Source: an uncultured Ectothiorhodospiraceae bacterium | GTDB lineage: Bacteria; Pseudomonadota; Gammaproteobacteria; UBA6429; Thiohalophilaceae | Direction: 5' to 3' | DNA length: 64,000 nucleotides | NCBI GenBank assembly: GCA_947259575.1 | Contig: CAMYMU010000046.1 | Location: forward strand, 1 to 64,000 | In this document: in pieces, positions 1 through 64,000 of the stretch | How positions within the stretch are numbered: the first letter of the stretch is position 1 | Layout: every line of letters starts with the position of its first letter | The notes under the pieces: model-generated | Databases searched by the model: none | The model's input: the letters and a program-made list of their open reading frames with translations, nothing else | Told to the model about the DNA's origin: nothing | Made by a program: the position numbers and the translations under genes

Positions 1-1
1 C

Positions 2-427
2 TTTGCCGCCGGATCGATCTATACCGCGGCGCATAAAACCAACATCAGCCAACTCAATGGCATTGGTTATCGTATGCCATGGACCATGACGGCTTTTAGC
101 ATTGGCGCCATCTCCATGATCGGCCTGCCACCGACGGCGGGCTTTCTTTCCAAGTGGTATATGTTGATGGGTGCCTTTCAGGAACAACAATTATTTGCGG
201 TATTGGTGATCATCGCCAGTACCTTATTAAATGCGGCATATTTTATTCCGATCATTTATGCTGCATGGTTTAAACAACCCGCACAGGGTAGTGAAGATTC
301 ACATGGTGAAGCCCCGTGGGCCATCGTTTTGGCATTGATGGTGACTGCCTCGTTAACCTTGTTATTATTTTTCTTCCCGGACGTTCCATTGCAACTGGCC
401 ACATCTATAATTGGAGGGCAACCATAA
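2..427 (+). CDS. Mrp-type Na+/H+ antiporter subunit D-like protein (3-prime part)
   Basis: The reading frame is open from base 2, so the gene begins outside the window; about 141 C-terminal residues are visible. They contain a typical MrpD/NuoM core: a proline-rich turn (IGLPPTAGFLSKW) followed by hydrophobic helices. Members of this family are polytopic inner-membrane proton-translocating subunits related to complex I. The stop codon overlaps the next start by one base, and a second D-like subunit lies just beyond, so this is the end of a multi-subunit antiporter operon rather than a nuo operon. The exact ion exchanged cannot be told from the sequence. Confidence 0.8.
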   Translation, partial: FAAGSIYTAAHKTNISQLNGIGYRMPWTMTAFSIGAISMIGLPPTAGFLSKWYMLMGAFQEQQLFAVLVIIASTLLNAAYFIPIIYAAWFKQPAQGSEDSHGEAPWAIVLALMVTASLTLLLFFFPDVPLQLATSIIGGQP

Positions 428-717
428 TGAATGATCAAGACAAACACTGGTTGCTACGAAAAGAAAATATTCGCAAGCTGTGGATGATCTTTATTGCAAT
501 CTTAGCCGTGACCGTCGTGGCCGGGTTTTTTGTACACCAACATGATCATTTTGGCATTGAAGACAGTGTTGGTTTTTTTGCCTGGTATGGTTTCATCACC
601 TGTGTTGGCATGGTCGTGTTTGCGAAGTTACTAGGTGTGTTTCTAAAACGTCCGGAAGATTACTACGATTCTGAATCTGGAGCTGGAACAGATAAGGTCG
701 AGGTCGATCATGACTGA
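427..717 (+). CDS. small two-helix membrane protein in the antiporter operon
   Basis: A 96-residue protein beginning MNDQDKHWL. The ATG at 427 overlaps the preceding stop (TAATG), so a longer start at 316 that would run deep into the upstream gene is unlikely. Two hydrophobic segments, at about residues 17-35 and 47-67, are separated by a His/Asp-rich loop, and the C-terminus is acidic. It overlaps the next gene by 8 nt, which indicates translational coupling. I do not recognise a named family; by position it is probably an accessory subunit of the antiporter. Confidence 0.7.
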   Translation: MNDQDKHWLLRKENIRKLWMIFIAILAVTVVAGFFVHQHDHFGIEDSVGFFAWYGFITCVGMVVFAKLLGVFLKRPEDYYDSESGAGTDKVEVDHD

Positions 718-2395
718 GTTGTTATTCCCACCCGGTTTATTACTTGTGATAGGTGGCTTGCTCATGCCGCTTGGAGCAAAAATTCGTAATACCCTGATCT
801 TCATCTTACCGGTGCTGTGCATGATACTAATCTGGTCAGCACCGGCGAATTATGTTGTGACACTTCCCTTTTTGGGTTTCGAACTGGAACCTATTAAAAT
901 AACCACTACCGGCCGCCTGTTTGCAACTGTATTTAGTTTAATGGCCTTGGTCGGTGGCATCTTCGCATATAAACAAGCCAGCGCCCTGGAACTATCCGCG
1001 GCGTTTGTTTATGCAGGTAGTGCCATCGGGGTCACACTGGCGGGGGATTTGATCACCCTGTTTGTCTTCTGGGAAATCATGGCGATTGGATCGACGCTGG
1101 TAATCTGGGCCGCACGACATGATGCTGCCTATCGAGCCAGCATCCGTTACCTGATGGTCCACTTGCTGGGGGGACTGTTACTCATGATCGGTATCGCCGG
1201 GCATGTGGTTGAAACTGGTTCGATCCGTTTCGAGGCTCTGGAATTAGAATCAATTTCGCAATACCTGATCCTGGCCGGTTTTCTGATCAATGCAGGCGCG
1301 CCACCACTGTCCGCCTGGATTGCCGATGCCTATCCGGAAGCCAGCCCCAGTGGCAGCGTGTTTCTTTCCGCATTCACCACCAAGACGGCGGTGTTTACCT
1401 TGCTCATCGCCTTCCCCGGCACCTGGTTGTTAATCCCCATCGGGATCTACATGATTTTCTACGGCATCATCTACGCCTTACTGGAAAACGACATGCGACG
1501 CATTCTGGCCTACAGCATCGTTAATCAGGTTGGCTTTATGGTGACCGGTATCGGGCTGGGTACGGAAATGGCACTCAATGGCGCTGCCGCACATGCCTTT
1601 GCGCATATTATTTATAAAGCGCTGTTGTTAATGTCAGCCGGTGCCGTGTTGTACCAAACGGGTAAACGACGTTGTACCGACCTTGGTGGTCTTTTCCAGA
1701 CCATGCCCTGGACCGCGTTACTTGGCATCATCGGCGCCCTGGCAATTTCATCTTTTCCTTTTACGTCAGGATTTATTTCAAAGTCCATGATTGCCCAGTC
1801 AGCGGCCGATCAACATCTGGCGATCGTATGGTTCGCTTTGGCGGCTGCTTCCGCCGGTGTCTTTCTGCATGCCGGTATCAAGTTTCCCTGGTTTGTTTTC
1901 TTTCAAAAAGATTCGGGCATGCGTCCAGCTGAGGCACCGCGAAATATGTTACTGGCCATGGTGGTGTTTGCGGTGTTTTGCGTGGGACTGGGTGTGTATC
2001 CAGAACCGCTTTATGCGATCCTGCCGTTCACTGTAACGTATGAACCTTATACCGCGGCACATTTAGTTGCCCAATTTCAGTTGTTGCTATTTGCCGGTCT
2101 TGCCTTCTTTGTCATGCTGCCAATGATGAAACGCACACTCACGATCAGTCTCGACTTTGATTGGTTCTACCGTTTTGTTTTCAAATATCTTGGCGTGGCC
2201 GTTGTATCACAAACTAGCAGGGCTCGATCTCAGCTAGAAAACAAAGCACAGGCGACCTTGCAGCGACTGCTTAACTACCTCGATAAACACCATGGGGTGA
2301 CCGGTATCCTCTCGCAAACCTGGCCTACCGGTAGTATGGTGTTGTGGATTGGGGTGATTCTGGGATCTTACCTGTTATTCGATATCGTATTCTAA
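710..2395 (+). CDS. Mrp-type Na+/H+ antiporter subunit D-like protein (second copy)
   Basis: A 561-residue polytopic inner-membrane protein of the proton-conducting MrpD/NuoN family, with roughly 14 hydrophobic segments. The conserved glutamate in a membrane helix is seen in FVFWEIMAIGS (about residue 125), and the second conserved block is SSFPFTSGFISKS (about residue 350). A C-terminal extension of about 100 residues carries a basic amphipathic stretch and one last helix. With the preceding partial D-like protein it gives two D-type subunits in one operon. It ends two bases before the convergent dnaQ stop, so there is no room for a separate terminator. Confidence 0.8.
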   Translation: MTELLFPPGLLLVIGGLLMPLGAKIRNTLIFILPVLCMILIWSAPANYVVTLPFLGFELEPIKITTTGRLFATVFSLMALVGGIFAYKQASALELSAAFVYAGSAIGVTLAGDLITLFVFWEIMAIGSTLVIWAARHDAAYRASIRYLMVHLLGGLLLMIGIAGHVVETGSIRFEALELESISQYLILAGFLINAGAPPLSAWIADAYPEASPSGSVFLSAFTTKTAVFTLLIAFPGTWLLIPIGIYMIFYGIIYALLENDMRRILAYSIVNQVGFMVTGIGLGTEMALNGAAAHAFAHIIYKALLLMSAGAVLYQTGKRRCTDLGGLFQTMPWTALLGIIGALAISSFPFTSGFISKSMIAQSAADQHLAIVWFALAAASAGVFLHAGIKFPWFVFFQKDSGMRPAEAPRNMLLAMVVFAVFCVGLGVYPEPLYAILPFTVTYEPYTAAHLVAQFQLLLFAGLAFFVMLPMMKRTLTISLDFDWFYRFVFKYLGVAVVSQTSRARSQLENKAQATLQRLLNYLDKHHGVTGILSQTWPTGSMVLWIGVILGSYLLFDIVF

Positions 2396-2396
2396 C

Positions 2397-3140
2397 TCAG
2401 GCATCGACAAGCTCAGGCTCAGAAACTGTTGTTTCTTGCAACCAGACACACTGACCACCTGACTCTTTATTGATGTTTTCCAGCCTGCTTAGGTGGGCCG
2501 TTGCTTCCTGTTCGTTTGCCTTTATCACTTTAAGTGCAGGTCGATCTGATCGAATTGCATAGTGTTGCTGTCCGGGATCATTATTTGATTGCTCAGCCCC
2601 TGCGTCCAGTGTCAATGCCGTTTGACCACCGGTCATGGCAAGATAAACTTCCGCTAAGATTTCCGCATCAAGTAGCGCACCGTGCAGATCACGCTGTGAG
2701 TTATCAACATCGTAACGTTTGCATAAAGCATCCAGACTATTCTTTTGTCCGGGGTGCATTTTGCGCGCCATTTGCAAGGTGTCAGTTATGGTGCAGTGTG
2801 AATCGATCCCTGCCCAACCACCATTAAGTTTTTTATATTCTGCATTTAAAAAACCCACGTCGAATGGCGCATTGTGAATAATCAGCTCAGCACCTTTCAG
2901 GTACTGCAATAAATCATCCGCAACATCTTTATAGAAGGGTTTGTCTTCCAGGAACTGGTTGGTGATGCCGTGCACTTCTATTGCACCATCATCAATCTCG
3001 CGTTCGGGATTAATATAAACGTGAAAGCGGTTATCCGTAATCTTACGATTAATTACTTCCACACAACCTACTTCAATAATTCGGTGACCGTCTCTTGGAT
3101 CAAGACCGGTTGTCTCGGTATCGAGAACAATTTGTCGCAT
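2397..3140 (-). CDS. dnaQ: DNA polymerase III epsilon subunit (3'-5' proofreading exonuclease)
   Basis: The 247-residue product is the proofreading subunit of the replicative polymerase core. All DEDD-family exonuclease motifs are visible: DTETTG at residues 7-12 (Exo I), HNAPFDVGFLN near 90-100 (Exo II) and HGALLDAE near 153-160 (Exo III). The C-terminal tail would bind the alpha subunit. The ATG at 3140 is preceded by a GGGAG-type ribosome site. It lies directly behind rnhA on the same strand, as in E. coli and Pseudomonas except that those often have the two divergent or coupled. Confidence 0.96.
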   Translation of the reverse strand: MRQIVLDTETTGLDPRDGHRIIEVGCVEVINRKITDNRFHVYINPEREIDDGAIEVHGITNQFLEDKPFYKDVADDLLQYLKGAELIIHNAPFDVGFLNAEYKKLNGGWAGIDSHCTITDTLQMARKMHPGQKNSLDALCKRYDVDNSQRDLHGALLDAEILAEVYLAMTGGQTALTLDAGAEQSNNDPGQQHYAIRSDRPALKVIKANEQEATAHLSRLENINKESGGQCVWLQETTVSEPELVDA

Positions 3141-3229
3141 ACATCACTCCCACGTTGATGTAACAATTTTAATTTAAAACATGACATCCCACTGCCATGT
3201 AGAAACACACTACTCGTAATTAATCAGGT

Positions 3230-3664
3230 TTATAACTCATCGATACCTCGATTAGCCAACTGATCAGCACGTTCATTTTCCGGATGACCAGTATGTCCTC
3301 TCACCCAATGCCAACTTACATCGTGTTGGCTCGCTGCAGTATCGAGCCGCTGCCAGAGATCAACATTCTTAACCGGCTTCTTGCTGGCAGTTCGCCAACC
3401 TCTCTTTTTCCAGTTAACCATCCACTGTGTAATGCCATTTTTCACATATTCAGAGTCTGTCGTCAATTCCACACTACATCTGCGCTTTAAACTCTCCAGT
3501 GCCTGAATAGCGGCCATCAGCTCCATTCTGTTATTGGTTGTTTCGGCTTCACCCCCATAGAGCTCCTTTTCGTCATTACCATATCGAAGCAAAGCTCCCC
3601 AACCTCCGGGCCCAGGATTTCCACGACATGCACCATCGGTATAAATTTCTACTTTATCCATCAT
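3230..3664 (-). CDS. rnhA: ribonuclease HI
   Basis: The product is 144 residues and degrades the RNA strand of RNA:DNA hybrids. The acidic catalytic set is visible: [16 protein letters not shown] (first Asp), RMELMAA (Glu), TTDSEYV (Asp) and the end motif [12 protein letters not shown] with the flap His and last Asp. Two consecutive ATGs occur at 3664 and 3661; an AGGAG stands immediately upstream, so the second ATG has the better spacing. The start overlaps the methyltransferase stop, so the two are translationally coupled. Confidence 0.96.
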
Positions 3665-4409
3665 GCTCCTGCTTGTTCTGGAAGGGCTCGACTAATCCGG
3701 GAGAGACTATTTTTGCCTTGGGGGTGGACCATTTGGGACCTACCGGTGTCAGCGTCACCATACGCTTCTTCGCCAGGATCAAATTACCTGCGCCTAAAAC
3801 GGGCCAAAACCGTCCTCCGGCCGATTCCATGAAGCGTAAGCGTTGCATGACAGACTTTTGCTGTAAAGGTGGGCGGTAAAAATAGCCGTGAATACTCACT
3901 ACGTCGAAACCCAGTAGGGCTAACCAGTCCTTAATACGTGTTGTGCTCAAAGATCGACCACACCAGGGAACACGCTGTCGCCAACCTAAAGCCCAGCGCC
4001 AAAATGTCCAGATGCTGAAGGGGTTAAACACCAGTAGCAATACGTGACCTTCAGGAATAAGTACCCTTTCAACCTCCCTCAGGACGTCATGGGGCTTCTG
4101 GGAGAACTCGAGAATGTGAGGTAAAACAATGACATCCATGCTGTCTGTCTGGATGGGTAGCTGCTCTGGCAAGCCCTGAAAGCCTAGACAGCCACCGGTC
4201 ACCTGCTCAGGCAGGAAATTCATCACCTCGCAGTGGGATACCCTTGAACTCGACAACCAGTCTTCCTCATTCAGGCGACCCACTTGCATAAGATGGTAAC
4301 CAAACAAATTTTGTAGGGTCTCCTCAACCAGAGATTGCTCTTGCTCGCCCAGACGTTGGCCCAATCGTGTCTGATACCAGCGTTTCAGAGCTGGCCAAGA
4401 TTTACTCAT
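3654..4409 (-). CDS. SAM-dependent methyltransferase, YafS-like
   Basis: A class I methyltransferase of about 251 residues when started at the ATG at 4409 ([11 protein letters not shown]). An upstream ATG at 4463 would add 18 basic residues without a visible ribosome site, and family members align from the shorter start. The post-I/II region is clear: [20 protein letters not shown] and [18 protein letters not shown]. The order methyltransferase-rnhA-dnaQ next to mltD matches the E. coli mltD-gloB-yafS-rnhA-dnaQ block, but gloB is not present here. The methyl acceptor is unknown. Confidence 0.85.
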
Positions 4410-4581
4410 CTCACCACAACGATTAAATGGTCGGGATTTTCTCTTTTTTCGAAGAATATTCATTATGTGAACAAATAGTTACTCTTTACACCTTAAACCG
4501 GTATTCTATGGCCAGCTAGTCCACAGATAGCTATAATCACTACAGTCGATTTACAAAGTATATCAACAATTTATAAGAACA

Positions 4582-6405
4582 ATGAGACAGTTTAGTTTAA
4601 TAATCCTTTTCGCAGGCCTGTTACCGGGTTGTGCACTGACCAATCCTTTTAGCACCCTTACGTCTGAAGGTCCTGCAACAAAAAGCCAGTCAGTCGAACG
4701 AGCTGCACACAATCAATCCGCACAGCCACAACAAATAACACAAGCGACGCCGGAAGCAATAAACGCTGAAGCGAATACAGATACAACAAGTGTACAGCAA
4801 GCAGAACCTAGCACACTCGAACAGGATCAAAAACAAGTTGCCAATAAGAGCGATGTCATTGCAACCGAATCAGAAGTAACTAAACAAAATCAAAACACCA
4901 CAAGCACGACCGCTTCCATTGTAGAAGATGTATTCGTCGATGAAGAAGAAGAAACAACTTATCCCAGTGTTGATGTTGATATCTGGGATCGCATCCGTGG
5001 TGGTTTTGCACTAGAAGAGCGTGAGCACAAGCGCATTACTCAACAACTGAAGTGGTTTGCAAGTCACCAGGAATATATGGACCGCGTTGCTGAACGCGCA
5101 CAACCTTACATGCACCACATTGTCGAAACACTCGAAGCCAATGATGTGCCACTTGAGATTGCCTTATTACCCATTGTTGAGAGTGCATTTAAGCCTTTTG
5201 CATATTCACATGGTCGCGCTTCGGGCATTTGGCAATTTATTCCAGCCACGGGCAAGCGCTACGGCTTAAAACAAAACTGGTGGTACGACGGTCGCCGCGA
5301 TGTTTATGCCTCCACTGATGCTGCAGTTAAATTATTAAAAGCCTTGCACAAAGAATTTAAAGGCGACTGGATGTTGGCCCTTGCTGCTTATAACTCAGGT
5401 AGCGGCAATGTTAGAAAAGCAATTCGTTACAATAAAAAACGTGGACGTTCGACTGACTTTTTTCACTTACGGTTACCGAAAGAAACAAAATATTACGTGC
5501 CAAAACTATTGGCCTTAAAAAAGCTGATTGCCAATCCTGAAAAATATAACATCACACTAGCGACACTTGAGAATAAACCCTATCTGGCAAAAGTGGATGT
5601 GGGTTCACAGATCGATCTGGCGCTTGCTGCTGAATTAGCTGAAATTGAATTAGACACACTTTATCGACTCAACCCAGGCTTTAATCGTTGGGCTACGTCA
5701 CCGAGTGGCCCACACCACCTGTTAGTACCACTATCGAAGGCTGAAATCTTTAAAGAAAAGCTTGCCGAATATCCGCCTGAAAAACGTTTACAATGGACAC
5801 GGCATAAAATCAGAAAAGGCGAGACAATAAGCACGATTGCGGCAAAATATAACGTCAGTACCAGCACCATCAAACGTGTCAATCGCCTTAGAAGCAGTCG
5901 TTTGCGCGCTGGCAGAAGCTTAACCATTCCGATTGCGAGCAAAAAATTATCGTCTTATAAACTAAGTGCTAACCAACGTAAGCGTAAACAACAAAACGCC
6001 CCACGCAAAGGAACTAAGGTTACCCATATCGTGCAACAAGGTGACACGCTTTGGGACCTGGCGACACGACACAAAGTTGGCGTCCGCTCCCTGGCAAAGT
6101 GGAACGGTATGGCGCCGCGAGACACCTTGTCTGTTGGCCAAAAGATAGTTATCTGGTCACGTAATACAGGCGCAAGCATTGATTCCACGACAACAAGTCA
6201 TGTGAGTGCTCCTCCCCGCCGTCAAGTCACACAGCGAATCGGTTATCGTGTCCGCACGGGTGATTCACTGGCGCGGATTGCCAGAAAGTTCAGGGTCACG
6301 GTGGGTCAGTTGTTACGCTGGAATAGCAAAGTTAAAAAATCAAACTATCTGCAACCAGGTCAACGCATCGTCCTCTATGTCGACGTCACCCGTACCTCGA
6401 GTTAA
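4582..6405 (+). CDS. mltD: membrane-bound lytic murein transglycosylase D with three LysM domains
   Basis: A 607-residue outer-membrane lipoprotein that cleaves the glycan strand of peptidoglycan. The N-terminus is a lipoprotein signal ending LLPGC (Cys16). Residues about 25-125 form a long Gln/Thr/Glu-rich linker. The SLT catalytic domain follows, with the catalytic Glu at about 200 in PIVESAF, then SGIWQFIP and AAYNSG. Three LysM repeats lie at about 409-452, 482-528 and 554-600. This is longer than E. coli MltD (452 residues), owing to the linker and the third LysM. It is divergent from the methyltransferase gene. Confidence 0.93.
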   Translation: MRQFSLIILFAGLLPGCALTNPFSTLTSEGPATKSQSVERAAHNQSAQPQQITQATPEAINAEANTDTTSVQQAEPSTLEQDQKQVANKSDVIATESEVTKQNQNTTSTTASIVEDVFVDEEEETTYPSVDVDIWDRIRGGFALEEREHKRITQQLKWFASHQEYMDRVAERAQPYMHHIVETLEANDVPLEIALLPIVESAFKPFAYSHGRASGIWQFIPATGKRYGLKQNWWYDGRRDVYASTDAAVKLLKALHKEFKGDWMLALAAYNSGSGNVRKAIRYNKKRGRSTDFFHLRLPKETKYYVPKLLALKKLIANPEKYNITLATLENKPYLAKVDVGSQIDLALAAELAEIELDTLYRLNPGFNRWATSPSGPHHLLVPLSKAEIFKEKLAEYPPEKRLQWTRHKIRKGETISTIAAKYNVSTSTIKRVNRLRSSRLRAGRSLTIPIASKKLSSYKLSANQRKRKQQNAPRKGTKVTHIVQQGDTLWDLATRHKVGVRSLAKWNGMAPRDTLSVGQKIVIWSRNTGASIDSTTTSHVSAPPRRQVTQRIGYRVRTGDSLARIARKFRVTVGQLLRWNSKVKKSNYLQPGQRIVLYVDVTRTSS

Positions 6406-6451
6406 TCGATTTACGAATAATTCCGAGTAAGCAATTCCAGTGATGCCGTCC

Positions 6452-8137
6452 CTAGTGGTGTAATCTGGGCACTGCTGAAAGTAGTTTCTGAGTATATTCA
6501 TGCTGCGGTGACGAGGTAACTTGATCGGTATCACCACGCTCAACTATCTTACCTTTATACATAACCGCAATCTCGTCACTAATGTATTCAACGACGCTAA
6601 TGTTGTGAGTTATAAACAAAAGCGTCAACTCTCTGTCCGCACGCAGCTTTAATAAAATATCCAATATCTCTGCTTGTACTGAGACATCAAGTGCGCTGGT
6701 GACCTCATCACAGACGATAAACTTTGGATTCAAAACCAGAGAACGAGCAATACCGATTCGTTGTCTCTGGCCACCAGAGAATTCATGTGGGTAGCGCCAG
6801 ATGTACTCTGGATCAAGCTGTACTTGTTGCATCACGTCCTGGGCAAGCGCGATTCTTTCGTCTTTGCTTTTACCAATCCCGTGCACAGCCATGGGTTCAG
6901 TCAAGGTCGTGGCAATATTTAAACGAGGATTTAGCGATGACATCGGATCCTGAAAAATAAATTGCATGTCACGTCGATAGGGTAAGATTTGTTTTTGGCT
7001 CAAAGATGATAAAATATTACCCGCATAACTAAACTCGCCTGCAGTTGGATCTTCTAAACGCAACAGTGCTCTTCCCAATGTTGTTTTTCCACAACCAGAC
7101 TCACCGACTAGTGCAAGTATTTGTCCTTGCCGTATCGAAAGTGAAACATCATCGACCGCCTTGATGTGATCAACCGTATGCCGAAACACGCCTTTTTTGA
7201 TTGGAAAGTATACTTTCAGATTCTCGATATTTATTAGATCAGCCTCTTCTTTGTTCTCCTTTTGTTTTTCCCTAAACGCCGCTAGCATTGTTGCACGATT
7301 ATTCTGTTTAAGGTTTTCCGGTAAAGCGGCAAGCAATTGCTTGGTGTAATCATGTTGTGGATTTGAGAGTACTTCCTGTACTGCGCCCTGCTCAACTATT
7401 TCACCATGTCTCATTACACCTAGTTTGTGTCCTATCTGCGCAACAACACCAAAGTCGTGGGTAATAAATAAAATACTCATGCGCTTTTTGTTTTGTAATT
7501 CCTGCATTAGCTTGAGTATTTCTGCCTGTACAGTCACATCCAGGGCAGTCGTTGGTTCGTCGGCGATCAGTAATTCAGGCTCACATGCCATTGCCATCGC
7601 AATCATCACGCGTTGGCGCTGGCCACCTGATAGTCGATGAGGATATTCATCAATACGTTGTTCCGGGTTTGGTATTTGCACATCTGCTAAAGCTTTAATA
7701 GCCTTTTGTTTTGCCTGCTCATCAGTCATATCTGGCCAGTGGATCTGTAAGGCTTCGATGATCTGTTCACCAATGGTGTAAACAGGATTGAGAGAGTTCA
7801 TTGGTTCCTGAAAAATCATCGCGATACGTGAGCCCCGAATATCACGCATATCCTCATCAGGTACATCGAGTATGTTTACCGGGCCTGAGCCATTAGCATC
7901 TGCACTGTATTGTGAATGGAAAATGATCTCGCCACTGGGATGACTGGCAATACCTTTAGGTAATAATTGCATTATCGATAGCGCAGTAATAGATTTTCCA
8001 CTACCGGATTCACCTACCAGACAATATGTTTCACCACGACTAATTTCGAACGATACATCTTCCACAGCTTTAACAATTGTAGAACCAGTTTGTAGGTGTG
8101 TACGTAGATCGTTTGCTTTGATAAGAATATCTGACAT
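6452..8137 (-). CDS. peptide ABC transporter, double ATPase subunit (YejF-like)
   Basis: A 561-residue cytoplasmic protein with two fused ABC ATPase domains, so it provides both nucleotide-binding sites. Walker A motifs are GESGSGKS (about residue 42) and GESGCGKT (about 345); signature motifs LSGGQRQR (about 168) and FSGGQRQR (about 452) are intact. A charged linker of about 50 residues (EKQKENKEEAD region) joins the halves. It is last in a same-strand run behind two permeases and a binding protein, the yejABEF arrangement. The cargo is probably short peptides, possibly a peptide antibiotic or murein peptide; this is inferred from family only. Confidence 0.9.
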   Translation of the reverse strand: MSDILIKANDLRTHLQTGSTIVKAVEDVSFEISRGETYCLVGESGSGKSITALSIMQLLPKGIASHPSGEIIFHSQYSADANGSGPVNILDVPDEDMRDIRGSRIAMIFQEPMNSLNPVYTIGEQIIEALQIHWPDMTDEQAKQKAIKALADVQIPNPEQRIDEYPHRLSGGQRQRVMIAMAMACEPELLIADEPTTALDVTVQAEILKLMQELQNKKRMSILFITHDFGVVAQIGHKLGVMRHGEIVEQGAVQEVLSNPQHDYTKQLLAALPENLKQNNRATMLAAFREKQKENKEEADLINIENLKVYFPIKKGVFRHTVDHIKAVDDVSLSIRQGQILALVGESGCGKTTLGRALLRLEDPTAGEFSYAGNILSSLSQKQILPYRRDMQFIFQDPMSSLNPRLNIATTLTEPMAVHGIGKSKDERIALAQDVMQQVQLDPEYIWRYPHEFSGGQRQRIGIARSLVLNPKFIVCDEVTSALDVSVQAEILDILLKLRADRELTLLFITHNISVVEYISDEIAVMYKGKIVERGDTDQVTSSPQHEYTQKLLSAVPRLHH

Positions 8138-8139
8138 GA

Positions 8140-9336
8140 CTATTTTTTATTTAAGTAAGGATCCACGGCATCACGCAGTGACTCACCGATCAGGTTGTAA
8201 GCAAATACTGTAAGGAAAATTGCAAAACCGGGGAAGAATGCCATCCACCAATGAAAGCTGGCAGCCTGAACTGCCTGGTTTAACATCTCTCCCCAGGATG
8301 GATTATCAATCAAGCCTAATCCAAGAAAACTTAAAATCGCTTCATACAAAATTGCTGAAGCCACTCCAAAACTTGCCGCGACCATCACTGGCGCAAAACC
8401 GTTAGGCAACATATGTCGAAATAGAATTGAACGCAGTGGTAGACCAGCCACAATAGCAGACTGTACAAAATCCATTTTACGCAACCGGAAAAATTCGGCA
8501 CGTACATAACGTGCATATCCGGGCCATGTGGTGATGCCGATTATCACCATCATTAAATAAAGACTACGTCCAAAAAAGGCGACAAAGGTGAGCAGTAAGA
8601 ACAAGGTTGGGATTGCTTCAAATATTTCGACTAGCCGCATTCCGATCATATCGACGGTGCCAGAAAAATAGCCCATCAGGCCACCAATAATAACGCCGAT
8701 AATCATAGCAATACCGGTTGCTACAAAACCAATACCAAGCGCAATACGTGAGGCATGGATCATTCTACTTAAAACATCAGATCCATTTTCTTCTGTGCCA
8801 AACCAATGAGTACGTAACCCAGCTGTGAGCGGTTCTTCTAAACTGGTATCACCTACATCACGCAAATAATCTTTGGGGGAATAAGGAATCGGTGCATTAA
8901 TCACCCACTCTACTTTGTTAGCCCGGTCTAAATCTCGATATTTTTGATAGATTGCCAATTCCGGTGTATCAACAAAACTAAAGGAAATAGTTGATACCAC
9001 GATTCCCGATGCTATGAACACTACGAATTTTTTATTGGTTGACCATTTGAAAAAATAAAGCAGTACAGCCATGATAAACAAAAATAATAAAATTATATCC
9101 GCCGCCGTCAGGTACTCATATAAAGGACTTGATATAGCGCCCTCGATACTTATCAAGTAGGGGTGACTATTTGCTAACAGAGGAGCAAATACAGCGACAA
9201 CTACTAACACAAGAATCCAGGCTAGTCCTAAGCGTGCACCTAAATTAGAAAATGCATCATGCGCAATTCTTCGAGCATAACTCTGGCGTTTGTTATTATT
9301 CTCTATTATGAGGTTTGAATTATCTGTCATAACCAT
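8140..9336 (-). CDS. peptide ABC transporter permease, YejE/OppC-like, with enlarged N-terminal part
   Basis: A 398-residue inner-membrane permease. The C-terminal half is a standard OppC/DppC core with HWFGTEENGSDVLSRM and the coupling-helix region LRKMDFVQSAIVAGLP. Unlike ordinary OppC (about 300 residues), two extra hydrophobic helices and a loop (about residues 65-160) sit between the first helix and the GTEENGSD motif. The start at 9336 or the in-frame ATG at 9330 are both possible. It follows the partner permease by 17 nt and precedes the ATPase by 2 nt. Confidence 0.87.
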   Translation of the reverse strand: MVMTDNSNLIIENNNKRQSYARRIAHDAFSNLGARLGLAWILVLVVVAVFAPLLANSHPYLISIEGAISSPLYEYLTAADIILLFLFIMAVLLYFFKWSTNKKFVVFIASGIVVSTISFSFVDTPELAIYQKYRDLDRANKVEWVINAPIPYSPKDYLRDVGDTSLEEPLTAGLRTHWFGTEENGSDVLSRMIHASRIALGIGFVATGIAMIIGVIIGGLMGYFSGTVDMIGMRLVEIFEAIPTLFLLLTFVAFFGRSLYLMMVIIGITTWPGYARYVRAEFFRLRKMDFVQSAIVAGLPLRSILFRHMLPNGFAPVMVAASFGVASAILYEAILSFLGLGLIDNPSWGEMLNQAVQAASFHWWMAFFPGFAIFLTVFAYNLIGESLRDAVDPYLNKK

Positions 9337-9353
9337 ACCATCAATACATAACT

Positions 9354-10736
9354 TTAGTCATAGCTAACCCGTGGATCTGCTATCGCATAGAAAAGGTCTG
9401 CAATTAAGTAACTGATCAACGTCAAAACACCACTAATCAGAGTAATTGATAATACCAACTCACGATCACGGGACTGCACAGCTTGTACTGCCAACTTACC
9501 CATACCATCGATACTAAAAATACTTTCAACAATAACCGAGCCACCTAATAAACTTGGCAATAGCGTTGCAGAAACGGTAATCAGGGGTAGTAAGCTATTA
9601 CGAAACACATGACGCCAAAGTACATCATGCTCCGAAACACCTTTTGCACGTGCAGTTCGTGCATAATCAGATAAAAGATTTTCTAAAGTTGCGGTCCGAG
9701 AGAGTTTCGATAAAAAGGCAAAACCACCATACGTTAAACAAATGACCGGTAAGACCAGGTGCCAGATTCGATCGATAAGAAAGCCGCGCTCAAATTCGCC
9801 TTGCATGATGTAAATTGACATGCCCGCGCCAATAAAAAGCCCAATTTGTCCCAGTGTGATAGTCCTAAAACTCGCATATTCCATCCTACCCAACGCATAG
9901 CCTAAGCCTGTTAATGCCATAGCGAGGAAGACTGTAAGTACATATGAAGTCTCGCCTGCCGCTGACAGGCCCATCAACACACCTAGTATCAAACCAACGA
10001 GGCTAAACAGTATTGCCCGCGATTGTTGTGCTAGCTTAATACTTAGTGTGCTAAACAAGTAGGCGCCAAATATACTGAATAGCAGTAATTTAACTGCATC
10101 GAATGGATTCGACCAATGAGGCATAAAAGGCATGTCATGGGCTTCTCGGTAATTCAGTCCTGAGGTTGGAAACCAGTGCCAGTTTTGTACACTGGCAAAG
10201 TAACCCATCAACATAACCCCTGCGAGCATCGTCGGTACCGACCACAATGCCAACATGACAAAGCTAGAGCCAACATCAAACGACTCACCTCGCTTTGTAG
10301 CAGCACGCACGCCGATGGAAATCGCAATCAGATATATAATTGGTATGGTAACAATGTTAAGTAACAAGGTTATCGGTACACGCTCGACCAATAATTCGGT
10401 TACTGGTCGACCATAAATAAAACTACGTCCAAGATTAACGCCTTTTGTGAATGAAAATCCTTCCATTTCACCATCATTATTAAAAGTAAAACCAACCGGT
10501 GAGGCATTGTTTAACCAACGTAAGTATTGCATTGGTGCAGGCTGATCAAGGCCATATAATTTGTTGTAATAATCCTCGAGGGCCTTACGTGTTGCGGGTT
10601 CAAGATCCTGTGTATCTACCAGCGATTGAGCAGTGATACCACCCGGTGCCGATGCCATTACAACGAACACGACCAGCGTGATCCCCAACAATGTGGGAAT
10701 CATAAGCAATAGACGACGAGCTATATAATTCAGCAT
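9354..10736 (-). CDS. peptide ABC transporter permease, YejB/OppB-like, with extra membrane segment
   Basis: A permease of about 460 residues. The start MLNYIARRLLLMIPTLLG at 10736 matches the usual beginning of YejB/OppB proteins; an in-frame ATG at 10778, inside the preceding gene and behind a GGAG, is an alternative. The family core is seen in ARTARAKGVSEHDVLWRHVFRNSLLPL near the C-terminus. About 110 additional residues with about four hydrophobic helices (about 220-330) interrupt the core, compared with about 360 residues for E. coli YejB. It pairs with the permease downstream to form the membrane channel. Confidence 0.87.
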   Translation of the reverse strand: MLNYIARRLLLMIPTLLGITLVVFVVMASAPGGITAQSLVDTQDLEPATRKALEDYYNKLYGLDQPAPMQYLRWLNNASPVGFTFNNDGEMEGFSFTKGVNLGRSFIYGRPVTELLVERVPITLLLNIVTIPIIYLIAISIGVRAATKRGESFDVGSSFVMLALWSVPTMLAGVMLMGYFASVQNWHWFPTSGLNYREAHDMPFMPHWSNPFDAVKLLLFSIFGAYLFSTLSIKLAQQSRAILFSLVGLILGVLMGLSAAGETSYVLTVFLAMALTGLGYALGRMEYASFRTITLGQIGLFIGAGMSIYIMQGEFERGFLIDRIWHLVLPVICLTYGGFAFLSKLSRTATLENLLSDYARTARAKGVSEHDVLWRHVFRNSLLPLITVSATLLPSLLGGSVIVESIFSIDGMGKLAVQAVQSRDRELVLSITLISGVLTLISYLIADLFYAIADPRVSYD

Positions 10737-10743
10737 TATTTTT

Positions 10744-12600
10744 TTATTTAATGTACTTTTGCTCTGCCTTAGGGACATAGGTCTCCATTAGGAAACCATC
10801 TTTCATGCTTATGTTATTGCCAAATTTAGTGACCTGAACATTTTTGATTCTTTTATTGTAGAACATCGTGCTTTTACGTCTGAGCAAAAATGTATACGGT
10901 TGATCTTCGAACAGTATCGCTTCGCATTGATGCCATAAATTCATCCGTTTTTCTTTATCAACGGTAGCTCGCGCCTGCTCGATTAGTTTATCGATTTTCG
11001 GATTAACATAACTAACATAATTATCGCCCTTAGCCATAGTTTGACTACTATGGAAGATCTGATATAGATCAGTTTCAACAACACTAGTCCAACCCATAAA
11101 CATGGCATCATAGTCCTTGTTATCATTGAGCTCGAGCAGAACTGGCCACTCCATCGCTTTTGGCTTTAATAATATACCGACTTTTGCATAGGCGTCTTTG
11201 AGCATTAAAATAATCCGTTTGTACTCTGCACTATCGCCAACAAACAAAAACTCAAACTCAAAGCGTTTGCCGTCTTTATCCTCAATAACTCCATCGCCAT
11301 CACGATCAGAAAAACCAGCCTCGGTTAAAAGTTTCCTGGCTTTCTCAATATTAAATTCTCGTGGTTTAATAGTTGCACTGTGTTGAGGGCTTCTTGGGTT
11401 AAAAGGACTTACTGCGACTTCACCATAACCAAGGAATACTTCTTTGATGATTTTTTCCCGGTCGGTTAAATAAGTTAATGCCTGGCGAACACGTTTGTCA
11501 GAAAATATTGTTGGCTTGTCGTTACGTCTTTGATTCCAGGCGATAAAGAAGTAAGGGTTAATCGCAGGATAATATTCTTTATGGTTTGCCTGTTTTGCAA
11601 GCTCCACATTTTCCTTTAATTTTTTAAATTCTTTTGCACGCGCCCCATATATATCAAGTTCGCCATTTTGAAACGTATTGAGTCGTGCAGCATCATTTTG
11701 AATAATTTTCCAGATTACACGATCATAACTTGGACTGACAGGACCCCAGTAACGTGGATTACGGACTAATTCGACTAGACCTTTGTCTGGTGTCCAGTTT
11801 TTTGGATCCTTTAATCGGTATGGGCCTGAACCTAGCAAGAGTCCCTTTGATTGATTAAAGTCATTTGGATTATTCAAAAATGGCTCATAGAAATGCTTTG
11901 GCAAAATTTCCAACGTGCCAGCTAATAACAATGCATTAAAATAGGGTTCTTTAAAATTAAATTTTATCGTTATAGGATCAATTGCGGTTACTTCTTTGAT
12001 TTTCGAATAATAGGCTCGCTGACGTGGTGCAGCAATCCGATCGTCCATTATAAAGTTGAATGAAAATACCAAATCATCAGCTGTCATCGGTGTCCCATCA
12101 GAAAACTTAACGTCATCCCTCATTTTGAAAACAATTTCGAGACCGTCATCTGATATTGTCCAGGACGTTGCTATATGGCCGACCAGCTCTAGTGATTCAG
12201 GATCATATTTAAGTAGGGTTTCTAATACGTGTGACTGCACATCACTCGCACTGCTATCAGTTGAGACAAAGGGAGTAATCGTTTTTAATCCTGAGGCAAA
12301 ACTCTGGACAAGCCAATCACCTTCGGCGTAATCAGCTTGCTGTGATGCTTTAAACGCACGAATAAATGAAGGAGGTATATCCTGCGTTTGTACACTGTCT
12401 TTGCCTGTTGTCACTCGTCCGGATTTAATACCTTGGCGCAACTCCCGAATATCCCTCGACTGTTCCTGTAGGGCGCTTTCCATTTCAGCCAACTTACTCC
12501 ACTGACGATCAATCATGTACATCGTTATCAGTAGAGTAATAAACAACAAGGCCAGAATACTCAAGAGTGTGTAATCTTTCGGGCTAAAACGCTTTTGCAT
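10744..12600 (-). CDS. membrane-anchored peptide-binding protein (SBP family 5)
   Basis: A 618-residue solute-binding protein of the OppA/DppA/YejA family. The ligand-binding fold is recognised from SDGTPMTADDLVFSF, GSGPYRLKD and PRYWGP. It lacks both a lipobox and an obvious signal-peptidase site: residues 12-29 form one hydrophobic helix, followed by a heptad-like segment (about 31-58, LAEMESALQEQSRDI), which suggests an uncleaved anchor with a short coiled-coil stalk. It heads the downstream transporter genes. A DRDGDGVIED loop (about 435) resembles a calcium-binding loop. Confidence 0.87.
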   Translation of the reverse strand: MQKRFSPKDYTLLSILALLFITLLITMYMIDRQWSKLAEMESALQEQSRDIRELRQGIKSGRVTTGKDSVQTQDIPPSFIRAFKASQQADYAEGDWLVQSFASGLKTITPFVSTDSSASDVQSHVLETLLKYDPESLELVGHIATSWTISDDGLEIVFKMRDDVKFSDGTPMTADDLVFSFNFIMDDRIAAPRQRAYYSKIKEVTAIDPITIKFNFKEPYFNALLLAGTLEILPKHFYEPFLNNPNDFNQSKGLLLGSGPYRLKDPKNWTPDKGLVELVRNPRYWGPVSPSYDRVIWKIIQNDAARLNTFQNGELDIYGARAKEFKKLKENVELAKQANHKEYYPAINPYFFIAWNQRRNDKPTIFSDKRVRQALTYLTDREKIIKEVFLGYGEVAVSPFNPRSPQHSATIKPREFNIEKARKLLTEAGFSDRDGDGVIEDKDGKRFEFEFLFVGDSAEYKRIILMLKDAYAKVGILLKPKAMEWPVLLELNDNKDYDAMFMGWTSVVETDLYQIFHSSQTMAKGDNYVSYVNPKIDKLIEQARATVDKEKRMNLWHQCEAILFEDQPYTFLLRRKSTMFYNKRIKNVQVTKFGNNISMKDGFLMETYVPKAEQKYIK

Positions 12601-12652
12601 ATTTTTTATCCGTCTTTGTTCAGTCTAACGTCTTATAAGAATGTCATTTATA

Positions 12653-13624
12653 TCATACACTTGTTACTGCTTCTAAAGGAAAAAAACAGGCCACTTGTAC
12701 CGTCTCACCAACCTGCTGGAGTTTGGGTGCCTCTATGTGGCAGCGTGACTGTGCATAAGTGCAGCGTCCAGCATAAACACAGCCATCGAGTTTAGTATCC
12801 GCTGTTTCAATTTCACCATATTCTGCGTAGTGACGTTGTCGCTCCGTATCTGGATCTGGTCTGGGCTCTGCACTTATTAGGGCCTGCGTATAAGGATGAC
12901 GCGCATGGCTGAATATCTCCTCGCTTGGCCCCATCTCCATTAGCTTTCCCTGATATAACACAATCAATTCATCACTGATATAACGCACCAGGCTCAGGTC
13001 ATGGGCGATAAAAATAAGCGTCAAATCTAAGCGCTGCTGGAATTCCTTTAGCAGGCTAATAATTTGTGCCCTGACTGAGACATCAAGCGCACTAACAGGT
13101 TCATCACATATAAGAATCTTCGGCTCTGTAATCATGGCGCGGGCAATACCGATGCGTTGACACTGGCCACCAGAAAACTCGTGTGCATAGCGCTGGCGTT
13201 GCGAATAATCCAGACCCACCTGCTCCATAATGGTCTTGAGTTTTTTTGTCCGTGTCGCGTGATCAGGTTTTACTCCAAGATAATCCAGTGGTTCCGTGAT
13301 CAATTGCTCTACTGTCATCCTGGGGTTAAGGGCCGCCAGCGGATCCTGAAAGATAAACTGAATATCTTTGTTTTGTTGTACACCATGATTAAATCCAATC
13401 GTTCCTGTAGCCGGTTGATATAGACCCAGTATTGTTTTGGCCAGTGTTGTCTTACCCGAGCCCGATTCGCCCACAATCCCCAGACGACTACCGGCTTGAA
13501 CAGCGATAGAGATATTTGAAAGTGCATCGAATGTATTTTTTTTAAATGACATTAGTGAACTACTACTATGTCGAAAAGAGACCGACACATCATCCACTTC
13601 AATCGCCAGGTTATTATCTCTCAT
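12653..13624 (-). CDS. oligopeptide ABC transporter ATPase OppF-like
   Basis: A 323-residue ABC ATPase with Walker A GESGSGKTT, signature FSGGQCQRIGIA and Walker B ILICDEP. The C-terminal oligopeptide-binding extension has a cysteine cluster (CVYAGRCTYAQSRC), seen in OppD/DppD/OppF proteins, some of which carry an iron-sulfur cluster. Its start overlaps the oppD-like stop by 11 nt. It completes the first transporter (binding protein, two permeases, two separate ATPases). A gap of 52 nt separates it from the anchored binding-protein gene, so read-through into the second transporter is likely. Confidence 0.9.
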   Translation of the reverse strand: MRDNNLAIEVDDVSVSFRHSSSSLMSFKKNTFDALSNISIAVQAGSRLGIVGESGSGKTTLAKTILGLYQPATGTIGFNHGVQQNKDIQFIFQDPLAALNPRMTVEQLITEPLDYLGVKPDHATRTKKLKTIMEQVGLDYSQRQRYAHEFSGGQCQRIGIARAMITEPKILICDEPVSALDVSVRAQIISLLKEFQQRLDLTLIFIAHDLSLVRYISDELIVLYQGKLMEMGPSEEIFSHARHPYTQALISAEPRPDPDTERQRHYAEYGEIETADTKLDGCVYAGRCTYAQSRCHIEAPKLQQVGETVQVACFFPLEAVTSV

Positions 13625-14573
13625 ACAAATGGCACGCCTGTTGTTGAGTATTCGATCCCGTCATAACCGGCATGTCACGTTGACACACATCAAGGCGTTG
13701 TTCACAGCGTGGATAAAAGGCACACCCCAATTGAATACCTGTATTCACAGGTGGATGACCGGGAATACTCACCAATTTATCAGTTAGACCTGATTGACTT
13801 TTTGCTGCAGCCAGCAGGCCTTGGGTATAGGGATGTTTAGGTGCATAAAAAAGTTCATCCAGACTTGCCATCTCGACGGGTTGCCCTGCGTACATGATGA
13901 CAACCCGGTCGCACTGCCCCGCAACGATACTCATATCATGAGTGATTAAAATGATACTCAATGCGAACTCATCACGCAGTGATTTTAATAATGCGAGTAT
14001 CTCTGCCTGTACAGTCACATCTAACGCCGTGGTAGGTTCATCGGCGATAAGTACTTTTGGTTTGCGCAATAGCGCCATGGCGATCATGATTCTTTGTCGC
14101 ATGCCACCGGAAAACTGATAGGGGTAATCATGGACACGTCTTGCCGCATCTGGAATACGCACCTTCTCTAGAATCTCAATCGCTTGCTTAAGTGCTGTTT
14201 GTTTGTCAATTTTCTGATTTAAGATAAGGGTTTCAGTCAACTGTCTTGAAACTTTTAAATAGGGGTTAAGTGATGACATTGGGTCTTGAAAGATCATCGC
14301 TATTTCATTACTGCGGATTCGATTAATATCCAACTTATTTAGTGTTAACAAATCCTTATCGGAATAAATAACTTCACCCGTCGTTACTGCATTCTCAGGC
14401 AGGAGTTTTAACATGCCTAGCATCAGTTGTGTCTTACCACTACCAGACTCGCCTACTACGCCTAACACCTCGCCTTCAAATAATTCAATATTTGCATCAC
14501 GCACTGCATGCACAACGCCACTTTCCGTTGCGAAGTCTATTGAAATATTATTGGCCTCTAACAATGCAGACAT
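13614..14573 (-). CDS. oligopeptide ABC transporter ATPase OppD-like
   Basis: A 319-residue ABC ATPase with Walker A GESGSGKTQ, Q-loop FQDPMSSLNP, signature FSGGMRQRIMIA and Walker B VLIADEP. The C-terminal domain contains CAFYPRCEQRLDVC, a cysteine pattern of the oligopeptide/dipeptide importer ATPases. Its ATG overlaps the end of the OppC-like gene by one base. With the OppF-like protein it forms the ATPase heterodimer of the first importer. Confidence 0.92.
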   Translation of the reverse strand: MSALLEANNISIDFATESGVVHAVRDANIELFEGEVLGVVGESGSGKTQLMLGMLKLLPENAVTTGEVIYSDKDLLTLNKLDINRIRSNEIAMIFQDPMSSLNPYLKVSRQLTETLILNQKIDKQTALKQAIEILEKVRIPDAARRVHDYPYQFSGGMRQRIMIAMALLRKPKVLIADEPTTALDVTVQAEILALLKSLRDEFALSIILITHDMSIVAGQCDRVVIMYAGQPVEMASLDELFYAPKHPYTQGLLAAAKSQSGLTDKLVSIPGHPPVNTGIQLGCAFYPRCEQRLDVCQRDMPVMTGSNTQQQACHLYER

Positions 14574-15448
14574 TATTTTACCTGTTTGGGATCGAGCGCA
14601 TCACGCAAACCATCGCCGATAAAATTAAAGCAAAAAAGAATGATAGAAAGAAATACCGCCGGAAAAATCAGTGTCCAACTATAACTCTCCATTTCATTCG
14701 CACCTTCACTCACCAGTGCACCTAAACTCGTCATTGGTTCTTGAATACCCAAACCAAGGAAACTCAGGAATGATTCGACCAGGATTACTTGCGGTATGGT
14801 TAAGGTTATATAGACCACAACGATCCCAAGCAGGTTCGGCACAATATGGCGTTGAATAATATGCCAGTGACTCGCACCGTAAATACGAGCAGCCTCAACA
14901 TAAGACTGTTGCTTGATCGCTAAGGTTTGCCCTCTTACTATTCGGGCAATATCAAGCCAGTTGATAGCACCGATAGCAAAAAATATCAGAAAAATATTTC
15001 GACCGAAAAACACCATTAACAATATGACAAAGAACATAAACGGCATTGCATAAAGAATATCGACAATACGCATCATGACAGCATCAACTCGACCACCAAA
15101 ATAACCGGCGATCGCACCATAATTGATCCCAATAATTAAACTGACGAGTGTTGCAACCAGACCAATCGCCAATGAAATACGACTACCCTCCATGGTTCGC
15201 ACAAACAGATCGCGACCAAGACTGTCGGTACCAAACAGATGCCCAGAGGTCAATGAAGGTTCTGCTGCAATAGCTTCATAGTCAATATCTTCGCCGTTAA
15301 AGGGCGATAGCCATGGCGCAAACAGGACCATCAGTATCAACAAACCAATTAAGCCCATGCTTGTCACTGCAGCACGGTTTGCCTTTAGGCGTATCCATAT
15401 TTGTTTGCCTGGTGATAATGATTTTACTTCAGCCATGCCTATACTCAC
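14573..15448 (-). CDS. oligopeptide ABC transporter permease OppC-like
   Basis: A 291-residue inner-membrane permease of ordinary OppC size, with six predicted helices. The family motif HLFGTDSLGRDLFVRTMEGSR and the coupling segment VEAARIYGASHWHIIQRH are present. The start is probably the GTG at 15448: it has AGGA four bases upstream and overlaps the oppB-like stop as GTGA. An ATG at 15436 is a weaker alternative. It pairs with the OppB-like protein. Confidence 0.92.
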   Translation of the reverse strand: MSIGMAEVKSLSPGKQIWIRLKANRAAVTSMGLIGLLILMVLFAPWLSPFNGEDIDYEAIAAEPSLTSGHLFGTDSLGRDLFVRTMEGSRISLAIGLVATLVSLIIGINYGAIAGYFGGRVDAVMMRIVDILYAMPFMFFVILLMVFFGRNIFLIFFAIGAINWLDIARIVRGQTLAIKQQSYVEAARIYGASHWHIIQRHIVPNLLGIVVVYITLTIPQVILVESFLSFLGLGIQEPMTSLGALVSEGANEMESYSWTLIFPAVFLSIILFCFNFIGDGLRDALDPKQVK

Positions 15449-16380
15449 GTTTTCCTGGCCTGTAAACGAATTTGTGGATCGAGCCAGCCATAGAGCAAAT
15501 CAACAATTAGATTCAGCAGGATAATAAACACACCATAAAAAACCACCACACCCATAACTAATGTGTAGTCGCGGTTCAACGCTCCTTGCACAAAGTAGCG
15601 CCCCAGTCCGGGTATGCCGTAGATTTGTTCAACCACAACCGAGCCGGTAATAATGCCGGCAATCGCAGGACCCATGTAGGAGATAACAGGTAACAAGGTT
15701 GGTTTGAGTGCATGACGGGTTAGAATATAAAACGTGGGTAAGCCTTTGGAAAACGCAGTACGAATAAACGGGCTACGTAATACTTCGATCATGCTGCCCC
15801 TACTGATCCGCGCAATGTAGGCAATTTGGGGTAAGGCCAGCGTCACAATTGGTAATATACGATTCTGAAAGGCACCGTCATTCCAACCCCCGGCTGGCAG
15901 AAATGAAAATACTATCGCAAATATTAAGATGAGTATTGGCGCCATAACAAAATTCGGCACCGATATTCCCAACATAGAAATGGTCATCACACCATAATCA
16001 AACTTTGAATTTTGCCGGTAAGCGGCAAGGATACCCGCCGCACTACCGAGCAACAGGGCAAGTGCCATGGCCGACAACCCGAGCTGCACCGAGACAGGAA
16101 AACCCTGCGCAATGAGTTCGGTCACCGTATAATTTTTATACTGAAAAGACGGACCAAAATCGCCTTGCAGGATATCTTTCAGGTAATAGCCAAACTGCAC
16201 ATATACAGGCTCATCAAGATGGAACTTTGTATTTAGATTGGCCTGTATCTCTGGTGCAAGAGTCTTATCAAAATCAAACGGTCCACCTGGGGCAAGACGA
16301 ATTAAAAAGAAGCTAACAAGAATGATAATAAATATCGTTGGGATGGCACCTAGCAAGCGTCGAAAGAAATATTCAAGCAT
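15445..16380 (-). CDS. oligopeptide ABC transporter permease OppB-like
   Basis: A 311-residue permease beginning MLEYFFRRLLGAIPTIF, as typical for OppB/DppB. It ends with the conserved GIPGLGRYFVQGALNRDYTLVMG and DLLYGWLDPQIR blocks. Six membrane segments are apparent. It starts 8 nt after the binding-protein gene and overlaps the next permease by 4 nt, so it belongs to the same transcript. Confidence 0.92.
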   Translation of the reverse strand: MLEYFFRRLLGAIPTIFIIILVSFFLIRLAPGGPFDFDKTLAPEIQANLNTKFHLDEPVYVQFGYYLKDILQGDFGPSFQYKNYTVTELIAQGFPVSVQLGLSAMALALLLGSAAGILAAYRQNSKFDYGVMTISMLGISVPNFVMAPILILIFAIVFSFLPAGGWNDGAFQNRILPIVTLALPQIAYIARISRGSMIEVLRSPFIRTAFSKGLPTFYILTRHALKPTLLPVISYMGPAIAGIITGSVVVEQIYGIPGLGRYFVQGALNRDYTLVMGVVVFYGVFIILLNLIVDLLYGWLDPQIRLQARKT

Positions 16381-16388
16381 TGGTCAGG

Positions 16389-18005
16389 TCAGTGCGCCTT
16401 AATATAGAGATGTTTGCTGTAATGATGATCCATGGTGTTATCCTCATATCCACCAACATAGGGTTTAACCAGGTGCTTGCTCATATAGTAATAGATAGGA
16501 ATTACTGGATAATCATTTAGAAGTATCTTTTCTGCCTGTTGCAAAAGCTTGCGCCGTTTCTCAATATCCGCTTCTTTGGCTGATTGTGCCAACAAGGCAT
16601 CATATTCAGGATTACTATAGCCTGAGTCGTTAACACCATGATTGGAGTGCAATAGCTCGGCAAAACTAAAGGCATCGTTATAGTCCGCTATCCAGCCTGA
16701 TCGAAATACTTGGGTATGTTTTTTCGTTTTGCGATTAGCCAGAAACACCTTCCATTCTTCATTATGAAGTTTCGTTTTAACACCCAGGTGCTTTTTCCAC
16801 ATCGAGGCAACCACAATTGCGATTTTTTTATGGTTCTCACTCGTGTTATAACGAATCTCTACACTGAGTGGCTTTCCCTTTCCGTAACCCGCTTGCTTGA
16901 TAAGCTCTTTTGCATATTTTATACGCCGGGACATGGGCCATGCTTTCCATTCGTATTCAACCTGTTGATAGTTAGCTACGTTTGGAGGCACCCAGCTATA
17001 AGCAGGCAACTCGCCTGTGCGTAGAATTTTTTCAGTCAGTACTTTTCTATCAATGACCATCGATAAGGCTTGACGTAATTTTTTATTGTCTTTGAAAGGA
17101 GGTTGCGTGACATTGTAACCAAAGTAATAAATACCAAGATAAGGTGTGAGTCTTAAATCCTGTTTTAAGTTTTTTCGCAACCAGGGCATTTGACTGATGG
17201 GGATGCCTTCTACTATATCTATCTCCCCTGCTCGATAACGCTTTAGTTCGCTCGATTGATCTTCGATAGGATAGTAATAAACTTTATCTAGTTTTGTATT
17301 TTTATTATCCCAGTAATGTGGGTTGCGCTCTAACAATATGTGGGATTGAATAGACCACTCTTTCAATACAAATGCACCATTTCCAATCAGATTGCCAACC
17401 CGAGCAAATCGATTACCGTGCTTTTCAACACTGGCTTTGTGAACTGGATAGGTTGAGGAGTGAGTTAGCAATCCAATGAAATACGGCGTAGGTCCTTTAA
17501 GTTTGACCTCTAATTGATATTTACCAATAGCGCGGATACCGAGCGACGTGACCTTTTTAGTTCCTTTGATAATGTCTTCTGCGTTTAAAACCGGCGCCAG
17601 AGTTTGCGCATAATAAGAACCGGTTTTGGGATCCACGATTCGTCGCCAACTATAGACAAAATCATCCGCGGTAACGGGATCACCATTCGACCATTTTGCA
17701 TCCTTGCGTAAGGTAAAGAGATAACGCATACCTTTTTTGTCGACAGACCAGCTCGACGCCACACCTGGCACAAGTTCACCACTGGGTGACTCACACACAA
17801 GCCCCTCATACAAATCTTTTTGTATGTTTGCGGATGGCACGCCTTCTGATTTATGTGGATCAAGACTTTGTGGCTCGGAACCGTTACCCCGGTGAAGTAC
17901 CTGGTTGGGAGCAAGTACATCGGCAGCATGACAATTCGCCGAAGCCAACAAGATATAAGCGCATAGGCTAATTAACTGTAATATTTGCTTTGCAAGCGGG
18001 CTCAT
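16389..18005 (-). CDS. periplasmic oligopeptide-binding protein OppA-like
   Basis: A family-5 solute-binding protein, about 538 residues from the ATG at 18005. This start gives a Sec signal peptide (hydrophobic stretch QILQLISLCAYILL and cleavage after CHA, about residue 28); a start at 18095 would add 30 residues before the signal. Family blocks include EPQSLDPHKSEGVPS, NGDPVTADDFVYSW, VGNLIGNGAFVLKEW and NPHYWDN. OppA/MppA proteins capture short peptides for OppBCDF. This gene heads the nine-gene transporter run and is divergent from fabI. Confidence 0.91.
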   Translation of the reverse strand: MSPLAKQILQLISLCAYILLASANCHAADVLAPNQVLHRGNGSEPQSLDPHKSEGVPSANIQKDLYEGLVCESPSGELVPGVASSWSVDKKGMRYLFTLRKDAKWSNGDPVTADDFVYSWRRIVDPKTGSYYAQTLAPVLNAEDIIKGTKKVTSLGIRAIGKYQLEVKLKGPTPYFIGLLTHSSTYPVHKASVEKHGNRFARVGNLIGNGAFVLKEWSIQSHILLERNPHYWDNKNTKLDKVYYYPIEDQSSELKRYRAGEIDIVEGIPISQMPWLRKNLKQDLRLTPYLGIYYFGYNVTQPPFKDNKKLRQALSMVIDRKVLTEKILRTGELPAYSWVPPNVANYQQVEYEWKAWPMSRRIKYAKELIKQAGYGKGKPLSVEIRYNTSENHKKIAIVVASMWKKHLGVKTKLHNEEWKVFLANRKTKKHTQVFRSGWIADYNDAFSFAELLHSNHGVNDSGYSNPEYDALLAQSAKEADIEKRRKLLQQAEKILLNDYPVIPIYYYMSKHLVKPYVGGYEDNTMDHHYSKHLYIKAH

Positions 18006-18245
18006 ATTCTTTATTTCGTTATCTAACCGTTGGATTAAGGCCGATTTTGTAGATGTCATTGTTGCTTGTTTACCACAAGGCATCAAGTCATTCATTCACA
18101 ACCCTTCACACACAGATAGCCACCCAAATCAAGCGTAGTTATTTGACTTAAAACGTTTTTATCTAGTGGTTTTTTTGTTATCGTTAGCTCGAGTTTAGAC
18201 GCTGAAACGTCTGAAAAACAAATCACATAATAAAAAGGTCGAACT

Positions 18246-19034
18246 ATGGGTTTTCTGCAAAATAAACGTATATTGATTGTTGGACTTGCCAGTCACCGTT
18301 CTATTGCCTGGGGTATTGCATCGGCCATGCGTCGCGAAGGTGCCGACCTAGCGTTTACCTACCAAAATGAAAAATTGCAGGATCGTGTTGAGAAAATGGC
18401 CGCTGAACTTGGCTCAGAAATCGTCGTGCCATGTGACGTTAGCAGTGATGAAGAAATAGACAAAGTTTTTGACCATCTGGACAACTATTGGGACGGCCTG
18501 GACAGTATTGTTCACTCGGTCGCCTTTGCTCCTCGCAGTGAGCTGGAGGGTGATTACCTCGACAACGTAAGCCGAGATGGCTTTCGCACTGCCCATGAGA
18601 TCAGTTCATACAGCTTTGCTGCCCTGGCCAAAGCAGGCCGAAATATGATGGAGGGTAATGACGGAGCCCTGCTGACATTGAGTTATTTAGGTGCCGTTAG
18701 AGCCATGCCAAACTACAACGTAATGGGCCTTGCCAAGGCCTCACTGGAAGCCAATGTACGCTATATGGCGCAGAGCCTTGGCCCCGACGGCATCCGGGTA
18801 AATGGCATCTCAGCCGGCCCAATCAAGACCCTGGCAGCGGCTGGCATCAGCAATTTCCGCCGGATGTTGGAGGAAGTGGAAAATACCGCACCGCTCAGAA
18901 GAAACGTCACCATCGAGCAAGTCGGCAATACCGCAGCCTTCCTGTGCTCCGATCTCGCTGCGGGCATTACCGGTGAAATCACTTACGTAGATTCAGGTTA
19001 TAGCACCGTGGGAATGCGTCCCCTCGACGTATAA
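18246..19034 (+). CDS. fabI: enoyl-[acyl-carrier-protein] reductase (NADH)
   Basis: A 262-residue cytoplasmic enzyme for the last reduction of the fatty-acid elongation cycle. It is an SDR-fold FabI: the cofactor loop is [13 protein letters not shown], and the active site has the Tyr-X6-Tyr-X6-Lys type pattern in [19 protein letters not shown]. The substrate-binding segment is [13 protein letters not shown]. The length is that of E. coli FabI. An AAGGT ribosome site precedes the ATG. It stands between the peptide transporter and ppiD as in the Pseudomonas block, but a symporter gene has been added next to it. Confidence 0.97.
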
Positions 19035-19093
19035 AAATCGAACTAGCTACCTTTCCAGGGAGGGAAGTACGAGGTAGAAAAACTAAGCACAAT

Positions 19094-20410
19094 CTATCGG
19101 CTAGCTTCCCCGTCCACCAAAATACCTTGTTCGCCCTCACTCTTGCCGATAATAACCGCACCACAAGAATCACTAAATACATTCACCGCGGTACGGCACA
19201 TATCTAATACACGATCGACAACAATGACCATGGCAAGGCCTGCACTGGCAGTTGCTTCGTCCATACCCACAGCCTGTAGGATGATCATGATCGCCACCAA
19301 CGATGCGGCAGGGATACCCGCAACCCCAACCGAGGTCAACAAGGCCGTTAACACAATTAGAAATTGCTGAGTAAAGGTCAGGTCATAACCGAAGGCCTGG
19401 AAAATAAAGATCGCCACGACACATTCATACAGTGCCGTGCCATCCATATTAATAGTTGCACCTAATGGCAACACGAATGAACTCGTTCGATTAGAGACGC
19501 CGGCATTTTTTTCTACGCACTCAATCGTGAGAGGTAAAGTCGCCGACGATGACGCAGTTGAAAATGAGGTAAGCAATGCGGGTGCCATGGCCTTGTAATG
19601 CCTTAGCGGATTTACACGGGCTAAGAATTTGAGCATGACTGGCATAGTAATAAATAGATGGAAACCCAGCGCTAACAAAACAGCGATCGTAAATTTCGTT
19701 AGCGCCTCTACTATCTTAGCTATATCGTCTGACTCTTTATCCAGCCCAAGCACCACACTGGCTATCAAGCCAAAAATTCCAATCGGTGCAAACTTGATAA
19801 TAAATTCGGTAATTTTGAGCATTACCTCATAAGTACCTTGCCAGAAGTTATATTGTGACTCAGCGTAGGCCTCAGGAATTTTGGTAATAAAAAAGCCAAA
19901 TAAGATACTGAAAAAAATCAGTCCTAACATCTGTCCTTCGGATGCTGCTTTTACAATATTAGTTGGCACCATGCGCAGAAAGATGTCTGCAATACCACTG
20001 CTCTCTTTACCGGCGACCTTGTTTTTTGCTTCAGCAATCTGTTCTTCGCTAACTTTGATTACCTCACCAATCGGTTCGCCATCGACCACACCGGGTACGA
20101 TCGTATTGACCACAACTAAACCAATCAGGATCGCAAACAAGCTGGTGGTCATATAATAGAGGATAGTCTTTCCTCCCATACGACCCAGCCCCTGGGTACC
20201 ACCGATGCCGGCAATACCAGTAATAATTGAGGCCACAATTAGAGGAACAATGATCATCTTCAGGGCATTCATGAACATGCTGCCGAGAAAATCAAATGCC
20301 GAGAGAAGATGGATGCCGAGGAAGGTACTTTCTTTGTTAGTTAAATAGCCAATGAAAACGGCAAGCACGATAGCAATCAGGATTTGCCAGTGAAGTTTGA
20401 TTTTAGGCAT
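19094..20410 (-). CDS. dicarboxylate/amino-acid:cation symporter (DAACS family)
   Basis: A 438-residue inner-membrane symporter. Family hallmarks are the serine-rich hairpin SFSTASSSATLPLTIE (about 280-295) and the substrate/Na+ site GATINMDGTALYE (about 318-330). An additional loop of about 40 residues (VDGEPIGEVIKVSEEQIAEAK region, about 111-150) lies on one face. The substrate may be glutamate/aspartate or C4-dicarboxylates; the sequence alone does not decide. It is convergent with fabI and is not part of the block shared with Pseudomonas. Confidence 0.9.
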   Translation of the reverse strand: MPKIKLHWQILIAIVLAVFIGYLTNKESTFLGIHLLSAFDFLGSMFMNALKMIIVPLIVASIITGIAGIGGTQGLGRMGGKTILYYMTTSLFAILIGLVVVNTIVPGVVDGEPIGEVIKVSEEQIAEAKNKVAGKESSGIADIFLRMVPTNIVKAASEGQMLGLIFFSILFGFFITKIPEAYAESQYNFWQGTYEVMLKITEFIIKFAPIGIFGLIASVVLGLDKESDDIAKIVEALTKFTIAVLLALGFHLFITMPVMLKFLARVNPLRHYKAMAPALLTSFSTASSSATLPLTIECVEKNAGVSNRTSSFVLPLGATINMDGTALYECVVAIFIFQAFGYDLTFTQQFLIVLTALLTSVGVAGIPAASLVAIMIILQAVGMDEATASAGLAMVIVVDRVLDMCRTAVNVFSDSCGAVIIGKSEGEQGILVDGEASR

Positions 20411-20494
20411 GACGACAAATCCTTGTGTTATTCAGCGTTAAATCTACTGATGCATGTTTATATTTAAGTGAGGCGTACTGAGTGAATATTTAAT

Positions 20495-22420
20495 TTACAA
20501 ATCGCCTTCGTCTGTTTGCTGGTCGTTTAAATCAATATCACTTTTCGAACGCATATATTCCAGCACTGCATCGGTATCGGTGCGCCCTGCTGTCTGCGTC
20601 AACTGTGATTGCATCGAATCCAATACTGCCGGTTGTTCCTGAACAGGATTATCACGCACAGCACGGAAAACAATGACAACACCATCACCGTTTGTGGTGG
20701 TCATATTATGAAATGAGACCTTGCCTGACTCTGGTTTTTGCATTCTGAATAGTGCTTTTCGAACTTCAGGAGAGAGAGTTGCAGTTTTTTCATCAAATCG
20801 TGCTTCTCTGCCGACAAAACCTGGGGCATTCCATGAAACAGCATTGTTAGCGTTTGCAATCGCAGAAGGCTCCTTGCCCTCATTCAACTGCTGTAGTTGT
20901 TGCTCAGCCAGAATAGTAACCTGTTGTAACGCACGCTCCTGCTTTAAGCGACTTTCTGCTTGTGCTTTGACTTCTTCAAAGGTTTTCTGTTTGGCCGGCA
21001 CATGTTCTTTCACTCTTAACACGACCAGATGATCTTCACTTAGTTTAATAACATTACTGTTAAGTGAGTCAACCAGCACATCTTCACTGAAAGCCTCTTT
21101 CAATAATTCTGAGTTTCTAAAAATTTGACCGGCGCCCGCACGTGTTATGAATGGGCTAGTCTTGATGCTAATGCCTAATGCTTCTGCTGCTGGTTCTAAG
21201 GAATCCTGATATTGATAAGTTAAGTTTTCCAGCTCCGTCTGCCCTTCATAGAAAATACGCTCCGCCTTCGCTGTCTTGAGCGTATTCATAATTGCATTCT
21301 TTGCTTCAGCGTAAGGCTTGGTCACACTTTGTTTCTTGATCAGAATATGGCTAGCCTGACGCTGTTCACCATCGATATCCACAAGCTTGATGACATGATA
21401 ACCAAACGATGTCTTGATTGGTTGGCTCAACTGGCCTTTTTTCAAACTATAGACTGCATCTTCAAATGGCTTTTCCATTAAGCCTTTACCAAAATAGCCT
21501 AAGTCACCACCATTCGCGGCGGTACTGATATCCTGAGAGTATTCTTTTGCTAGCGTGTCAAACGACTCACCCTTCTTCAGACGCTTGATGATGTCCTTAA
21601 TTTTTTGCTCTGCGGCTGTAAAATCATCTTTAACAAAACTTGCCTTGTTGTCATCGTAATATTTATTGGCTTCGTCTTCATCAATCACCTGGCTATCTGC
21701 GAGTGCCTTAAAGCTTAGCTCCAGGTAATCAAGCTTTACTTGTTCCTGAGTCATAAACTCAGAGGCATGTTGATCAAACCAAGCTTTTACCTCTTCATCA
21801 CTGACGTTTATGGTTTTACTGACTTCAGCCAGGCTGATAGTAAGTACGCCCATGTCTCGTTGTTGGCGAGTCAAACGCTGAAACTCTTCCACTGATGATT
21901 TTAATTCAAAAGCAGAGTCACTAATGCCTGTAATGAACTGCTGATTAGACAAGCTAACGGCCTGCTCCATTGCATAGCCTTCTGCAGAATAGCCGTACTG
22001 TGCAACTAAATTGGCGAACTTCTTGTTGGAAAACTTACCATCATCATCAAGAAAAGCCGGAATCTGCTCCAGGGATCGTTGAGCCTGAGCTGCGCTATTA
22101 CGAATACCTGCCTCATGTGCAAGTTGTGTTACTAATTCTGACTCGACTAAGCCATTAATGACGGAGGTCCGTAAAAGTTTTTCATCAAAAAATCGTGCAA
22201 AGTTTTCGCCAAGTTGTTGTTGGAGCTGAGCTTGTCGATTGTTATATGCAATGGAGTACTGTCGATTAGTAATTTCGACGTCATTAACTTTAGCAGCGTA
22301 GCGTTTAACACCACTGCCAAGGTAGGAACTCAGAATAAATGATGACAGACCAAGGATAACGAAACCGACGATTATCCAGATGATCACCCCTTGTGCATTG
22401 TCACGAATGATTTGTAGCAT
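20495..22420 (-). CDS. ppiD: periplasmic folding chaperone with PpiC domain, PpiD
   Basis: About 641 residues from the ATG at 22420 (MLQIIRDNAQGVIIW). The longer frame to 22477 adds 19 residues that run into AT-rich leader sequence. One N-terminal helix (residues 11-33) anchors the protein in the inner membrane, a SurA_N-like region follows, and a parvulin domain lies at about 265-360 (HILIKK, GGDLGYFGKG, SFGYHVIKL). PpiD assists newly translocated outer-membrane proteins at the Sec translocon. It is placed downstream of hupB and two tRNAs, as in Pseudomonas and E. coli. Confidence 0.93.
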   Translation of the reverse strand: MLQIIRDNAQGVIIWIIVGFVILGLSSFILSSYLGSGVKRYAAKVNDVEITNRQYSIAYNNRQAQLQQQLGENFARFFDEKLLRTSVINGLVESELVTQLAHEAGIRNSAAQAQRSLEQIPAFLDDDGKFSNKKFANLVAQYGYSAEGYAMEQAVSLSNQQFITGISDSAFELKSSVEEFQRLTRQQRDMGVLTISLAEVSKTINVSDEEVKAWFDQHASEFMTQEQVKLDYLELSFKALADSQVIDEDEANKYYDDNKASFVKDDFTAAEQKIKDIIKRLKKGESFDTLAKEYSQDISTAANGGDLGYFGKGLMEKPFEDAVYSLKKGQLSQPIKTSFGYHVIKLVDIDGEQRQASHILIKKQSVTKPYAEAKNAIMNTLKTAKAERIFYEGQTELENLTYQYQDSLEPAAEALGISIKTSPFITRAGAGQIFRNSELLKEAFSEDVLVDSLNSNVIKLSEDHLVVLRVKEHVPAKQKTFEEVKAQAESRLKQERALQQVTILAEQQLQQLNEGKEPSAIANANNAVSWNAPGFVGREARFDEKTATLSPEVRKALFRMQKPESGKVSFHNMTTTNGDGVVIVFRAVRDNPVQEQPAVLDSMQSQLTQTAGRTDTDAVLEYMRSKSDIDLNDQQTDEGDL

Positions 22421-22477
22421 GTGGCTATTATACTTAAATTTATATTTAAATTCGGCTAATAATTTCTTGCCAGGCAA

Positions 22478-22509
22478 ATAAAAAAGGCACAGTTTTTACG
22501 CCGCACCTT
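22478..22509 (-). terminator. intrinsic terminator after tRNA-Asp
   Basis: Seven-base-pair stem with GU pairs (arms 22503-22509 and 22484-22490 on the minus strand reading AAGGTGC and GTGCCTT), followed by a run of T (22478-22485). It lies 22 nt behind the CCA end of tRNA-Asp and before ppiD, so it would end the hupB/tRNA transcript. Confidence 0.6.
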
Positions 22510-22530
22510 CTTCATTGACACAATTAAAAT

Positions 22531-22607
22531 TGGCGGACCGGACGGGACTCGAACCCGCGACCTCCGGCGTGACAGGCCGGCATTCTAACCAGCTGAACTA
22601 CCGGTCC
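22531..22607 (-). tRNA. tRNA-Asp (anticodon GTC)
   Basis: A 77-nt cloverleaf on the minus strand with CCA encoded. Acceptor GGACCGG pairs with CCGGTCC, the anticodon loop reads CTGTCAC, and the T loop is GGTTCGAGTCC. It follows tRNA-Val on the same strand, as in related genomes. Confidence 0.97.
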
Positions 22608-22695
22608 ATCCGATATACTTCGAACCAACTAATACTATGAACAGCAGTTATAGCTGTTGGGGATGCGTCACAACACCCCAACCACTCATAGAAAT

Positions 22696-22771
22696 TGGTG
22701 GGTGGTGCAGGGATCGAACCTGCGACCCTCGCCTTGTAAGGGCGATGCTCTCCCAGCTGAGCTAACCACCC
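22696..22771 (-). tRNA. tRNA-Val (anticodon TAC)
   Basis: A 76-nt cloverleaf on the minus strand with encoded CCA. Acceptor GGGTGGT pairs with ACCACCC, the anticodon loop contains CTTACAA and the D arm is AGCTCAGCTGGGAGAGC. It begins 15 nt behind the hupB stop and is probably cotranscribed with it. Confidence 0.97.
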
Positions 22772-22786
22772 CAGTTCGAAGGCGCG

Positions 22787-23059
22787 CTAGTTTACGGCAT
22801 CCTTAAGCGCTTTGCCAGCCTTAAACGCAGGATTATTTGATGCAGGAATGTTGATTGTTTCGCCAGTACGAGGGTTGCGACCTTGACGGGCTGCACGTGG
22901 ACGAACCTGAAATGTCCCAAAACCTACTAAGGTCACCTGATCACCATTTTTCAATGTGTTAGTGATGGAATCAATGAAAGTATCAACGGCACGTGTCGCA
23001 GCAGCTTTTGAAATATCAGCACCTTCAGCAACAGCATCTATAAGTTCGGCTTTATTCAC
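22787..23059 (-). CDS. hupB: DNA-binding protein HU, beta type
   Basis: A 90-residue nucleoid protein that bends DNA as a dimer. The beta-arm signature [22 protein letters not shown] is close to the family pattern and the length is standard. The start codon is GTG (23057-23059), with a GGGGAG ribosome site about 8 nt upstream; no ATG start fits. It lies between lon and two tRNA genes, the classical lon-hupB order. Confidence 0.96.
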
Positions 23060-23089
23060 GAGGAACTCCCCTTTTTTATGTGTATTGTG

Positions 23090-23121
23090 AGAAAAAATGC
23101 CGCTCCCTTTTTAGGAGCGGC
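23090..23121 (-). terminator. intrinsic terminator after lon
   Basis: Perfect 8-bp stem GCCGCTCC/GGAGCGGC (23099-23106 and 23114-23121) with a 7-nt loop. On the minus strand it is followed by ATTTTTT (23091-23097). It sits 90 nt behind the lon stop and upstream of hupB, so hupB should have its own promoter or depend on read-through. Confidence 0.85.
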
Positions 23122-23210
23122 TTGTTTTATTAGATTTGCTTAAACTTATACCAACCGACTAAATTGAGGTCAAGCGTGTCTGTTGGCATTTGAGATAAAA
23201 AATAGATTGA

Positions 23211-25628
23211 CTAATGGGTTCGTATCGTTCCTTGGTCAGAATCCTTCTCCTTGCTCTCCTTCTCGACGACCGGTGCTTTTTCAGATTCCTCAATCGCTTC
23301 CGGCATTCTGGTCAGGGCAACCTCGAGAACTTCATCAATCCATTTTACAGGTCGAATATCGAGGTCTTCTTTTACGTTGTCGGGCATATCTGCCAAATCA
23401 CGGCGGTTTTCATCCGGTATCAGAACTGTTTTGATGCCTCCACGGCGGGCGGCAAGCAGTTTTTCCTTCAGGCCACCAATTGGCAGAACCTCACCACGTA
23501 GGGTTATTTCACCGGTCATGGCCACATCAGCACGTACAGGAATGCCCGTCAGCACCGATACCAGAGCGGTACACATCGCGCCACCCGCGCTTGGGCCATC
23601 TTTTGGAATGGCTCCTTCAGGAACGTGGACGTGGATATCATTCTTCTCAAACACCTCTGGGTTAATTCCCAGAACAGCTGAGCGACTACGTACCACGGTC
23701 ATCGCCGCCTGAATTGATTCTTTCATCACGTCGCCAAGCTGACCGGTCACGCTATGTTTGCCTTTACCCGGCATAACTGCGGTTTCAATTGTTAACAGGT
23801 CACCACCGACTTCTGTCCAGGCCAGGCCTGTTACCTGACCAACCTGATCGTTTTCATCGGCCAGACCAAAGCGGAAGCGTTTAACACCAAGATATTTTTC
23901 CAGGTCTTCGGAAGTGACAACCGTTGTGCCTTCTTTCGGATGCAACAGAACTTCCTTGACCACCTTGCGGCAGATCTTTGCTATCTCACGCTCAAGGTTA
24001 CGGACACCGGCTTCGCGTGTGTAATAGCGAATGATGTCGCGAATGACTTCTTCTTTGATCTCGATTTCGTCATCCTTCAAGCCATTGTTCTTTTTCTGTT
24101 TATCGACCAGATATCTTTGGGCAATATTTACTTTCTCGTCTTCGGTATAACCCGATAAACGAATGACTTCCATACGATCCAACAACGGACCCGGGATATT
24201 CATAGTATTCGATGTCGCAACGAACATGACCTCTGATAAGTCATAGTCCACTTCCATATAATGATCGTTGAAAGTGTGGTTCTGCTCAGGGTCAAGTACT
24301 TCTAATAAAGCAGATGCTGGGTCACCACGAAAATCCATCGCCATCTTGTCAATTTCATCGAGCAGGAATAAGGGATTGCGTGTGCCAACCTTGGTCAGGT
24401 TCTGGATAATTTTACCAGGCATTGAACCGATGTAGGTACGACGGTGACCGCGAATTTCTGCTTCATCACGCACGCCACCTAATGCCATACGCATAAACTT
24501 ACGATTGGTTGCGCGCGCAATAGATTGTCCTAACGATGTCTTACCAACACCAGGAGGCCCGACTAAACATAAGATCGGCCCTTTCATTTTTTTCATGCGT
24601 GTTTGAACTGCAAGATATTCAAGAATGCGTTCTTTCACTTTTTCCAGACCATAGTGATCGGCTTCCAGAACTTCTTCGGCCTTAGCAATGTCATGACGCA
24701 CCTTGGTACGTTTTTTCCAGGGCACACCAACAATCCAGTCTAGATAATTACGCACAACCGTCGCTTCTGCGGACATGGGCGACATCATCTTCAGTTTTTG
24801 TAATTCACTGTTGGCCTTGGTCTTCGCCTCTTTAGACATGCCTGCCTTTTCAATCTTATTTTCGAGTTCTTCAAGCTCGTTAGGCACATCGTCCATTTCG
24901 CCCAGTTCTTTTTGAATGGCTTTCATTTGCTCATTCAAATAATACTCACGCTGGCTTTTTTCCATTTGTCGTTTTACACGACCACGGATTCGTTTCTCTA
25001 CTTGTAGCAGATCGATTTCGGATTCCATCATCGCCATCATGTGCTCGAAACGCTCACGTAAATTTTCGATCTCGAGAATTTTTTGCTTCTCATCGATTTT
25101 TAAAGACATGTGTGCAGCAATTGTATCAACCAAGCGACTTGGATCATCGATACTAGAGAGCGAGGTAAGAATCTCGGGAGGAACTTTCTTGTTTAATTTT
25201 ACGTATTGATCAAACTGTGTAACCAATGAGCGAACCAGTACTTCGCCTTCGCGCTCATCCGTCTCTTCTTCATCAATCGCTACTGTCTGTGCATTAAAGT
25301 ATTCATCGTTCGCAACAAAATGAACAATGCGTGCACGTTTAACACCTTCAACTAAAACTTTAACGGTGCCATCTGGGAGTTTGAGTAACTGCAGAATGGT
25401 AGAAACCGTGCCGATGTCATAAACATCTTCCGGATTAGGATCGTCTTCAGCGGCGCTCTTTTGAGCGACCAGCAATATCTGCTTATCCTTCTCCATTGCC
25501 GACTCAAGTGCCTGAATCGATTTATCACGTCCCACAAACAAAGGGATGACCATGTGTGGATAAACCACGACATCTCTTAAAGGTAAGACGGGAATGGTAA
25601 TGAGTTGTTCATCAATGACGTTTGACAT
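23211..25628 (-). CDS. lon: ATP-dependent protease La
   Basis: An 805-residue AAA+ serine protease that degrades misfolded and regulatory proteins. An N-terminal substrate domain (about 1-200) and a coiled-coil segment (about 200-260) are followed by the AAA+ module, with Walker [10 protein letters not shown] at about 355, and the protease domain. The catalytic Ser lies in [10 protein letters not shown] (about 679) and the Lys in [14 protein letters not shown] (about 722). The C-terminus has an acidic/lysine-rich tail ([13 protein letters not shown]). It lies downstream of clpX as in most gammaproteobacteria. Confidence 0.97.
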
Positions 25629-25664
25629 ATTTGGTTCTCTAGTGGTTTCTGTATCTAATTAGCT

Positions 25665-25693
25665 ATATGCAGCCAAATAGATGCATTTTCAAT
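25665..25693 (-). promoter_or_regulatory. candidate heat-shock (sigma-32-type) promoter of lon
   Basis: On the minus strand, ATTGAAA (25687-25693) and CTGCATAT (25665-25672) are separated by 14 nt. This resembles the sigma-32 consensus CTTGAAA / CCCCATNT with one and two differences. It lies 37 nt ahead of the lon start, and lon is a heat-shock gene in E. coli. Found by eye; other matches could occur by chance. Confidence 0.4.
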
Positions 25694-25769
25694 ACCAGGT
25701 GGTGAGCTTTTTTAGTTCACCTTAAGACTATGAGGGAATATGCCTGATCGCCAGTTGATTGCGCTGTGC

Positions 25770-27050
25770 TTAACGCTCGTCAGAGGCAGCAATTTGATCC
25801 GAACCCTCGTAGATCAATATGGGTTTACCCTCTGCATTGATTACAGAATCATCAATCACAACCTTCTCCAGGTTTTCAATTGAAGGTAAATCATACATAG
25901 TATCGAGCAAAACGTGTTCAAGAATCGAACGAAGACCACGTGCACCGGTTTTACGTTCCATTGCCTTTAGTGCAACTGCAGCTAAAGCATCTTCACGGAA
26001 TTCCAGCTCACATCCTTCCATCTCGAACAGTTTCTGATATTGCTTGGTCAGCGCATTTTTGGGTTCGGTGAGAATCTGAACCAAAGCATGTTCGTCGAGT
26101 TCACTCAATGTCGCAACAACGGGTAAACGACCGACAAATTCAGGGATCAGCCCGTATTTGATTAAATCTTCAGGCTCTACAGTATGCAGCACATCGCTGA
26201 TACTCTTCTGGTTATCTTTGCTCTTCACTTCAGCAGAGAAGCCAATGCCACCCTTCTCTGAACGATCGCGAATAATTTTATCCAGGCCAGCAAAGGCACC
26301 ACCACAGATGAACAGAATATTTCCTGTATCGACTTGCAGGAATTCTTGCTGAGGGTGTTTACGTCCACCTTGTGGCGGAACAGAGGCAACCGTGCCTTCG
26401 ATTAACTTCAATAATGCCTGTTGTACGCCTTCACCTGAGACGTCACGAGTAATCGATGGGTTATCTGACTTACGAGAGATCTTGTCGATTTCATCGATGT
26501 AAACAATACCGGTCTGTGCCTTCTCGACATCGTAATCGCACTTTTGCAGAAGCTTCTGGATGATGTTCTCTACATCCTCACCCACATAACCAGCTTCAGT
26601 TAGGGTTGTCGCATCTGCGATAGTAAATGGAACATTCAGCAAGCGTGCTAATGTCTCAGCCAGCAGGGTTTTACCACTACCCGTTGGACCAATGAGTAAG
26701 ATGTTGGATTTTGCTAATTCAACATCATCTTTACGCTGACCAGTTTCAAGTCGTTTGTAGTGGTTATAAACGGCAACAGACAACACCTTCTTGGCGCGCT
26801 CTTGACCGATTACATATTCGTCCAGGATCTCATCAATCTCATGGGGAGTTGGTAGCTTTTTACCACCAACAGATGATGCCTGTTCTTGAACTTCTTCACG
26901 GATAATATCGTTACAGAGTTCGACACATTCATCGCAAATGAACACAGAAGGACCTGCAATTAGTTTGCGTACCTCGTGCTGACTCTTGCCACAGAAGGAA
27001 CAGTACAGCAGTTTGCCGTTTTCGCCCGAACTGTTCTTATCGTCACTCAT
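25770..27050 (-). CDS. clpX: ClpXP protease ATPase subunit ClpX
   Basis: A 426-residue AAA+ unfoldase that feeds tagged proteins to ClpP. The N-terminal zinc-binding domain has four cysteines (CSFCGKS...CDECVELC, about residues 17-45). Walker A is GPTGSGKT (about 120), Walker B VYIDEIDK, and the pore/RKH region is present. An IGF-type loop ([10 protein letters not shown], about 275) contacts ClpP. It is 168 nt downstream of clpP; a CTTGAAA box in that gap hints at a separate heat-shock promoter, although no good -10 follows. Confidence 0.97.
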
Positions 27051-27218
27051 TTGCTACTACCCCTATTCATCATATCTGTAATCGTGATTTCATACACAGA
27101 CTATAGACAATGCATGCAAATCATCGTTTTTTCAAGCCCTTATATGTAAGGACTTTTGCCTGAATCTCACAGTAACCATACACCAAATCCCCATACCTGG
27201 CCTGTGGATTAGGTCTCT

Positions 27219-27863
27219 TTATTCGCTATCTTCAGGCGCTCTCTTATCCAGTTTCTGGTCAACCAGACCATATTCAACCGATTCGTCCGCACTCATGAAA
27301 AAGTCGCGATCGGTGTCCTTGGTGATGGTCTCCAAAGGCTGCCCTGTGTGTTTGGCAAGAATCGCGTTTAAACGTTCCCTGGTACTCAAAATCTCTTTGG
27401 CATGAATCTCGATATCCGATGCCTGGCCCTGGAAACCCCCCAGTGGCTGGTGAATCATAGTCCGCGAATGTGGCAGGCAAAAACGCTTGCCGTTTGCGCC
27501 TGCAGTCAGCAGTACCGCGCCCATACTAGCCGCCAGCCCAGTACACATGGTGCTCACGTCTGGTTTGATAAACTGCATCGTGTCGTAAATAGACATACCC
27601 GCCGTGACCGATCCGCCTGGCGAATTAATGTACAAATGTATATCTTTGTCCGGATTCTCAGATTCAAGAAACAACAATTGGGCGACAATCAGATTGGCCA
27701 TGTGATCTTCGATCGGTCCAACGATGAAAATGACACGCTCTTTTAAGAGACGTGAGTAGATATCGTAGGAACGCTCACCACGCGCAGTCTGCTCGACGAC
27801 GATGGGAACCAGTTGATTACTTATATTGCCTTGCCATTCCATGTTATGAATTCTATCGGTCAC
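27219..27863 (-). CDS. clpP: ATP-dependent Clp protease proteolytic subunit
   Basis: A 214-residue serine peptidase that forms the 14-mer chamber used by ClpX. The catalytic triad is visible: Ser in GLAASMGAV (about 111), His in [11 protein letters not shown] (about 136) and Asp in [10 protein letters not shown] (about 185). The length and the short N-terminal propeptide match E. coli ClpP. It is followed by clpX and preceded by tig. Confidence 0.97.
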
Positions 27864-27907
27864 GTGCTCACTTCCTTTAAGAGGTAATTAATAAGGGTAA
27901 TTCAAGC

Positions 27908-29218
27908 TTATTTTTGGCTGTTTGGATACATAATCTCATTAAAAGTCATGGGCTTATCAGTTAATTTCGCCTGTGAAAGTATCCAATTGACCACTTGTTC
28001 TTCAATCACGAGTGATTCAACTTCAGCCAACCGTTGCTTGTCGCTGTAATAGTACTGAACAACTTGCTCTGATTGTTCATAAGGTTCAGCAATGGCCTCA
28101 ACCTTTTGTTTTACAGAAGCTTCATCGGCCTTTAGCCCTTGTTGCTTAACTATTTCAGCCATAATCAAGCCCAATGAGACGCGTCGCTTGGCCTCGCCTT
28201 CAAACATCTCTGGAGATAATTTCGTCTGCTCCGGCGGCATGCCTTGCTGGCGCATATTGTTAATCATTTGCTCTGTCAGAGCCTGAGCTTCGTTTTGAGT
28301 CAGTGCCTTAGGAATTTCTACTTCATGCGCCTCGAGTAAGGCGTCCATAACCGCCTTTTTAGTCTGGCTTTCTAGCGCATTTTCCAGTTCACGCTGCATG
28401 TTGCTGCGAATCTCTTCCCGGAATGCATCCATATCGCCGCCTTCAATACCCATTTTCTTTGCTAATTCAGCATCGACTGGGGGCAGAACGGGCTCTTCGA
28501 CTTTCTTTAACGTCACCGCAAATTTAACGGGTTTGCCGGCCAGTTCTTTTTGATGATAGTTTTCAGGGAAGGTTAGCTCGAGTGTCTTTTCGTCGCCGAC
28601 CTTTAAATCAACCAGGCCGTCTTCAAAACCGGCAATCAGCTGGCCTTTTCCAATTTCAACGGCCATATCCGTGCCTGAGCCGCCTTCGAAGACTTCACCA
28701 TCAATCGTTCCTACGAAATCGACATAAGCTTTATCACCCTGCTTAACGGCTCTATCGACTGGCTCCCACGTGATATGTTGTTTCTGGATGGTTTCAAGCA
28801 TGTGCTCGAGGTCTTCGTCAGTAATTTCACAGACTGGCTTCTCGATGCTAACGGCGCTCAAATCGCTAATAACCACCTCAGGGTAGACTTCGAAAGTAGC
28901 GGTATATTCCAGGCCTTCACCTGGCTTCTTCTGTTTTGGCTCAAAATCAGGCATACCGGCTGGCTTTAATTCTTCTTGTGCAATTGCCTCATAGAAGCTG
29001 GACTGCAGCACATCATTTAGGACTTCTTCACGGGCCTGCATACCAAAATGCTGTTTGACCACTTTAAGAGGTACCTTGCCGGCACGGAATCCTTTTAGTT
29101 TTACCGTCTTACTCAGGCTTTGAAGCTTCTGCTGTACGGCTTCACTGATTTTATCTTCTTCCACTGAGACGGTAATACGTCGCTCAATGGCATTGGGCGA
29201 CTCTACGGAAACTTGCAT
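27908..29218 (-). CDS. tig: trigger factor
   Basis: A ribosome-associated chaperone and prolyl isomerase of 436 residues. The start is the ATG at 29218 (MQVSVESPNAIERR) behind AGGA; the upstream in-frame TTG at 29224 is unlikely. The ribosome-binding signature GFRAGKVPLKVVKQHFG lies at about 43-59. The FKBP-type domain (about 160-240) contains GDKAYVDFVGTIDGE, and the helical C-terminal chaperone domain follows. It begins 50 nt behind the 3-prime end of tRNA-Leu and precedes clpP, so tRNA and protein genes may share a transcript. Confidence 0.96.
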   Translation of the reverse strand: MQVSVESPNAIERRITVSVEEDKISEAVQQKLQSLSKTVKLKGFRAGKVPLKVVKQHFGMQAREEVLNDVLQSSFYEAIAQEELKPAGMPDFEPKQKKPGEGLEYTATFEVYPEVVISDLSAVSIEKPVCEITDEDLEHMLETIQKQHITWEPVDRAVKQGDKAYVDFVGTIDGEVFEGGSGTDMAVEIGKGQLIAGFEDGLVDLKVGDEKTLELTFPENYHQKELAGKPVKFAVTLKKVEEPVLPPVDAELAKKMGIEGGDMDAFREEIRSNMQRELENALESQTKKAVMDALLEAHEVEIPKALTQNEAQALTEQMINNMRQQGMPPEQTKLSPEMFEGEAKRRVSLGLIMAEIVKQQGLKADEASVKQKVEAIAEPYEQSEQVVQYYYSDKQRLAEVESLVIEEQVVNWILSQAKLTDKPMTFNEIMYPNSQK

Positions 29219-29267
29219 GTCCAATCCTCATGTAACATATTGTTTATTAATGGAATACTACTAAATA

Positions 29268-29352
29268 TGGTGCGGATGGAGAGACTCGAACTCTCACGCC
29301 TCGCGGCACCAGAACCTAAATCTGGCGTGTATACCAATTTCACCACATCCGC
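29268..29352 (-). tRNA. tRNA-Leu (anticodon TAG)
   Basis: An 85-nt class II tRNA on the minus strand with a long variable arm and encoded CCA. Acceptor GCGGATG pairs with CATCCGC, and the anticodon loop reads TTTAGGT. It lies between the tRNA-His region and tig. Unlike tRNA-His and tRNA-Arg, it has no truncated copy of its 3-prime end downstream. Confidence 0.96.
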
Positions 29353-29468
29353 AAAAGACGGGGATTATACCGATGTTCGCTCTATCGATATACCCCATTT
29401 AGACTGAATACAAACCCATGCCTTAGAAGCACTTACTGAAATCTAATGACTGGGTTTGGGAAAGAAAA

Positions 29469-29490
29469 TGGGGTGGCTGAAGGGACTTGA
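29469..29490 (-). repeat. truncated copy of the tRNA-His 3-prime end
   Basis: These 22 bases are identical to the last 22 bases of tRNA-His (29670-29691 region), including the CCA end and part of the T arm, and then the match stops. The flanking GGAAAGAA is also shared two bases away, so the similarity spans about 32 nt. The remnant lies 179 nt downstream of the intact tRNA on the transcribed strand. It cannot form a tRNA. Confidence 0.85.
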
Positions 29491-29661
29491 CCGTTTACTG
29501 GAAGTAAACGGGGCCGCGTTCTTGGCGGCTCACCGTTTTGTAGGCAACAAAACGGGACAGCTTTGCTGCCGCGAAGCGGTGAGCCACAGGACGTGGCGAA
29601 TCAACCCTTGGGTGAAAGTCCCTGCTCGATTCAAATTTGGCGCACTGAAACACCGAGCAGG
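29491..29661. repeat. hairpin-rich spacer downstream of tRNA-His
   Basis: The spacer is made of consecutive inverted repeats: a 9-bp stem with 3-nt loop at 29491-29511; a 9-bp outer stem (29527-29535/29577-29585) enclosing or competing with a 9-bp stem (29533-29541/29547-29555), a CAGC-TTT-GCTG hairpin and a CCGC-GAA-GCGG hairpin; and an 8-bp stem CCTGCTCG/CGAGCAGG (29621-29628/29654-29661). No protein gene is credible here. Confidence 0.75.
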
Positions 29662-29669
29662 AAAGAAGT

Positions 29670-29745
29670 TGGGGTGGCTGAAGGGACTTGAACCCTCGAC
29701 GACCGGAATCACAATCCGGGGCTCTACCAACTGAGCTACAACCAC
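29670..29745 (-). tRNA. tRNA-His (anticodon GTG)
   Basis: A cloverleaf on the minus strand with encoded CCA. Acceptor GTGGTTG pairs with CAGCCAC, the discriminator is C and a G stands at the -1 position (29746), the tRNA-His identity features. The anticodon loop is TTGTGAT. It lies between tRNA-Arg and tRNA-Leu on the same strand. Confidence 0.97.
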
Positions 29746-29770
29746 CATAGGTAGAAACATTAAATAAAAT

Positions 29771-29789
29771 TGGCACGCCCGGCAGGATT
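29771..29789 (-). repeat. truncated copy of the tRNA-Arg 3-prime end
   Basis: Nineteen bases match the 3-prime end of tRNA-Arg (29959-29977) with one mismatch (CACG instead of CGCG on the plus strand), including the CCA end. It lies 169 nt downstream of the intact tRNA-Arg and 25 nt before tRNA-His. Only the acceptor strand and part of the T arm are present. Confidence 0.8.
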
Positions 29790-29794
29790 GATTC

Positions 29795-29929
29795 GCTCCT
29801 GCGGAGCTCACCGCTGCGCGGCGCACTGTGTGTGCGTCCCAATTGCCTAGCTTTGCTTCGCCAATTGGTCGAACCTCGCTGAATATACTTCGTAGCAGGT
29901 TCGAATGTGCTCTTTTTCACTCTGAGCAC
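29795..29929. repeat. hairpin-rich spacer downstream of tRNA-Arg
   Basis: Five small inverted repeats occur in 135 nt: GCTCC/GGAGC with 3-nt loop (29795-29807), CGCAC/GTGCG (29822-29836), CCAATTG/CAATTGG (29839-29868), CGAACCT/AGGTTCG (29870-29903) and GTGCTC/GAGCAC (29907-29929). The design is like the spacer after tRNA-His though the sequences differ. Confidence 0.7.
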
Positions 29930-29958
29930 AGATTCGCTGCATATGCTCAAAACTAAAT

Positions 29959-30035
29959 TGGCGCGCCCGGCAGGATTCGAACCTGCTACCCTCGGCTTAG
30001 AAGGCCGATGCTCTATCCAAATGAGCTACGGGCGC
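29959..30035 (-). tRNA. tRNA-Arg (anticodon TCT)
   Basis: A 77-nt cloverleaf on the minus strand with encoded CCA. Acceptor GCGCCCG pairs with CGGGCGC, the anticodon loop reads CTTCTAA and the D arm is AGCTCATTTGGATAGAGC. It decodes AGA. It follows tRNA-Pro by 61 nt. Confidence 0.97.
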
Positions 30036-30096
30036 AGTATGACTTTCAAATCCTACCTTTGCGTAAATGTGAAGTCGATCTCACACCTCATAAATT

Positions 30097-30173
30097 TGGT
30101 CGGGGTAGAGAGATTCGAACTCCCGACATCCTGCTCCCAAAGCAGGCGCGCTACCAGACTGCGCTATACCCCG
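30097..30173 (-). tRNA. tRNA-Pro (anticodon TGG)
   Basis: A 77-nt cloverleaf on the minus strand with encoded CCA. Acceptor CGGGGTA pairs with TACCCCG, and the anticodon loop is TTTGGGA. It is the first tRNA of the cluster Pro-Arg-His-Leu and is divergent from folD. Confidence 0.97.
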
Positions 30174-30296
30174 TTTAATAAGGACGGCGATAATACGCTT
30201 GCCAGTTAATTTGGTCAAATCTTCTAGGGTTTTATACTTGGCTAACAAGCCTTTACCTGCGATCATTCGCTTCCCCATTTAAGAGTTTTATCGGAT

Positions 30297-31139
30297 ATGA
30301 GTGCACAATTAATAGACGGCAAGGCAATCGCAGCGGCACTGCGTGAGGACATGAAGCAGCAGGTAGCAGATCGGATCCAAAATGGGCAAACAGTTCCAGG
30401 GCTTGCGGTCATCATGGTCGGTGAAGACCCAGCCTCAGCCGTATATGTTAAGAACAAGCGAAAAGCGTGCGAGGAAGTTGGCATTAACTCGTTCGCCTAT
30501 GACCTCCCCGCTTCAACATCACAGCAGGAATTAATCAATCTGGTTGACGAGCTGAATAACAACAACGAAGTGCACGGCATCCTTGTACAACTGCCACTGC
30601 CCGAGAACTTTGATGATGAAGTCATACTGGAACGGATCAAGCCAAAGAAAGATGTTGATGGATTTCACCCCTACAATATAGGGCGACTCGCACTTCGAAT
30701 GCCAGTGCTACGATCATGCACACCACGCGGTATCATGATAATGCTGGAGAAAACCGTGGGTGATGTGAAAGGAATGGATGCGGTAGTTGTTGGAGCCTCC
30801 AATCATGTTGGTCGGCCTATGGGGCTTGAGCTTTTACTGGCAGGCGCAACGGTTACTACCTGTCATCGATTCACCAAGGACACAAAAAAACATGTAGAAA
30901 GAGCCGATCTGGTTATCGTTGCTGTCGGTAAACCTGGCATCGTTAAAGGCGAATGGATTAAACCTGGCGCAATTGTTGTTGATGTAGGTATCAACAGAAT
31001 GGACGATGGTCGACTCATTGGCGATGTTGAATTCGATGTCGCTAGCAAACAAGCCAGCTGGATTACCCCAGTCCCAGGTGGCGTCGGTCCGATGACCGTT
31101 GCTACTCTATTGCAAAATACAGTTGATGCTGCGAAGTAA
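30297..31139 (+). CDS. folD: bifunctional methylenetetrahydrofolate dehydrogenase/cyclohydrolase
   Basis: A 280-residue cytoplasmic enzyme that interconverts methylene-, methenyl- and formyl-tetrahydrofolate. The active-site Lys lies in [17 protein letters not shown] (about 54), the folate loop is VQLPLPENF and the NADP site is [13 protein letters not shown]. The C-terminal signature [15 protein letters not shown] is complete. The serine-to-asparagine change in the usual GRSxxVGxP motif (here GASNHVGRP) is a common variant. It is divergent from the tRNA cluster. Confidence 0.97.
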
Positions 31140-31169
31140 TTTAACGTTCGAAAGTAGGTTCCACCAGAA

Positions 31170-31682
31170 TCATTTACTACCAGACAACTTTCTCTCGAGA
31201 TTCTCAATTCTTTCTTCAAGGTCGGGATAGATTCCATTCTCAGTGGCCATCTTGTAGTACTTCACTGAAGAACGGATATCTTTTTTTACACCTAGGCGTC
31301 CAAATTCATATGCATTACCCAAACGAATCTGGGAATAACGATCACCAAGACTGGCCGCATGCGTGTACCATTTGATCGCTTCAGGCAAATCTCGATTAAC
31401 GCCCCAATTGCCGGTTCCAAATAACTGTCCCAGACGCATGGCGGCAACACTATTACCCTTTTCTGCTTCCTGAATCAGAACGCTGGTATCTGGCCTCATC
31501 TTCTCACCGCAGAGACCTTCAGCAGGAATTTCCCGGCTGAGCCAATAACACTTTGGCATGACATGAATTTCTCTTACGGAAAAAATATCTTCTTCTGGGA
31601 ATGCTTTAGTTGTATAGAAGCCTACACCCGTAACGATAAACGTGCCAATTGCAAGATGTTGAAATTTAGTTTTTCCAACCAT
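31170..31682 (-). CDS. Sel1-repeat protein with N-terminal membrane helix
   Basis: About 170 residues from the ATG at 31682; an upstream TTG at 31691 is less likely. Residues about 8-25 are hydrophobic, suggesting an anchor or an uncleaved signal. At least two Sel1-like repeats are visible (AAMRLGQLFGTG...AIKWYTHAASLGD and SQIRLGNAYEFG...SVKYYKMATENG). Sel1 proteins act as scaffolds; no partner can be named. It is convergent with folD. Confidence 0.75.
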   Translation of the reverse strand: MVGKTKFQHLAIGTFIVTGVGFYTTKAFPEEDIFSVREIHVMPKCYWLSREIPAEGLCGEKMRPDTSVLIQEAEKGNSVAAMRLGQLFGTGNWGVNRDLPEAIKWYTHAASLGDRYSQIRLGNAYEFGRLGVKKDIRSSVKYYKMATENGIYPDLEERIENLERKLSGSK

Positions 31683-31905
31683 TATGGCCAACCCTACTAC
31701 AGTTACGAGGCAAAAACTCCCCTAAAAGCATATTAAACATAGTTCAGGTGAGGATACTATTGCTTGATCCAGATCAGGCAGACCATAAAAAAAATAAATA
31801 TACTTGTTAAATATAATTACCCAAACTTAAGTAGAGTTCATACATTGACTGAACAAGTTTCCGTTTAGGTGGTCTCAAATTTTGCAATGACATGAGGCTG
31901 TAACA

Positions 31906-33318
31906 ATGAAGATAACAAAGTACATCATAAATATCTGTGGATGGATATGTCTAATCTTTCCAGCTGTCGGTAACTCAGCTAATACGGCAGCAACTAACTC
32001 CGCTGATAAAGAACAAGTTGACACTTGGAATCAATTTGCACAGCGACTGTACATCCTGCATCAACATCAAACTGCGCAACATGAAACTTTCCAGAAAGAA
32101 TCCACTGGTGGATATATGGGTGGTGGCGATTTCTATCGGGAAGTAAAATACTATGATACAAAAAGCGAACGTTTACTAAGCAGAGTTTTATGGGAAATAG
32201 ATAACCCTGAGCAAATTCATGAAATTGAAGTATTTGTGCATGATGCAAACGGCAACCTAAAACGAGACTATCTTGCCGCTTTTTTGCCCGTACATCGAAA
32301 TGCACCGGTCCAGACATTAATCAATTTTCACTATCAAAATGATGAATTAAAAAGTTTCCGACAGTTTGATGCTTCAGGTGAGAAAATATACGAATACTGT
32401 GAAGGCAGCTTTTTTGGTGAGCCCCTCACCATTTCATTAGATGATAATGATTTTGCCGCATATGACAAAGATACGATAAGAATCATGGAAAGTGAGGAGT
32501 ACCTGTCGTGCTTTCAAAATACTTCAGCAACTCTCGGAGACTACATCAACCCTCTTTATGGCATAGCATTACCTGCTGATTTAATGAGACAAGCCGAAAT
32601 GCATGAGCTTGATACGCCAGACTCAATTGAACACAAAATCAAACAATTAACCAAAGCAATAAAAACAGAAAAAGAACCTTCCAAACTTTATTATGAAAGA
32701 GGTATGGCCTACTTGAAGCTACGCATGTTCGACAAGGCCATCGATGATTTCAGCGATTCTATTAAACAGGACGAATCGCTAGATGGTGCCTATTTTGGCA
32801 GAGGACTAGCCTATGGCAGAATACGCTTGTTCGACGAAGGTGTTGCTGATTTAACTGTTTTCATTAAACGAAACCCCCGAAGCTCTATTGCCTATACAAA
32901 ACGGGGAGTAAGACAGATCTGGGCAGGCAGATATAAGCTGGCTGAAGAAGATTTAAAGATGGCCATATCCATTGATCCAAAGAATGCAGAAGCTCACGAT
33001 GACCTCGGGGTAATGGATGCCAGAAGAGGAAATTACAAATCAGCACAAGAGCACTTTGAAAAAGTTGTTGATATCGACCCCAGCTACAGTAAAGGATTTC
33101 ATAATCTGGCAATGACACTTTACATTTTGGGTGACTATCAGGCTTCATTTACCAATATTAATAAATCGCTTGAATTAATGCCGAATGACAAAAATGCATT
33201 ACTGCTAAAAGGTGAGGTTATGCTAAAGCTCGGAATGCGCAAGGAAGCAGAAGCAATTATTGATAGAGCTGAATTTTTACCTGAAGGTGGTTGGCAAGAA
33301 AGGTTCTCTTTGCAGTAA
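31906..33318 (+). CDS. exported protein: unknown N-terminal domain fused to TPR repeats
   Basis: A 470-residue protein with a Sec signal peptide (cleavage near NSA-NT, about 25). Residues about 37-220 form a domain also found alone in the convergent gene at 33394-34038: shared blocks are TGGYxGxxDFY, SRVLWExxNP, EVFVxD and RNAPxQTL. From about 237 to 460 run about six TPR units (YYERGMAYLKLRMFDKAIDDF and following). Two conserved cysteines (CEG and SCF) could form a disulfide in the periplasm. The function is unknown; TPRs suggest a role in protein contacts. The 214-nt upstream gap is AT-rich with no clear promoter. Confidence 0.8.
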   Translation: MKITKYIINICGWICLIFPAVGNSANTAATNSADKEQVDTWNQFAQRLYILHQHQTAQHETFQKESTGGYMGGGDFYREVKYYDTKSERLLSRVLWEIDNPEQIHEIEVFVHDANGNLKRDYLAAFLPVHRNAPVQTLINFHYQNDELKSFRQFDASGEKIYEYCEGSFFGEPLTISLDDNDFAAYDKDTIRIMESEEYLSCFQNTSATLGDYINPLYGIALPADLMRQAEMHELDTPDSIEHKIKQLTKAIKTEKEPSKLYYERGMAYLKLRMFDKAIDDFSDSIKQDESLDGAYFGRGLAYGRIRLFDEGVADLTVFIKRNPRSSIAYTKRGVRQIWAGRYKLAEEDLKMAISIDPKNAEAHDDLGVMDARRGNYKSAQEHFEKVVDIDPSYSKGFHNLAMTLYILGDYQASFTNINKSLELMPNDKNALLLKGEVMLKLGMRKEAEAIIDRAEFLPEGGWQERFSLQ

Positions 33319-33393
33319 GATTCAATGAAGCTGAATAAGTATTTCGATTAATTAGACCTAAGCCAGCGAATTCAACAAATGCGAATACAATAA

Positions 33394-34038
33394 TTATTGA
33401 GGCTTGAGATATTTGCCCGGCTTTTCTCTTAACCCTTTAAAACAGGACTTGTAATCAGCTTGTTCCATACGATCAGAAAAACCATCAAGTGCAGCAGCGA
33501 TTTCGTCTTCATCCAAGATGAAGTTCACTTCCTTACCACGCAATGTTCCTGTGCACCGCTCTCCGATTCTGTCACCAGTGGCATCAAATGTACGGTAAGC
33601 TTTTAAATCGCCGTTATAAGCATAAAAACTCACTAGTGTCTGAGTTGGTGCATTGCGATAAGTCGGCAAATACGCAGCCGCATAATCACGAACCACCCTT
33701 CCTTGTTTATCAAGAACAAAAACCTCAATTGAGTGTAAATTATTTGGATTCTCGCGTTCCCATAGAACACGCGATACTAGTTCTCCTGTACTCATATCTG
33801 TATATGTTTCTTCTATATAGAAATCTGGATTACCAAAATAACCGCCAGTACGAGTAAACTCTTTAAGCTTTTTTTCTTTCTGGAATCTTTTGTGCAATAA
33901 GAGGATATCATCCGCGAACTTATTCCAGGTACGGACATGTTTGTTATCTGCCTTCACCGTATCAGCAGTCGCTAATGCAGCGACAGAAGTAAGTAGTATG
34001 CAAACAACACTAATTAGATTTTTTATTTTTAGACTCAT
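33394..34038 (-). CDS. exported protein of unknown function, paralog of the neighbouring TPR protein's N-terminal domain
   Basis: A 214-residue protein with a signal peptide (cleavage near ATA-DT, about 25) and a strong GGGGGAG ribosome site. It aligns along its whole length with residues about 37-220 of the protein encoded at 31906-33318, including DYxAAxLPxxRNAPxQTL, the pair of cysteines (RCTG and SCF) and FDAxGxxIxExC, but has no TPRs. The two genes are convergent (tail to tail). I do not recognise a named family. Confidence 0.8.
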   Translation of the reverse strand: MSLKIKNLISVVCILLTSVAALATADTVKADNKHVRTWNKFADDILLLHKRFQKEKKLKEFTRTGGYFGNPDFYIEETYTDMSTGELVSRVLWERENPNNLHSIEVFVLDKQGRVVRDYAAAYLPTYRNAPTQTLVSFYAYNGDLKAYRTFDATGDRIGERCTGTLRGKEVNFILDEDEIAAALDGFSDRMEQADYKSCFKGLREKPGKYLKPQ

Positions 34039-34144
34039 TGACTCCCCCTCTTTTTGTTCTCATTATGCTGGAAAAGACATAATTATACTGGCGAAGTTCA
34101 ATATTAGATCGGAGCCCGGCCTAATCAACCGAGCTCAACTAACC

Positions 34145-35530
34145 TCAATCACGGCGCCAGGTCGTACCACCTGCTCCATCTTCCAGGACAATTCCTTGCT
34201 CAAGCAATTCATCTCGTATTTTATCGGATAGAGCAAAGTCTTTATTCGCACGTGCTGAGTTCCGCTCAGCGATTTTTTGCTCTACATCCCCTGCACTTAA
34301 ACCCGCTCCAACACTTGCCTGCATGAACTCATCTGGATTACGTTGTAATAAACCTAACAGATCACCTAATGATTTCAACTCTGTCGCCAAAGAGCCTGCC
34401 TTGTCAGGTTCATTATCCCTCACACGGTTAATTTCACGCGCAAGGTCGAATAGTACAGCCTGGGCTTCCGCAGTATTAAAATCTGCATCCATTGCCTTTG
34501 TAAACCGTTCTCGATATTCAGAAGTGGCTGTTGATTCGCCTACCTTTATGCCGCGCAGCGCGGTATATAAAGTTGTCAGTGCGCTACGGGCATTATCGAG
34601 ATGAACATTCGAATAATTCAATGGCCCTCGGTAGTGGCTGGATAAAATAAAATAACGCAGCACTTCCGGGTCGTACTTTTCCAGTACCTCACGAATAGTA
34701 AAGAAGTTACCCAGCGACTTCGCCATTTTTTCATTGTCGATCTGGACAAAGCCATTGTGCATCCACACATTGGCAAAGGCATCATCAGTCGCCCCGCAGC
34801 TTTGTGCAATTTCATTTTCGTGGTGAGGGAATTTCAGATCCATGCCCCCGCCATGAATATCGAAATGATTACCCAGGCAATAAGTCGACATCGCTGAGCA
34901 CTCAATGTGCCAGCCAGGTCGCCCCTTACCCCAGGGTGAATCCCAATGCGGTTCATCTGGCTTGGCCGACTTCCAAAGCACAAAATCCAGCGGATCGGCT
35001 TTGGCCTCATCGACTTCAACTCTGGCCCCAGCACGTAAATCTTCCAGATGGCGGCCCGACAATTTTCCATAGTCCTCAAATTTACTGACGGAGTAATACA
35101 CATCACCATTGCTAGCTCGATAAGCGAGTCCCTTATCGACCAGGGCCTGAATCATGTCGATGATCTGCTGCATGTGGCGAGTAGCTCTAGGCTCTTGAGT
35201 TGGAGTAATCACGCCTAGGGCCTGCGCATCATCATTCATCTCGTCGATAAATCTTCCCGTCAACGAGTCAATGCCCTCTCCATTTTCATTCGCCCGCGCA
35301 ATTATTTTGTCGTCGATATCAGTGATATTCCTGATGTAAGTGACGTGATCGGCCCCATATATATGGCACAAATAACGATAGACGACGTCAAATACCACTA
35401 ATACGCGGGCATGACCAATGTGGCAAAAATCATAGACCGTCATTCCGCAGACATAAATCCGTACATTTTTCGGATCCAGGGGCTGAAAAACCTCTTGCTT
35501 ACGGGTTAAGCTGTTATAAATCTCTAGCAT
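34145..35530 (-). CDS. cysS: cysteinyl-tRNA synthetase
   Basis: A 461-residue class I synthetase; the ATG at 35530 ([12 protein letters not shown]) is preferred over the TTG at 35536. The zinc ligand Cys28 stands in YVCGMTVYD, the HIGH motif is CHIGHARV, the second Cys/His set is GWHIECSAM...HHENE, and the KMSKS motif reads KMAKSLGNF. It is divergent from the cyclophilin genes, the usual cysS/ppiB arrangement. Confidence 0.97.
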
Positions 35531-35643
35531 GAACAAAGACTACTCAAAAATTGTGAACAATATAGGGTAAACCAAAAATCAACGCTGCACAAAACCCATC
35601 AACTCGCGTTAAAATAGCGCCATCAAGTTAACAGGATATCAAA

Positions 35644-36279
35644 ATGCTTAGATCCATCCAGAGTATTCGCTTTTTCATCTCAATACTAATTTTTACGTTC
35701 GCCATTTCGGCGCACTCTGCTGACAATCCCATTGTCAAAATTCAGACTAATCATGGTGACATTTATCTTGAATTGTACCCGGAAAAAGCCCCAAAGACCG
35801 TGGCCAACTTCCTGTCCTATGTTGAGGACGATTTCTATACGAACACGATCTTCCACCGGATTATGAGCGACTTTATGATTCAAGGCGGTGGCTTTACAAC
35901 AACGTTCGAACGTAAGCCAACCAATCCACCAGTCATTAACGAAGCGGATAATGGCCTGAGCAACGTTCGCGGCAGCATCGCCATGGCGCGCACATTTGAT
36001 CCTCACTCAGCAACGGCCCAGTTCTATATTAATGTTGTCGATAACGCGCATAAACTTGATCATCAAAACAAAACTCCGCGTGGCTGGGGATATTGCGTTT
36101 TTGGTAAAGTGACTAAAGGCATGGATGTTGTCGATACTATTCGTAATATTCCGACCGGCGTAGGCGGCCCATTTCAAGCCAATGTTCCAAAATCATCTGC
36201 CATCATTCTTGGCATTACCCATATTAACAAACCTAAACCCGTTACCGCTCCGCCGGTAGTAGAAGGAAACACATTATGA
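35644..36279 (+). CDS. periplasmic cyclophilin-type peptidyl-prolyl isomerase
   Basis: A 211-residue cyclophilin with a cleavable Sec signal (cleavage near AHSA-DN, about 28). The catalytic pattern [15 protein letters not shown] and the [10 protein letters not shown] block are present. A proline-rich tail of about 20 residues ([10 protein letters not shown]) follows the domain. It overlaps the next gene by 4 nt (ATGA), whose product is a close relative without a signal, so one transcript supplies a periplasmic and a cytoplasmic isomerase. Confidence 0.9.
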
Positions 36280-36770
36280 TTCGTATGCAAACAAACAAAG
36301 GTGTTATAGAAATTGAACTTGATGCTGAAAAAGCACCTGAGACAGTCGAAAATTTTATCAGCTATGTAAAAGATGGCTTTTACGATGGCACTATATTTCA
36401 TCGCGTCATTGATGGCTTTATGATTCAAGGCGGTGGTATGGAACCAGGCATGAATGAAAAACAAACCAAGGCACCGGTTAAAAATGAAGCCGACAATGGT
36501 TTAGCCAATGATCGTGGTACCATCGCCATGGCAAGAACCAATGATCCACATTCAGCGACTGCGCAATTCTTTATTAATGTTTCTGATAATGCCTTTCTTA
36601 ACCATCGCTCACCAAGCATGGACGGTTGGGGTTACTGCGTATTTGGAAAAGTGACCAACGGCATGGATGTAGTCGATGAAATCAAAGGTGTTGCTACCAC
36701 ATCGAAAGGTGGGCACCAGGATGTACCCGCTGAAGATATAATTATTGAGAAAGCAGAAATAGTCGAGTAA
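36276..36770 (+). CDS. ppiB: cytoplasmic cyclophilin B
   Basis: A 164-residue cyclophilin without a signal peptide. Catalytic Arg/Phe/Gln are in [15 protein letters not shown] and QFFINVSDN, and the C-terminal [17 protein letters not shown] is typical of PpiB. Its start overlaps the upstream cyclophilin stop and its stop is followed within 2 nt by lpxH. The PpiB-LpxH order is the same in E. coli. Confidence 0.95.
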
Positions 36771-36772
36771 CT

Positions 36773-37492
36773 ATGTCGACGCTTTTTATTTCTGACCTTC
36801 ACCTAAGTCAGGAACGGCCCAACATTAATAAGCTGTTCCTAACTTTTCTCCAGCAAACAGCACCACAAGCAGAAGCACTCTATATACTTGGTGATCTGTT
36901 TGAAGTTTGGCTAGGTGATGACATGATCCTGCCAGACTATCAACCTGCGCTGGAACAGATCGCTGTGACAGTCAAACAAGGCACGCCCGTCTACGTCATG
37001 TACGGCAATCGTGACTTCTTCATGCGTGAGCAATTTGAGCAGTTAACTGGTGCCAAACTTATTCATGAACCCTATGTGATCGACCTGTATGGCAACAAAA
37101 CATTATTATTACATGGCGATACGCTCTGCACGGATGATGTTGAGTACCAAAAGTTTCGCGCAATGGTACGTAACCCTCAGTGGCAGGATGAATTACTGGC
37201 AAAAACACCGCAGGAGCGACTCGAGCTTGCTAGAAAATTTCGTGAAATCAGCAAGAATGAGACCGCACAAAAAGACAATGCGATAATGGATGTTAACCAG
37301 GATACGGTCGTGCAAACTATGCGCGACAATCAGGTCCTGCATTTAATTCATGGACACACACATCGTCCTGCTACTCACCGGTTTGATCTGGACGATAAAC
37401 CGGCTCAGCGTGTTGTTCTTCCTGATTGGTACGACAAGGGTGGTTATCTAGCCGTTGACGAGAGCGGCTATGAGATGCATGAAATAACTTAG
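36773..37492 (+). CDS. lpxH: UDP-2,3-diacylglucosamine diphosphatase
   Basis: A 239-residue metallophosphoesterase that makes lipid X in lipid A synthesis, at the inner face of the inner membrane. The metal ligands are in FISDLHLS, GDLFEVWLGDD, YGNRDFF and HGHTHRPATH. The length is standard. It is translationally tied to ppiB. Confidence 0.96.
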   Translation: MSTLFISDLHLSQERPNINKLFLTFLQQTAPQAEALYILGDLFEVWLGDDMILPDYQPALEQIAVTVKQGTPVYVMYGNRDFFMREQFEQLTGAKLIHEPYVIDLYGNKTLLLHGDTLCTDDVEYQKFRAMVRNPQWQDELLAKTPQERLELARKFREISKNETAQKDNAIMDVNQDTVVQTMRDNQVLHLIHGHTHRPATHRFDLDDKPAQRVVLPDWYDKGGYLAVDESGYEMHEIT

Positions 37493-37508
37493 CCTGCTAA
37501 GTTGAGTA

Positions 37509-38324
37509 TCAACTATTTTCCGCTGGCTTCCCTGATGGCGCAAGTGGTGGACTCGTCATATTGATCGCCGGTAGTACCTTACGATTTTCAAGATCGGCAC
37601 GCCCTTCGCGGAACTCTTGAATCGAGTAATTAAAATAATTTTCTGGTAATGTAAACAGTACTGTATCTACCTGGTAATCATCCTCATAGTTTTCAAGACT
37701 GCGTGCATAGCCTGTTTTCCATTCCTGGATAGGAAACCCATATTCAAGATGTCTAGTCGGTGCAAAGGTGCTCATCGAAATCGCACAGGGATCATGCATA
37801 TCGGCCGGCAAGTTATTAAACGTCACTGCGCTGTCAGCGGCTAGTATAAGTTGGTATTCTTTTAGTGCAGTAACTGCCTCTGGCATCAGTCCCTTTACAC
37901 TTACTACATCCAGGCAGACTTGTTCATTGGTTAACAATTGCCTATGTTGGGGTTGGGTGTTATTGATTTTGGGCGCATCGTTAAAATCATCTAGCTCCGT
38001 TACTGTATATTTTAGCTCGATAGGCGAGGTCAGTGCAGCACCCTCACCGCTATTAGCCTGATTGTCGACGCGCATAATCGTCTTTAGATTGTGATCCACA
38101 CTGTAAGCAACTTTTTGCTTTCGGTTGATTAGCAAAAATGTTGTCGACTCTTCACCTTCATCAAACCGGATAAAATCTGGTGTCACAATGATGCGAGTTT
38201 GATAAGGATCAACACCCTCCTCAACCTCCTGGAACAAAATGAGCTGATTCTGTGGTTTCTGCTGGCAAGCAACTAGACCTGTCATAAAGAGAAAACTAAT
38301 AACTACTAACACAATTTTTTTCAT
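37509..38324 (-). CDS. hypothetical lipoprotein
   Basis: A 271-residue protein with a lipoprotein signal ending TGLVAC (Cys20), and Gln at the following position, which suggests the outer membrane. The body contains beta-type segments (TTFLLINRKQKVAYSVDHN) and ends in a proline-rich tail (SPPLAPSGKPAENS). I recognise no domain. Its ATG overlaps the stop of the DUF455 gene by 4 nt, so the two are translationally coupled. Confidence 0.7.
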   Translation of the reverse strand: MKKIVLVVISFLFMTGLVACQQKPQNQLILFQEVEEGVDPYQTRIIVTPDFIRFDEGEESTTFLLINRKQKVAYSVDHNLKTIMRVDNQANSGEGAALTSPIELKYTVTELDDFNDAPKINNTQPQHRQLLTNEQVCLDVVSVKGLMPEAVTALKEYQLILAADSAVTFNNLPADMHDPCAISMSTFAPTRHLEYGFPIQEWKTGYARSLENYEDDYQVDTVLFTLPENYFNYSIQEFREGRADLENRKVLPAINMTSPPLAPSGKPAENS

Positions 38325-39208
38325 TTCGTTCCAACCTGTTCTAAGTACAACAATTCATCATCGGTGAATCCTGCTTTTTTACGCATTTCAATATCATAAG
38401 GACCTCGGACACCGCCTTTCAGATATTTTTCCAACAATGATTTAAACATCTCAAACGGGGATAATCCACGAATTTCACAAAAATGTCGATACCACCGGGT
38501 ACCTATCTCAACATGCCCTACTTCATCGTGCTGAATAATCGTTAAGATCTCAACCATCCTCTGATCACCAGCCTTCTCAAGCTTTTCCATAATCGCGGGC
38601 GTCACATCCAGGCCTCGAGCCTCCATGACCCGCGGCACCAGCGCCATTCGAACCAATACATCGTGATCAGTTTCTATAGCCATTTCCCATAAGCCGTTGT
38701 GTGCATCAAAATCACCATAAGAATAATTTAAGTCATTTAAATGCTCAGCTAACAGGCTAAAGTGATAGGCCTCTTCTTTAGCAACCTGTAACCAATCAGT
38801 GTAATACTCCGCTGGTAGCCCACGAAACCGATAGACCGCATCTAAAGCAAGATTGATCGCATTAAATTCAATATGAGCCAGCGAATGAATCAATGCGGCT
38901 TTACCTTCATCACTAAAAGCACTGCGCTTTGGTAAATCACGTGGTGAAACTAGAATAGGTTTGCTCGGACGCCCAGGATTAACTAATCGTTCTACCTTAT
39001 TCTCAGCTTCCTCGACGGATATGTCACAGTTGAGCTTGCCTTCAGTCCATTGTTCAAATAGGGCCATGGTTTTTGCTACTTTTACCGCAGGCTCATCACA
39101 TAAAAGGCACTCATGTGCACATTGGTACACACTGCTACTATTAAATCCCGTATCAGGACTAACCTTGCCCGAATTAATTTTACCTGGATTTATATTGGCC
39201 TCACTCAT
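38321..39208 (-). CDS. DUF455 family ferritin-like protein
   Basis: A 295-residue protein. Carboxylate/His motifs of a ferritin-like four-helix bundle are visible: HIEFNAINLALD, KEEAYHFSLLAEH and IIQHDEVGHVEIGTRWY; this matches the DUF455 (COG2833) family as I know it. A cysteine cluster near the N-terminus (CAHECLLCDEP, about 29-39) might add a metal site. Members are suspected di-iron oxidases or hydroxylases, with unknown substrate. It is coupled to a lipoprotein gene and follows the glycerate kinase gene by 26 nt. Confidence 0.8.
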   Translation of the reverse strand: MSEANINPGKINSGKVSPDTGFNSSSVYQCAHECLLCDEPAVKVAKTMALFEQWTEGKLNCDISVEEAENKVERLVNPGRPSKPILVSPRDLPKRSAFSDEGKAALIHSLAHIEFNAINLALDAVYRFRGLPAEYYTDWLQVAKEEAYHFSLLAEHLNDLNYSYGDFDAHNGLWEMAIETDHDVLVRMALVPRVMEARGLDVTPAIMEKLEKAGDQRMVEILTIIQHDEVGHVEIGTRWYRHFCEIRGLSPFEMFKSLLEKYLKGGVRGPYDIEMRKKAGFTDDELLYLEQVGTK

Positions 39209-39234
39209 CCGCGAATTATAACAAATCTAGTTAG

Positions 39235-40527
39235 CTAGCGCGGATCGAGTTTAACCGCAATCACAAGGTCCATCACATTCGAGCCAGTGGGTCCGGTATC
39301 AATTAGATCGCCCGTTTCAGCAAGATAATGTCCTGCATTGGCATCTAGTAGCGCCTGCTTGCTATCTAGTGACAACTGTAACCCTCTTTGAATCGTTGTA
39401 GCATCGACTAACGCACCTGCCGCATCACCAGGACCATCACTGCCATCTGTCCCGATCGCCAACACTACAATATTCTCGTGCTGTTGAATTTTCTCCGCGA
39501 TCAATAACGCCAGACTTTGACAGCGCCCACCCTTACCTGGGTTTTCCGGTAATTGAACCACCGTCTCACCACCCCATACATATAGACCAGCTTCACCATT
39601 TACTAAACTTGTTGTAATCCGCTCACTTGCTGTCGCGACTTCGCCTTCTATCGTTGCATTAACGACGACGGGTAGGTTAACTGAGGCAGCATAATCGACG
39701 ATTGCCTGTCTGGCTTTGGCATTATCAGCTATGATGTGATGCTCAACATGTTGTTGACCTGAAGTCGGCTTTTTATGGTTATCGATACAGCGCTGCTGCA
39801 TCTGTTTAACCCAATCAGGTAGTTCAATATTTATTTCAGCAAGCGCCTCTGTTCCCTTCTCAAGCAAACCCGATCCAATGATCGACAAGTCATTATTCGC
39901 GACATCCGATATCGTCAGTTGAATACAATATGGGGTCGGCACAACATCAAGCAACTGCCCGTTCTTTATGCAAGAGACACTCTGGCGTACCTTGTTAATC
40001 ACATCGATCGGCCATGGGTTAGAGAGCAGAAAATTATTGAGAGCGACCAATTCCTGGACTTGATTGTCAGGATCCATCTCAGTGTCAGGTAAGACCTCGA
40101 CTAAGGAAGACGTGCCACCGGAGACTAGAAACAAAAAGGTATCGGTGTTGGGAATTTTTTTGACAAACTCGGCAAGACGTCGACCCGCTTCCAAACTGCG
40201 CAGACTTGGAACAGGGTGATCTGATTCAAATAAAGTGATATTTGAATTAGCGCCAAGGGCACTATTAGCCGCATCGTAACCTTGCTTATAGATCACCAGC
40301 CCTTCTGCCAAACGCGACTCTGACCCAGTCGCTTTTAAATGGTTGATAACGCCTTCCATCATACTGCTGGCCGCTTTACCTACCGCTGCGACCCAAATCC
40401 TGTCAGTCGGCAGTCGCTTCAGGGTCAAATAATGGCTCACACACTTAGCGCCATTCACCGCATCCAGGCCAAATGTAAAGATTGTTAACAATTGCTCTCG
40501 GGTTTTCTTTAACGACTGTATATTCAT
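39235..40527 (-). CDS. glycerate 2-kinase (MOFRL family)
   Basis: About 430 residues from the ATG at 40527. The N-terminal DUF4147 domain is recognisable by AVGKAASSM and the loop FLVSGGTSSL; the C-terminal MOFRL domain by GEGGRCQSLAL-like GKGGRCQSLALLIA and AIGTDGSDGPGDAAGALVD. These kinases phosphorylate glycerate at C2 in the serine cycle or tartrate/glyoxylate routes. An alternative TTG at 40530 precedes the start. It probably forms an operon with the DUF455 and lipoprotein genes. Confidence 0.9.
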   Translation of the reverse strand: MNIQSLKKTREQLLTIFTFGLDAVNGAKCVSHYLTLKRLPTDRIWVAAVGKAASSMMEGVINHLKATGSESRLAEGLVIYKQGYDAANSALGANSNITLFESDHPVPSLRSLEAGRRLAEFVKKIPNTDTFLFLVSGGTSSLVEVLPDTEMDPDNQVQELVALNNFLLSNPWPIDVINKVRQSVSCIKNGQLLDVVPTPYCIQLTISDVANNDLSIIGSGLLEKGTEALAEINIELPDWVKQMQQRCIDNHKKPTSGQQHVEHHIIADNAKARQAIVDYAASVNLPVVVNATIEGEVATASERITTSLVNGEAGLYVWGGETVVQLPENPGKGGRCQSLALLIAEKIQQHENIVVLAIGTDGSDGPGDAAGALVDATTIQRGLQLSLDSKQALLDANAGHYLAETGDLIDTGPTGSNVMDLVIAVKLDPR

Positions 40528-40666
40528 CAAGTTATCTGTAGGTGTTAAAGTAAAAATTTAGCTAATAGCCTTACAATGAAAATGTGATCCATTTGACGTT
40601 TTGAACATGGTCTGCAATATTGGAATATCACCATTGCGAGTATCTTTTAGTTAACTGGAGGTCTCC

Positions 40667-40858
40667 ATGCGTCTACCGAAGTTCTTGTACGAAAGCTATC
40701 CAGTACTTTACATACTGGGAGGCATAGCTGCCATGAGTATGGTGGAATCCTATGTATCATTTTTTAGCGGTCTCATACTTTGCGCTGGCGGTATCGTAAT
40801 CTTATTCATGCGTAGAAACTACCGTATGATCAAACAACATCTCGCACAATTATCATAA
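40667..40858 (+). CDS. small two-helix membrane protein
   Basis: A 63-residue protein with a good ribosome site (GGAGG, 7 nt upstream). Two hydrophobic helices (about 10-28 and 31-47) are followed by a basic tail (RRNYRMIKQHL). It is followed within 35 nt by an intrinsic terminator, so it is a monocistronic unit. No family is recognised. Confidence 0.7.
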   Translation: MRLPKFLYESYPVLYILGGIAAMSMVESYVSFFSGLILCAGGIVILFMRRNYRMIKQHLAQLS

Positions 40859-40892
40859 CCTGATACCTCAATCTTACGTTTTCTGGTTTAAT

Positions 40893-40924
40893 AACGCCCA
40901 CGTTTAATTCGTGGGCGTTTTTTT
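40893..40924 (+). terminator. intrinsic terminator between small membrane protein and NUDIX gene
   Basis: Perfect 8-bp stem CGCCCACG/CGTGGGCG (40895-40902 and 40910-40917), extended by two AT pairs, with a 7-nt loop and seven T (40918-40924). The ATG of the NUDIX gene begins at the next base. Confidence 0.9.
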
Positions 40925-41344
40925 ATGCAAAATAAAGAAAATATTCAACTCGGTGTCGGCGCTATCGTATTTAATGGCGATGCCGTTTTGTTGGTCCAGC
41001 GCAAAAATCCCCCCAACCAATTTCAGTGGGCCATTCCAGGTGGAAAGGTCAATTATGGTGAGCCATTAAAAGATGCGGTTGAAAGAGAAATATTAGAAGA
41101 AACCAGCGTCGTGATACAGGCACTAGAACCTGTTTATACTTTTGAAATTATAGAAACAAGTACTACAAGTGACACACCTTTTCACTATGTCGTTATTGAT
41201 TTCGAGGCACAGTATATTTCAGGTGTTCCGACTGCAAACGATGATGCAGCAAAGGCTGAGTGGATAAGCCGGAAAGCATTTTCATCACTTGAAGTAAATA
41301 ACATCACCCAAAATTTACTTAGGGAAAAATTTAATTTCCCTTAA
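40925..41344 (+). CDS. NUDIX hydrolase
   Basis: A 139-residue pyrophosphohydrolase. The NUDIX box is GGKVNYGEPLKDAVEREILEET(S), with the metal-binding REILEE in place; positions about 37-59. It resembles ADP-ribose/nucleoside diphosphate NUDIX proteins, but the substrate is unknown. The ATG directly follows the T-run of a terminator and no Shine-Dalgarno precedes it; no better in-frame start is visible. It is convergent with metZ. Confidence 0.87.
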   Translation: MQNKENIQLGVGAIVFNGDAVLLVQRKNPPNQFQWAIPGGKVNYGEPLKDAVEREILEETSVVIQALEPVYTFEIIETSTTSDTPFHYVVIDFEAQYISGVPTANDDAAKAEWISRKAFSSLEVNNITQNLLREKFNFP

Positions 41345-41370
41345 CTCTGAAAATGAAATGCGACTATCAA

Positions 41371-42552
41371 TTATATTTGGGTTAGTCCTGTCTCAAGATC
41401 TGCTTTAATATCCTTCACTGATTCAAGACCCACCGCAATTCTAAGTAAGCCCTGGTAAATGCCCGTCTGTAAACGCTCATCATCTGTCAGCCGACCATGC
41501 GTGGTCGTCGCAGGATGAGTGATTGTCGACTTTGTGTCTCCCAGGTTCGCAGTAATCGATAACAGATTTGTATTATCAACCACTGTCCATGCCGATTGCT
41601 GGCCGCCATCCACTTCAAAGGCCAGTACGCCACCAAAGGCGTCTTGTTGCTCGCGTGCAAGCAAATGCTGCGGATGTTGAGGTAGACCAGGATAGTGAAC
41701 ACGCTTAACTTTGGGATGATCAAATAAATGAACGGCTAGTTCCAAAGCTTTAGCGCTATGTGCCTGCATGCGCAGTGATAGTGTTTCCAGTCCACCTAAA
41801 AACAACCAGGCATTAAATGCACTCATGGTAGGACCCGCGGTACGCAAAAACCCAAAGACTTCTTCGCCAACGGTTTTTTTATCGCCAACAACTGCACCAC
41901 CCATTGCCCGACCCTGACCATCTATGTATTTGGTCGCAGAGTGAATCACGACATCCGCACCCAATTCTAATGGACGTTGCAAGGCAGGTGTGCAGAAACA
42001 ATTATCAACCACCAGCAAACAATCATGTTTGTGTGCCAATTCAGCAATTGCCTTTATGTCCGCCACTTCAATCAAAGGATTAGAAGGTGTCTCTAAAAAA
42101 AGTAATTTCGTATTGTCTTTAATTGCGGCTTCCCAACTAGCCAGATCAGTTTGCGAGGCATAACTGGTTTCAATTCCATAGCGTGATAAATATTTATTAA
42201 ACAGGACAACTGTCGAGCCAAAAATACTGCGTGAAGAGACAATGTGATCGCCGGCTTGTAACAAGCTTAAACAGGTACTGAGGATGGCAGACATACCACT
42301 GGCCGTCGCCACACAAGATTCCGCCCCTTCCAGTGCAGCCAGACGTTCTTCAAAGGTGCGCACAGTTGGGTTTGTGAAACGCGAGTAGATATTGCCGACC
42401 TTGTCGCCTTTAAATGTTGCTTCAGCTTCAGCTGCGTTTGAGAAAACATAACTGGATGTCATAAATATCGGATCAGAGTGTTCGCCTTCTTGGCTGCGCT
42501 GCTGTCCAATACGAACCGCCTGTGTCTCTATATCCCAATCTTGTTCACTCAT
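41371..42552 (-). CDS. metZ: O-succinylhomoserine sulfhydrylase
   Basis: A 393-residue PLP enzyme of the Cys/Met metabolism family, forming homocysteine from O-succinylhomoserine and sulfide. The PLP lysine is in HSATKYIDGQGR (about 207), and the phosphate-binding ATASGMSA stands near 83. The position directly behind purF is that of Pseudomonas metZ. It has its own leader with a SAM-II-like riboswitch and terminator, so end-product control by S-adenosylmethionine is expected. Confidence 0.93.
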   Translation of the reverse strand: MSEQDWDIETQAVRIGQQRSQEGEHSDPIFMTSSYVFSNAAEAEATFKGDKVGNIYSRFTNPTVRTFEERLAALEGAESCVATASGMSAILSTCLSLLQAGDHIVSSRSIFGSTVVLFNKYLSRYGIETSYASQTDLASWEAAIKDNTKLLFLETPSNPLIEVADIKAIAELAHKHDCLLVVDNCFCTPALQRPLELGADVVIHSATKYIDGQGRAMGGAVVGDKKTVGEEVFGFLRTAGPTMSAFNAWLFLGGLETLSLRMQAHSAKALELAVHLFDHPKVKRVHYPGLPQHPQHLLAREQQDAFGGVLAFEVDGGQQSAWTVVDNTNLLSITANLGDTKSTITHPATTTHGRLTDDERLQTGIYQGLLRIAVGLESVKDIKADLETGLTQI

Positions 42553-42602
42553 TTTTCTGTCCTGTATATTTCTTGATTCAAGTTTCTGGTTTATTGGGCT
42601 CT

Positions 42603-42644
42603 AAAAACGACAAAACCCGCTCAGCAGTTGCTAAAGCAGGTCGT
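42603..42644 (-). terminator. attenuator terminator in the metZ leader
   Basis: On the minus strand, CCTGCT (42635-42640) pairs with AGCGGG (42616-42621), followed by TTTT, with an additional outer pairing ACGA/TCGT and a second T-run (42603-42607). It stands directly behind the riboswitch and 50 nt ahead of the metZ start. The sequence CTTTAGC (42630-42636) overlaps the left arm and is complementary to GCTAAAG in the riboswitch, providing an antiterminator. Confidence 0.75.
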
Positions 42645-42645
42645 T

Positions 42646-42698
42646 CCTCTTTAGCTGGTTTTATAAAGCGCCCGCAAGCTGTATCAAATCGGCGCTGG
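42646..42698 (-). promoter_or_regulatory. SAM-II-type riboswitch upstream of metZ
   Basis: On the minus strand the order is GCGCC, GATTTGA, CAGCTTGC, GGCGC, TTTATAAAA, CCAGCTAAAG. This matches the SAM-II layout as I know it: a P1 stem (here GCGCC/GGCGC, 5 bp) whose loop holds GATTTGA and GCTTGC, an A-rich joint and a conserved GCTAAA that closes the pseudoknot. SAM-II elements control methionine genes and are best known from alphaproteobacteria. Here metZ is the regulated gene, which fits the ligand. Confidence 0.87.
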
Positions 42699-42717
42699 TA
42701 TTACTATGTTGAGTTGT

Positions 42718-42746
42718 AGACTAGGTCATCACTCACCAAGAGTCAA
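42718..42746 (-). promoter_or_regulatory. candidate sigma-70 promoter of metZ
   Basis: Minus-strand TTGACT (42741-42746) and TAGTCT (42718-42723) with a 17-nt spacer. It lies between the purF stop and the riboswitch, so the transcript would begin about 12-15 nt before the aptamer. The -35 box matches five of six consensus bases and the -10 box four of six. Confidence 0.55.
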
Positions 42747-42751
42747 CATCT

Positions 42752-44275
42752 TCAGGCTGAATTGTACAGTTCCACGAACTCACCATCATTACTCTGCTCA
42801 TCTTTGCTCCGTGCAGAATCGTTACGCGCATCTTCGATGCCTTTGAGATATTCTGGTGTCACGTCACCGGTAACATACTCACCATCAAACACTGAAGTAT
42901 CAAATTGATCAACATTTGATTTGGACTTTTTCTTGACTGCTTCGCGCAAGTCATCCAGATCCTGGTAGACTAACCAATCCGCACCAATTAATTCTGCAAT
43001 CTGTTCTGCTGTTCGGTTGTGACCAATCAGTTCACTTGCAGCCGGCATGTCAATGCCATAAACATTTGGATGCCGCACGGGCGGGGCCGCTGAGGCAAAG
43101 TAAACTTTTTTCGCACCCGCATCGCGGGCCATTTGAATAATTTCTTGTGAGGTGGTTCCACGAACAATTGAATCATCCACGAGTAGAACATTTTTTCCCT
43201 TAAACTCCAGACCAATTGGGTTTAGCTTTTGACGCACTGATTTTTTACGCTGTTTCTGGCCTGGCATAATGAAGGTACGACCGATATAACGGTTTTTAAT
43301 AAAACCTTCGCTGTAACGAATCCCTAAGTGATAAGCCAGGGATAGCGCAGAGGTCCGACTGGTATCAGGGATCGGTAGCACGGCATCGATATCGTGATCA
43401 GGATAGGTGCGCTTGATTTTCCGTGCCAGATACTCTCCCATCCGTAAGCGCGCTTTATAAACAGAGATGCCATCCATCACCGAATCAGGACGTGCAAAAT
43501 AAACATGCTCGAAGATACAAGGTGAACGCACAGTGTTCTCTGCACATTGCTTAGCATTCATTTGACCATTGACGTCGATGTAAATAGCTTCGCCAGGATC
43601 AATGTCTCTAACTAGCTCATAACCCAAGGCATCTACGGCAACACTTTCTGATGCAACCATGAAACAATCTTTACCATTCGCAATCTTCTTACCAATAACG
43701 GCAGGACGAATGCCATGTGGATCGCGAAAAGCAACAATACCTCTGCCAACAATCAAGGCAACAACCGCATAGGCACCACTGCAGCGACGATGTACACCTT
43801 CAACTGCGGCAAAAATATCCTGAGGTTCTACAGTCTGCTTACCCTGCACACGGGTCTGTAACTCGTGGGCAAAAATATTTAGCAAGACTTCTGAATCAGA
43901 ATTGGTATTGATGTGACGTTGATCAGTTTCAAATAACTCGCGTTTCAACTGCTCAGCGTTGGTCAGGTTGCCATTGTGAGACAGTGCAATACCAAAGGGT
44001 GAATTGACATAAAACGGTTGCGACTCTGCCGAAGAAAAACAGCCTGCCGTGGGGTAACGTGTGTGCCCTATCCCCATATTGCCTTGAAGCCGCAACATGT
44101 GGCGGGTGTGGAAAACATCGCGCACCAAACCATTGCTCTTACGCAGGTACATGCGATCAGCATCACAGGTCATGATACCGGCAGCATCCTGTCCGCGGTG
44201 CTGTAGCACCGTCAAACCATCGTAGAGATCCTGATTGACTGCACTATTTGAAACTATACCAATGATGCCACACAT
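42752..44275 (-). CDS. purF: amidophosphoribosyltransferase
   Basis: A 507-residue enzyme for the first step of purine synthesis, glutamine-dependent transfer of ammonia to PRPP. The N-terminal glutaminase has the nucleophile Cys2 (MCGIIGIV). The PRPP-binding motif [15 protein letters not shown] lies at about 363-377. It follows cvpA by 71 nt, the usual cvpA-purF pairing. Confidence 0.97.
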
Positions 44276-44346
44276 ATTTCCCTCTGCCTTAATGAAGCTA
44301 TACAGCTATAAGCTGTGAAACGGTATTCTATACCATTCGTTATCGG

Positions 44347-44835
44347 TCAAAACATAAAATTCTTTGCCCACTCTGCGGGGAAAAAATCGATTAACCAGAC
44401 CGCAATGGGCTGAAAATAGACAATTAGCAATGATTCTCGCCAAACATCTGCCCTCGGCAACTGGGTATAGCCTGCCAGGGCAACCAGTGCGGTCACGATT
44501 AAAAAACCACGCGCCGCACCAAAAAAAACACCGATCACCCTATCCGCACCAGTCAAACCTGTTCGTTCTACTACTTTGTTCGCAAAAAATATCACTAGGG
44601 TAAATATCACTAACGACAATATGAACAAGATAAAGAAGGCCACGATAAGACGTAAAACATTGTGCTCGATAGCCGATTCCAGCATTCCGGCAAAGGTTAC
44701 GTGTAAATGCCATGCAATGATGAAGGAGACGACCCAACTGGCAAGGGATAAGGCCTCACGCACAAAGCCTCTTACTACGCTAATTGCGCATGAGACTAGA
44801 ATAATACCAAGGATAGCAAAGTCGATCCCCGTCAT
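44347..44835 (-). CDS. cvpA: CvpA family inner-membrane protein
   Basis: A 162-residue protein with four hydrophobic helices; the family signature DRVIGVFFGAARG is present (about 100-112). CvpA is needed for colicin V production in E. coli and is linked to envelope homeostasis. It precedes purF as in nearly all gammaproteobacteria. Confidence 0.93.
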   Translation of the reverse strand: MTGIDFAILGIILVSCAISVVRGFVREALSLASWVVSFIIAWHLHVTFAGMLESAIEHNVLRLIVAFFILFILSLVIFTLVIFFANKVVERTGLTGADRVIGVFFGAARGFLIVTALVALAGYTQLPRADVWRESLLIVYFQPIAVWLIDFFPAEWAKNFMF

Positions 44836-44902
44836 CAGCTCATCATCTCACTACTTTCCAAAAACAGAGTCATATAATTCTTGGCCTCATTCCCAGTATT
44901 GG

Positions 44903-45562
44903 CTATGGGTGAGACATCACCAGAGTATCTTTAATCTTGAACTCTTTGCTGATCTTCGTTTTTAGTGCATCGGCTTTGCTACGTTGCACAACAGGCCCGA
45001 CTCGCACACGATAGCGGGTACCTTTTGCTGAACTCGCTGACTCAACAAAAGCAGAATACTTGGCTTTACGAAGTCGATCACGGAGCTTGAGTGCCTTATT
45101 CCGCTCTGAAAAACTGGCAACCTGTACGACCCAGGCACGTGTTTTACCGGCCGTGGTAGAGGTGGGTTTGGTAGGTTTTGTTTGTGCAGCAGGTGTTTGA
45201 GCTTTATCCGTTGTCGTCGGCGTTGTCTGTTCTGATTTTATCTCTGATGGCTTTTTTGCGCTCTCAGTCTTTTTAGGCGTTTCAGATTTTTTATCGGTAG
45301 CGGCCGTATCAGTCTGTTCGACTGGAGGGGTATGTTCATCAACCAGTCGGGGTTTACTGGTATCAATATCGGGGCCTGCAGGCGGTACAGGGGGTTGCTG
45401 TGTGGCTAATTCCTTCAGGACGTCGGGCTTCTCAGGGATGTTTGATCCACTTATGGGACTATCTTCACCATCCTGATTAAGAATAATCGGAATGAAGATA
45501 ACTCCCAGGGCGACCAGCACGATGGCGCCGACGATCCTCTGCTTAAACTGAGTTCTATCCAC
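44903..45562 (-). CDS. SPOR-domain protein, DedD-like
   Basis: A 219-residue protein with one N-terminal helix (about residues 9-27), a long Lys/Thr/Pro-rich linker (about 40-140), and a C-terminal SPOR domain (WVVQVASFSERNKALKLRDRL and following, about 144-217). SPOR domains bind denuded glycan at the septum; DedD takes part in cell division. The place between folC and cvpA is that of dedD. Confidence 0.88.
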   Translation of the reverse strand: MDRTQFKQRIVGAIVLVALGVIFIPIILNQDGEDSPISGSNIPEKPDVLKELATQQPPVPPAGPDIDTSKPRLVDEHTPPVEQTDTAATDKKSETPKKTESAKKPSEIKSEQTTPTTTDKAQTPAAQTKPTKPTSTTAGKTRAWVVQVASFSERNKALKLRDRLRKAKYSAFVESASSAKGTRYRVRVGPVVQRSKADALKTKISKEFKIKDTLVMSHP

Positions 45563-45606
45563 TACTGCCTATGTCCACTATCGCCAATTAACTTATTCAT
45601 GCTGCA

Positions 45607-46917
45607 TTATACGGCTTCCGCCCCAACTTCGGCCACTATATAAAACGATCCGTAGACCAGAATTATATCGCCTGGTTTTGCGTGAACTTTTACAGCGGCA
45701 GAGGCTTGCTGGATCGTTGCATGACTTTCTACTTGCACGGGCTGCATGATGTTGACTTTTTGAGCATGCAGCTGGGTGCTAAGTTCCTGCTCAATTTCTC
45801 CTATGGGCATTCCACGGTCGGTTGAAATAGGTGCCAGACTCCAGTGAGATACGAGTGGGACCAGTGGTTTGAGTACATTAGCTACATCCTTATCAGCTAA
45901 TATCGAAAATACGCACAACACTCGCCTCGAACCGGCGTAAGCTTTAAGTGATTCAGCCAATGCGACCGCAGCTGCCGGATTATGTGCCACATCAAGAATA
46001 GTAGTGACGTCCCCTGGCCTAATTTCAAATCGTCCAGGCAGTGAAGCAGAAAGCAATCCGTTGCGAATTGACTGCTGGGTCATCGCTAAGCGTTGTTGTA
46101 GTATTTCAACCACCATCAACACTGCGGCTGCATTCTGTAGCTGGTGTTGGCCATTCAGTGCTGGCAGTGGCAATGCAGCCCTGATTTTTTCATTTGCCTG
46201 CCAACGCCATTGACCCTGTTCAAGCTGGTACTCAAATGCGTCACCGGCGACATAGCACATGCAGCCTAAGGCCTTAGCCTGCTCTTCAATTAAGGAGGGG
46301 ATGTCAGGATCACTTAGCACACAGGTTTTTTTTGCCCGTAAGATACCGGCTTTTTCTCTCGCGATATCTTCACGGGTATTACCCAACCATGCCTGGTGAT
46401 CTAAATCTATAGAGGTGATCAAGGCTACATCAGCATCAATGATATTCACTGCATCAAGGCGGCCACCTAAGCCCACTTCAAGCAAGACAATATCTAGTTC
46501 CGCATCTGCAAAAATTTGTAAAGCTGCAAGCGTACCAAATTCAAAATAGGTCAGACTAATATCAGATTCAAAACTGGTGCGGGCCTCATCGATTAACTGG
46601 AAAGTATCGATAATTGCTTCATCAGCAACGGCCTCACCGTTGAGACGAATACGTTCGTTATAACGGTATAGATGTGGAGAGGTATAACAGCCAACTCTAT
46701 AACCAGCCGCTAAATAGATGGCCTCAAGAATCGCAATGCTGGAGCCTTTGCCATTGGTACCCGCAACGCTGATGACGGGACAGTTAAAACCAGGAGATGG
46801 TGCAGCCGATTGCATGGCCTGCCAAACCCTGGCAACACGCTCAAGCCCTAATTCTATTTCTTCAGGGTGAAGTGTCTCTTGCCATTGAAGCCATGCATTA
46901 AGGGAAGTAAAACGCAT
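45607..46917 (-). CDS. folC: bifunctional dihydrofolate/folylpolyglutamate synthase
   Basis: A 436-residue Mur-ligase-like enzyme that adds glutamate to folates. The P-loop is SVAGTNGKGSSI (about 51-62), the omega-loop region YTSPHLYRYNERI, and the second nucleotide block EVGLGGRLDAVN. The length is standard. It follows accD by 18 nt and continues the accD-folC-dedD-cvpA-purF series. Confidence 0.95.
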   Translation of the reverse strand: MRFTSLNAWLQWQETLHPEEIELGLERVARVWQAMQSAAPSPGFNCPVISVAGTNGKGSSIAILEAIYLAAGYRVGCYTSPHLYRYNERIRLNGEAVADEAIIDTFQLIDEARTSFESDISLTYFEFGTLAALQIFADAELDIVLLEVGLGGRLDAVNIIDADVALITSIDLDHQAWLGNTREDIAREKAGILRAKKTCVLSDPDIPSLIEEQAKALGCMCYVAGDAFEYQLEQGQWRWQANEKIRAALPLPALNGQHQLQNAAAVLMVVEILQQRLAMTQQSIRNGLLSASLPGRFEIRPGDVTTILDVAHNPAAAVALAESLKAYAGSRRVLCVFSILADKDVANVLKPLVPLVSHWSLAPISTDRGMPIGEIEQELSTQLHAQKVNIMQPVQVESHATIQQASAAVKVHAKPGDIILVYGSFYIVAEVGAEAV

Positions 46918-46935
46918 GAAGCGTTTATAAAGATA

Positions 46936-47799
46936 TTACGCAGCAGTGGTATGCTGCATCATGCTGAGCAAGTTTGCTACTTTGTCACGTAAGTCACGAC
47001 GATCAACAACCATATCGATAGCACCACGCTCCAGTAAAAACTCACTACGCTGAAAACCTTCAGGAAGTGTCTCACGTACGGTTTGCTCAATAACACGGGG
47101 GCCAGCAAAACCAATTAATGCATTCGGTTCAGCAATATGAATATCACCTAACATTGCAAAACTGGCCGACACACCACCCATGGTTGGATCAGTCAAAACA
47201 GAAATGTAAGGAAGATGACGCTGGCTTAGCTTGGTTAGTGCGGCACTGGTCTTGGCCATTTGCATTAAAGAGAACAACGCCTCCTGCATACGTGCACCAC
47301 CACTCGCAGAGAAACAAACCAGAGGAATGTTTTCTTCTAAACAGGTATTCACGGCTCTGACAAAACGCTCACCAACGACCGAACCCATCGAGCCGCCCAT
47401 GAATTTAAATTCAAATGAAGCTACAACCAGAGGTACACCTTTGACTTTACCCTTCATTACAACCAGGGCATCATCTTCACCCGTAGCTTTTTGTGCTTGA
47501 AGCAAACGATCTTTATATTTTTTCAAGTCACGGAATTTTAGCGCATCAACTGGTTTCAAATTTGAACCCACTTCAACACGATCTTCTGGATCCAAAAACG
47601 AATCAATTCGATGACGCGCACCGATTCGCATGTGGTGATCACACTTGGGACAAACATCCAGGTTGCGTTCAAGATCTGCGCGATAAAGCACCGCACTACA
47701 GGAGTTACACTTGCTCCAGAGTCCCTCAGGGACGCTTTTACGCTCCGTGCTACTCTCGGTTCGAATGCGTGTTGGTAATAATTTTGTAAACCAGTTCAT
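46936..47799 (-). CDS. accD: acetyl-CoA carboxylase carboxyltransferase beta subunit
   Basis: A 287-residue subunit that, with AccA, moves the carboxyl group from biotin to acetyl-CoA. The zinc ribbon is formed by Cys31, 34, 50 and 53. The crotonase-like core has [12 protein letters not shown] and [12 protein letters not shown]. It lies between trpA and folC. Confidence 0.97.
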
Positions 47800-47835
47800 G
47801 TCGTTAATTGTATCTAAGTTCGTTTAATTATGCAC

Positions 47836-48660
47836 CTACGCCGCCGAAGATGCTGAAATTGTGTCCATTTCCTTACGCATACTGCTGATTAAACTTTTAA
47901 CGGCCATAATCGCATCAGCTTGAGAATTCTGGTTAGCCTCTATCAATTTTACCAAGGCACTACCCACGACAACCGCATCTGCCACAGCCGAGATTCTGCC
48001 TGCCGATTCCGCATCCTTGATGCCAAAGCCAACGCCAACCGGTAAATCGCTATGGCGTTTAATCTGGTTGACGCGGTCAATCACCTGCTCAATATCCAGA
48101 TTCCCAGCGCCTGTAACCCCTTTGAGGGAGACATAGTAGACAAAGCCACCCGAGGCATCGGCAATAGCCGCAATCCGTTCATCCGTGGTGGTAGGAGAAA
48201 CCAGGAATACCGTGTCAAGGTGCCTGTCGGTAGCATGTTTCTTTAGTAAATCAGCCTCTTCCGGAGGCAGATCTACTAATAACACACCATCCACACCTGC
48301 ATCGATGGCATGGTTCACAAATTTCTCATATCCCATTACTTCAATGGGGTTTAGGTAGCCCATCAGGAGCACGGGTGTAGTCGCGTCATGCTCTCGAAAA
48401 GTTCTGACCATCTCAATCACCTCGTCGAGGCTGATGTGGTGTTCCAGGGCACGCTCCATAGCACGTTGGATAACAGGGCCTTCCGCCATGGGATCGGAAA
48501 AAGGCACACCTAATTCAAGGATATCTGCCCCAGCCTCTACCATCGCGTGCATCAGGGGCACACTAAAGCTGGCATCAGGATCACCGGCTGTCAGGTATGG
48601 AATCAGTGCCTTACGGCCAGACTGCATCAATTGTTCAAAACGCTGCGCGATACGACTCAT
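47836..48660 (-). CDS. trpA: tryptophan synthase alpha subunit
   Basis: A 274-residue TIM-barrel subunit that cleaves indole-glycerol phosphate. Catalytic Glu49 is in [12 protein letters not shown]. The second catalytic position, Asp60 in well-studied enzymes (DPxADGP), is Glu here (DPMAEGP). The phosphate site GVTGAG and [10 protein letters not shown] are intact. Its ATG overlaps the trpB stop by 4 nt, so equal synthesis is expected. Confidence 0.96.
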
Positions 48661-49883
48661 ACTTCTATTCCTTCAATCTGGGCCACGGTATGGATGTCTT
48701 TATCGCCGCGCCCCGATAGATTAATGATCAAGATTTGATCCGGGCTCATTTGTGCTGCCAGCTTTTCGGCATAGGCCAGGGCATGACTGGACTCGAGTGC
48801 AGGGATAATTCCCTCTATTCGAGTCAGGGTATGAAAGGCCTGCATGGCTTCATCATCAGTCACCGCGACATAATTGGCACGTCCCGAATCTTTTAACCAG
48901 GCATGTTCTGGACCAACCCCAGGATAATCCAGGCCAGCTGAGATCGAATGCGTTGGGACAATCTGGCCATCTTTATCTTCCATCAGATAAGTGCGATTAC
49001 CATGCAAAACACCAGGATGACCGGCACACAGCGGCGCCGCATGCTCGCCTGTCTCCAGACCATTGCCAGCCGCTTCCACACCGTACATTGCAACATCTGC
49101 ATCATCGATGAAGGGATAGAACAAACCGATAGCATTAGAGCCGCCGCCAACACAGGCCACCAAGGCATCAGGTAAGCGTCCTTCCTGCTCCATTATCTGG
49201 GCTTTAGCTTCACGGCCAATGATGGCTTGAAAATCACGTACCATCGCTGGGTAAGGATGAGGGCCTGCGACGGTACCGATAATGTAAAACGTATCGTCAA
49301 CATTGGTAACCCAGTCACGCAATGCTTCGTTTAGCGCATCTTTAAGCGTCTTGGACCCAGCGGTCACTGGCACAACTTCTGCGCCTAGTAGTTTCATACG
49401 AAACACATTAATAGCCTGGCGCTGAATATCTTCTTCACCCATATAAACAACGCAGTCCATACCGAAACGCGCCGCCACCGTTGCTGAAGCAACACCATGC
49501 TGTCCGGCACCCGTCTCTGCTATCACACGTTTCTTACCCATGCGTTTTGCTAACAGCGCCTGGCCAACGGTGTTATTCACTTTGTGCGCACCAGTGTGAT
49601 TCAGATCTTCGCGCTTCAGATAAATCTTGGCCCCCCCTATTTGCTCACTCCAACGTTGCGCAAAATAAAGTGGCGAAGGACGACCTACATAGTGCTGCAA
49701 CTCGCTATCAAGCTCTGCAATAAACGCAGGATCTGCCATTGCCTCAGCAAAAGCTTGAGTTAACTCATCAATGGGTGCCATCAATGTCTCAGAAACAAAA
49801 CGGCCGCCATAGGGGCCAAAGTGTCCTCGTTCATCTGGCAGGTTGTATGCCTTATCTACTGGTGACTTCTTTACTTCAGCCAA
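48657..49883 (-). CDS. trpB: tryptophan synthase beta subunit
   Basis: A 408-residue PLP subunit that joins indole and serine. The PLP lysine is in [10 protein letters not shown] (about 98), the phosphate loop in GGGSNAIG (about 243), and the substrate loop EETGAGQHG reads AETGAGQHG. Start [18 protein letters not shown]; it overlaps trpF by 8 nt and trpA by 4 nt, making a coupled trpFBA operon. Confidence 0.97.
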
Positions 49884-50496
49884 GATGCTCTACCTCATGT
49901 ATAAATTTATCTATTTTAGTGGCATCTTTAATGCCCTTTGACTCTTCGACCCCACCACTAACATCAACTGCGTAGGGCCTGGCGACTGCTATTGCCTCGC
50001 TAACATTGTCAGGTGTTAAGCCACCGGCCAATATAATTGCTTTACTACATGCATCAGGTACGCGCTCCCAATTAAATGTCTGGCCGGTACCACCCCGGAC
50101 ATCAGCTATGTAAGTATCGAGCAATAAGGCACGCGCTGAGGCATAGTGCTTTGCCAAAGCCTCAACATCGGTACCTTCCGACATCCTGATAGCTTTTATA
50201 TAGGGACGATCAAATTGTTCGCAATGAGCAGCATCTTCATTACCATGAAATTGCAGGCAGTCTAGGCTAACTTTGCTTAATACCTCATTTATGTAATCTT
50301 CACTGGCATCAACAAATAAGCCCACTGTCGTCACGAAGGCTGGCAAGCCAGCTATTATTTCGGCTGCTTGTTTGGGCTCCACCGCGCGCGGGCTCGATGC
50401 ATAAAAAACCAGACCAATCGCATCTGCACCTGCTTTTACACAAATCTCAGCATCCTGCTTCCGGGTAATACCGCAAATTTTAACTCGAGTCCGCAT
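49876..50496 (-). CDS. trpF: phosphoribosylanthranilate isomerase
   Basis: A 206-residue TIM-barrel enzyme of tryptophan synthesis. The catalytic Cys is in [11 protein letters not shown] (Cys9) and the Asp in [14 protein letters not shown] (about 127). The C-terminal phosphate motif is [16 protein letters not shown]. It begins 31 nt after truA and leads the trpFBA group. Confidence 0.96.
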
Positions 50497-50526
50497 TCTG
50501 ATGGTTCCCTAAATAGGCCGGGAAGG

Positions 50527-51306
50527 TTACCAGACAGCGCCGGTTGGTAAAAGGTATGGTATTTCAAATTGTTCCGGGTAACGCGCGCCAACGAAGTACA
50601 AACCATCCGGTGGTGCGGTTAAGCCACCCTGGGTCCGATCTCGTTTATCTAATACTTCTTTTGCCCAGTCAGGCTCTGCCTGACCCGCACCAATTGTCAG
50701 TAGCACACCGGCAATATTACGTACCATATGATGGAGAAATCCATTCGCCTCAAGCTCGAAGGTGAATAGTTCATCTGACTGGTGTAATTCCAGGCGCTTT
50801 AGGGTCCTTACAGGGCTGCTCGCCTGGCAGGCGACGGCTCGGTACGAACTAAAATCGTGTTCGCCGACTAGATGGGTTGCTGCTACCCGCATCCTCTCGA
50901 GACTGAGAGGTCGATAGTCCCAGCTTACTCGATCACGTAACAGACCTGGCCGTATTTGCCGATTTAATAGCACATAACGGTACACTCGGCTTTGAGCACT
51001 GAACCTCGCGTGAAACGACTCATCAACCTGTCTGGCCCAGAGAATGGATATGTCCCCAGGTAGTTTCGTATTTGCACCAAAGGCCCAGGAATGATCGGAA
51101 CGTGTCACCTCTGTATCGAAGTGAACAACCTGGCTATATGCATGTACGCCAGTATCAGTGCGACCAGAGCAGATCACGCGGACATCATGATTAGCAACAT
51201 GGGCCAGTGCTTTTTCCACACAGGCCTGTACAGAGGGACTGTGATCCTGATATTGCCAGCCGCAATAAGCTGCACCGTTATACTCAATTCCCAATGCGAT
51301 TCGCAT
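50527..51306 (-). CDS. truA: tRNA pseudouridine38-40 synthase
   Basis: A 259-residue enzyme that isomerises uridines in the anticodon arm. Catalytic Asp51 stands in CSGRTDTGVHAYSQ. The C-terminal FLHHMVRNIAGVLL block is typical of TruA. It lies between fimV and trpF as in Pseudomonas. Confidence 0.96.
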   Translation of the reverse strand: MRIALGIEYNGAAYCGWQYQDHSPSVQACVEKALAHVANHDVRVICSGRTDTGVHAYSQVVHFDTEVTRSDHSWAFGANTKLPGDISILWARQVDESFHARFSAQSRVYRYVLLNRQIRPGLLRDRVSWDYRPLSLERMRVAATHLVGEHDFSSYRAVACQASSPVRTLKRLELHQSDELFTFELEANGFLHHMVRNIAGVLLTIGAGQAEPDWAKEVLDKRDRTQGGLTAPPDGLYFVGARYPEQFEIPYLLPTGAVW

Positions 51307-51354
51307 TTATGAATAACCTTAATCGAGAGACAGCCAAATTATATCGACCAAAAT

Positions 51355-51390
51355 TGAAAAAGCACCGACAACTTAAAAAGATGCCGGTGC
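51355..51390 (-). terminator. intrinsic terminator after fimV
   Basis: Minus-strand stem GCACCGGCA/TGTCGGTGC (51382-51390 and 51362-51370; two wobble-compatible positions), 11-nt loop and a T-run (51356-51361). It lies 52 nt behind the fimV stop and ahead of truA, separating the two transcripts. Confidence 0.75.
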
Positions 51391-51441
51391 CTAGTGTTGA
51401 TACCGTTGTTGGTTCGAGCTGATCGTTAATGCAGCAGGCGT

Positions 51442-54400
51442 TTAGCCTATTTGCGACATCAACTGCTGAGCTTCCTGCTTCTGACCGTCGTCGCCTTCAT
51501 CAATGACTTCATCAAGGATACTACGCGCACCATCAGGGTCACCCATATCAATATAAGCGCGCGCCAAATCAAGCTTAGTACCCACTTCATCGCCGCCCGC
51601 TGACATTTCAAGGTCAAGCGCATCACCCGCATCGAGGTTCATATCCATACCCGGCTCAGTGTCGCCAGATGTATCATCTTCCGTATTCAAATCGAAATCG
51701 AGACCGGCACTGACATCTGAACTGGCATCTGCACTGGCACCACTATCTGCCATATCTAATTTTATATCTGTCGCTGTTGGCTCTTCGTCACCACCACCCA
51801 GGTCAAGATTAAAGTCCAGATCATCATCTGCGCCACCGAGCTCACCCGTGGTTGGTGAGTCTGCATCAAGGCTGAAGTCCAGGCCGCCATCATCTGCTGC
51901 TGTGGCATCTGCAGGCATAGCAGTTTGAGTGCTTTCATCACCGCTATTTAAATCGAAATTAAGTTCATCACTGGTTGGCATCGCAATTTCAGCACTGCTC
52001 TCATCACTGTCACTACCGAGTGAGAAGTCCATTGCATCACCTGTATCAGCTGTGTCACTGGTATCAGCATCAAGACTGAAGTCGAGATCGCCACCACCCG
52101 TGTAGGCTTCTGCAGCGGCTTCAGTGCTACCCACATCACCACCAGCGCCGCTCAGCTCAGAATTACTGAAGACTCCCGTATCCAGGCCAATGTCCATCAC
52201 TTCTTCGTTGCCCAGGTCGACTGGCTCAGGTGTTGAGACCGCATCAGTATTCAAGGTTGGCATACCCTCACCACTGAACAGTGGATTGCCTGGTGCCACT
52301 TCTGACCCCATTGCCACGACCTTCTGCCAGAGAGGATCAGCTGCAGCACCTTCGCCTAAGGTCGCATAGAAATCTTCCGCCGCAGTTTCAAAACCTTGCT
52401 TATTCTTTGTGGTGTTGAACAACTCAAGCAATTTGACGCGTAGTTCGCCACGACCTGGATCTTGTGAAATCGCTTCTTGCAGACGTTCCTCTGCCGCTTC
52501 GTAACGGCCATAGGCCATAAAGACATCCGCTTCCGTAAGTGGATCAACTTCCGAATCTTCCGCCTGGATAGCGCTCACACCACTGATAGCGAAGTCGCTC
52601 AGGAATGACGACTCACCGCCCATCAAGCTTGAATCTTGTGAAGGTGTTGCATCAGTTGGAATCTCAGAATCGGCTGAACCACCGTTGAGAATGCTCTCCT
52701 GGAAGTTCACGCCTTTACGTTTTTTGATGATCATTATGATAACAATGACAAGCAGGAGTACTCCGACAACACCCGCAATAATCATGGTCATACCACCAGA
52801 GAATAAACCACCTAACCCAGCAAACATGCCTGTGATCGTTCCCATGATACCGCCGCCAGTAGCCTGAGGAGTAGGCTCTGGCATACCTGGCTCAGCAGGC
52901 GTTTCCACAGTATCCAGCGGTGATGGTGCCACTGGCTCATCAGGTGTCAGCGGGCCTTGCTCTGAAGGCTCAGAAGGCTCAATTGGCTCTATTGGCTCAA
53001 TCGGATCAGGCTCAGCCGTTGCAATTTCTGCAGGTTCTAGTTCTGGTGTTGGCTCCGGCATAGGCTCAGGTGTAGGTTCTGGCATAGGCTCTGGAGTGGG
53101 TTCAGGCATTGGCTCAGGTTGGGCGACATCTGTCGCTCCAGAGGCACGCGCCTGCTCAAGTTCTTTCAGCTGTGCCTGAAGCGCTGCAAGATCAGAATCT
53201 TTGACAGTGACCAGATTTTCGAGCCGTTTAAGTTCATCCTCGAGTTCCTGTAGTCGGGTAGCAAGTTCAGCATTCTTGTTGCGTTCAGCATTTGCCTCTG
53301 ACATGGCCTGACGAACCTGCTCGCGTAATAGCGCAGTATCTTCGCTACCTGCCCCGGTCGCATCTCCACCTGAACCTGCAGACAAATCGTCTCCAGAAGG
53401 TGTCGCCAGGGTTAGCTCACCGCTAGGTGCACCAGTTGTTTCCGCAAATTCTGTTTCCTCACCCGCAACGATTGCCTGACGAGGTACGTCTGCACCGATA
53501 CTGGTCAGATATTCTTCCCAGGCTGTTGTTTGTGTCTGATATTGTTCTGCAGCTTGTTCCTTGCTCATTGCGGTCAGCAAGCTTGCATCATCGATACGTA
53601 AAACCTGTCCCTCTTTGAGACGATGAATATTGCCATCGACAAACGCCCCAGGATTACCTTGTTGGAGTGCCATCATCACCTGGTAAACAGAAATCTGCTC
53701 ACTCGGTTTTAGCTTTTGTGCAATCTTCCAGGCGCTATCACCCTTGCGAGTAATACCGTAATCAAGCTCGCCAACAGGCTCGTATGTTTCTGGTGACTCA
53801 ACTACACCCAACTCGCTGGGCCCTGGTGCTGCCTCGAGCGCTGCCTCGCTATATGCCTGCATAGGCACTTGAGGAAACAGTCCATCTTCCTCTTCCTGGA
53901 AGGTGGCTTCAGGTGCAGACACCAATGCATCTTCTGGCGGTGTCATAATTTCTAGTGCAGGTTCCGGAGCCGGCATTGGTTCTGGCATCGGCTCAGGCAT
54001 CGGCTCTGGCGCTGAGACTAGGTCAGGACCAGGAAGTGGTTCTGGAGCAGGTACCAGTTCTGGCGCAGGCTCAGGTTCTGCCACTGCAACGGCATCAGGA
54101 CCTTCTGATGGGACTTGTGGTTCGCCATCCAATGCTACCTGCGGGAACAAACCATCTGACCCCGACGCTGGCTCTGGTTCAGGAGTATCAAGGAATGGTG
54201 CTTCAGGCGCTGCGATCGGTTCAGGCGCGGGCATTGGTTCTGGTGCCGCAGCCGCAGGTGCTGGGGCCGGAGCAGGCTCTTCAACCAAGGGTGAAGGAGC
54301 AGGCTCAACAAAAGTTTCGGCTGGTGTCGTCTCGGGGGCCTGAGCAATGCGCTGCTGTTGGCGACGCTCTGGGGGATCTAATAGAACGGTGTACTCGCGC

Positions 54401-54777
54401 AGCATGCGGCCGTTTTTCCAGTTCATCTCCAGCAGGAAATTCAGGAAGGGCTCTCGCACTGATTCGGGAGTACGCAAGTTGATGTAGTATTTGCCACCGC
54501 GTTTGACCACGTCGAACCTGATCCGAGTCAGGATGACTGAGCGGTCAACACCTGCCCTCAAGAAGGCCTCGCGTGATGCCAACTTAACCGTAAGCGCCTT
54601 GACGTCATCTGCCGTAGCAGAGAGTAGCTCGATTTCAGCAACCAACGGCTCATTCAGGGCCGATTTCATGTTGATGTTGCCGAAACCCAGCGCATTTACG
54701 GTAGCTGGAAATGAAATAAAACACGCCAACAGGAACCCTGCTGCGATTTTTGCCGGTATTCTTAGCCTTTCTTGCAT
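51442..54777 (-). CDS. fimV: FimV/HubP-type polar landmark protein
   Basis: About 1111 residues from the ATG at 54777, which has GGGAGA upstream; the TTG at 54798 is rejected. Order of parts: signal peptide (cleavage near VNA-LG, about 30), FimV N-terminal domain (about 30-135), a Pro/Glu/Ala-rich stretch (about 140-320), a LysM-like domain (YGITRKGDSAWKIAQ, about 340-395), a coiled coil (about 480-540), a second PEPMPEPT repeat tract (about 550-600), one membrane helix (about 659-685), TPR-like helices (about 740-800), a long acidic Asp/Ser-rich region (about 840-1055) and the conserved FimV C-terminus (LDLARAYIDMGDPDGAR, about 1070). It is thought to organise the cell pole and type IV pili. 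Confidence 0.92.
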   Translation of the reverse strand: MQERLRIPAKIAAGFLLACFISFPATVNALGFGNINMKSALNEPLVAEIELLSATADDVKALTVKLASREAFLRAGVDRSVILTRIRFDVVKRGGKYYINLRTPESVREPFLNFLLEMNWKNGRMLREYTVLLDPPERRQQQRIAQAPETTPAETFVEPAPSPLVEEPAPAPAPAAAAPEPMPAPEPIAAPEAPFLDTPEPEPASGSDGLFPQVALDGEPQVPSEGPDAVAVAEPEPAPELVPAPEPLPGPDLVSAPEPMPEPMPEPMPAPEPALEIMTPPEDALVSAPEATFQEEEDGLFPQVPMQAYSEAALEAAPGPSELGVVESPETYEPVGELDYGITRKGDSAWKIAQKLKPSEQISVYQVMMALQQGNPGAFVDGNIHRLKEGQVLRIDDASLLTAMSKEQAAEQYQTQTTAWEEYLTSIGADVPRQAIVAGEETEFAETTGAPSGELTLATPSGDDLSAGSGGDATGAGSEDTALLREQVRQAMSEANAERNKNAELATRLQELEDELKRLENLVTVKDSDLAALQAQLKELEQARASGATDVAQPEPMPEPTPEPMPEPTPEPMPEPTPELEPAEIATAEPDPIEPIEPIEPSEPSEQGPLTPDEPVAPSPLDTVETPAEPGMPEPTPQATGGGIMGTITGMFAGLGGLFSGGMTMIIAGVVGVLLLVIVIIMIIKKRKGVNFQESILNGGSADSEIPTDATPSQDSSLMGGESSFLSDFAISGVSAIQAEDSEVDPLTEADVFMAYGRYEAAEERLQEAISQDPGRGELRVKLLELFNTTKNKQGFETAAEDFYATLGEGAAADPLWQKVVAMGSEVAPGNPLFSGEGMPTLNTDAVSTPEPVDLGNEEVMDIGLDTGVFSNSELSGAGGDVGSTEAAAEAYTGGGDLDFSLDADTSDTADTGDAMDFSLGSDSDESSAEIAMPTSDELNFDLNSGDESTQTAMPADATAADDGGLDFSLDADSPTTGELGGADDDLDFNLDLGGGDEEPTATDIKLDMADSGASADASSDVSAGLDFDLNTEDDTSGDTEPGMDMNLDAGDALDLEMSAGGDEVGTKLDLARAYIDMGDPDGARSILDEVIDEGDDGQKQEAQQLMSQIG
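53051..53122 (-). repeat. 24-bp tandem repeat inside fimV
   Basis: Three consecutive 24-nt units encode PEPMPEPT. The copies differ by only a few bases, mostly third positions. Further, less regular PEPMPEPMP copies lie near 53975-54010. Such tracts readily gain or lose units by slippage without a frameshift. Confidence 0.7.
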
Positions 54778-54884
54778 TTTTGCGTCTCCCACACGCAACC
54801 CAAAAACATCAAAATTTGCTTGTAGTTCATGGATTTGGGCGATAAAACCTCGAAAAATCTTTATAAGAGTTGTGTAACTATAGC

Positions 54885-55898
54885 TTATAAATAGTCTTTT
54901 ACCAAAATTTCTGCAAGTTGAACACCATTAATTGCAGCTCCCTGATGAACATTGTCGGCCACTGCCCAAAGATTAATTCCCTGTGGCCAGGTCGGATCCT
55001 GTCTAACCGCTCCTACATATACACCCGACTGATTAACCGCATCAGTGGTGGCTGTCGGACTGTTTAATTCTTGATCAACCAAGTGTAAATGCGAAGATTT
55101 TTTGATCACATCCGTAATCTTATTTATAGGTATTTCACTCGCAAACTCAAATTGAATTGCCATGGAATGTCCGAAGAAAACCGGTACTTGCACCAATGAG
55201 CTGTTCATCAATAAAGCATCATCTTGTAAAACCTTTTGTAGCTCCTGTTCTAACCTAGTAGTCAACTCACCTTGCCCACCTTTTTCACTATGACAGGCAT
55301 GGGGTAATACATTAAACGCAATTTGTTTATTAAAGTGTTTGCTCTTGATCGGTTTTAGATTAAATAGTGCAATACTCTGTTCCGAAAGCTCATCGATAGC
55401 ATGCCGACCAAATTCAGAAACCGAACGCATCAGGGTCACATTCACCCGTTCTATTATCGCTAGCTCCAACAAAGGAGACAACAACATTACCAGGTGGGTC
55501 ATACTGCTATCTGGACTTGCCACGACCTTACCCTTTAAATTGTCCAGATCTGCTTCATTCACACCCGCAACGACTAACGGTACATCGGGGAGTAATCTGG
55601 AAGCCTCTGAAAAATCAATGCAGTAACAACCCGTAGCGATTGCATTATCAATATAATCATTAGTCACATCAGCCGGGACACAGAAAAAACATAGCTGTAC
55701 CTGTGAAAAATCGAATCCAGCCAGAGTATGCACTGTGAAGTGCTTTTTGCCAAAGGGAACTGTCTCAGCATCGCTTTCCGCACTGGCTAAAGGATATATC
55801 TGACCTACTGAAATATTACTTTCAACCAGGTGTTCGAGCACGGCACTACCGACCAGCCCGGTAGCGCCAATCACTGCGATATCTACTTTTTTTTCCAT
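54885..55898 (-). CDS. aspartate-semialdehyde dehydrogenase-like protein (Usg-1 type)
   Basis: About 337 residues from the ATG at 55898, 1 nt after the asd stop; a TTG at 55910 is rejected. The NAD(P)-binding start IAVIGATGLVGSAVLE and the ASADH dimerisation domain are clear. The position of the catalytic cysteine (GNC in true Asd) reads SPDSSM (Ser131/132), so dehydrogenase activity is doubtful. A gene of this kind stands beside asd in Pseudomonas and in other gammaproteobacteria. The role is unknown. Confidence 0.88.
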   Translation of the reverse strand: MEKKVDIAVIGATGLVGSAVLEHLVESNISVGQIYPLASAESDAETVPFGKKHFTVHTLAGFDFSQVQLCFFCVPADVTNDYIDNAIATGCYCIDFSEASRLLPDVPLVVAGVNEADLDNLKGKVVASPDSSMTHLVMLLSPLLELAIIERVNVTLMRSVSEFGRHAIDELSEQSIALFNLKPIKSKHFNKQIAFNVLPHACHSEKGGQGELTTRLEQELQKVLQDDALLMNSSLVQVPVFFGHSMAIQFEFASEIPINKITDVIKKSSHLHLVDQELNSPTATTDAVNQSGVYVGAVRQDPTWPQGINLWAVADNVHQGAAINGVQLAEILVKDYL

Positions 55899-55899
55899 T

Positions 55900-57012
55900 T
55901 TATTGTTCAAGCAAAATCCTTAGTGTTCGGCGCAAAGGCTCTGCTGCACCCCAAAGTAACTGATCACCGACCGTGAAGGCCGATAGATATTCCGGTCCCA
56001 TCGTCAGTTTACGCATACGACCAACGGGTACAGTCAATGTCCCTGTGACAGCCGCCGGAGTGAGATCCGTTGTGGTGATATCTCTATCATTTGGCACGAC
56101 TTTCACCCAGTCGTTAGCGGCGGCGATAATGCCATCAATTTCATCCATCGGTATATCTTTCTTGAGCTTGATAGTGAGTGCTTGTGAGTGACAACGCATG
56201 GCACCAATTCTCACACAAAGCCCATCAATGGGAACAGGATTATCACTGCGACCGAGGATCTTGTTAGTCTCGACCTGCGCCTTCCATTCTTCTTTACTCT
56301 GACCCGATTCAAGTTGCACATCAATCCAGGGTAACAGGCTTGCGGCTAGCGGTGCAGGCCAATGCTGAGTAGGATATTCATCACTGCGAAGAAAATCAGT
56401 CACCTGCTTGTCGATGTTCAAAATAGCACTGGCAGGATCATCAACCAGTGTTTGCACATTATCGTGAATCGCACCCATTTGTTTAATCAGCTCACGCATG
56501 TTTTGCGCACCGGCGCCGGATGCTGCCTGGTATGTCATTGGAGTTACCCATTCGATGAGATCTTTTTCGAACAGACCACCAATCGCCATTAACATTAAGC
56601 TAACCGTACAGTTACCACCGACATATGTTTTCGTTCCGTTGGCGATGCCATCTTTGATCACATTCAAATTGACGGGATCAAGCACGATGATGCTCTCATC
56701 AACCATGCGCAGACTAGAGGCCGCATCAATCCAGTAACCATTCCAACCAGCACTGCGAAGCTTTGGGTACACCTCTTTCGTGTAATCACCACCCTGACAG
56801 GTGATGATGATGTCCATGGCTTTTAATTCTTCGACATCTTTTGCATCCTTCAATGCAGGAACATCTTTGCCAATATCTGGGCCTGCCTGGCCTGCCTGTG
56901 AAGTGGTAAAAAATACCGGCTCAATAACATCAAAATCTTTTTCTTCACGCATGCGTTGCATGAGCACCGAGCCGACCATACCACGCCAACCAACTAAACC
57001 TACACGTTTCAT
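55900..57012 (-). CDS. asd: aspartate-semialdehyde dehydrogenase
   Basis: A 370-residue enzyme of the lysine, threonine and methionine pathway and of diaminopimelate synthesis for the cell wall. The NADP loop is [13 protein letters not shown] and the catalytic Cys135 stands in GGNCTVSLM, the same position as in E. coli Asd. A Gln/Gly acceptor site ([12 protein letters not shown]) follows. It is 27 nt downstream of leuB and coupled to the Asd-like gene. Confidence 0.97.
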
Positions 57013-57039
57013 TTTTGTACCCCTAACTTAATTTTTAAC

Positions 57040-58119
57040 TTATTTCTGCAATTTACTCAGAACAGCTGCACCCATAGTGTTGGTGCTGACTTTTGTCATA
57101 CCGTCGCTATAAATATCAGCCGTGCGCAAACCATCATCAAGCACATCGCTTACAGCCTTTTCTATTTTGTCTGCCATTTCTGCTTCATCTAATGTGTAAC
57201 GCAGCATCATTGCGACTGATAAAATCGTTGCTAGTGGGTTTGCAATATTCTGTCCTGCAATGTCCGGCGCTGAACCATGAATCGGTTCGTACATACCCTG
57301 ACCTGAATCATTGAGCGACGCCGATGGCAACATGCCGATTGAACCGGTCAACATTGCCGCTGCATCAGAAAGTATGTCACCAAACATATTGGTCGTGACC
57401 ATCACATCAAATTGCTTGGGCGCACGTACCAGCTGCATCGCGGCGTTGTCGACATACATATGACTCAACTCAATATCTGAATAGTCTTTGTGAAAATCGA
57501 TCACAATGTTACGCCATAGCTCAGTACACTCCAGGACATTTGCTTTATCCACCGAACAAACTCGGCTGTCACGTTTACGCGCTATCTCGAAGGCAACTTT
57601 AGCAATACGAGTGATTTCTGATTCTTTATAGACCAGGGTGTTAATCCCTTGCTTCTCGCCATTTTCAAGCTCATGAATACCGCGTGGTTGTCCAAAGTAA
57701 ATTCCGCCGGTAAGCTCGCGCACGATCATAATATCGAGACCCGACACGACTTCAGGTTTTAATGTTGATGCGTCAGCAAGCTGTGGATATAAAATCGCAG
57801 GACGAAGGTTGGCGAACAAATCCATACCTGCGCGCAGACCTAACAAACCTTTTTCAGGGCGCACTGATATATCGAGCTCTTCCCACTTGTAACCCCCTAC
57901 CGCACCGAGTAATACCGCATCCGATTCCTTGGCTAGCTTTAAGGTTTCATCAGGCAAGGGTTTGCCTGTTGCATCATAGGCGGTACCACCCACCAGGGCC
58001 TCTTCCATTTCAACATCGAGACCATAGTCGCTTTGCAGGAGTTTAATAAGCTTGACTGCCTCACCAACAATCTCCTGACCAATTCCGTCACCGGGAAGTA
58101 CTAATACTTTTTTTGTCAT
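57040..58119 (-). CDS. leuB: 3-isopropylmalate dehydrogenase
   Basis: A 359-residue enzyme of leucine synthesis that oxidises 3-isopropylmalate. The start is the ATG at 58119 ([18 protein letters not shown]) with a GAGAA ribosome site; the open frame continues to 58200 only by reading into a repeat element. The substrate Arg/Lys/Asp motifs appear in [33 protein letters not shown] and [17 protein letters not shown]. It is separated from leuD by a 108-bp inverted-repeat element. Confidence 0.96.
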
Positions 58120-58152
58120 GTTTATTTCTCTACATATAATGTTCTGTCGCCT

Positions 58153-58260
58153 GGGAAAAATCATTACGAACCTGCCAAGACACGCCGTGAATACATCCAT
58201 GTAGGCTTGGCTGCGGCGTCCATGCCGCAGACAGTCTTGTCAGGTTGTAATAATTTTCCC
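58153..58260. repeat. inverted-repeat element between leuB and leuD
   Basis: A 108-bp element bounded by imperfect inverted arms of about 28 bp (58153-58181 and 58234-58260, starting GGGAAAA and ending TTTTCCC; two mismatches and two single-base gaps). Inside is a perfect 7-bp hairpin CTGCGGC/GCCGCAG (58211-58230) and the phrase ACGCCGTGAATACATCCATG, which I recall from dispersed repeats in other gammaproteobacteria. No coding capacity. Confidence 0.7.
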
Positions 58261-58275
58261 TTGCGTAGTTCAGTG

Positions 58276-58914
58276 CTAACCAAATAACCATGGAGTTACT
58301 TGCTTCCTTTTTTCTTCATACGCCTTGATGTCATCCACATGTTGCAAGGTTAATCCAATATCATCCAGACCATTAATCAGACAGTGCTTTCTAAATTCAT
58401 CGACATCAAATGAAATCTCAGAACCATCGGGCTTGATGATGATTTGTTTTTCCAAATCAACCGTTAGCTCATAACCTTCCTGTTCATTTACAGCTTTAAA
58501 CAGGCCGTCAACCGTGTCCGCATCTAACACAATAGGCAAAATACCGTTCTTAAAACAGTTATTAAAAAAGATATCTGCATAGCTTGGAGCAATAATAACC
58601 CGAAAACCATAATCCTCTAGCGCCCACGGCGCATGCTCACGCGATGAACCACAACCAAAGTTTTCACGTGCGATTAAAATCTTCGCTCCTTGAAAACGCT
58701 GTTTGTTTAAAACAAACTCAGGATTAAGCGGACGCTGACTGTTATCCATGCCTGGTTCACCATGATCCAGGTAACGCCACTCATCAAAGAGATTAGGGCC
58801 AAATCCCGAGCGTTTGATGGACTTCAAAAACTGTTTAGGGATGATCGCATCGGTATCCACATTAGCACGATCCATCGGCGCCACAATCGCTTTTAAGGTT
58901 TTAAATTTTTCCAT
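58276..58914 (-). CDS. leuD: 3-isopropylmalate dehydratase small subunit
   Basis: A 212-residue subunit that, with LeuC, isomerises 2- to 3-isopropylmalate. Signatures are [31 protein letters not shown] and the C-terminal [10 protein letters not shown]. The length is standard. Normally it directly follows leuC; here a DUF3050 gene and a palindromic element intervene. Whether it is still transcribed from the leuC promoter is not evident. Confidence 0.96.
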
Positions 58915-58931
58915 TTTCTTCGTCTCTTTTC

Positions 58932-59125
58932 TCTAAATAACTGTTCCTAAAAGGTATCCACTTACACTTTATGATCAACAGAGGGTCTAAATTTGTAGGA
59001 GCGGCCTGTGGCCGCGATAACGGCCTTATTTACAGTTTAATCGCGACCACAGGCCGCGCCTACATACATCTGCTCTGCAATTTATAATGCGTAAAGTGGT
59101 CAGGAATTAGGAACAGTTATTTAGA
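58932..59125. repeat. MITE-like palindromic element between DUF3050 gene and leuD
   Basis: A 194-bp element with 19-bp perfect terminal inverted repeats (58932-58950 TCTAAATAACTGTTCCTAA and its complement at 59107-59125). The similarity continues more weakly inward. At the centre is a second inverted repeat with 24-bp arms and two mismatches (58995-59018 and 59040-59063; GTAGGAGCGGCCTGTGGCC type) around a 21-nt loop. No clear target-site duplication and no coding capacity. Confidence 0.75.
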
Positions 59126-59142
59126 TACTTCTGAGGTTTTAT

Positions 59143-59916
59143 TCAATTGTTGCTGATAGTCTCCAGCACCCCATCCCAAAAAACCACTCTTGCATTGACA
59201 GCCTGCTCTGCCGCCTCAATCGCCTCTTCCTGCTTTTGTTTATTACCTTCACACAGACTATTTAATAGTCGCAGTGAAAGCGGTGCATGAAAGTCCTCGT
59301 CTAAATGAATATGCCGATTAAGATAATAATGGAATGTCGGCGTATCCTTTTCTGCAACCCCCAGACTCTTAAGAAACGATCTGAACATGCATGGAATAAT
59401 ATGTTCCCTGCCTAGCGCGAGTGCTGCTGCAACTCGATGCGGTTTGTTTGATTCAATGAACTCAAATGTTTGTTGTGTAAATCTGCGAGACGCCTCAGGC
59501 ACGGCACTATCATTGAGTGCTGTATGAATATCGGTTGTTCCCAGTTTATTAACAAAACCAAGTACAACTTCGCTATTTGCACCTATTTCATTCATCGCAC
59601 CACAGTACATTTCAAAGTGACTGCTAAACGCATAGTTACTTTCCAAGCCTGGCGCGACCTGGTCAGATTCTTCTTCAAGTACAAGTTCGTTTATAAAGCG
59701 ACGTACATCAGGATCGCCTATAGGCACCCAGGGGTAGGTCGTTGGTGCAACCGCATTCTGTAAGTACTTTATTAACGACATAAAATCCCACACAGAATAC
59801 ACATGGTGCTCCATAAAGCTGCGGAGCTGCTCTATCGAATTGACTGCATCATAAACCGGATGTTTCTCAAGCCGATCTTTGAAGCTGTAAATAACCTGTT
59901 CGGTAATTAAAGACAT
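59143..59916 (-). CDS. DUF3050 family protein (haem-oxygenase-like fold)
   Basis: A 257-residue protein. The family is recognised from SFMEHHVYSVWDFMSL near the N-terminus and HYYLNRHIHLDEDFHAPLS near the C-terminus. Several His, Glu and Asp residues on helices (HHVYSVWDFM, EEESDQ, REHIIP, HLDEDFH) are of the kind that bind iron in haem-oxygenase-like di-iron oxidases. It starts 1 nt after the leuC stop, which indicates cotranscription with leuC. Substrate unknown. Confidence 0.82.
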   Translation of the reverse strand: MSLITEQVIYSFKDRLEKHPVYDAVNSIEQLRSFMEHHVYSVWDFMSLIKYLQNAVAPTTYPWVPIGDPDVRRFINELVLEEESDQVAPGLESNYAFSSHFEMYCGAMNEIGANSEVVLGFVNKLGTTDIHTALNDSAVPEASRRFTQQTFEFIESNKPHRVAAALALGREHIIPCMFRSFLKSLGVAEKDTPTFHYYLNRHIHLDEDFHAPLSLRLLNSLCEGNKQKQEEAIEAAEQAVNARVVFWDGVLETISNN

Positions 59917-59917
59917 A

Positions 59918-61324
59918 TCAGTTTAACTCACGGACATCCACAAAATGACCTGTTACCGCTGCGGCGGCGGCCATCGCAGGACTCACTAAATGGGTTCTAC
60001 CGCCCTGCCCCTGTCGACCTTCAAAGTTACGATTAGAAGTCGAGGCACAGCGCTCACCTGCTTCCAGTCGATCCGCATTCATTGCCAGGCACATTGAACA
60101 ACCAGGCTCTCGCCATTCAAAGCCCGCTTCAACAAAAACTTTATCCAGACCTTCCTGCTCAGCTTGTTGCTTTACCAGACCAGAGCCCGGTACCACCATG
60201 GCTATCTTGATGTTGTCAGCAACCTTACGTCCCTTTGCAATATCAGCAGCGGCACGCAAGTCTTCAATTCGCGAGTTGGTGCACGAACCTATAAACACTT
60301 TATCAACTTTGATTTCGTTAATCGGCGTATCCGCTTCCAGGCCCATATATTTCAAAGCCGCCTGTGCACCTTCCTGTTTTACGGGATCAGAAAAACTCGC
60401 GGGGTTAGGTACTCTAGCGTCTATACCTACCACCATCTCTGGTGATGTTCCCCAGGTTACCTGTGGCTGAATCGTTGTCGCATCAAGATGTATAACCTGA
60501 TCAAAATCTGCATCGGCATCACTCACTAAATCTTGCCAGGCCGAGACCGCCTGTTGCCATTCATCCCCTTTGGGTGCATACGGCCTACCTTTGACATACT
60601 CAATGGTCTTGTCATCAACGGCAACCATGCCTGCGCGGGCACCGGCCTCGATGGCCATATTGCACAAGGTCATACGGCCTTCTATAGATAATGCCTTAAT
60701 CGCATCACCACCAAACTCAATTGCGTAACCCGTGCCACCGGCGGTACCGATGCGGCCGATAATTGCCAGCACGATATCTTTTGCCGTGATGCCCTCGCCG
60801 ACTTGTCCGTCGACGCTAATCAACATTGATTTGGATTTCTTTTGAATTAAACACTGGGTCGCTAACACATGCTCGACTTCAGAAGTACCAATACCAAATG
60901 CCAATGCCCCAAAGGCACCATGTGTGGAGGTATGCGAGTCGCCGCAGACCACGGTCATACCCGGCAAGGTTGCCCCCTGTTCTGGACCAATCACGTGCAC
61001 AATACCCTGACGGATATCATCCATGGCAAATTCGGTAATACCAAAGTCAGTACAATTCTGATCCAGTGTTTCGACTTGCAAACGTGAAACGGGATCAGCA
61101 ATGCCTTTATCACGATCGGTGGTTGGGACATTATGATCAGGGGTAGCCAGGTTGGCATCGACGCGCCATGGCTTGCGGCCAGCTAAACGTAGCCCTTCAA
61201 AGGCCTGGGGTGAAGTCACTTCGTGCACAAGCTGGCGATCGATATAGATCAATGACGTACCATCACCGTTATCGCGTACTTCGTGCTGCTGCCACAATTT
61301 GTCATATAAAGTCTTACCGGCCAT
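59918..61324 (-). CDS. leuC: 3-isopropylmalate dehydratase large subunit
   Basis: A 468-residue aconitase-like subunit carrying the [4Fe-4S] cluster. Cluster cysteines are in [14 protein letters not shown] (about 348) and [11 protein letters not shown] (about 409, 412). Substrate motifs [15 protein letters not shown] and ATQCLIQKK are complete. The start has AAGGAACGGG upstream. It is divergent from a LysR-type regulator and followed by a DUF3050 gene. Confidence 0.97.
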
Positions 61325-61466
61325 TTCCCGTTCCTTTAGCCCCTAATGGTTTCAGGGCATGTTCTATCAAATCGTGCCCAGATCTTAACGGGCTTGCATT
61401 TATAACTCAAATTCATTATTTTCATAATAATCATTCTTTTTAGTTATAGTTAGGATTAATCAATAA

Positions 61467-62327
61467 ATGGATATCCCAAACCTGCAAGCCTTTATAGCCA
61501 TCGCTGAATATGGCTCCTTCTCAGAAGCCTCGGAGCACCTGTACCTGACTCAACCGGCGATAAGCAAACGCATAGCTGTATTGGAAGAAGAACTGGACAC
61601 GAGTCTATTTGATCGGGTTGGCCGCCGTATTCAATTGACTGAGGCAGGACAAGCCCTATTACCCCGTGCGCAAAAAATTCTGTTAGAGATCGAAGACAGC
61701 CGTCGGCTAGTGCAAAACCTGTCTAATAGCGTAGGCGGTACCCTGCGCTTTGCAACCAGCCACCATATCGGTTTGCACCGGCTGCCACCGGTGTTACGCC
61801 AATACAGCAAGGCGTTCCCTGAAGTGGAACTGGATATTCAATTCATGGATTCTGAGGAGGCCTGCCGAGCCGTTGAACATGGCGAGCTTGAGATGGCGAT
61901 TGTTACACTGCCTTTGTCTCCTCAGGATGTGCTCAAAGTACAACATGTATGGACTGACAAGTTACGCGTCGCAATCGGGATGACTCACGCCCTGGCTAAG
62001 ACCAAGAAAATCACCCTGACTGAGCTCGCCAACCACAAAGCTATTTTACCCGCACGCGGTACCTTCACGCGTGAAATTATTGAACATGCCTTTGCAGATA
62101 AGAAACTTGAACTGGATATCAGCCTGGCCAGTAATTATCTTGAAACTATCAAAATGATGGTCAGTGTAGGAATTGGCTGGAGTATCTTACCGGAACAAAT
62201 GAAGAGCCGTGACCTGAAGTTTATAAATGTCGCCGGCTTAAGCTTGCAACGTAAACTCGGTGTGGTTACGCATGCAAAACGTACTCTCTCCAATGCAGCG
62301 ATCGAATTGTTTAAATTATTAACTTAA
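61467..62327 (+). CDS. LysR-type transcriptional regulator divergent from leuC
   Basis: A 286-residue regulator with a winged helix-turn-helix at residues 1-60 (FSEASEHLYLTQPAISKRIAVLEEEL) and a type-2 periplasmic-binding-like effector domain from about 90. It shares a 142-nt AT-rich intergenic region with leuC, so leuC is the probable target, perhaps with a branched-chain intermediate as effector. An ATAACT...AGTTAT pair flanks an ATTATTTTCATAAT palindrome there (about 61398-61448) and could be the binding site. Confidence 0.88.
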   Translation: MDIPNLQAFIAIAEYGSFSEASEHLYLTQPAISKRIAVLEEELDTSLFDRVGRRIQLTEAGQALLPRAQKILLEIEDSRRLVQNLSNSVGGTLRFATSHHIGLHRLPPVLRQYSKAFPEVELDIQFMDSEEACRAVEHGELEMAIVTLPLSPQDVLKVQHVWTDKLRVAIGMTHALAKTKKITLTELANHKAILPARGTFTREIIEHAFADKKLELDISLASNYLETIKMMVSVGIGWSILPEQMKSRDLKFINVAGLSLQRKLGVVTHAKRTLSNAAIELFKLLT

Positions 62328-62537
62328 GGGAAATGTTAATCGAAGCTAATTTTTAAACACCCGCTGACGACCAATAGCAGTCATTAAATCCATTTCAATC
62401 GAGTTCAACCCAATTGACCCGTATCAATAACTGTAATATATAATTATGATATACAGATGGTAATGGTATTTTTTATGGAGGGATATTATATTTGATACAA
62501 ACATTACCCCCTATTTCAGCCTTTTCTATGTCTTATT

Positions 62538-63260
62538 ATGCCTCATAAAATAGAAAGTCACCCAGATACAGAGGCTGCCCTGGCAACAGCAGTCGAGTTG
62601 GCCGATGCCGTGCGCGAGGTGTTAACCAAAGAAGCATGGCCGAAAGTATTGGACAAAATAAATAAGCAATACACGCTGGAAGAAGACAAATACAACCTGG
62701 ATAGCTGTTCCAGTGATAACCCATCTTATATAGGTTACTTTTGTCTTGCGCGCGTACGCTTTCTTTCTGTGTTGGCTGAAGGTTTTGATTCCGAAAAAGC
62801 AGATAATCGACTAAAAAAAACTATAGCCGAGATAACGCCCAAGACGAATCCGAAGTTAGATAGATGGCAGCAAGAGGAATTGGAAAAACAACAAGATTTT
62901 TTAAAGCGTGGAGCGATAACAAAGCAGGAGTATGAAACGTTTAGGTCTATACTGTCCAAAGAGAATGAGTACTTACATGTAGACCATCTTGGTTTAATGA
63001 ATTTCGACAATTGGCTAAAAGACATGAGCGATGGAGAGACAGACCCTGTTAAGCTGAAAGCCCAACTTGAAAAAGTTCCCCCTGGCAAGGTAAATCCGAA
63101 AGAACTTGTTGAACATAAACTTATCGAAGATTTAGTTGCTGTGCTAGCAGCAGCAGGCATGAGCACAACTCAAGCAACCTTACATATTGCAAATCTGGCC
63201 AAGCATTTTAACTTTAACATTAACCCTGACTCTAAACAGGTACAGCCCGCGATTAGCTAA
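62538..63260 (+). CDS. hypothetical protein
   Basis: A 240-residue soluble, charged, mainly helical protein without signal or membrane segment. Blocks include EVLTKEAWPKVLDKINKQY, a Lys/Glu-rich middle (about 100-140) and a C-terminal helical part with LIEDLVAVLAAAGMSTTQ. I recognise no domain. The 210-nt upstream gap is AT-rich and holds no feature I can name, and the ribosome site is weak. It is convergent with the malate:quinone oxidoreductase gene. Confidence 0.6.
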   Translation: MPHKIESHPDTEAALATAVELADAVREVLTKEAWPKVLDKINKQYTLEEDKYNLDSCSSDNPSYIGYFCLARVRFLSVLAEGFDSEKADNRLKKTIAEITPKTNPKLDRWQQEELEKQQDFLKRGAITKQEYETFRSILSKENEYLHVDHLGLMNFDNWLKDMSDGETDPVKLKAQLEKVPPGKVNPKELVEHKLIEDLVAVLAAAGMSTTQATLHIANLAKHFNFNINPDSKQVQPAIS

Positions 63261-63294
63261 TTTAATATTTTCGTATTTTTTATATCCAAAATTA

Positions 63295-64000
63295 TTAATT
63301 ATTCTTGAGTTCCTTATCTAATTGTTCCTGCTTAAACTCACAGCCAAGATAATTAGCAAGCGCTTGCACATCCTGTTCCGCGTTTTGTAAACAACTGGTC
63401 GCACCGGGCGATGGCGTCATGTTAAAGATAATGCCATTACCTGGATTAATTTTGGCCTCGCCCATATGTAATTTTCGATTTTCTTTATCGATCATTACCG
63501 GCCTGATACCGCCAATTCTTTTTGCGAAAGTTAGATCTTGTAGCTGCAAGGTGGGAACGATCTTGCGCGCGTCTTTCAAAAAAAGTCTTTGTCGAATATA
63601 GGGCACTTCAAAAAGAATATTCTTGATCATGTAGTTGCGAATATCCGAGACCTTGAACAGATCCCACATGACTTTCAGTACGCCTGGGTCAAGGTGGAAT
63701 AAACGCATGAAGTCAGGGATGGTCTTGTAGTTATGTCTTTCTAGCATTGGCAATACGAGAGCAGTTGGGCCAAACCGGGTTTTACCTCTAACCAGCAAAT
63801 CCGGATCACCATGGATTGCAGCAAAGGGCAACTTGTCATTCTGTATCGTATAAACCTTGCCTCTTAACACGTCAGGTGCATAATAAAAACTTCCGGCCAC
63901 TGGTAAACATGCATATTGATTGCCATAGCCCATGCGCTGCGCAAACAATAAACTGTGGCCACCTGCTGAGACCACCACAGAGCGCGCCTGAATTTTTCCT
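63295..64000 (-). CDS. mqo: malate:quinone oxidoreductase (C-terminal part)
   Basis: The frame is open to the window edge; about 234 C-terminal residues are visible. The V at the apparent GTG start lies inside the domain (ARSVVVSAGGHSLLFAQRMG), so it is not the true start. Family blocks are LPVAGSFYYAP, GKTRFGPTALVLPMLER and the C-terminal FNMTPSPGATSCLQNAEQD. Mqo is an FAD-dependent membrane-associated enzyme that oxidises malate to oxaloacetate and reduces quinone in the citric acid cycle. Confidence 0.9.
   Translation of the reverse strand, partial: GKIQARSVVVSAGGHSLLFAQRMGYGNQYACLPVAGSFYYAPDVLRGKVYTIQNDKLPFAAIHGDPDLLVRGKTRFGPTALVLPMLERHNYKTIPDFMRLFHLDPGVLKVMWDLFKVSDIRNYMIKNILFEVPYIRQRLFLKDARKIVPTLQLQDLTFAKRIGGIRPVMIDKENRKLHMGEAKINPGNGIIFNMTPSPGATSCLQNAEQDVQALANYLGCEFKQEQLDKELKNN

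Follow-up and report, generated by a model that had tools for sequence, protein, structure and literature searches.

The 199-nt gap between purF and metZ on the minus strand of a 64,000-nt stretch of DNA (the window) houses a SAM-II aptamer, and we are confident, if short of certain, that this leader is a SAM-II riboswitch controlling metZ transcription, with SAM binding, promoter use and SAM-dependent termination as its predicted steps. It likely acts as a transcriptional OFF switch. The support in hand is the identity of the aptamer, covarying P1 and P1a-like pairs, exclusive pairings, a recurring expression platform and the target gene. By sequence match, the SAM-II type of the window is widespread in the window's class and is predicted in about half of the sampled genomes.

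A SAM-II aptamer between purF and metZ

The presumed regulated gene, metZ (41371–42552, minus strand), encodes an O-succinylhomoserine sulfhydrylase (NCBIfam NF006003, 675.6 bits, cut-off 522), so that the element stands ahead of a methionine/SAM gene, and the upstream gene is purF (42752–44275, minus strand; TIGR01134, 518 bits, cut-off 350). The same order of purF, SAM-II and metZ occurs in a relative, locus L410, where purF was called by eye and metZ by tblastn. A covariance-model search with RF00521 matched the minus strand at 42630–42705 with 39.5 bits against a gathering score of 36 (E-value 2.1 × 10−5 for the whole window and all 4227 families). This score and E-value speak against a chance similarity; it is also the only RF00521 match in the window's genome, and none of 14 control genomes matched the model. 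The Rfam search thus bears out the SAM-II identity that an earlier note had read from the letters and had proposed to check in this way. The SAM-V model (RF01826) matched neither the window nor the leader in the Rfam search, and membership of that family was rejected; SAM-II long loop (RF01726) was rejected at 17.1 bits against a cut-off of 44.

All parts of the aptamer lie on the minus strand. The 5′ strand of P1, AGCGCC (42691–42696), placed by the cmscan alignment, pairs with the 3′ strand GGCGCT (42667–42672), placed by the RF00521 alignment, to give six pairs (42696–42691 with 42672–42667); the GCGCC/GGCGC stem drawn earlier is present and had been read one pair short. The loop GATTTGA (42684–42690), located by sequence and the RF00521 alignment, has its GATTTG invariant in alignment A1 and is presumably the third strand of a triplex, by analogy with the SAM-II structure. 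It is followed by CAGCTTGC (42674–42681), the 5′ strand of the P2 pseudoknot by sequence and the RF00521 alignment, with its pair register set by analogy. A pair between C 42681 and G 42647 is possible, but the adjoining position of P2a is A-G and mismatched, leaving the window a single P2a pair (C-G). The A-rich joint TTATAAAACCA (42656–42666) is marked by G-C/A-T/C-G covariation in relatives, and its C 42657 can form a P1a-like pair with G 42673. GCTAAAG (42649–42655), assigned from sequence, the RF00521 alignment and folds, would serve both as the 3′ strand of P2 and as the 5′ strand of an antiterminator. GATTTGA, the joint, GCTAAA and the strand of the GCTTGC region had all been named in the earlier note, and each has its place here.

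Predicted terminator and antiterminator in the metZ leader

Upstream of the aptamer, the minus strand carries a −35-like TTGACT (42741–42746), recognized by sequence and roughly matched in position by a TTGACA in close relatives, and, 17 nt after it, a −10-like TAGTCT (42718–42723) that fits three of six consensus positions. The pair as a whole fits 8 of 12 consensus positions and its −35 box falls under the threshold of the scan we used; L010 and L014, both close relatives, carry TTGACA-17-TAATCT at a similar position. Downstream, folds predict a terminator hairpin ACCTGCTTTAGC-AACT-GCTGAGCGGGT (42615–42641, minus strand), and behind it lies the U-tract TTTGTCGTTTTT (42603–42614, minus strand), which is interrupted by GTCG; at least six unbroken T follow the aptamer in 162 of 211 relatives. 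A consensus scan for promoters and terminators reported neither signal, in the case of the terminator, we think, because the bulge of the hairpin lies outside the scan's rule. The order of promoter, aptamer and terminator proposed before can be located in full, with flanking signals weaker than the earlier note implied.

Folds and shuffle statistics mark CCTGCTTTAGC (42630–42640, minus strand) both as the left arm of the terminator and as the 3′ strand of the antiterminator. Its CTTTAGC (42636–42630) is the exact complement of GCTAAAG (42655–42649), as had been pointed out and as can be read directly in the sequence. When the RNA was folded at growing 3′ ends, P1 appeared alone, then P1 together with an antiterminator GCUAAAGAGG/CCUGCUUUAGC, and then the terminator once its right arm was out; one intermediate length departs from this series. 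Folding thus predicts what is looked for in a transcriptional riboswitch: a terminator, and an antiterminator that draws on part of the aptamer and cannot coexist with it. The terminator is the more stable of the two when folded alone (−13.9 against −10.1 kcal/mol), and read-through without SAM would therefore have to be kinetic.

These folds suggest how the switch would work. RNA polymerase would make the aptamer first and the left arm of the terminator afterwards. At low SAM, the 3′ strand of the aptamer would pair through its GCUAAAGAGG with CCUGCUUUAGC to form the antiterminator, which would hide the left arm of the terminator and let metZ be transcribed. With SAM plentiful, SAM would fix the pseudoknot of CAGCUUGC with GCUAAA and block the antiterminator, the terminator hairpin would form and transcription would end before metZ.

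Pairing and platform across relatives

We compared 211 unique elements collected with a pattern that demanded GATTTG (or GGTTTG), TTGC, GCTAAA and a GGCGC-like strand. Positions required by the pattern are no evidence, and covariation was taken only from positions not demanded. At such a position the outer pair of P1 covaries across the 211 elements (mutual information 0.56), and double changes occur at three of the six P1 pairs. The P1a-like pair, which links the joint to the nucleotide that follows TTGC, is G-C in 196 elements, A-T in 9, C-G in 1 and something else in 5, and is seemingly one of those predicted for SAM-II from mutual information (PMC2258182). In a set of 29 diverse sequences, the share of cells that pair is 96.8%, compared with 91.3% when shuffled and 34–55% when slid. 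All three core pairs of P2 are invariant, so pairing is possible throughout and the pseudoknot is not shown by covariation. For the same kind of reason, compensatory changes in GCTAAAG/CTTTAGC, suggested earlier as a check, were not found among these elements and the test cannot work, because GCTAAAG is nearly invariant. A candidate compensation at a variable position beside GCTAAAG was rejected, as C-G occurs 76 times but A-G also occurs 33 times.

The expression platform recurs. A terminator-like hairpin with a T-run follows the aptamer in 176 of the 211 elements, and in 133 of these 176 its left arm contains CTTTAGC with at most one mismatch; by the rule used, the other 35 elements have no terminator. 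In 144 of 211 elements, against 18% of dinucleotide shuffles, the downstream sequence contains CTTTAGC, and antiterminator helices of at least nine pairs occur in 99 of 211 and in 5% of shuffles. Terminators bearing CTTTAGC are distributed unevenly by gene (metZ, 102 of 124; metK, 17 of 24; metX, 1 of 9). The metX platform thus appears to be built differently and, given this count and the 35 elements lacking a terminator, the antiterminator is not universal in relatives. Taken together, the folding and the relatives agree with the terminator and antiterminator model put forward in the earlier note.

Three elements with high RF00521 scores (L111, L113 and L115, from genomes G223, G327 and G085) have no terminator by the same rule and carry TAGGAG near the start of a metZ-like gene; the P1 of L111 is approximately CGTGTT/GGACACG. 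These three are possibly under translational control.

Could the window's aptamer act mainly on translation or message stability, with the hairpin a weak or constitutive terminator? The interrupted U-tract of the window would fit such a reading, as would L111, L113 and L115 and the Sinorhizobium metA SAM-II, which controls translation and for whose terminator no response to SAM is predicted (PMC9373788). We nevertheless regard it as unlikely: the aptamer ends 96 nt ahead of the metZ start codon, a terminator is found in 29 of the 30 elements L001–L030, 27 of them with CTTTAGC in the left arm, and the complement of the aptamer strand recurs in terminator left arms. A relic, in which SAM binding has been lost or the platform is dead in the window's genome, is a very unlikely alternative. 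Compared with relatives the window does have a weak −10, a broken U-tract and a one-pair remnant of P2a, but the RF00521 alignment shows GATTTGA, TTGC and GCTAAA intact, and the deviations from alignment A1 fall at variable columns. Transcriptional control of metZ remains our preferred reading of the leader.

Distribution of the element

At E ≤ 0.001, RF00521 matched 37 of 58 relatives (the window's own genome counted), 17 of them over the cut-off, and 32 of the 36 other genomes of the window's family. Across 369 sampled genomes of the class it matched 118, with 31 over the cut-off and scores of 26–48.5 bits, and in 200 genomes of the order of genome G143, which we infer to be beta-proteobacterial, it matched 87, with 36 over the cut-off and scores of 25.5–52.5 bits. 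A sample of the phylum gave matches in 84 of 398 genomes, 70 of them over the cut-off; those outside the class reach 88 bits, with a minority down to 26, and the same-phylum genomes outside the class are read as alpha-type. Two elements from such genomes (L439 and L440, in G610 and G880) have a gamma-type P1 3′ strand, GGGCGC, together with a short P2a, and may mark transfer between classes.

We built a covariance model, R1, from 29 diverse elements including that of the window, for which its score of 69.9 bits is therefore circular. R1 gives matches in 183 of the 369 class genomes; its E-values are rough, and in 22 of the 183 the best E-value is weaker than 1 × 10−8. Of 20 R1-found genomes that RF00521 had not matched in the class sample, chosen by eye, 16 have the element ahead of metZ, one each ahead of metK, metF and a gene that is metN-like by eye, and one ahead of none of these; RF00521 scored 19 of the 20 loci at 21–29 bits, under its cut-off. 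A separate set collected with a metZ query comprised 80 named metZ loci of 520 relatives, with the element in 35 by the strict pattern and in 36 by R1. Nearly all loci bearing it come from gamma-proteobacterial metagenome genomes, joined by Sideroxyarcus and Ferriphaselus. In another set of loci, L171 and L213 have no motif at the expected place, and the match in L226 is doubtful.

Genes downstream of the elements

Among 185 unique elements from queries other than metZ, 168 precede methionine/SAM genes (metZ-like 122, metK 27, metX 13, metF 3, metH 2 and metN 1) and 17 precede something else. Even below the Rfam cut-off, 99 of 107 elements precede such genes. Genes were called by the best tblastn match to four references, with metH and metN assigned by hand and an NCBIfam check on one gene of each kind; 'metZ' accordingly means the best match among the four references and includes close paralogues.

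Several further observations concern gene context. Copies ahead of metK (L008, L009, L015, L017, L030 and others) mostly have CAGATTGC in place of CAGCTTGC, and this A variant is present in 19 of 27 metK and 9 of 148 metZ copies, possibly reflecting affinity tuning or shared descent. At L153 a SAM-II element lies upstream of a cysB-like regulator gene. By model match, genome G281 holds five tandem pairs of SAM-II elements (L344, L345, L347, L349 and L351), and a further pair is found in G393 (L346). In L344, L345 and L346 an aptamer and a terminator are followed by a second aptamer with altered P1, ahead of short ORFs that do not resemble methionine genes; by eye, ORFs near the arrays resemble a helicase and a transcriptional regulator. 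With so many pairs in a single genome, the unit may be mobile or duplicated. In two genomes of G143's family, manganese (yybP-ykoY) riboswitches (L367, 735–919; L384, 2177–2373) lie about 0.6 kb from a metX SAM-II element.

A short P2a helix

The element resembles RF00521 (SAM_alpha, or the metA element) in P1, GATTTGA, TTGC, the A-rich joint and GCTAAA, and also in the terminator that follows the pseudoknot. The window type departs from the RF00521 norm in its GCGCC..CAG(C/A)TTGCGGGCGC..GCTAAAG sequence and in a P2a that in most elements does not exceed 2 bp. A long P2a in the gamma/beta elements was rejected: the longest helix between linker and tail is at the shuffled level (3.1–3.5 against 3.0–3.4 pairs), and at least five pairs are possible in only 15 of 211 elements. 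What persists is a 2-bp remnant: its first pair is C-G in 205 of the 211 elements, and its second can form, as a Watson-Crick or G-U pair, in 165. The window element has no 5-bp P2a helix, a feature not required of SAM-II; 60% of SAM-II RNAs are reported to have it, and a known metX SAM-II has 2 bp (PMC6061858).

The motif was found in 29 of 30 alpha-type loci, in 29 of 30 loci of G143's order, and in 25 of 30, 25 of 27 and 106 of 115 loci of further sets. In the best-scoring 30 alpha-type loci, all 24 unique elements have at least five P2a pairs, with a mean of 5.4 against 4.4 in shuffles, a high shuffled level that is due, we think, to G+C-rich linkers. Because the best-scoring 30 were biased, we added 20 lower-scoring alpha-type loci. 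Thirteen of these met the pattern, with a mean of 3.8 pairs (shuffled, 3.8) and at least five pairs in 3 of 13; of the other seven, outside the pattern, five have at least five pairs by eye. L439 and L440 belong to these 20. A short P2a was thus rejected as a divider between gamma/beta and alpha types, since many lower-scoring alpha-type elements are short too. As judged from these sequences, a short P2a is common in gamma/beta elements but not exclusive to them, and the types grade into one another.

The window type also resembles SAM-V, which has a P2a of about 2 bp and a common ligand core but is translational (PMC6061858). In L074, L051, L100 and L410 an extra stretch, a clear hairpin in L074 and L410, lies between the 3′ strand of P1 and the A-rich joint and recalls the P3 of SAM-V.

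Two probable further names for the element

RF02424 (Bp2_287, or Bp2_Cand287_SIPHT) is listed in Rfam as a small RNA on the opposite strand, and its consensus, as aligned, reads like the reverse complement of a SAM-II element. It adjoins purF, metZ and metX, and its discoverers proposed a cis element of methionine metabolism in a main text from which 'SAM-II' is absent (PMC3521395). Of 20 loci found by R1 alone, 14 have an RF02424 match, under the cut-off of that model, on the strand opposite the element. The survey of 200 genomes from G143's order yielded 41 RF02424 matches, spread over 39 genomes; set against the RF00521 matches judged relevant, 25 overlapped one, always on the opposite strand, and the other 16 did not. 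R1 matched the opposite strand in 12 of 12 RF02424 loci examined, partially in L410. That locus holds the one match over the cut-off, at 107.5 bits, and its other strand reads purF, GCGTC GATTTGA ... CAGCTTGCG GACGC, an extra hairpin, CAGCTAAAGCG, a terminator and metZ; the fold of this leader lacks P1 as drawn, the 5′ strand of P1 pairing further downstream. The RF02424 cut-off was reached in none of 20 metX-type loci. From these alignments, the RF02424 model seems to represent the strand antisense to a SAM-II leader. That the functional product in the window is an opposite-strand small RNA, as the 'Burkholderia sRNA' RF02424 implies, is hardly credible: the model matches the plus strand of the window leader (14.7 bits, below the cut-off of 70) and the opposite strand of many relatives, but only 1 of 200 genomes passes the cut-off, the passing match lies opposite a purF–SAM-II–terminator–metZ leader, and the SAM-II core and promoter-like boxes of the window are on the metZ strand.

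In beta-proteobacteria, Leyn et al. described an element named metXZ, which lies ahead of metXW and metZ and combines a pseudoknot with a terminator (PMC4239095). Like the type described here, it precedes metX or metZ and has two pseudoknot pairings and a terminator behind them, and its consensus has M (A or C), as in the window-type CAG(C/A)TTGC; it differs in having been published as novel, with no link to SAM-II in the passages that describe it (PMC4239095). Of 60 genomes searched in G143's family, 52 have an R1 match, and metX follows the element at each of the 30 best loci. Compared by description rather than alignment, the metXZ element and this SAM-II type are very probably the same thing. 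The Neisseria gonorrhoeae lineage adds no confirmation of this identity, as DNA upstream of N. gonorrhoeae metX has no motif and the locus scores only 10.6 bits (E = 0.46).

Discussion

Taken singly, the window element is ordinary, because a transcriptional metZ SAM-II in Sinorhizobium and SAM-II in gamma-proteobacteria were already known. The Sinorhizobium meliloti RZ RNA shares the gene, the riboswitch class and a predicted SAM-dependent terminator, and differs in its alpha-proteobacterial host; this RNA of about 100 nt is higher in rich medium, which was treated as high-SAM (PMC9373788). SAM-II elements with terminators are in print (PMC1273637), as are SAM-II elements in gamma- and beta-proteobacteria (PMC2258182, PMC2704228), the gamma-proteobacterial ones reported in 2007. 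The earlier note had considered a transcriptional gamma-proteobacterial metZ SAM-II worth documenting; for the single element these precedents answer that, and the wider occurrence in the class is the more interesting result.

We think it probable, with somewhat less assurance than for the window itself, that these elements represent a gamma/beta type of SAM-II with the same SAM pocket, a nearly fixed GCGCC/GGCGC stem, a P2a of about 2 bp and mostly a terminator, and that it is a main methionine/SAM switch across much of the class (metZ, metX, metK, metF, metH and metN). It would have stayed hidden because RF00521 scores it low, Rfam holds the antisense RF02424 and metXZ was published separately. 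In the titles, abstracts and passages of openly licensed literature, we found none that equates SAM-II with metXZ or RF02424, nor any that describes this breadth.

What deserves attention is the breadth in the class together with the two probable hidden names, RF02424 and metXZ. Re-training or splitting the Rfam model, together with a review of the strand of RF02424, would correct routine annotation. The combination of a short P2a with a terminator bears on the suggestion that a long, stable P2a goes with transcriptional SAM-II and a short one with translational SAM-V (PMC6061858). In earlier work, a survey of about 200 genomes recorded SAM_alpha in the Rhizobiales and Rhodobacterales alone (PMC4239095), and the gamma-proteobacterial cases were called sporadic and perhaps transferred (PMC2258182); the predicted presence of the element in about half of the sampled genomes of the class would alter that map.
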